A DNA stretch of 20,734 nt. Source: a virus. Positions 1-20,734 of the stretch are shown in pieces; the stretch's first letter is position 1, and the number at the start of each line of letters is the position of its first letter. Location of the stretch: positions 1 through 20,734 of IMG/VR virus record IMGVR_UViG_3300032241_003428, one strand, 5' to 3'. Under the pieces are notes generated by a model that saw nothing but the letters and a program-made list of their open reading frames with translations, did not search any database and had not been told where the DNA came from. Position numbers and translations under genes: made by a program.

Positions 1-156
1 AAAGCTCATGTAATCGCGCTGGATATGCGCGACGGTGTATTGATTCTCGCGATCCATCGTGCGCATGAGACCGCGCAGGACCTGCGACGGGTCGGCGAGA
101 TTCTTCGCCGCCGCCTGGCCGTCGCCGCTGATCTCGATGGAATAGGATTCGCTCAT
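1..156 (-). CDS. Partial phage morphogenesis or tail-related protein (N-terminus only)
   Basis: The leftward frame starts with ATG at 156-154 and runs off the left edge, so only about 52 residues are visible. The ATG overlaps the TGA of the upstream head-tail connector gene (ATGA), as elsewhere in this operon. The visible protein begins MSESYSIEISGDGQ and continues with a helical stretch containing LRGLMRTMDRENQYTVAHIQ. Position after the connector gene and a helix rich in Arg, Met and Gln suggest a virion morphogenesis or tail-completion protein (HK97 gp10-like or Mu gpG-like). That family call is inference from context and general style, because the diagnostic part lies outside the window. 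Confidence 0.6.
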   Translation of the reverse strand, partial: MSESYSIEISGDGQAAAKNLADPSQVLRGLMRTMDRENQYTVAHIQRDYMSF

Positions 157-824
157 GTGAGCTGGTAGCGTTTGTAAAGGTCGAGGATGGTTTTGACCTC
201 GGGGATGAGGTCGAGGCCGGCCATGACTTCGGCGGTCTGCCGGGCGTTGCTGCCGACCTCGGTGATCTTGTCGCCGATCTTATCGACGGCTTCCCAGACT
301 TTGCGGCATTGCATGATCCAGGCGAACTGGAGATCGGCGGGCAGCAGAAACTTTTTGGAATCGATGCCGGCGGCGTTGTTGGTGATGTCCGCCGGGACGG
401 CGGTGGGATAACCCATATCGTTCGGTTCGAGTTGTTCCCAAAAATAACCGCCATTGTACGTGAGGCGAAATTGGATGGGTGCGCGGCCGAGGGTGTATCC
501 GAAATGGATCTTCCCCTTCTCTTCATCGGCCTGCAACGGCTGGCCCATGATGCTGACCCAATTGTCCGATTTGAAAAAGCGGAGTTCGACGTTGGTGAAT
601 TGCGTGACGGGTGTGCTGCGCGCGAACCAGAACGAGCGGTCGCCACCGGCCACTTCCTGGATGCCGGCCTGATACATGAAATCGCGGTTGCAGTAGCGTC
701 CGAAACTGGCGGCGACGCCGAGGCCGATCATGACCAGGCGCGCGTCGTAGTCCGTGCTGGAGACGAGCGCGGGGGCGAGCAGGTTCGCTTTCAGAGTCGC
801 CAGATTAGAAAATCCTACATTCAT
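153..824 (-). CDS. Putative head-tail connector / head completion protein
   Basis: This 223-residue protein starts at ATG 824-822 and is coupled at its end to the next gene by ATGA. Its N-terminal half (about residues 5-50) is helical, with TLKANLLAPAL followed by GLGVAASFGRYCNRDF. This resembles gp6/gp8-type connector proteins, which have an N-terminal helical bundle that packs against the portal. The second half is beta-rich (FWFARSTPVTQFTNVELRFF, then GKIHFGYTLG). The C-terminal helices may be an extra element. The place two or three genes downstream of the capsid gene is where connectors sit in HK97-type phages. No signal peptide or catalytic motif is visible. No clear Shine-Dalgarno sequence precedes the ATG; instead a 6-bp inverted repeat (825-840) directly abuts it. 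Confidence 0.72.
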   Translation of the reverse strand: MNVGFSNLATLKANLLAPALVSSTDYDARLVMIGLGVAASFGRYCNRDFMYQAGIQEVAGGDRSFWFARSTPVTQFTNVELRFFKSDNWVSIMGQPLQADEEKGKIHFGYTLGRAPIQFRLTYNGGYFWEQLEPNDMGYPTAVPADITNNAAGIDSKKFLLPADLQFAWIMQCRKVWEAVDKIGDKITEVGSNARQTAEVMAGLDLIPEVKTILDLYKRYQLT

Positions 825-973
825 GTGGTGAGGCCACCACGGGCCAATGCGCTGCGCGCGGGAACGGGTTTGGTTTCAGGTTTCGATTTAAGAGCCGCCA
901 AAGGGGATGGCTGCGGGCGCGTTATGACGTCGCGCGGGCGAATCATCTTGTCCTTTGGCGGCTGGTTTAACAT
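821..973 (-). CDS. Small coupled ORF, 50 residues, unknown function
   Basis: The frame runs from ATG 973-971 to TGA 823-821, and that TGA overlaps the ATG of the connector gene (ATGA), the junction used throughout this operon. The product begins MLNQPPKDKMIRPRD and is rich in Pro, Lys and Arg, with no membrane segment and no recognised domain. It fills an otherwise unexplained 164-bp gap. The nucleotide sequence carries a perfect 12-bp inverted repeat (893-904 with 952-963) and a 6-bp hairpin at 825-840. It could therefore instead be a structured untranslated spacer that stays open by chance. No Shine-Dalgarno sequence is seen. The coupled stop/start is the main support. Confidence 0.45.
   Translation of the reverse strand: MLNQPPKDKMIRPRDVITRPQPSPLAALKSKPETKPVPARSALARGGLTT
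893..963. repeat. Long-range perfect inverted repeat (12-bp arms)
   Basis: AGCCGCCAAAGG at 893-904 is the exact reverse complement of CCTTTGGCGGCT at 952-963, with 47 bases between. In the leftward transcript the first arm begins about ten bases after the start codon of the 50-residue ORF. A second hairpin, GTGGTG-aggc-CACCAC at 825-840, lies against the connector start codon. Either could control translation of the connector gene. The symmetry is certain; the function is inferred. No T-run follows, so it is not an intrinsic terminator. Confidence 0.7.
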
Positions 974-988
974 GGCTTTAAGACGGCG

Positions 989-1864
989 TTAAGGGCCGGT
1001 GCGATAAGGTTTCTTTTGCACCGTCACAACGACGTTGGTCATGTACGGCGTGGTCAGGGCCGGATACCACACGGAGTTCAACCGGATGTAGCCGGGTGCG
1101 AACAGCGTGTTGGGCAGGTTGGTTTGCGTGTAGCTGGTGCCGTTGCCGGCCAGCGTTACCTGGAAGGCATTGGTTCGCCAGTTGACGCCGTCATCGGATT
1201 GATCCCACGTCGTGACACCGGTGCCGGTACCAGCGCCGGAGAGCTGATACCCGAACGTGATGTCGAACATGTCGTAGTTCACCAGCGACACGAGGCCGGG
1301 CACGTTGACGATGACGTTCGTGGTGGTGGTGTACATGTTCGTGGCGACGCCATTGACGATCATCCAATTCGCATTGGTGGTGATCGAAGTGGTATTCGTC
1401 ACCGTGGTGGCGAATGTCGAGTTGGTCGCCACGCAGTTATTCGTGCCACCGGCGAAGCCGGCTACGGCCACGACGTTGTACACGGACGGCGAACCGACAG
1501 TGAACGTGGACGAGGACTGCGCCTGGCCGCTTAGCGTGAAGCCAAGCAAAGCCAGCAGCAACCAGAGGGCGGCGGATTTGCCGGCCTTCTCGAAGAACCG
1601 CGCGAGTGCGTTGTACGTCCAGGGCAGGATCTTCACGGTGCCATCCGCCGGGATGGTGATGCCATCCACGGTCAGATCGTGACCGGCGACGTTGGTCACC
1701 TCGATCAGCTCGGGGGCTTTGTAGCCTTTGAGCGCTTCGGTGAACTTGATGAGCCGCTGGGCGGTCTCGTAATACTTGTCGCTCTTGGGGACCAGCTTGA
1801 GGTCCACGACCAGTTTCTGCTTGTCTTCGAGCGCCAGGGCTTTGATTTCGTTTTCAGTTTTCAT
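989..1864 (-). CDS. Capsid-proximal protein with internal signal-peptide-like segment and Thr/Asn-rich C-terminus
   Basis: This 291-residue protein lies directly after the major capsid gene, where decoration or head-accessory proteins often sit. Residues 1-50 are charged and helical. Residues about 55-80 look like a small beta domain (EVTNVAGHDLTVDGITIPADG). Residues about 95-117 form a hydrophobic run ending in a signal-peptidase-like site (WLLLALLGFTLSGQAQ). The remaining roughly 175 residues are rich in Thr, Asn, Ser and Val and predicted to be beta-sheet, with a DQSDDGVNWRTN motif. The frame is continuous and there is no ATG or GTG at the hydrophobic run. It looks like a fusion of a phage head protein with a secreted protein. 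The start is an A-rich ATG without Shine-Dalgarno. No family recognised; exported virion fibre, decoration protein or assembly fusion all remain possible. Confidence 0.8.
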   Translation of the reverse strand: MKTENEIKALALEDKQKLVVDLKLVPKSDKYYETAQRLIKFTEALKGYKAPELIEVTNVAGHDLTVDGITIPADGTVKILPWTYNALARFFEKAGKSAALWLLLALLGFTLSGQAQSSSTFTVGSPSVYNVVAVAGFAGGTNNCVATNSTFATTVTNTTSITTNANWMIVNGVATNMYTTTTNVIVNVPGLVSLVNYDMFDITFGYQLSGAGTGTGVTTWDQSDDGVNWRTNAFQVTLAGNGTSYTQTNLPNTLFAPGYIRLNSVWYPALTTPYMTNVVVTVQKKPYRTGP

Positions 1865-1903
1865 TTTATTTTTTAAAAAATGTTACGTGGTGATCGCGAG
1901 GGA

Positions 1904-3289
1904 TTAGTTTGCGCTGGTGGTCAAAACCGCGAAGGGTTTCAACGTGGTGCTGTTGGCCTGGGTGAGCATCTTCACACCGGCGCGCATGAGCGTGCGGTAG
2001 GCCATGAGGTTTTGCGGGAAGCCGATGTCCTCGCTGGTCGCGAGTTCGAGATCGGAACGGATGCCGACCGTCTGGCCCATGGGATCGCCGAAGGCGATGA
2101 TGGGCTGGCTGGCACCATCGGTGGTCGGCGCGATCGCGGTGGGATGCACCGGATAGCCGAGGATGGAACCGATGCTGCCGGGGTTCGGCACTTCGAGCCA
2201 GGTCTGGAAGAGCGGACGGCCGTTCTTATCCGTGATGAGCGAGATGCGCGCGAGCATCTGCGAATGAACCCACCATTTCGGTTTCCGGTTGAGGACTTGG
2301 GGCGACACGGTGAGGATCGTGTTCACGAAGTCATTCAGCTTGAGCAACGCGGTCTGCGTGCTACCGGCACCGGCGACGGTCGCGAGGTTCGAGTTCGCGA
2401 GCGCGGCGTTGAAGATGCCGACGTAGCCGGCGTTGGTGGTGTCCTGGTTGCCCGTGCCGATGAAGGCGGCGGTGTCCAAGCCCCAGTTGACCGACTGGAT
2501 CATCTGGCGCAGGACATACGGCGCGAGATCGACGGTGGAATCCGCGAGGAGTTCGCGGGCGACATACATCAGCACGGCGAGCGTGTTGATGATGAGCAGG
2601 ACCTGCGAACCGGCGAAGGCACCGCTGGTGATGGTGGAACCTTCCGCCAGGCTCGACTGGGAACCAATCCAGTAGAACTGCGGACGGGCGTTGGCGACGG
2701 GCAGCACGTTGGTGCGCGCGCCGACACGTTGCACGCCGAGCGTGGAGAAATCGCCGTACTCCAGGAGCAGGTCGTAGATTTCATTGAAGGTATCGATCGG
2801 CACGGTCGCCTGACCGAGGCCGGCATCGACACCGGTGAGCGCCTTGGTTTTGCCGTTGGCATCTTCCACGGCTTTCTTGAACGCGGAATCCAGCGGCGTG
2901 CCGACGCCCTTGGTGTGGTGCGCGATGTAACGGGCGGTGGCGTTGAGCAGGAACTTGAGTTCCTCGTTCTGGCCGAGCGCGCGTTCGATCGGGCTGCGGA
3001 AGCTCGACTTGGCGTTGACGGCCACGGCGCGCTGCACCTTTTCAAACTTGCGGAGGATGTCCTCGCTGGAGGTGTTGACCTGGTTCTTCACCTTGGTCAA
3101 TTCTTCGAGCGCGGCCTTGACCTCCTTGTCGGAACGGTCGAGATCGCCGAGGACCTTCTGGATATCTTTTTCGTGTTGCTTCTGCGCGTTGGTGAGGGAT
3201 TCCACACCGGCCAGAACCTTGGATTCAAACGTGGCGCTGCCGCCACCGCCGGTGCCGGCGGCGTCGAGCAAGAGAATACTGCTTTTCAT
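1904..3289 (-). CDS. Major capsid protein, HK97 fold
   Basis: This 461-residue protein forms the icosahedral shell. Residues about 22-95 are a charged coiled coil (NAQKQHEKDIQKVLGDLDRSD and onward), matching the scaffolding delta domain that the prohead protease removes in HK97-type phages. The shell domain follows, with typical elements: TVPIDTFNEIYDLL (about 165-180), a GSQSSLAEGSTIT stretch of the E-loop region, YVARELLADS, RQMIQSVNWGLDTAAFIGTG, and the C-terminal WWVHSQMLARI...GRPLFQ...ILGYPVH...IAFGDP pattern. The protease gene lies immediately upstream in the operon, the standard order. The length fits a capsid protein with a fused scaffold. The start ATG is preceded by an A-rich stretch (taaaaaaaatatt) with no Shine-Dalgarno sequence. 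Confidence 0.95.
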   Translation of the reverse strand: MKSSILLLDAAGTGGGGSATFESKVLAGVESLTNAQKQHEKDIQKVLGDLDRSDKEVKAALEELTKVKNQVNTSSEDILRKFEKVQRAVAVNAKSSFRSPIERALGQNEELKFLLNATARYIAHHTKGVGTPLDSAFKKAVEDANGKTKALTGVDAGLGQATVPIDTFNEIYDLLLEYGDFSTLGVQRVGARTNVLPVANARPQFYWIGSQSSLAEGSTITSGAFAGSQVLLIINTLAVLMYVARELLADSTVDLAPYVLRQMIQSVNWGLDTAAFIGTGNQDTTNAGYVGIFNAALANSNLATVAGAGSTQTALLKLNDFVNTILTVSPQVLNRKPKWWVHSQMLARISLITDKNGRPLFQTWLEVPNPGSIGSILGYPVHPTAIAPTTDGASQPIIAFGDPMGQTVGIRSDLELATSEDIGFPQNLMAYRTLMRAGVKMLTQANSTTLKPFAVLTTSAN

Positions 3290-3299
3290 AATATTTTTT

Positions 3300-3992
3300 T
3301 TAGAGACGATTGATGGTTAGCTGCATTTCCAACAGGAAGCGTTCCTGCGCCCGCTGCCGGGTCAACGCGGCGGCAGCGGGACCATCAGCCGGGTTGACGT
3401 TTGCGCTTTTCGCTTTTTCTGCTGAAATCTTTTGGAGGAAGGCATCGTTCACGACGCCGGCTTTGTAAGCACGCGCCACGGCATCCTGATTGGCACCGAT
3501 GACGCAGGCGGAAAGTTCGAGCTGATCGTGCTCGATATAGATTACATTGGGCGTGACATCGCGCGGGACACCCAGATCGGAGCATTGCTGGTTGTATTCG
3601 GTCTTGTCGTTATCCCAGCGAGTGCAATAGCGGAGCGGCATGAAGCCGACGCTCACGGCCTTCAGGTAACCGGCGGCGGTCATCTTGAATCCCCAATCGG
3701 CAATCAGGTCAACGTCCTTGCCGATGCCGAGCGCCCATTGGACGGTTTCCACCAGGTTGCTGCCGGTGACGGAATAATCCAGGACCTTGCCGAGGATGCA
3801 GGCGATGCTGCCGTAATTGTGCGAGTCCACGAACGGCGCGTTTTTCTGGAAGCGGTTGAACTTCCAGCCATCGGCGCGGACGATCTCGTTATGGCTATCG
3901 ATCGTCTCGTTGCTGGCGACGTATTCGACGATGCCGGCCTTTTCATCGATGACCTTGATCTGGGGATGGATTTCGCGGCGGAGTGTACTCAT
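3300..3992 (-). CDS. Prohead maturation serine protease (HK97/U35-type)
   Basis: This 230-residue protein matches the caudoviral prohead protease family, which cleaves the scaffold region of the capsid protein during maturation. Visible hallmarks are VEYVASNETIDSHNEIV near the N-terminus, the histidine motif FVDSHNYG (about residues 54-61), the serine motif LKAVSVGFMP (about 109-118) and the ELSACVIGANQDA segment that follows the active site in this family. The start ATG (3992-3990) overlaps the TGA of the preceding small gene. The capsid gene starts ten bases after its stop. The last 50 residues are charged, Ala/Gln-rich and probably flexible. Confidence 0.92.
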   Translation of the reverse strand: MSTLRREIHPQIKVIDEKAGIVEYVASNETIDSHNEIVRADGWKFNRFQKNAPFVDSHNYGSIACILGKVLDYSVTGSNLVETVQWALGIGKDVDLIADWGFKMTAAGYLKAVSVGFMPLRYCTRWDNDKTEYNQQCSDLGVPRDVTPNVIYIEHDQLELSACVIGANQDAVARAYKAGVVNDAFLQKISAEKAKSANVNPADGPAAAALTRQRAQERFLLEMQLTINRL

Positions 3993-4204
3993 AGGTTGGA
4001 TTGGTTGATGGGTGGAACGAGAGTCATCCCTGGCATTTTGGAGTTGAGGAGCATGGCGGTGTCCGCATTGGCACCGCGAGCCTCGACGCGATAGCGCAGG
4101 CCGTTCTTGACCGGCTCGGCAACTTCAATGTGCCGGCCCCGGCGACGGACGTCGATGCGGGGATTGATTGCCTTAACAAATTTTTTATTGATGCGTGTAC
4201 TCAT
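3989..4204 (-). CDS. Small basic head-operon protein, 71 residues, unknown function
   Basis: I place the start at ATG 4204-4202 because it overlaps the portal-MuF stop codon (ATGA) and has a strong Shine-Dalgarno sequence seven bases upstream (GGAGGAAAAAGA on the leftward strand). A longer upstream start in the same frame would lie inside the portal gene. The protein begins MSTRINKKFVKAINPRID and has a basic N-terminus followed by short beta-like segments (RHIEVAEPVKNGLRYRVEA). No known domain is recognised. It ends in an ATGA overlap with the protease gene. The place between portal and protease suggests a head-assembly accessory role, by context only. The Shine-Dalgarno region is itself a 10-bp palindrome, CCTCCGGAGG. 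Confidence 0.8.
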   Translation of the reverse strand: MSTRINKKFVKAINPRIDVRRRGRHIEVAEPVKNGLRYRVEARGANADTAMLLNSKMPGMTLVPPINQSNL

Positions 4205-6498
4205 TCTTTTTCCTCCGGAGGTTGGGCGGCGATCTGGATGCAGTGGCAATTGATGACGTTGCCGGGCGAGCCGCTTTCATCGCCGGGATGCATCAGCTTT
4301 TCACCGTCCACGATGAAGGGTTCATCAATCGGAATCGGGCTGTCGCCGTAATCGTCTTCGGCCTGCGCGTGGGCGGCGCGGACGTTCGGGCCGTGGCTGG
4401 TGAGCCAGGCTTTGTACTCGATGCCGGCATCGGTCATCGCCTGGTGCCGGGAGAATCCGTAAGCGGCACTGGTCTCGGTCATGGCGATGCGGCGGGCCTC
4501 GAACTTCTGGAGATTGTTGAACACACCGCGCACGCGGTCGGCGAGCTGGTCGGTGGTCTCGCCAGCATCGAGTCCGGTGGCGAGGGCGTTGTTCAGGATC
4601 GCCTGGGCGGTTTCGCCGACGTCTTTGATCTTCCCTTCGCGCAGGCTGATAAAGTGCTTGGCCTGCATGGGTGCCAGCGTCCACGGATCGTCATTGCCGA
4701 TCTCCTTGTTCAATTCCTCGCCGGCCGTCTGCAAGGTGGAACGGATGGCGGGATCGAGCGACTTGAACAGATCCACACCGAACATCTGGTAATTGAAAAT
4801 GACGTCGACCAAGGATTTGGCGACGAGCGATTTTGCGGCAACGCCTTTCGTCGCGTGTTCCAATTTCTTCAACGCCTGGGCGCGATAGTCATTGAACACC
4901 TTCGAGCATTTGCCCTGGATGAGCTTCACCGACTTGGCGCGCAGCTTCATGTGCTGTTGCCAGAGGGCTTCATTCTTCGAGCTACGAATTACGGGCGGCG
5001 GCAAAAGATTGTTCTTCAACGCGACCAGCATCTGCTTGACTGGATCGCTTTCGTCATCGCCTTTATCGTTCTCATTGAATTCACCCGGCTGCGGCGCGGG
5101 CGAGGTGAGATCGGCTTCGATGCTTTCCTTGGTGACGGGCGTGATGTTGATGGGCACGAAGCCTTGATCCTTGGCATCGTAATCCGGCAGACCGAGATTC
5201 AGGTATTCATCAATGACGGTCATGGGCACGCCCTTGGCGAAGAGGCTGTCGCCATCCTTCATGCGTTCGCTGCGGACCTGCTGCATGACGTAGTGTTCAT
5301 CCCAATCCAGACCGACCTCGACGGTTTCGCCGGTGAGTCGTTTGATGAGGACTTCGATGGCGGCGCAGAATTTGCCGCCTTCCGGGATGCAGGTATTATG
5401 GATGAGCGCGAACCAGTCGGACGCCTGGCCGATGCTGTAACTGGCCTTCACATCCGCGAGACCGGGCGGCACACCGAAGGCGACAAAGATTTCGTGACGA
5501 TCCTCCAACATGCCGGCGACGAAGGCAGCATCGACGCTCAAGACCTTCGGATCGTGCACATCCACTTCACCGGGCAGGAACAAGGTTTTGCTCTGGCCGC
5601 GCATGCGGGCCATGCGGCGTTCCTGGATGGACATCTTGATCTGCTCGATCTGCGTATCGGTCGGCGTGCCGTTCTTGGCGGAGATGATCGGCGCGGTGTC
5701 GTTATCCGCCGTGAGGTTGCGTTTGAACTTGCTGGCGAGGTGATGCGTCTCGGCGGCAAGATGCGCGCTGGCGTAATCGCCCAGGCCGCGAACATCGTCG
5801 TAGGGATTCCAGCCCTTCATCTGGATGACTTGTTCGGGATCGAGTTCCCAGACCTTGCCGCCTTCATCCGTGAAATTCCAATAGGCGACCTGACGACGGC
5901 CGTTGACGGTCTCCATGGTGGGTCGCATGCGATCCGGCCGGGCGACAATGATGGGATTGAACGGATTGGGATGAACATCCGGGAACGGCACGCGCTTGGT
6001 GTCATCGGCCATGACCCAGAAACATTCGGCGAGCTTCATCCAGCCGAGACTTGCTTCGACAAAATCCTCGAAGGTCAGACCGATCATCGGTTCGCGCAGG
6101 AACTCGCGCACCTGGGGAAGATCCATTTCGGACGTGGCATCCCGCTGCACGATGCCGCGTGAGGTGAACAGGCGCTTGCCCTTGCCCCGGAAGCGACGCA
6201 TGGCCGGGCTGGTGGATGGCTTGGAAAAGACCAGGTCCACGGAGGAGATCGGGCCGGAGACGTATTTGATGGCGCGCCGGACCCAGGCGGATTGGGCGTA
6301 AGGGCGGTTCATGCCATCGGAGCCGCCGCCATCCAGGCCACGGGCGAACCAGAAGGCGGGCACGCCCTGGGTAAAATTGCCCTGGCCAAGGGTGAAATCG
6401 GAGACATCCTTGGTGATGAAGGCAACCTCGTGCCATTTCCGCATGGCATTTTGGGTGCGCAGGAAATTGGCGGCTTTGGTGGCGAAGTCGGGGTTCAT
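4201..6498 (-). CDS. Portal protein fused to MuF-type head morphogenesis domain
   Basis: This 765-residue protein joins two usually separate virion proteins. Residues about 1-450 resemble HK97/Mu-type portals, which form the dodecameric ring for DNA entry and exit: AWVRRAIKYVSGPISSVDL, PFPDVHPNPFNPI, LDPEQVIQMKGWNPYDD, GLGDYASAHLAAE and FGVPPGLADV...SIGQASDW. An acidic Pro-rich linker lies near residue 460-485 (PAPQPGEFNENDKGDDESD). Residues about 600-765 match the MuF/SPP1 gp7-like domain: RRIAMTETSAAYGFSRHQAM (from residue 669), AWLTSHGPNVRAAHAQ, the HPGDESGSP loop and the closing NCHC (750-753). The start is coupled by ATGA to the upstream 61-residue gene, with AAGGGGGT upstream. In Mu, portal (gp29) and F (gp30) are separate adjacent genes. 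Confidence 0.93.
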   Translation of the reverse strand: MNPDFATKAANFLRTQNAMRKWHEVAFITKDVSDFTLGQGNFTQGVPAFWFARGLDGGGSDGMNRPYAQSAWVRRAIKYVSGPISSVDLVFSKPSTSPAMRRFRGKGKRLFTSRGIVQRDATSEMDLPQVREFLREPMIGLTFEDFVEASLGWMKLAECFWVMADDTKRVPFPDVHPNPFNPIIVARPDRMRPTMETVNGRRQVAYWNFTDEGGKVWELDPEQVIQMKGWNPYDDVRGLGDYASAHLAAETHHLASKFKRNLTADNDTAPIISAKNGTPTDTQIEQIKMSIQERRMARMRGQSKTLFLPGEVDVHDPKVLSVDAAFVAGMLEDRHEIFVAFGVPPGLADVKASYSIGQASDWFALIHNTCIPEGGKFCAAIEVLIKRLTGETVEVGLDWDEHYVMQQVRSERMKDGDSLFAKGVPMTVIDEYLNLGLPDYDAKDQGFVPINITPVTKESIEADLTSPAPQPGEFNENDKGDDESDPVKQMLVALKNNLLPPPVIRSSKNEALWQQHMKLRAKSVKLIQGKCSKVFNDYRAQALKKLEHATKGVAAKSLVAKSLVDVIFNYQMFGVDLFKSLDPAIRSTLQTAGEELNKEIGNDDPWTLAPMQAKHFISLREGKIKDVGETAQAILNNALATGLDAGETTDQLADRVRGVFNNLQKFEARRIAMTETSAAYGFSRHQAMTDAGIEYKAWLTSHGPNVRAAHAQAEDDYGDSPIPIDEPFIVDGEKLMHPGDESGSPGNVINCHCIQIAAQPPEEKE

Positions 6499-6680
6499 CG
6501 GTTTACCCCCTTAAAACGACCGACCAACGGCAAGGCGGCTGAAAGTTTTAACGGGGCGTTAACGGCCTCAGCAGGCGCGCTGGCGCGGCGATGCCCGCCA
6601 GAGCCATGACCGGACGGCCAAAACCAGCCAGCGGCCCGCCAGCGGGCGATTTGGGAGGGGTGGAGAGGTTGGTACGTCAT
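6495..6680 (-). CDS. Small gene coupled at both ends, 61 residues, unknown function
   Basis: ATG 6680-6678 overlaps the terminase stop codon (ATGA), and the TGA at 6497-6495 overlaps the portal start codon (ATGA). This exact bridging is the main reason to call it real. The product begins MTYQPLHPSQIARWRAAGWF and continues with a Gly/His/Arg-rich stretch (GHGSGGHRRAS) and an Ala/Leu-rich C-terminus. No domain is recognised and no convincing membrane helix is seen. It lies between terminase and portal, so a packaging or head accessory role is possible by context only. The 15-bp palindrome TTAACG-GGG-CGTTAA (6548-6562) lies inside the coding sequence. Confidence 0.6.
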   Translation of the reverse strand: MTYQPLHPSQIARWRAAGWFWPSGHGSGGHRRASAPAEAVNAPLKLSAALPLVGRFKGVNR

Positions 6681-8014
6681 ATAATGATGGCCCCCTTCCC
6701 GCCTCCCCAGGTGTTCTTCGTGGAACCAGCATGCAGCGCGAGGGCCTTGGCCCAGAACCGGTCGCAATGGGAATCCTCGCCATCGCCCACAAAACGGATG
6801 TTCCCGGCCGCCGTGGTTTCCTTTTTGATGCCGCGAAGATCAGCGCGCAGCTTTTCATCCTTATTGTAACGCAGCCGACGATCTTCATGCGCCGCCCGGA
6901 GCGGGAAGGCCAGTTCCTCTTTCACCGTACCGGTGAAGCGGACGGCTTCGACCTTGGAACCAAAATCGCGCACAGCCTCTTCGGCGAGTTGCATGCCCAG
7001 GCCGGTGGAATCCAGGCAGCCGCGTTTCATCTGCGGCAGCCGCAACAGCCGGTAGAGTTCAAACTTTTGCTCGGCAAAGGTTTTGTTCTGCATCTCCAAC
7101 CGATGGCGCTCAACCATGACATCGCCAACCTTTTCCTCGACATCGATCACCGACAAATGTTTCGTGCGAGCGACGTCATAGCCGAGGTAGAGCGGGTTGG
7201 TGCATTTTTCCAGATAGGCAAAATCCTTTTTGGCGGTGTCGTCCTCGCAGGCGGTGATCATCTCGTAGGTGATGAACGCCGACGATTCATCCGCCGGGAT
7301 GCAGCAATACTCCTGGAGCCACTGCTCCTCGTCGATGCACTCGCGACGGATGCGCGCCAGAAAATCCGCGCGCGATTCGGTTTCCCCGGAGGCCGCATTG
7401 ATTTTTTCCACGATGCCTTCGTCCACGGCTTTCTGGATCGGGACGGAATGCAGTGACCAACCCATCGGGTTATTGCGCTCGCGGATGTCGGTGATGATGG
7501 AATTGAAAAGGCTGCCGACGCCGCGATGCGTGGAGATGATCACGAACTGGCCGCCCCATTGCGTGGCCGGCTTGCCGATGGCGAAAGCCTCGCGCTGAAA
7601 TTCCATCTTGCGCAGCGCAAACTCATCGATCTTCACATGGCCGGTTTTACCGGCGAGCGCATCCGGGTTGGCGCTGACCACGCTGATCGTGCGGCCGTTG
7701 GCGAAGCGTAGGACGTAGGCGGTGAGATTTTTATCCGAATCAATCAGCACCTCGCCCAAATCCTCGGCAGCATATTTCAGAACTTTTGCCCACCGCTTGC
7801 AATACAGAAGGTATTGCTTGGCCTGAGTCTCGTCACGCGAGCTGACCCAGACATCCAGGCGCGCATCTTTCGGCGCGACCTTGCGGACGGAATCATAACT
7901 ATCGGCATAACTGAATCCGATCTGCCGGGACTTCTCCACGATCTTGAGCCGCGAGTCATCCTTGATCCAGGCAACCTGGAACGGCATGAAATATTTTTCA
8001 GCGGGATTCCTCAC
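6677..8014 (-). CDS. Terminase large subunit, Mu gp28-like
   Basis: This is the DNA-packaging motor and nuclease. I choose GTG 8014-8012, which overlaps the small-terminase TGA (GTGA) and has AGGAG upstream, giving 445 residues. The alternative is ATG at 7987. The open frame extends much further upstream but there overlaps another gene and has low-quality, Arg/Gly-rich translation. ATPase motifs: Walker A-like VEKSRQIGFSYA (about 26-37), Walker B HVKIDEF (126-132), coupling motif IISTH (159-163). Nuclease-domain acidic residues: D280 in YLGYDVART, D335 in CLDSTGLGMQLAE, D418 in GEDSHCDRFWAKA. The DSTGLGMQLAE and SRQIGFS motifs are typical of the Mu gp28 family. Confidence 0.93.
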   Translation of the reverse strand: MRNPAEKYFMPFQVAWIKDDSRLKIVEKSRQIGFSYADSYDSVRKVAPKDARLDVWVSSRDETQAKQYLLYCKRWAKVLKYAAEDLGEVLIDSDKNLTAYVLRFANGRTISVVSANPDALAGKTGHVKIDEFALRKMEFQREAFAIGKPATQWGGQFVIISTHRGVGSLFNSIITDIRERNNPMGWSLHSVPIQKAVDEGIVEKINAASGETESRADFLARIRRECIDEEQWLQEYCCIPADESSAFITYEMITACEDDTAKKDFAYLEKCTNPLYLGYDVARTKHLSVIDVEEKVGDVMVERHRLEMQNKTFAEQKFELYRLLRLPQMKRGCLDSTGLGMQLAEEAVRDFGSKVEAVRFTGTVKEELAFPLRAAHEDRRLRYNKDEKLRADLRGIKKETTAAGNIRFVGDGEDSHCDRFWAKALALHAGSTKNTWGGGKGAIII

Positions 8015-8685
8015 AGCAAATTCAACTCCTGTTCGATGCGATGCAGGGTTTCCTTGGTGATGCCGCCCTTGGAATTCTTGGCCTCGGTCAATGCCTTCTG
8101 CGCCCGGTCGTAGGCATCCGCCTTCTTCTCCAGGAGAACAATCCGACGATCCTCCTGTTTCAACTTTTCCTTCCGCAATCCGACTTTCACTTCCTCCAGC
8201 TTGCCTTTCGTCCGCATGCCCTCGGCCATCAGCAGGACGTTGGCGGCACTGATCGCAAAGTTGCTGACTTGATTCTCTGCCTGCTGGCGCAAGGCTTCCT
8301 CGCCCACGATCCGCACCACGGCATTCGTCAGTTGCGGGTCCAGACCGAGCGAGCCGCAACGATCCTTCGTGGCCGCACTGATGAGGTCCTGGCGTTGCAA
8401 CGCCCGTAGCGTGGTCACCTCGCGCGCCGCCTGGGAGATTTGCGAGAGGAGCGAGACCGGCGGCAGCGATCCATCCGTCGCACCGCCCCGACGTTTCGGG
8501 CAAAGGGCCTGCTGTTCCAACAGCGTGCCAGCAAAGGCCAAGGCCGACCGCAATTGCTCCAATTCCTCGGCGGAAAGATTTTGCAGATAGTGCTCGCCGC
8601 GCAGTTTCTTGCCGCCGGTCATCACGGCGACCACTTCGCGCCAGAAATCGTCCTGCTCCCAGGCGGCTGTTGAATTTGTTTTCAT
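8011..8685 (-). CDS. Probable terminase small subunit (Mu gp27 / DUF3486-like position)
   Basis: This 224-residue, mostly helical protein lies immediately upstream of the large terminase and is coupled to it by GTGA. Residues about 60-125 include helical segments such as SLLSQISQAAREVTTLRAL. Residues about 155-215 form a highly charged helix or coiled coil (EVKVGLRKEKLKQEDRRIVL), ending in ITKETLHRIEQELNLL. A long charged helix followed by a short helix ending just before the large subunit is what I expect of gp27/DUF3486-type small terminases. No clear helix-turn-helix could be fixed by eye. Position supports the call more strongly than sequence. The start is ATG 8685; a nearby ATG at 8689 is in a different frame. 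Confidence 0.7.
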   Translation of the reverse strand: MKTNSTAAWEQDDFWREVVAVMTGGKKLRGEHYLQNLSAEELEQLRSALAFAGTLLEQQALCPKRRGGATDGSLPPVSLLSQISQAAREVTTLRALQRQDLISAATKDRCGSLGLDPQLTNAVVRIVGEEALRQQAENQVSNFAISAANVLLMAEGMRTKGKLEEVKVGLRKEKLKQEDRRIVLLEKKADAYDRAQKALTEAKNSKGGITKETLHRIEQELNLL

Positions 8686-8702
8686 TCATTGGTGGCTGAC
8701 CG

Positions 8703-8960
8703 TTAGGTCTTGCACAGGGATTGCGCGCGGATTTTTCCCTTGGGTGACAGCAGCCAGAGTGTGCCGCTCAAAGGATCGCGCGTGCCGTTGATGTAATTGT
8801 CCTCTTCGAGCTGCGCGATGTATCCGTCCAGATCACCTTCGATGAAAACGGCGGAGAATGCCGAACGGATCGCGAGCTTGATCTCGGTACTGGTGGCGGG
8901 TTCATCGTTCTTGCGCAGCAACGCCCGCAGTACAAATTTTTTGATGTCCTGGTCGATCAT
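8703..8960 (-). CDS. Small winged-helix-like protein, 85 residues
   Basis: The protein begins MIDQDIKKFVLRALLRKND. The order of predicted elements is three helices (IKKFVLRALL, STEIKLAIRSAF, LDGYIAQLEED) followed by a beta-like wing (YINGTRDPLSGTLWLLSPKG). This suggests a winged-helix fold, although no named family is recognised. It overlaps the upstream membrane protein by four bases and is separated from the small-terminase start by 17 bases. In Mu-like phages one or two small genes (gp25/gp26) occupy this place. A structural or regulatory role in packaging would be inference. Confidence 0.75.
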   Translation of the reverse strand: MIDQDIKKFVLRALLRKNDEPATSTEIKLAIRSAFSAVFIEGDLDGYIAQLEEDNYINGTRDPLSGTLWLLSPKGKIRAQSLCKT

Positions 8961-9379
8961 AGTTTTTTGGAATTGACGATGTCGGCGACGATCTTGCCGG
9001 GCAGATCGGAAACGGTTTTTTCGATGCGTTCGAGTTGTTTGTTTTGCAGATCGGTCTGCGCCTTCAGGCCCGCGACCTGGTTGCTGACAATGACGAGGTC
9101 CTTGCGCACGACTTCCACCTGGCGTTCAATGGCTCCGCTGGCTCCGCGTTCCACGCCGCCGATCTTGGAGAAAATATCCCGATGCGTCTGCGAATTGGTC
9201 TCGATATGCTTCTCAAATTCATGACGGTGAACGAAGCTGGCCGCCTCCTTGACTTCCAGCGGCTGCGGCGAAACCTTCACATCGGTTTTTTTCATCAGCG
9301 CGATCAGGGCGATGATGCCGATGGCGGCATTGATGATGATCATCGCCCATTCGCCGTTCGATATTTCAGCAAGCATCAT
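8957..9379 (-). CDS. Membrane-anchored coiled-coil protein (DUF2730- or holin-accessory-like)
   Basis: This 140-residue protein has one transmembrane helix near the N-terminus (about residues 11-29, WAMIIINAAIGIIALIALM), then a charged region and a long predicted coiled coil from about residue 55 (HRHEFEKHIETNSQTHRDIF, later IERQVEVVRKDLVIVSNQV and KQLERIEKTVSDL). The topology fits DUF2730-type proteins found before the terminase genes in Mu-like phages. It would also fit a lysis accessory such as a holin partner or inner-membrane spanin, because the lipase gene lies directly upstream and overlaps it by four bases. The sequence alone does not decide between these. Confidence 0.8.
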   Translation of the reverse strand: MMLAEISNGEWAMIIINAAIGIIALIALMKKTDVKVSPQPLEVKEAASFVHRHEFEKHIETNSQTHRDIFSKIGGVERGASGAIERQVEVVRKDLVIVSNQVAGLKAQTDLQNKQLERIEKTVSDLPGKIVADIVNSKKL

Positions 9380-10125
9380 AAATTTTTAAGTGCGGTTTCG
9401 TAGGCGTTCATGAAGTGTTCGCGGATCAGCACTTCCTCGCGGTAGCGGTAAGCGCCGTAAAGGCCGATGGTATCGGCGATCAATTTTTGCAGCAGCGTGG
9501 GATTGACTTCAAAATCCACCGCGCCCCCAAACAGCGGCGTGAACAACAGGACTTCATAACCGCAATGGCGGTAACCCATCAGCCATCCGGGCGTGCGCGG
9601 GATGAGGTCGTTTTGATTAATGACGCGGATCGTCAGTTGTTTTAATCCAGGCATCGCGTCATACATGGCGGCGAATGCCGCATTGCCGACGCGGGGTTGA
9701 CCAAAGGTGATGACCTGGGAAACGGGAATGCCCTGGCGGCGGAATTCCATGGCGCACAGGATCGCCAGCGCGCCGCCAAGCGAATGCCCGGTGAGCCAAA
9801 CCTTGGCCTGGCTATTCATGGCCAGCAGCGTCTTGACGTTGGTGATGACCGCCACGGCTATGGCCTCAAAGTCTTCCTTGAAGCCAAGATGAACATGCAC
9901 TTCTTCGCCACCGCTCAATGTGATCAGCCGGGTCATCCCGAACTTCGCATCCTGGACAAAGTCACGCGGGTTTTTGCTGCCGCGAAAGGCCACGATGATA
10001 TTGCCATTGTCATCGAGCGTGACGAGGGCGGCGGCGTTCGTGGCGCGGTCGGTGATCGTCGGCGCGTCATACGCTTTGGCCGACCAGCCGGCCAGGGCAC
10101 GAAGGAGTTGGAAAGTGAATGCCAT
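9376..10125 (-). CDS. Class 3 lipase family hydrolase, possible phage lysis enzyme
   Basis: This 249-residue alpha/beta-hydrolase matches the class 3 (fungal-type) lipase family, which hydrolyses acyl esters of glycerides. The nucleophile elbow GHSLGGA puts the catalytic serine at residue 115. The oxyanion strand IIVAFRGS (43-50) precedes it. The probable acid is D173 in VINQNDLIPRTP and the probable base is H237 in EHFMNAY; YRHCGYEV (H187) is the conserved structural segment. No signal peptide is visible, so export would need a holin or lysis. It lies between a lipoprotein gene and the membrane/coiled-coil gene, where an endolysin would be expected, and no muramidase or amidase is visible in the window. 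A lysis role is inference; lysogenic conversion or entry are alternatives. Confidence 0.92.
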   Translation of the reverse strand: MAFTFQLLRALAGWSAKAYDAPTITDRATNAAALVTLDDNGNIIVAFRGSKNPRDFVQDAKFGMTRLITLSGGEEVHVHLGFKEDFEAIAVAVITNVKTLLAMNSQAKVWLTGHSLGGALAILCAMEFRRQGIPVSQVITFGQPRVGNAAFAAMYDAMPGLKQLTIRVINQNDLIPRTPGWLMGYRHCGYEVLLFTPLFGGAVDFEVNPTLLQKLIADTIGLYGAYRYREEVLIREHFMNAYETALKNL

Positions 10126-10126
10126 T

Positions 10127-10201
10127 TCAGGACAAGGCGAGAAGTTGGCCCGGCGCGACGTTGCGCGATGTGCGCAATCCCAATCGCGCCGGGCGTTTCA
10201 T
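10127..10201 (-). CDS. Possible 24-codon leader ORF upstream of the lipase
   Basis: The leftward strand has ATG at 10201-10199 and TGA at 10129-10127, ending one base before the lipase ATG (TGA-A-ATG). The peptide is MKRPARLGLRTSRNVAPGQL followed by LALS. The start is preceded by aataaaaaa, nearly the same A-rich sequence found before the capsid, 989-1864 and Gam-like genes, which argues against pure chance. The coding sequence spans the nested inverted repeat at 10148-10194. It may be a leader peptide coupling lipase translation to ribosome passage. A frame this short can easily be open by chance. Confidence 0.35.
   Translation of the reverse strand: MKRPARLGLRTSRNVAPGQLLALS
10148..10194. 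promoter_or_regulatory. Nested inverted repeat in the lipase leader
   Basis: GCCCGGCGCGA (10148-10158) pairs perfectly with TCGCGCCGGGC (10184-10194). Inside it TTGCGC (10161-10166) pairs with GCGCAA (10172-10177) around a 5-base loop. The result is an 11-bp stem, an internal bulge and a 6-bp stem. On the + strand the stem is followed by a T-rich run (gtttcattttttta), so it could stop rightward antisense transcription. On the leftward coding strand no T-run follows, so there it would be a 5'-leader structure 23 bases upstream of the lipase start. Confidence 0.7.
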
Positions 10202-10258
10202 TTTTTTATTAGTATCGTTTGTCACAACGACAAATTTTTAAATAATGGCGGCCAGTGC

Positions 10259-10642
10259 TTATTTGGGCACGACCGGCTGAGTGGTCGGCGCACTGTTCGT
10301 GGAGTTCGCGGCCAGCGTCTCGTAGGCACCGCTGGCTATGTTCTCATCGATGTTCAGGTTCAGCGCACCGCTCTGGCCGAAGCCGAACGTGTTCGCGAAG
10401 TTCGGCGAGGCGACGGTGCCGTTCGTGGTGGTCGGCAGGATCACCACGGCGGAACTGAAGAAACCGAACTTCACTTCCGGCGAGGCCGATTGCGGCTGGT
10501 AATCCACGGCGAGGCCGATGCCGCGTTCCGTGACCGACAGGATTTTACCCTGCGGCTGGTTGAGGATATGCACGCAGCCAGTCGCCAGCGTGGCGACGGA
10601 AACAATGGCGGCGAGCGCGAGGACTTTCATGGTGTTTTTCAT
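10259..10642 (-). CDS. Lipoprotein, 127 residues, first gene of the late/lysis segment
   Basis: The N-terminus is a lipoprotein signal peptide: positive MKNTMK, a hydrophobic core (VLALAAIVSVATL) and the lipobox LATGC with Cys at residue 23. It should be lipidated and held in the outer or inner membrane. The mature part is about 105 residues with beta-like segments (QGKILSVTERGIGLAVDYQP, EVKFGFFSSAVVILP) and a Thr/Pro-rich end. No domain is recognised. A second ATG at codon 5 could also serve. The place upstream of lipase and membrane/coiled-coil genes would suit an outer-membrane spanin component, but the protein is longer and less helical than typical o-spanins, so this is only a possibility. 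Confidence 0.8.
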   Translation of the reverse strand: MKNTMKVLALAAIVSVATLATGCVHILNQPQGKILSVTERGIGLAVDYQPQSASPEVKFGFFSSAVVILPTTTNGTVASPNFANTFGFGQSGALNLNIDENIASGAYETLAANSTNSAPTTQPVVPK

Positions 10643-10865
10643 GGTGTTTAACGGGTGGTTATTTGTTGGTTAACTGCGGTGGAAAGGACCGACGCCAAGG
10701 ACGCGGAGCAAGCGCGCGACACGCCCACCGGAGGATTGCCCAAGGCGTCGGAGAGTTTGAGTTGAACGGAGGTCGCGTAGTTCACGGACGCGACTCTGAC
10801 AGAAGCAGCTAATCTTGTATTGGCGACGGTCGCGGATTACGAAGATTTTTCAGCAGGTCCGCTGG
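10643..10865. other. Non-coding leader upstream of the late lipoprotein, with inverted repeats
   Basis: No convincing gene was found in this stretch. It holds CCGACGCC (10689-10696) matching GGCGTCGG (10744-10751), GTCGCGT (10772-10778) matching ACGCGAC (10788-10794), and a TTAACG-containing near-palindrome at 10648-10662. It lies between the accessory-cassette terminator and the first late gene, so the late leftward promoter is probably here. I could not identify clear -35 and -10 boxes, which would fit a promoter needing a phage activator (as in Mu), but this is inference. Confidence 0.5.
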
Positions 10866-10902
10866 AAAGAAAAACGGAGCGCAAACCGGTATCGCGCTCC
10901 GT
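10866..10902 (-). terminator. Rho-independent terminator of the accessory cassette
   Basis: Read leftward, ACGGAGCGC (complement of 10902-10894) pairs perfectly with GCGCTCCGT (complement of 10882-10874) around an 11-base loop and runs directly into a T-rich tract (complement of 10874-10866). The 9-bp GC-rich stem plus T-tract is a classical intrinsic terminator. It lies 56 bases after the stop codon of the zinc-ribbon gene and separates the cassette from the late genes. Confidence 0.85.
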
Positions 10903-10958
10903 ATGCGGCTACTTAATCATAACGACAGCTAAGGCCGCAAGATTTTTTGGAAAGGGTT

Positions 10959-11357
10959 TTATTCCGCCGCGATATACAAGCACTTGCAAAATTTCTTGTC
11001 GCACTCCGGTAGCGGCAGAGGTGGAGCGGATTCGATTTCTAATTTACGATCCTTCAGCGCAAGGCAGGCTTCGCAATCGTCGCCGGGATTGTTGCAGCCG
11101 AGAATCGATACAAATTCTATTCCTACAAGACGAAACTCGTTGAGCTTGGCTTCGGATGATTTTACAACACCAGCGCGATCCAACGGGAATTTTTGTTTTT
11201 GCATCCAATCGTAAATCGCTTGCGGGTCTTCGAGCAGGAACGGCTGTGAGCAATGAGGACAATCGATGGTCAGGCCGATTCCTTCCTCGGGAAATTTGAC
11301 GTGGCCGGAACAGGCAGGACAGGATTGCTTCAGCAAAATGTCGGCGCTCCCTCTCAT
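10959..11357 (-). CDS. Zinc-ribbon protein with cysteine-rich C-terminal motif
   Basis: This 132-residue protein has an N-terminal zinc ribbon: CPAC (C13, C16) and CPHC (C33, C36) around VKFPEEGIGLTID. The C-terminal part holds C88, C95, C98, C119, C124 and C126 in a pattern GCNNPGDDCEACLALKDRK ... APPLPLPECDKKFCKC. The APPLPLP-C...CxC end resembles the cysteine-rich tail seen in some phage MuF-like or zinc-binding domains, so a second metal site is likely. It starts three bases after the stop of the upstream lipoprotein gene and is followed by a terminator. The function is unknown. It reads as a prophage accessory gene that could be expressed in the lysogen. Confidence 0.8.
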   Translation of the reverse strand: MRGSADILLKQSCPACSGHVKFPEEGIGLTIDCPHCSQPFLLEDPQAIYDWMQKQKFPLDRAGVVKSSEAKLNEFRLVGIEFVSILGCNNPGDDCEACLALKDRKLEIESAPPLPLPECDKKFCKCLYIAAE

Positions 11358-11360
11358 GGA

Positions 11361-11672
11361 TCAGGGTTTGAGTTCGGCGATGAGACTGATGGTGGCATCA
11401 CCGGAGCCGGCGCGTTGGATGTGATACGTCTCGGAATATCGATCTCTTTCCGATGAAACAAATTTCCAGCCATATTGGTTGGCTACGGACAGTGCGCTTT
11501 CCAGTCCCGTAACGGGAATGTTCGTTTGCAATTTATCGACCGAAATAAAAACGTGGGCGTTCGTATAGCCTTCCATCCAGGTGATCTCTGAATCATTTAA
11601 TTTCACCGGATCAACCGGCTTGGAGCAACCGGCCATCAGAGCGGCCACGAAGATGGTAAAGAGAGTCTTCAT
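11361..11672 (-). CDS. Small lipoprotein, 103 residues (accessory cassette)
   Basis: The N-terminus MKTLFTIFVAALMAGC is a short lipoprotein signal with lipobox LMAGC and the acylated Cys at residue 16, followed by SKPVDP. The mature part has an alternating helix/strand pattern (NAHVFISVDKLQTNIPVTGL, ESALSVANQYGWKFVSSERD) and ends with ISLIAELKP. No family is recognised. It is the first gene of a two-gene cassette with the zinc-ribbon gene. Surface lipoproteins in such positions are often expressed from the prophage (for example in superinfection exclusion), but that role is only a possibility. A leftward promoter just upstream could not be fixed. Confidence 0.8.
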   Translation of the reverse strand: MKTLFTIFVAALMAGCSKPVDPVKLNDSEITWMEGYTNAHVFISVDKLQTNIPVTGLESALSVANQYGWKFVSSERDRYSETYHIQRAGSGDATISLIAELKP

Positions 11673-11731
11673 AAAAAGTTATTCACTTGGACAGCCAATG
11701 TCCCACCCTCCTTGCGAGCATCGCAGGACCT

Positions 11732-11956
11732 ATGAAACCTTGGAACGGGATTTGCCCGGTGCAATTGGAACTGGAACTGGAGGAGATCGCCTGCGACTGG
11801 ACAATCTGGCGCAGATTGGAGGCCGCGAAAAAATTCCGGCGCTGGGCGAGACAACTGGAGGTGAGCGCGCACATCATGAGAAATCGGGAGGAGGCTAAGA
11901 AATCCCGCCCGCTCGCTTTGCCAAAACTTGTTCGTCGGAAAGCGGCTTTGAATTAG
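11732..11956 (+). CDS. Possible small rightward gene, 74 residues
   Basis: The frame begins at ATG 11732 with a weak AGGA sequence close upstream (gcaggacct) and ends with TAG at 11954-11956. It overlaps the 3' end of the leftward repressor by 62 bp. The product is helical and charged, with EIACDWTIWRRLEAAKKFRR followed by WARQLEVSAHIM. The translation looks more like a real protein than the frames on the other strand, and third codon positions are mostly G or C. No family is recognised. If expressed it would converge on the repressor transcript. The alternative is non-coding spacer between the repressor and the lipoprotein gene. Confidence 0.45.
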   Translation: MKPWNGICPVQLELELEEIACDWTIWRRLEAAKKFRRWARQLEVSAHIMRNREEAKKSRPLALPKLVRRKAALN

Positions 11957-12359
11957 GTTTGCGATTCAACAGCGCGCGCAGATCGGTTTTGAGGGTCGCC
12001 AGTTCCTGCTCGGCATCCTTGGCGCGCCGTTTCCACAGTTCAAGGTCACCGGTAAGATTTTTATTTTCACCATGGTGTGGCGCTTCCATCAGCACTAGTG
12101 GCCCCGGTGAGTTCGCACGGATGCCGCCTTTATTATCGAACATCGATTCCCCTGCCAGCCCCAAAAGCCAGTCCGTGGAAACGCCGAAGAATTTTGCAAT
12201 TGAAACCAGGTGAACCGATTTAGGCGGCTGTCCCACCAGGTAATTGCCGATGGTGACGTGCGAGACTCCGACCTCCTTACCGAGCTGGTTGGCACTCATT
12301 TCCCCGCGCCTGTACATCACTTCAGAAAGGCGATCCGCAAATTGTAAGTTTTCTTTCAA
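11895..12359 (-). CDS. Phage repressor, XRE-type helix-turn-helix
   Basis: This 154-residue protein probably maintains lysogeny. I chose TTG 12359-12357 because the XRE domain begins almost at once (FADRLSEVMYRRGEMSANQL), and the later ATG codons would cut off its first helix. The recognition region is MSANQLGKEVGVSHVTIGNY (21-40), followed by the typical closing FFGVSTDWLLGL. A flexible middle leads to a predicted coiled coil (about 103-133, LELWKRRAKDAEQELATLKTDL), probably for oligomerisation. No S24-type peptidase domain or Ser/Lys dyad is visible, so RecA-dependent self-cleavage is unlikely. The gene is divergent from the Ner/Cro-like gene, with only 41 bp between starts, the classic lysis-lysogeny switch layout. 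Confidence 0.88.
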   Translation of the reverse strand: MKENLQFADRLSEVMYRRGEMSANQLGKEVGVSHVTIGNYLVGQPPKSVHLVSIAKFFGVSTDWLLGLAGESMFDNKGGIRANSPGPLVLMEAPHHGENKNLTGDLELWKRRAKDAEQELATLKTDLRALLNRKPNSKPLSDEQVLAKRAGGIS

Positions 12360-12413
12360 TTACCTATTGACCGGGTTGTAAGTTTTGTTACAGTCGTTTT
12401 GTGCCTCGTTACA
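12342..12413. promoter_or_regulatory. Divergent early/repressor promoter region with operators
   Basis: A perfect inverted repeat TGTAA-gttttg-TTACA lies at 12377-12392. The 11-mer TTGTAAGTTTT occurs twice in direct orientation (12342-12352 and 12376-12386), and GTTACAAAA (12408-12416) supplies another half-site. For the rightward promoter I see TTGACC (12367-12372), a 16-bp spacer and TACAGT (12389-12394), so transcription should begin close to the GTG at 12401. A weak leftward promoter (TTGTAA at 12413-12408, TGTAAC at 12392-12387) could serve the repressor. The main dyad lies between and over the rightward boxes, as expected for an operator. Confidence 0.65.
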
Positions 12414-12625
12414 AAATCAAACCGACAATACAGACCGGCAGACATGCTGGCAAGAAACTTTCCCAAAGCTTTGCGGCGATAAAGCTCGGTGTTTCACGTG
12501 GTCATTTGAACCGGGTTCTGCATGGTGATCGCGCGAGCCGCCGGCTGCTGGCGGCTTACGAAGACCTGAAAGAGAAGTTTCAAGCCGGCCAGATCGTGAT
12601 CAAAACCAACGGAGGTGCGCGATGA
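12401..12625 (+). CDS. Ner/Cro-like early regulator
   Basis: This 74-residue basic protein starts at GTG 12401, immediately downstream of the early promoter. A helix-turn-helix is visible at about residues 20-42 (LSQSFAAIKLGVSRGHLNRV), followed by LHGDRASRRLLAAYEDLKEK, similar to Cro or small XRE regulators. As first gene of the early operon opposite the repressor, it should act like Mu Ner, turning down repressor and early transcription after induction. It overlaps the next gene by four bases (ATGA), which has a strong Shine-Dalgarno sequence (GGAGGTG). The predicted transcription start coincides with its own GTG, so it may be translated leaderless. Confidence 0.8.
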   Translation: MPRYKIKPTIQTGRHAGKKLSQSFAAIKLGVSRGHLNRVLHGDRASRRLLAAYEDLKEKFQAGQIVIKTNGGAR

Positions 12626-12867
12626 AACTTTTCCTCGCCACCAATGTGCCGGCGATGCCCGCCCAACCGCATGGAGCGATTTTCTACGGCACCGTCCTGA
12701 TCCTGGTCGCACTGGCGGTGTGGCTGATCTCCATTGCCTGTAAAAACTTTTTCGGGATCGCGGATAACGAGATGGACCGCTTCCGCGAGAGACATGAGCG
12801 GGATGCTTACAACAAGGCAACGAAGGTCCTTCCGGACAGGCACCATCAATCAAAGGAGGAAAAATGA
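12622..12867 (+). CDS. Small single-pass membrane protein, 81 residues
   Basis: The protein begins MKLFLATNVPAMPAQPHG and has one transmembrane helix at about residues 19-40 (AIFYGTVLILVALAVWLISI). A charged cytoplasmic-type tail rich in Arg, Glu and His follows (NEMDRFRERHERDAYNKATK). ATG 12622 overlaps the preceding TGA and lies behind GGAGGTGCGCG, a strong Shine-Dalgarno sequence. No family is recognised. A small membrane protein early in the operon could act in host takeover or superinfection exclusion, but nothing in the sequence decides this. Confidence 0.8.
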   Translation: MKLFLATNVPAMPAQPHGAIFYGTVLILVALAVWLISIACKNFFGIADNEMDRFRERHERDAYNKATKVLPDRHHQSKEEK

Positions 12868-13055
12868 ACGCAGAAGTTTACCAGTTCGATATCGCCCGCA
12901 CTTCGGATGCGGCCACGCTGCATGCTTATCGCGATGCCATCAACGAGGACCACGAGCTGACTCCGCAGGAAATGGCCACGCTCAATGACGCGATAGATAA
13001 ACGCTTCGGGGCAATGAACCGGGCCGCGCTGCCGAACCCCAAACCTCGCTATTAA
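12864..13055 (+). CDS. Small early protein, 63 residues, unknown function
   Basis: The ATG overlaps the previous stop codon (ATGA) and follows an excellent Shine-Dalgarno sequence (aaaggaggaaaa). The product is MNAEVYQFDIARTSDAATLH followed by two predicted helices (YRDAINEDHELTPQEMATLN and DAIDKRFGAMNRAAL). It is acidic and probably a helical bundle. No domain is recognised. The TAA stop at 13053-13055 is followed directly by the first of the four 15-bp palindromes. Confidence 0.75.
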   Translation: MNAEVYQFDIARTSDAATLHAYRDAINEDHELTPQEMATLNDAIDKRFGAMNRAALPNPKPRY

Positions 13056-13078
13056 TCAGCGTGACGCTGAACCCTACA
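13056..13078 (+). repeat. Post-stop palindrome, copy 1
   Basis: TCAGCGT-G-ACGCTGA (13056-13070) begins at the first base after the TAA of the upstream gene and has perfect 7-bp arms. The tail is ACCCTACA. The core CAGCGTGACGCTG is identical to copy 2, while the outermost pair is T-A here and G-C there. No ATG follows the tail. The GTG inside the palindrome (13061) is the best start for the downstream gene. Confidence 0.8.
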
Positions 13079-13582
13079 TTTGAAACGAATGGCCGGGGCA
13101 CCTTGCCCCTGCCGCCGGTGATTCAGGGCCAGCTTGGTCTCAAGCTGCCGAAGGACCATCCGGTGTTGACGGTGGATGGCGTGATGAGCGAGTGCGGCGA
13201 GTTCATGGACCTCCGCCGCGAGCATGTGCGGCAACTTTGGGAAAGCCAGGCGTTCACCGGTTTCAACATTGCGCGCGACAAGAAGACGCACCTGGAGCTG
13301 CGGCTGCTCCGCAAATCCGTGGATCTGTTCCGGGCCACGAACGGCCGGAAACATTTCATGGCGGAGTGGCCGCAAATCTTCCGGTTGCTGGTACCGCACC
13401 AGAAACCGTTCGTGACCGGCAAGGAGATCGCCCGTGTGTTGATCTGCGACCGGGGCCATGTGGAGAACCTGATCAATGACAAGGTGCTCGTGGTCCTGAA
13501 AAAATCCCAGCCCGGTCCGGGCGGCACGCCGACGATCAGCCGCGACAGCTTTGAAACCTTCCTGAAAGGACGTCTCCAATGA
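13061..13582 (+). CDS. Double excisionase-like winged-helix protein, 173 residues
   Basis: Two segments have the same outline and look like excisionase/MerR-type DNA-binding domains. The first is about residues 45-92: GEFMDLRREHVRQLWESQAF ... ELRLLRKSVDLF. The second is about 117-170: TGKEIARVLICDRGHVENLI, then KVLVVLKKSQ, GGTPTISRDSFETFL. Each has helix, recognition helix, wing and closing helix, so a tandem DNA-binding protein is likely. The start is uncertain: GTG 13061 lies within palindrome copy 1, no ATG is near, and an in-frame GTG at 13118 is the main alternative. The stop is followed by palindrome copy 4. It may regulate early genes or aid transposition; that is inference from fold and place. 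Confidence 0.75.
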   Translation: MTLNPTFETNGRGTLPLPPVIQGQLGLKLPKDHPVLTVDGVMSECGEFMDLRREHVRQLWESQAFTGFNIARDKKTHLELRLLRKSVDLFRATNGRKHFMAEWPQIFRLLVPHQKPFVTGKEIARVLICDRGHVENLINDKVLVVLKKSQPGPGGTPTISRDSFETFLKGRLQ

Positions 13583-13605
13583 CCGGCGAGTCGCCGGCTC
13601 CCCCC
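13583..13605 (+). repeat. Post-stop palindrome with different arms, copy 4
   Basis: CCGGCGA-G-TCGCCGG (13583-13597) begins directly after TGA 13580-13582. Its arms differ almost completely from copies 1-3, but the geometry is the same: 15 bp, central G, then an 8-base C-rich tail (CTCCCCCC) and ATG at 13606. No Shine-Dalgarno sequence is present between palindrome and ATG. The agreement in position with copy 2 is exact. Confidence 0.8.
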
Positions 13606-13818
13606 ATGAGCACTCAACTGAAATCAGAACTCATCACGCTTCGTAAGTCAGTGCCAGGATTCACTGGCGTGGGGACGCTTGTGGAGGAGCAGGGAGACCT
13701 GTTCGTCATCGTCTGCGCCGACGCCGCGACACTGGCTGCGACACTTACCCGCGAATTTCCGAACTTCGCTTACGACCCCGAAATGTTTCAGAAAATGACC
13801 ATCATCCAAACCAAATGA
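13606..13818 (+). CDS. Small early protein, 70 residues, unknown function
   Basis: I start at ATG 13606, eight bases after palindrome copy 4. A start at ATG 13579 would overlap the previous gene but would have to translate the palindrome and C-rich tail as a low-complexity N-terminus. The geometry shared with 17168 favours 13606. The product is MSTQLKSELITLRKSVPGFT followed by an alternating strand/helix pattern (GVGTLVEEQGDLFVIVCADA, TLAATLTREFPNFAYD), suggesting a small alpha/beta fold. No family is recognised. It ends in an ATGA overlap with the next gene. Confidence 0.7.
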   Translation: MSTQLKSELITLRKSVPGFTGVGTLVEEQGDLFVIVCADAATLAATLTREFPNFAYDPEMFQKMTIIQTK

Positions 13819-14672
13819 GCAACATGACCAAACAAGCACTGGCCGCAATCCTCGCCGCCCAAAAAGCCCGTTGGGCCAAAATCAAAGCGGCCAAGGTTCC
13901 GACCTTGACCGCCGTTGAAATAGTTAGCGGTGCCAAATTCCCCGCTGTCACTTTAAAGGCCGGAAATGACGCGGCTACGGCCAAGCAATTGAAGAAGCTG
14001 TTTGCTGATGCGCAAACCGGTTTACGCCGCATCGTGGCGCTCGGCCTGTTCGCCTGGGAGATTAAGGAGACAAAACTAAATCACGGCCAATGGGGTCCGT
14101 GGCTTGCCGATAACTGCCCGGAGCTTTCAACGATAGACGCAGCTACTCAAAAGCCGGTGGCATCGCGCGCGCTTCGTGGACACATGGAGTTGACCAAGAA
14201 CGTTCTGGAAGCCTGCGGATGCGACAGCATCGATAAGTATTTAGCGACCGTCGCCAAATTGGCAAACGATGCCAATTTGAAACCTGGCCAATTCCTCCTG
14301 ATGCCGGAAAAGAAGGTGCCGGAAAACCTGTCGGAGATGCGAGAGAAAATTTGCGCTTTGGTCGACGGCAAGACGCAACGGTCCCTATTTAGTGAGTTCA
14401 AACAACTCGACGAGGCGACCGGCAAACCGAAGCTCGGTCGACGCAAGGGCGAAGGTGGCGCGACGAAGGAGCAGCGGGCGAGCGCCGAGGAAAAGGAACG
14501 GCAGGAGCAGATCACGGAGCGGAAGCTGAAGGCGGTGGAGATCGCGGAGTGGTTGCTGGAAATGTCGGATGCGGCCGGCCTGGGCGAAATCCTGGGCACG
14601 CCGGAGATCGAGCAGCTCGACAAGGCGATGGAAACCGCGCGCGGCTTCATCAAGCACGGAGGTGCGAAGTGA
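13815..14672 (+). CDS. DUF3102-like early protein, 285 residues
   Basis: Residues about 5-27 form a basic helix (KQALAAILAAQKARWAKIKA). Residues about 71-104 carry a pattern seen in DUF3102-type phage and plasmid proteins: RRIVALGLFAWEIKETKLNH, GQWGPWLADNCPELS. Next come helices with SRALRGHMELTKNVLEACG, and a charged, probably coiled-coil region at about 215-255 (KEQRASAEEKERQEQITERK). The first half is less GC-rich than the second, which may indicate domain exchange. It starts with an ATGA overlap and ends with GTGA. DUF3102 proteins are often found near replication and partition functions, but their activity is not established. DNA binding is a reasonable guess from the basic N-terminus. 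Confidence 0.75.
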   Translation: MSNMTKQALAAILAAQKARWAKIKAAKVPTLTAVEIVSGAKFPAVTLKAGNDAATAKQLKKLFADAQTGLRRIVALGLFAWEIKETKLNHGQWGPWLADNCPELSTIDAATQKPVASRALRGHMELTKNVLEACGCDSIDKYLATVAKLANDANLKPGQFLLMPEKKVPENLSEMREKICALVDGKTQRSLFSEFKQLDEATGKPKLGRRKGEGGATKEQRASAEEKERQEQITERKLKAVEIAEWLLEMSDAAGLGEILGTPEIEQLDKAMETARGFIKHGGAK

Positions 14673-14896
14673 GCACCATCAATACCCGCGTGCTGATCGT
14701 TAAGGGCGAAAAATATATCAGCGTCAAAGATTTTGTCCGGGCACTCAACAACGATGACCTGATGGAGAAATGCGGCGCGGTGATGAAGGTCGGGCCTGAA
14801 AAAGGTGAAACGCCGCACGGAACCATCCGCGTCGGTATCGCTTGCGCCATGTGGATTTTAAGCGGCGAGGAGCAGGACCATTCTTTCCGAAACTGA
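14669..14896 (+). CDS. Small early protein, 75 residues, unknown function
   Basis: GTG 14669 overlaps the previous TGA (GTGA) and follows a strong Shine-Dalgarno sequence (GGAGGTGCGAA). The frame is open further upstream, but that part overlaps the preceding gene. The product is MSTINTRVLIVKGEKYISVK followed by DFVRALNNDDLMEKCGAVMK and ends near AMWILSGEEQDHSFRN. The first part resembles a small strand/helix element (KYISVKDFVRAL) as in some phage DNA-binding proteins. No family is recognised. It ends one base before the transposase ATG. Confidence 0.75.
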   Translation: MSTINTRVLIVKGEKYISVKDFVRALNNDDLMEKCGAVMKVGPEKGETPHGTIRVGIACAMWILSGEEQDHSFRN

Positions 14897-14897
14897 A

Positions 14898-17144
14898 ATG
14901 ATCTCTTCGATTGAAAATTTAGGCGACGCCGGTTTGCCGGCATCAACTACCAAAAATGAGCCAAGCGGATCGCTGGTTCAAACGGCGTCGCTTTCTCTCA
15001 CCACAAGCGGCAGCGGTCTGGTAGCGGTTCCACATGGAACAGGCGGCGGATCGTTGCTGCCGGTGGCGTGCGTGAAAACCTATCTCGCGCAGCGGACGGT
15101 GGCGGTCTGCCGGTATCAATTGGAAATACCGCTCTTCAACCGTCTACCGCTGCTGCTGCGCAACGAGGTGCGGCGGTTGCAGGCGGCGGTGGAATACGTG
15201 CAGTCGCTCACGACGGGACGCACGGCGATCAAGGTGCAGCCAGCGTGTGAAATGGCGCTGCGGATTTATACGGAGTTCCGCCCGCTCGGCACGTTTCGCG
15301 GCAAGTTTGATCTGTGGCTGCGCTCGCAGGACTGGCTCACCCTGGTGAATCGCGCCAAGGCCGGTCCGGCGTGGCAGACCACGCAACGCGGCTTGAGCGA
15401 CACGTTCCTGGATTACGTCGCGAAGCGGGCCGGCGAATTCAAGCGCGGCGACACGATGGAGCAGGCGATCCTATCCATCCACCGCCAATGGATCACGGGC
15501 CGCACGCAACACGGCATCGCGGAACCAGTGGCGGGTTATGAAGTCCTTCCGGACGGGCGACGGTGGGAAGATCGGCAACGCGCGGTCCTGCCCGATGGCT
15601 GGCATTCCACGAACATCCGGCAGCAGATCAAGAAGCGCGCGAAGTTCACGAAGGCGGTCAAGGCGATGCTTCACCAGGGGTGCGCTGCCGCACGGGCTTA
15701 TACGCCGAATGTTCACAGCACCAGGGATGATGGCACACCATTGAGGTTCATGGAGCTGGTGCAGTTCGACGACGTGCGTTGCGATTTCCGCGTAATGGAT
15801 ACCGAGAGCGGACAGGTGAACGATCTGTGGCTCCTGATCGCGCGGGATGTGGCTACCGGGATGTTGCTCGGCTTCGGCATGCGTCCGGCGCGGGCGCGGG
15901 ATGACGGGTCGCAGGAACATCTCAAGCTGCAAGACATGAAGCAGCTCTGCGGCTGGTTGCTGGAGACGTTTGGTCTGCCGCCGTATCAGATGACCTGGGT
16001 GCTGGAGAACGGCACGGCCACGCTCGGCGAGGCGGTACGCGCAGCCTTGCGCGAAATGGTCGGTGAGGACCGCATCAAGTTCGAGATGGCGCAGATGATA
16101 GGGGGCAAATCTTCGATGGGCTATTGGGAAAAGGCCGTTGGTAATTCCAAGGCCAAGGCGATGCTGGAATGTCTGAACCGGTTGATGCACATGATGGCAT
16201 CGTATTTCCCCGGCCAGATCGGCTTGAACTATTCCAAGGTGCCGGCGGAGCTGCGCGACCGCGAGCGCGAGGCGGTCGAAATCTGGTCCGGAGCACGGCC
16301 ATCCGACCGGGCGGAATTGCGTTATCCGTTTTACACCATTCCCCAGGCGCGCACCGGTCTGTTTGAAATCTTCACGCTCCAGAACCGGCGCTGGACGCAC
16401 AAGATGGAAGGCTTCAAGGAAATCGCGGAGTGGTACGACGCGGCGGCGGATCAATGGAAGCCGGCACAGAGCGCACCGGCGGATATGACCGGCGTGCGGA
16501 CGCGTCGCCGCAAGGAAACTCCGTTGGAACGCGCCGCCTGGTTGCTGGCACCGTACAAAAATAATTTCCAGCCGGTATCGCCGGAAATCCTCACGGCCTT
16601 TTACGAGCACACGCAACGGACGGTGGTCGTGTCCGACAAAGGCCAGGTGCAGATCATGGTGGATGGAAAAACTTTCCGCTTCTCGCCGCCAGCGCCGGCG
16701 TTTGCCTTGCCACCCGAAACGAAGTGCCTGGGGTACTTCAACCCCGACGATCCGCGTTTCCTCACCCTGACGGATGGTCGCGGCGGCGTGCTCGGTACCT
16801 GGGCACGGGTCGGATTGGTGAAGCATGGCGATACCGAGGCGCTGGCGGCGGCGATCCGTCATTCCACGACCGCGCTGAACGCGGTGAAGACCCGCGCACA
16901 CGATCTCGCCAGCGGCGACCGCGAGCAGCTCGAAGCCATGCGCGAACACAACCGGCAGGTTGCCGGGACCAATCAGGATTTCATCACCGTGGGTGCTTCC
17001 GCACTGGCAGCGGAGCAGAAACCACTTTCATCGCCCGTGGCCCGGACGGTGCGGGCGGTGATGACGGAGAAACAGAAAACCAAAAAGCAGCAGCAGCGGC
17101 GCGACGAGGACGAACGCATCGCGCGCGAGGCGCTGGAACTCTGA
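14898..17144 (+). CDS. MuA-like transposase (DDE-family integrase core)
   Basis: This 748-residue protein should catalyse phage DNA integration and replicative transposition. Residues about 55-250 are helical and probably bind the phage ends (MuA-like N-terminal region). The RNase H-like core spans about 280-440. The first catalytic Asp is D291 (or D292) in LVQFDDVRCDF, followed by DLWLLIARDVATGMLLGFGM. The second position is E370 in WVLENGTATLGEA, where MuA has Asp. The third is E424 in AMLECLNRLMHMM. A beta-barrel-like region follows (about 600-650), then a basic, glutamine-rich C-terminus (EKQKTKKQQQRRDEDERIAR) that may contact the MuB-like ATPase. No strong Shine-Dalgarno sequence precedes the ATG. 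The stop is followed directly by palindrome copy 2. Confidence 0.92.
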   Translation: MISSIENLGDAGLPASTTKNEPSGSLVQTASLSLTTSGSGLVAVPHGTGGGSLLPVACVKTYLAQRTVAVCRYQLEIPLFNRLPLLLRNEVRRLQAAVEYVQSLTTGRTAIKVQPACEMALRIYTEFRPLGTFRGKFDLWLRSQDWLTLVNRAKAGPAWQTTQRGLSDTFLDYVAKRAGEFKRGDTMEQAILSIHRQWITGRTQHGIAEPVAGYEVLPDGRRWEDRQRAVLPDGWHSTNIRQQIKKRAKFTKAVKAMLHQGCAAARAYTPNVHSTRDDGTPLRFMELVQFDDVRCDFRVMDTESGQVNDLWLLIARDVATGMLLGFGMRPARARDDGSQEHLKLQDMKQLCGWLLETFGLPPYQMTWVLENGTATLGEAVRAALREMVGEDRIKFEMAQMIGGKSSMGYWEKAVGNSKAKAMLECLNRLMHMMASYFPGQIGLNYSKVPAELRDREREAVEIWSGARPSDRAELRYPFYTIPQARTGLFEIFTLQNRRWTHKMEGFKEIAEWYDAAADQWKPAQSAPADMTGVRTRRRKETPLERAAWLLAPYKNNFQPVSPEILTAFYEHTQRTVVVSDKGQVQIMVDGKTFRFSPPAPAFALPPETKCLGYFNPDDPRFLTLTDGRGGVLGTWARVGLVKHGDTEALAAAIRHSTTALNAVKTRAHDLASGDREQLEAMREHNRQVAGTNQDFITVGASALAAEQKPLSSPVARTVRAVMTEKQKTKKQQQRRDEDERIAREALEL

Positions 17145-17167
17145 GCAGCGTGACGCTGCACCCAACT
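17145..17167 (+). repeat. Post-stop palindrome, copy 2
   Basis: GCAGCGT-G-ACGCTGC (17145-17159) begins at the first base after the transposase TGA. The 8-base tail ACCCAACT leads directly to ATG 17168. It differs from copy 3 at four positions: two compensating arm pairs... specifically G/C versus A/T at the third pair, plus one tail base; the arms remain perfectly complementary in both. No Shine-Dalgarno sequence is present. Confidence 0.85.
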
Positions 17168-17563
17168 ATGAACGCCGACCCGAAATTCCAAGCCGCCATC
17201 GCCCAGGAGATCGTGTGGAAGAGCCACGAGCTGCAACGGTTCGCGGTTACGCTGGTCGAGAAGGCGTTGGCGAAGGGCGGTCATTTCACCACGGACCTGG
17301 TGCCGGATGATTCACGCGGCGACGGCAGCGGGATCGCCGGCAGCGTGGTGGAGTTGCTGAAGAATGCAAAGGTGCTTCAGCCGGTCGGTCACGTCGATGG
17401 ATCGGGCCAATGGTATGCGCTGCGGACCAAGTCCACGCGCGCAGGCCGCAAGGGTGCCTGGCTGAACGTGTACCAGCTCACCAGTCCGGCCCTGGCTTCT
17501 GAATTTCTACGGCGGCACGGCCTGCCGAAGCCGCTCAAGCAGGATGAATTTGCCCTGGCTTAA
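17168..17563 (+). CDS. Winged-helix-like early protein, 131 residues
   Basis: I start at ATG 17168, eight bases after palindrome copy 2. The GTG inside the palindrome (17150) is in frame and is the alternative. The protein begins MNADPKFQAAIAQEIVWKSH, then has a helix-rich part, a GHFTTDLVPDD turn, VVELLKNAKVLQPVGHVDGS (probable recognition helix and wing), and QWYALRTKSTRAGRKGAWLN with VYQLTSPALASEFLRRHG. This outline resembles a winged-helix domain with a basic extension. It lies between the transposase and the MuB-like gene. A DNA-binding role in replication is plausible, but no named family is recognised. Confidence 0.75.
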   Translation: MNADPKFQAAIAQEIVWKSHELQRFAVTLVEKALAKGGHFTTDLVPDDSRGDGSGIAGSVVELLKNAKVLQPVGHVDGSGQWYALRTKSTRAGRKGAWLNVYQLTSPALASEFLRRHGLPKPLKQDEFALA

Positions 17564-17574
17564 CGGGGCATTAA
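17560..17574. promoter_or_regulatory. TTAACG-N3-CATTAA near-palindrome before the MuB-like gene
   Basis: TTAACGGGGCATTAA includes the TAA stop of the upstream gene. It matches 14 of 15 bases of the perfect palindrome at 6548-6562 (TTAACGGGGCGTTAA). Related but weaker forms occur at 978-992, 10648-10662, 18597-18611 and 18608-18622. It may be a protein-binding site or chance; the function is unknown. Confidence 0.35.
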
Positions 17575-17600
17575 ACAAAACAACACCGAAGGAAAATAAG

Positions 17601-18572
17601 ATGGAAAACGCGACAACTAAAACCACGGCGGTGATCCCATCGCCACACTACAACCAAGCCTTGCGGCAGCGTCTTTTGGACCTCCGCAACGGTCCGACCA
17701 AGTTGGATTTTTCCAACAACAAGATGGCGAAGAAGCTCGGCGTCAATTCGAGCTACGTGAGCCAGTATTGCAACGGCGGGGAGTTCAACGGCGATCTCAT
17801 CAGCTTCGAGAAAAAGCTGGAGGATTTCTTCCGCAACGAGGCGCGCCGGCGTTTGAGCGGCGTGGAGACCATCGCCACCGACGAGACGAAGTCCGTGAGC
17901 GAGGCGCTGGAGACCTTGCGCAAGCTGAACGAGATCGGCTGCATCGTGCTGGAGAGCGGCGGCGGCAAGACACGCAGCGAGGAGCTGTACCTCAAGGAAA
18001 ATCCCACGGCCATCCACTTCCAGGTGCGGTCGTGGAACTGCGACAAAGGTTCCGTGGAAGGCGCGCTGTTCAAGGCCGTGGGCACGGCAGGCTATGACGG
18101 CCACACCAAGCGCGCGGAGTTCATGGTCACGAAACTGACCGGATCGGACCGGCTGCTGATCATCGGCGATGCGCACAAGCTGACCAAGGCGGCGTTGCAA
18201 TGGGTGGTGGATTTTTGGGAGGCGACACTGATCCCCATCGCCCTGATCGGCACCCACGCCCTGCACGATCTGTTGATGAGCGATACGCAACGCTTCAGCC
18301 GCATCCAGCTCTGGAACGAGATCAAGCCGGCGAATCAGCGGGTGCTCATCACGCACCTGGCCACGAGCCTGATGCCGGACCTCAACGGCGAACAGGAATC
18401 TGTCATTGACCAGGGCGAACAGATCGTTGCGCACGAGGGTTGTTACCGGGCCGTTTACAAACAGTTCAAGCTCGCGGAAGAAATCCGCAGCCGGGCGAGG
18501 AAACCCATCACCGCCGTGCAGGCCGTACGCTCGGCGCACACGAAGTTGCTGCGCGACTGGCAGCTCAACTGA
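17601..18572 (+). CDS. MuB-like AAA+ ATPase (target selection / transposition activator)
   Basis: I start at ATG 17601, which has a Shine-Dalgarno sequence (gaaggaaaataag); an upstream in-frame start at 17544 overlaps the previous gene. The protein has 323 residues. An N-terminal helix-turn-helix lies at about 34-66 (NKMAKKLGVNSSYVSQYCNG), as in MuB. The ATPase core starts near 105, with a Walker A-like LESGGGKTRS (117-126), Walker B position RLLIIGDAHKL (184-194), sensor-1-like IALIGTH (213-219) and an Arg-rich RFSRI (231-235). MuB proteins bind target DNA as ATP-dependent filaments and activate the transposase. Two motif positions are unusual: Leu for the first Gly of the P-loop, and GD in place of the usual DE of Walker B. 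Confidence 0.88.
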   Translation: MENATTKTTAVIPSPHYNQALRQRLLDLRNGPTKLDFSNNKMAKKLGVNSSYVSQYCNGGEFNGDLISFEKKLEDFFRNEARRRLSGVETIATDETKSVSEALETLRKLNEIGCIVLESGGGKTRSEELYLKENPTAIHFQVRSWNCDKGSVEGALFKAVGTAGYDGHTKRAEFMVTKLTGSDRLLIIGDAHKLTKAALQWVVDFWEATLIPIALIGTHALHDLLMSDTQRFSRIQLWNEIKPANQRVLITHLATSLMPDLNGEQESVIDQGEQIVAHEGCYRAVYKQFKLAEEIRSRARKPITAVQAVRSAHTKLLRDWQLN

Positions 18573-18595
18573 GCAACGTGACGTTGCATCCAACT
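18573..18595 (+). repeat. Post-stop palindrome, copy 3
   Basis: GCAACGT-G-ACGTTGC (18573-18587) begins at the first base after the TGA of the MuB-like gene. Compared with copy 2, a G-C pair has become A-T on both arms, so symmetry is kept. The tail is ATCCAACT, followed by ATT where copy 2 has ATG. The next plausible start codon is 30 bases further on (18625). Two TTAA-containing near-palindromes (18597-18611 and 18608-18622) follow. Confidence 0.85.
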
Positions 18596-18624
18596 ATTAA
18601 CCCCCAATTAACGCGACATTATTT

Positions 18625-18786
18625 ATGGGCAAAACATTTAAACAGGAACCGGTCGGCAAGAGCATCATCCGTCGTTTCGGAAGGTCCATCGCGCCGAAGG
18701 CATTCAAGAAATTCGTCCACCACCGCGAACGGCGGAGCGTGGCCCAGGAGCTGCGCCTGGTCAACTTGAACGAGGAGGCCATATGA
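18625..18786 (+). CDS. Small basic early protein, 53 residues
   Basis: The frame runs from ATG 18625 to TGA 18784-18786, overlapping the start of the next gene (ATGA). The product is very basic: MGKTFKQEPVGKSIIRRFGR followed by SIAPKAFKKFVHHRERRSVA and QELRLVNLNEEAI. Helical prediction and charge suggest nucleic-acid binding, but no family is recognised. No Shine-Dalgarno sequence is visible. A competing frame continuing from palindrome copy 3 (18578-18769) gives Ser/Arg-rich translation and looks like a shadow. Confidence 0.65.
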   Translation: MGKTFKQEPVGKSIIRRFGRSIAPKAFKKFVHHRERRSVAQELRLVNLNEEAI

Positions 18787-19160
18787 CCGCCATCGTTCAT
18801 GTTCCGACCGTCGAGCAGGAATTATTCGAACAGGAAATTTCCGCCACGTTTGAAAACGGCGGCGGCCTGTCGATCACCGCACGCGGCGACTGTCTCTATG
18901 ATTGTTTGGAGACGATTCTCAACCTCGTTGATACGGTGATACTGGACCGTGATCGTTCCATCGATCTGACATTGCGCTACTGGCATCTCACTGAAGATTT
19001 GGAATCGGTCGAGGTCGAGGCTTTGGTCAGCAAGATCGAAGATTACTCCACGCCGCAAGGCATCATGATGAAGCGCATGGTCACGGAAGCCATGACCAAC
19101 TTCCTCAAAAAACTTTCGCGCCACCAGATCGTTCTGCGCGGCGAAGGAGGTGGGTTATGA
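18783..19160 (+). CDS. Early protein, 125 residues, unknown function
   Basis: ATG 18783 overlaps the previous TGA and follows a strong Shine-Dalgarno sequence (gaggaggccat). The protein begins MTAIVHVPTVEQELFEQEIS and is acidic. A beta-like N-terminal part is followed by helices containing GDCLYDCLETILNLVDTVIL, LRYWHLTEDLESVEVEALVS and MVTEAMTNFLKKLSRHQIVL. No domain or membrane segment is recognised. It is coupled by ATGA to the next gene. Confidence 0.78.
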   Translation: MTAIVHVPTVEQELFEQEISATFENGGGLSITARGDCLYDCLETILNLVDTVILDRDRSIDLTLRYWHLTEDLESVEVEALVSKIEDYSTPQGIMMKRMVTEAMTNFLKKLSRHQIVLRGEGGGL

Positions 19161-19411
19161 CTCTGCTCGAAGCCATTTCGCCGACCGCCCGCGAGTTGCT
19201 ATCGCGGATTCCTGGGGGTGGTATGACGAAATTCCTGATGAAGAACACCAAGTCCGGAAGTCATCGCACCCACCTGGCGATCAACGGAAGCACGCCGCTG
19301 TGCGGCGGCGGCAACTCGGCGCGGTCGGTACAGTTGCAGGAAGTGTTCACGGAAGCGGATTGCGCCCGTTGCCTGGCAATCCTGAAACGGAGGCAGCATG
19401 AGCCGCACTAA
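19157..19411 (+). CDS. Small zinc-binding-like early protein, 84 residues
   Basis: The ATG overlaps the previous stop (ATGA) behind an excellent Shine-Dalgarno sequence (gaaggaggtgggtt). The C-terminal half has a His/Cys pattern, SGSHRTHLAINGSTPLCGGG, then FTEADCARCLAILKR. The HxxHL ... CG ... CxxCL arrangement is common in small phage zinc-binding proteins and probably forms one metal site. The N-terminal 22 residues are helical, and an internal ATG (codon 23) could be an alternative start. No function can be assigned. It overlaps the MazG-like gene by 14 bases. Confidence 0.78.
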   Translation: MTLLEAISPTARELLSRIPGGGMTKFLMKNTKSGSHRTHLAINGSTPLCGGGNSARSVQLQEVFTEADCARCLAILKRRQHEPH

Positions 19412-19904
19412 AATCCTCGACCTGGTCAACCGCCATCCGGACGTGATCCGTGCCGTGATGGAAGGCAACGAGCAAAAGAGCGATGACCAGAAATTGCTCA
19501 CCCTCACGGTCTTCGCCGGCCAGCTCGCCGCGCTGATCCGGGATGATGGCTGGTCGCGGTCGCATCTGCGCCGGGCATTCGGATTTTGCACCGGCTGGCT
19601 GCGCGTGCTCGGCGAGGAGGACGCGGTGGCGAAGATCAGCACCGAGCGCGACCGACAGGAACGTCTTTTTCTCCAAGGCAAACATTCCTTCACCTGTGCC
19701 AGCCGGACGGCCTGTGTCACGCGCAAGCTGCGCATCCTGGTCGAGGAGATCGGCGAAGTGGCGAATGCCATCGACCAGCTCGAAATAGCCGAATCGCGCG
19801 AATCGAATGCGCTGAAGGAATGGCGGCTCAACCTCCGCATGGAAATCGTCCAGGTCGCGGCCGTGTGCGTGGCCTGGCTGGAAAGCTTCGAGGTGCCGGC
19901 ATGA
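19398..19904 (+). CDS. MazG-like nucleotide pyrophosphohydrolase
   Basis: This 168-residue protein carries a MazG-like domain in its C-terminal half. The sequence ERDRQERLFLQGKHSF (about 83-98) resembles the N-terminus of phage MazG-like proteins. The metal-binding EExxE is E116-E117-x-x-E120 (LVEEIGEVANAI). The second motif is E149-x-x-Q152 (LRMEIVQVAAVCVAWLE), where the classical enzyme has ExxD. MazG proteins hydrolyse (d)NTPs, and in phages may affect nucleotide pools or (p)ppGpp. The first 78 residues form an additional helical domain (ILDLVNRHPDVIRAVMEGNE and so on). The start has GGAGG five bases upstream. Confidence 0.82.
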   Translation: MSRTKILDLVNRHPDVIRAVMEGNEQKSDDQKLLTLTVFAGQLAALIRDDGWSRSHLRRAFGFCTGWLRVLGEEDAVAKISTERDRQERLFLQGKHSFTCASRTACVTRKLRILVEEIGEVANAIDQLEIAESRESNALKEWRLNLRMEIVQVAAVCVAWLESFEVPA

Positions 19905-20029
19905 AAAACCTGTTCCTCAAACCCATCGGCACGATCCGCGAACTCGGCACGCCGCGTCAATGGACCGGCGACTCCATAGGTCTGCTGGCCATCGCGGCGG
20001 CAATCCTCGTCGCCTTGATCGTCCTCTGA
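19901..20029 (+). CDS. Small C-terminally anchored membrane protein, 42 residues
   Basis: ATG 19901 overlaps the MazG-like gene's TGA (ATGA), with GAGGTG upstream. The product is MKNLFLKPIGTIRELGTPRQ followed by WTGDSIGLLAIAAAILVALI and VL, so the last 17-18 residues are a hydrophobic helix and the protein should be tail-anchored. No family is recognised. The coupled start and clear membrane segment support a real gene despite its size. Confidence 0.7.
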   Translation: MKNLFLKPIGTIRELGTPRQWTGDSIGLLAIAAAILVALIVL

Positions 20030-20065
20030 AATTTTAAACCACAACCACAAACGAAAGATAAAAAA

Positions 20066-20623
20066 ATGATAATGCTCAATGAAACCGGCGGCGGTGATTC
20101 CCAGGACTTCGCCCGCTTTGTCGAACTGCAACAGAAACACACACAGCTATCCAACCAGCTCGAAGCGTTGGAGGTGAAGATGAACGAATCCGCGAACAAG
20201 GCGGCTACGGCCGGCGCGGAAGATTACGTCGTGATCCACGAGGAGCTATCCAAACTGGACACGGAATTGAAGTCGCTGTTCGAGCGGCATCCGGAGTGGC
20301 GCGGTGAAAAGAAGAGCGTCGGCACGCCCTTCGGATCGGTCGAGCAACGCACGGCCACGGAGCTACAGGTCGAGAATCCGGCGCAGACCGTCGCGCTGAT
20401 CGAGTTGACGGGCAAGACCAAGAAGGGATTCGATGCGGAATCGTTCCTGCATATCAGCAAGGAACCGAACCTGGAAGCGTTGGAGCAGCTCGGCGATGAA
20501 GCGCTGGCCGAAATCGGTGTGAAGCGCGTACGCACCGAGCGCATCACTGTAAAGCCGGCCAAGGTCAGCGTGGCCAAGGCGGTGAAGGCGGCTAAGAAGA
20601 CCCGGACGGAAGTGCAATCATGA
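20066..20623 (+). CDS. gam: Gam-like host-nuclease inhibitor / DNA-end protector
   Basis: This 185-residue protein resembles Mu Gam, which binds double-stranded DNA ends and protects them from RecBCD-type exonucleases. Residues about 15-85 form a long coiled coil (FVELQQKHTQLSNQLEALEV ... LSKLDTELKSLFERHPEW). The Gam-like core follows, with KSVGTPFGSVEQRTATELQV (about 87-106), a helix near 130 (DAESFLHISKEPNLEALEQL), GDEALAEIGVKRVRTERITV and a Lys-rich tail. The ATG is preceded by an A-rich gataaaaaa and no Shine-Dalgarno sequence; a second in-frame ATG (codon 3) is also possible. It is in the early operon after A and B, as in Mu, and ends with an ATGA overlap. Confidence 0.85.
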   Translation: MIMLNETGGGDSQDFARFVELQQKHTQLSNQLEALEVKMNESANKAATAGAEDYVVIHEELSKLDTELKSLFERHPEWRGEKKSVGTPFGSVEQRTATELQVENPAQTVALIELTGKTKKGFDAESFLHISKEPNLEALEQLGDEALAEIGVKRVRTERITVKPAKVSVAKAVKAAKKTRTEVQS

Positions 20624-20734
20624 AATTTGAACTCAAGGATTGGACGAACGGTAAGATTGTCCTGACCATTGAAGGTGACGACTGGAAGCTGGCGTTCACC
20701 GCCGCCATCAAGGCCGGCATTGAATTCCGGTGGA
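20620..20734 (+). CDS. Partial early gene at right edge, possible pentapeptide-repeat-type phage protein
   Basis: ATG 20620 overlaps the Gam stop codon. Only about 38 residues are visible, beginning MKFELKDWTNGKIVLTIEGD and continuing DWKLAFTAAIKAGIEFRW. Many Mu-like phages have, in this region, small proteins that start with a similar MKFE-type strand segment and continue into pentapeptide repeats. I remember this only as a general pattern, and no repeat is present in the visible part. The identity therefore remains open. Confidence 0.6.
   Translation, partial: MKFELKDWTNGKIVLTIEGDDWKLAFTAAIKAGIEFRW

Follow-up and report, generated by a model that had tools for sequence, protein, structure and literature searches.

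The window, by which we mean the whole 20,734-base stretch of Mu-like phage DNA analysed here, holds plus-strand genes that include a MuA-like transposase (A gene) and a MuB-like AAA ATPase (B gene), and four 15-nt odd palindromes with 7-bp arms, each beginning at the first base (+1) after a stop codon, TAA at 13056 and TGA at 13583, 17145 and 18573 (Table 1). We confirmed this placement, described in the earlier note, and found no other such palindromes in the window. Computed RNA folds give each of the four a 6-bp stem and a 3-nt loop (-5.6 to -9.4 kcal/mol), the loop being UGA at 13056, 17145 and 18573. The 173-aa gene has homologues over residues 17-173 in phages L364 (59%) and L002 (52%), and its likely start is the GTG inside copy 1 because there is no other in-frame start before residue 15. 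The ATG at 13606 lines up with the first residues of the homologue in L002 (MSTQLKSEL / MSSELKSHL), and the gene at 17168 has a homologue in L364 (59%) and is missing from L002. A search for MuA in an annotated phage collection gave no match. As had been observed, an ATG follows 13597 and 17159 after exactly 8 nt and lacks a Shine-Dalgarno sequence (SD), whereas one precedes about half of the neighbouring starts.

Table 1. Features at and around the four palindromes (positions in the window)
Feature	Position	Strand	Remarks
TAA stop of small upstream gene	13053..13055	+	gene 12864-13055; homologue in related phage L002, 37% identity
Element copy 1	13056..13070	+	hairpin TCAGCG-TGA-CGCTGA; at +1 of TAA
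Tail of copy 1	13071..13077	+	ACCCTAC (GTAGGGT on - strand)
173-aa gene	13061..13582	+	likeliest start GTG within hairpin copy 1
Palindrome 2	13583..13597	+	CCGGCGAGTCGCCGG; at +1 of TGA; arms, loop and tail unrelated to element
Gene after palindrome 2	13606..13818	+	ATG 8 nt downstream
MuA-like transposase gene	14898..17144	+	TGA end; phrog_310, E=1.3e-8; relatives found
Element copy 3	17145..17159	+	GCAGCGTGACGCTGC; hairpin GCAGCG-TGA-CGCTGC; at +1 of transposase stop
Tail of copy 3	17160..17166	+	ACCCAAC; plus one T, the whole spacer to ATG 17168
Gene after copy 3	17168..17563	+	ATG 17168, or GTG 17150 within hairpin
MuB-like AAA ATPase gene	17601..18572	+	TGA end; ORF start possible at 17544; phrog_296, E=8.7e-34; PF13401 AAA_22
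Element copy 4	18573..18587	+	GCAACGTGACGTTGC; hairpin GCAACG-TGA-CGTTGC; at +1 of B gene stop
Tail of copy 4	18588..18594	+	ATCCAAC

The number of palindromes is by itself weak evidence, because a first-order Markov model already expects about 2 odd palindromes with 7-bp arms per window. The copies at 13056, 17145 and 18573 have the tail A[CT]CC[AT]AC in common, and the earlier grouping into three related palindromes and an odd one stands, although the odd one is at 13583 rather than last (the note had numbered them by sequence). With arms, loop and tail all different from those of the element, and not kept in related phages, 13583 falls outside the family and probably arose by chance. We also considered it as a member of a second stop-linked family and dropped this, since only 1 of 10 phage matches with a preceding TRA lies behind a long ORF. 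In an intrinsic terminator test, the tails ACCCTACATTT, ACCCAACTATG and ATCCAACTATT had no T-run. A permissive-filter cmscan of the window against Rfam produced two weak matches, neither at a palindrome.

Beyond the window, the consensus of the element is a 15-nt hairpin, NCARCG-TGA-CGYTGN', with a directional tail, AYCC(A/G/T)A. Its exact 22-nt core occurs at more than 100 bacterial loci (more than 120 stretches) in Selenomonadaceae, Clostridia and Verrucomicrobiota, and exact copies are also present in many phage contigs, so the element extends beyond this Mu-like phage. Some bacterial genomes hold tens to about 150 copies in both orientations (148 in G005, 59 in G417 and 58 in G006, against 0 for a reversed control pattern), mostly extragenic and near gene 3' ends. 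The variable stem position is perfectly paired in 160 of 162 copies. We found no relevant paper on the element in the literature searched, where it is apparently unnamed; the palindromes at 13056, 17145 and 18573 thus belong to a hairpin repeat that is widely dispersed and had no name before.

This repeat resembles REP, BIME and REPIN sequences (Di Nocera 2013, PMC3733652; Nunvar 2010, PMC2817692; Bertels and Rainey 2011, PMC3116915) in its short perfect palindrome with a 3-nt loop and a one-sided, directional single-stranded tail, and in being dispersed in many copies, partly as inverted pairs, that prefer gene 3' ends and show compensating stem variants. Its 15-nt hairpin and ~7-nt tail agree with the size and abundance of REPs (20-40 nt palindrome, short loop, high copy number). 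In G005 and G417, oppositely oriented pairs (CCAGC../GCAAC..) with a spacing of about 47 nt resemble REPINs, and these support a REP-like reading. GTAG REPs have been reported in the verrucomicrobium Opitutus terrae (PMC3733652, PMC2817692, PMC3116915), but the element departs from the tag of the GTAG superfamily: its minus-strand tail reads GTAG only in copy 1 of the window; copies 3 and 4, like most Firmicutes copies, have GTTG, and G005 has TACTGGGT. The part common to all copies is only GGRT, with variable outer bases. A likeness of the tail to the RYYYAAC of integron attC sites was dropped, as 23 of 159 copies have G, C or T at the variable position. CGTC-tagged REPs (RPE-like; PMC3733652) are similarly dispersed palindromes lacking a dedicated transposase, but their CGTC is terminal, whereas in the element it occurs only within the stem-loop on the minus strand, at neither end. 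We saw no consistent RAYT with the element, and found no mobilising enzyme for it. Of 14 genomes bearing the element, 4 have a Y1_Tnp (PF01797), in most cases without flanking copies, and none was found in the Selenomonadaceae genomes tested; the element lies ~130 nt upstream of one RAYT-like ORF (L140) but not of the others; and among element pairs 350-1600 nt apart, none enclosed a transposase gene.

The scans of phages, run without requiring a stop, yielded 107 distinct element copies; in all sets, stops were called from open reading frames rather than annotated genes. Of the phage copies, 22 begin exactly at +1 of an in-frame stop, compared with a total of 9 over the next 20 positions (~0.45 each), so that most phage copies are undocked. 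Copies at +1 are also a large minority in two Verrucomicrobia genomes (19/80 in G005 and 14/50 in G417); the rule is weak in Firmicutes (4/141). The +1 counts of the independent sets have Poisson P values of ~1e-29 and ~1e-16. Docked copies lie in the coding orientation with the tail downstream, and reverse-orientation copies show no +1 peak; thus the enrichment after stops that the earlier note suggested looking for in other genomes was found in phages and Verrucomicrobia, in coding orientation and in frame only. The phage genes upstream of docked copies are mutually unrelated except for one pair. Position 0 exceeds positions 1-20 about 50-fold; random insertion followed by purging is, alone, an insufficient explanation.

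Dependence on reading frame is apparent from the 24 phage copies preceded by a stop trinucleotide, of which 22 end an ORF of >=60 codons (1/3 expected by frame; P ~4e-9) and two end shorter ORFs, one of 27 and one of 35 codons; this rules out insertion at TRA/TAG trinucleotides whatever the frame. G005 has 14 exceptions to the in-frame rule, and those inspected are all in a composite repeat in which ...AGGATGA directly precedes CCAGCG. Other hairpins in phages show no preference for +1 (3 versus 1.9 expected), and we rejected the idea that any hairpin is favoured there. Nor does the TGA of the element itself preferentially end genes: the phage frame counts (24/20/38) are not clearly skewed, and therefore this class mostly represents read-through into the element. 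With all copies counted, we found no significant sign that insertion changes the identity of the stop codon (Fisher P 0.14).

Comparison of relatives separates the stop from the hairpin. At 27 orthologous gene ends of G005 and G417, the hairpin is shared at 11, replaced by a different hairpin at 10 and absent at 6, and the native stop is unchanged at all 27. The pairing of the arms, which the note had proposed as a test of covariation, is perfect in nearly all copies, but several symmetric changes are wholesale hairpin replacements between sister genomes rather than stepwise compensation, and some docked hairpins have decayed uncompensated (sites 13 and 14 in the sister genome; L426). Within a capsid family, the element stands at +1 in a single member and is lacking from about 15 others. 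Among phages, copy 4 is kept at the same place behind the B gene in L364 and L002; at the A gene junction, L364 has the element reversed and L002 has none. The hairpin behind the L185/L286 gene (46%) is kept with a changed stop and stem. Conservation at both places, the end of the B gene (46-59% protein identity among three phages) and that of the L185/L286 gene, exceeds what a drifting insertion predicts and points to some function.

Because the stop stays while the hairpin is shared, swapped or absent, we consider it probable that the three window copies are dispersed palindromes of a REP-like kind, mobile or convertible, that have docked on native stops. This is in line with the earlier suggestion of a dispersed repeat that inserts after stops, which has good support at three of the four palindromes and does not extend to 13583. 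The cause of the docking, and any effect on termination or restart, are inferred. The element may spread by a mobile or gene-conversion process resembling that of REP/REPIN sequences, and this Mu-like phage would have acquired it from the pool of a probably verrucomicrobial host. Copies directly behind stops would be retained because no gene is disturbed and because the hairpin, free to refold only once the terminating ribosome leaves, would be harmless or modestly helpful, perhaps by protecting the mRNA 3' end, aiding termination or controlling the gene that follows. Where phage operons are compact, the element could serve as the entire spacer and supply start codons (GTG in the hairpin, ATG past the tail); the spacer anatomy of copy 3 recurs ahead of ruvC in G005 and G417. 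A bolder version, possible but doubtful, posits a mobile hairpin class of at least two unrelated stems with a UGA loop and ACCC tail, whose insertion, conversion or retention would be translation-aware, needing an in-frame stop and docking at the next base, such that gene ends in some Verrucomicrobiota and the phages of these would be interchangeable hairpin sockets.

An unlikely alternative is functional RNA punctuation, a conserved stop-hairpin-start module governing how translation ends and restarts in phage operons, with a hairpin that re-forms once the ribosome has moved off and either couples or limits translation downstream. The exact +1 placement bound to in-frame stops, the orientation bias of docked copies, the hairpins retained after the B gene of three phages and after the L185/L286 gene, and an ATG within ~15 nt after roughly 9 of the 22 docked phage copies, mostly without SD, are all consistent with it. 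However, docked copies in bacteria nearly all precede a non-coding repeat rather than a start codon, several docked hairpins have decayed, only 1 of ~16 capsid homologues has the element, the A gene junction of L364 tolerates the reverse orientation, and the majority of phage copies are undocked; the general stop/restart role advanced in the earlier note is thus not supported. Its other proposal, double-stranded dyad sites in the early operon for a phage protein (transposase or repressor), would fit odd palindromes that combine a directional tail with the conserved core CGTGACG, three of them within the early region of a Mu-like phage, but the same element lies at gene ends across bacterial phyla and in unrelated phages, its sites are missing in the relative phage L367, one L364 junction has it reversed, and a DNA-binding protein cannot sense reading frame. 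On distribution and frame dependence, we reject dyad sites as very improbable.

We give next to no credence to a constraint on protein, in which genes starting at the hairpin GTG would preserve an N-terminal peptide (VTLHPT/VTLNPT): the frame GTG ACG YTG NAY CCN AC is open in all three copies, but behind copy 4 it enters only a short overlapping ORF, the element is mostly non-coding in bacteria, and the L002 and L364 homologues lack the peptide. Equally hard to credit is chance, that is, common short palindromes happening to follow stops, which suits the Markov expectation and the palindrome at 13583 but not the abundance of the 22-nt core in genomes relative to the reversed control, nor the independent +1 sets. 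For the three related copies, chance is already refuted by those genome and phage sets: their placement and common sequence are not accidental, and external sequences independently follow the +1 rule.

REPs are usually described near gene 3' ends, whereas this element starts exactly at the first base after an in-frame stop, and we found no description of precise +1 docking, or of hairpin swapping at docks, in the REP/BIME/REPIN literature searched. The translation-regulating REPs of E. coli (Liang 2015, as cited in PMC12306157) also place a hairpin closely behind the stop on the mRNA, within 15 nt, a distance that the element, at 0 nt, falls inside; as that source presents them, their distance from the stop can take any value up to 15-20 nt, whereas the element peaks exactly at 0 nt with a shorter and weaker stem of 6 bp. 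The hairpin and tail provide a searchable signature for an apparently unnamed element. Docking at +1 together with hairpin swapping implies selection at the terminating ribosome or translation-coupled spreading, and phage operons would be a natural assay of the effects of REP-like hairpins on termination and re-initiation.

All four palindromes described in the earlier note are present in the window, a 20.7-kb IMG/VR virus record that holds no other 15-nt odd palindromes, and each begins at +1, on the first base after a stop codon, as had been claimed. Because about two odd 15-nt palindromes are expected per window by chance, it is their placement, not their number, that matters. Copies 1, 3 and 4 agree beyond the palindrome itself, sharing the unit NCARCG-TGA-CGYTGN' followed by AYCC(A/T)AC, always oriented alike with G at the centre and the tail 3'. 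The second palindrome is a different sequence: its arms, loop (AGT) and tail all differ, it is absent from the phage relatives L002 and L364, and elsewhere its sequence behind TRA lies mostly away from gene ends. Rfam gave no match at the window palindromes, and the element's sequence went unmentioned in the literature searched. Gene content identifies the window as a Mu-like phage, with a MuA-like transposase (A) that found no match among ~50,000 annotated phage records and was unrecognised in a Pfam search. Among 388 genomes sampled from the phylum of the verrucomicrobial genome G005, 24 contain distant prophage relatives of this MuA, suggesting a verrucomicrobial host.

Palindromes and phage genes in the window
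Feature	Start	End	Strand
Element copy 1	13056		
Palindrome 2	13583		
MuA-like transposase (A)	14898	17144	
Element copy 3	17145		
MuB-like ATPase (B)		18572	
Element copy 4	18573		
Gam-like protein	20066	20623	
Portal and Mu-F-like protein			minus

A search with CARCGTGACGYTGCAYCCNAC of ~85,000 bacterial and archaeal genomes returned at least 120 stretches, the matches listed being mainly from Selenomonadaceae, rumen Clostridia and Verrucomicrobia. At loci from these listed matches, the variable stem position is paired in 160 of 162 copies, with G-C or C-G, and seldom A-T, as the outer pair. Whole-genome counts gave 148 copies in G005 (Verrucomicrobia Tous-C9LFEB), 59 in its sister G417 and 58 in the Selenomonadaceae genome G006, with none of a reversed control pattern in any of the three. 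Carriage is uneven, with the element in 7 of the 388 genomes sampled from the G005 phylum; in G005 and G417, many copies form inverted pairs ~47 nt apart. At G005 loci such as L324, L327 and L330, a composite extragenic repeat, GATCCTTCGACAAGCTCAGGATGA, itself an inverted repeat (ATCCT...AGGAT), lies directly 5' of many CCAGCGTGACGCTGG copies. Across L004-L083 (Selenomonadaceae, Clostridia), copies share the hairpin and an ATCCAAC tail, followed by a second, different conserved stretch, and several of these Firmicutes copies form short tandem arrays (L013, L057, L082).

Two viral-contig scans whose queries contained no stop yielded 107 distinct, paired phage copies, in which docking at +1 was counted. 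Using mechanical ORF calls on metagenomic virus records that are partly fragments, we found that 22 of the 107 begin exactly behind the in-frame stop that closes an ORF 60 or more codons long, and ~9 in total over all positions 1-20 nt beyond the stop. Neither random positions nor reverse-orientation copies showed a +1 peak, the control sets being drawn from the same loci rather than whole genomes, and other hairpins on the same phage contigs were not enriched (3 at +1, 1.9 expected). The docked phage genes are mutually unrelated, one pair excepted, and include a small terminase, two different capsid proteins, a head-morphogenesis protein and a neck protein. Docking was found independently in G005 (19/80) and G417 (14/50), so that the evidence for the rule comes from two sister genomes and from phages of unproven host; in Firmicutes it is weak (4/141). 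The stop trinucleotide as such might have been the target, a reading ruled out because 22 of the 24 such trinucleotides preceding phage copies are genuine in-frame stops of long ORFs. In the phage loci L187, L191, L207, L209 and L317, the element lies in a readable frame inside the start of seemingly the same gene (MDKWDAC...), with stem variants GCAAC, GCAGC and CCAAC.

We compared orthologous gene ends (82-99% DNA identity) between G005 and G417 at 27 sites with the element at +1 in at least one genome, classifying them by our reading of the alignments. The stop codon position is identical at all 27; 11 docks carry the same hairpin family in both genomes, some of them decayed, whereas at 10 the second genome shows another hairpin and at 6 it shows none. 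The commonest replacement, CAGGGC-TGA-GCCCTG, has the element's UGA loop and ACCC tail. In one clear swap (L402/L434), tag is followed by CCAGCGTGACGCTGG and ACCCTGTAATGCTTCGCC in G417 versus CAGGGCTGAGCCCTGC and ACCCTGTAACGCTTCGCC in G005, and at another site a complete inverted pair in G005 lies between the stop and an older hairpin seen in G417. In several cases, the symmetry that the earlier note saw persisting through sequence change therefore reflects hairpin-for-hairpin replacement, not stepwise compensation. Upstream of ruvC, both genomes read TAA, GCAGCGTGACGCTGC, ACCCAGT, ATG, an arrangement matching that of copy 3 in the window. Nine-base tandem duplications, CCAGCGTGA then CCAGCGTGACGCTGG, occur at gene ends at L337 1601 (-), L338 2497 (+) and L197 7804 (-), one of them with a G417 orthologue free of the duplication; at L436 in G005, GCAGCG-TAA-CGCTGC is centred on the native TAA, making the stop codon the hairpin loop.

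Junctions also vary among the window's phage relatives. The hairpin 3' of B is retained in the window, L364 (B 59% identity) and L002 (46%), its stem varying by A-T/G-C exchange and its tail differing, and L366 (43%) has another palindrome, TTAACCGGCGGTTAA, overlapping the B stop. At the junction after A, the element is in forward orientation in the window; L364 carries a related TAAACGTCACGTTTA, reversed and exactly occupying the interval from TAA to the A of ATG, and L002 has neither the element nor the following gene. In the capsid family of this phage group, one of ~16 distinct homologues (L467, on the same contig as L302) has the element behind its stop. The element is thus often gained and lost, and in some cases kept for long.

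The element works like REP sequences, dispersed bacterial palindromes, and its inverted pairs in G005 and G417 resemble REPINs. We set it apart from GTAG REPs, since its tag does not conform to GTAG and no link to a RAYT, the REP-associated Y1 transposase, was established; the Selenomonadaceae genomes tested yielded no Y1 transposase. A RAYT-like ORF in the genome G019 (L140 1324-1803, +), with the element ~130 nt upstream, is a possible cognate transposase. In the papers examined, REPs are described within ~20 nt of gene ends, their GTAG tags often providing a TAG stop, and the RepRanger paper (PMC12306157) cites work on ribosome stalling by REPs at most 15 nt from a stop. Neither the +1 rule nor interchangeable hairpins at docks was found in the REP literature examined.

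The element is dispersed, forms inverted pairs, docks precisely, and is turned over and swapped at fixed stops; it may spread as REP/REPIN sequences do, through mobility or through gene conversion. It may persist behind stops because, as RNA, it does no harm or confers a slight benefit. The hairpin's 6-bp stem, capped by a UGA loop, can form in the transcript and would need to re-form once the terminating ribosome leaves. Harmlessness alone leaves the strong preference for position 0 over 1-20 unexplained. In phage operons, the element can stand in for an entire spacer and provide start codons. For the window gene g13061, the GTG within copy 1 is the probable start, since homology begins at residue 17 and the frame offers no other start before residue 15.
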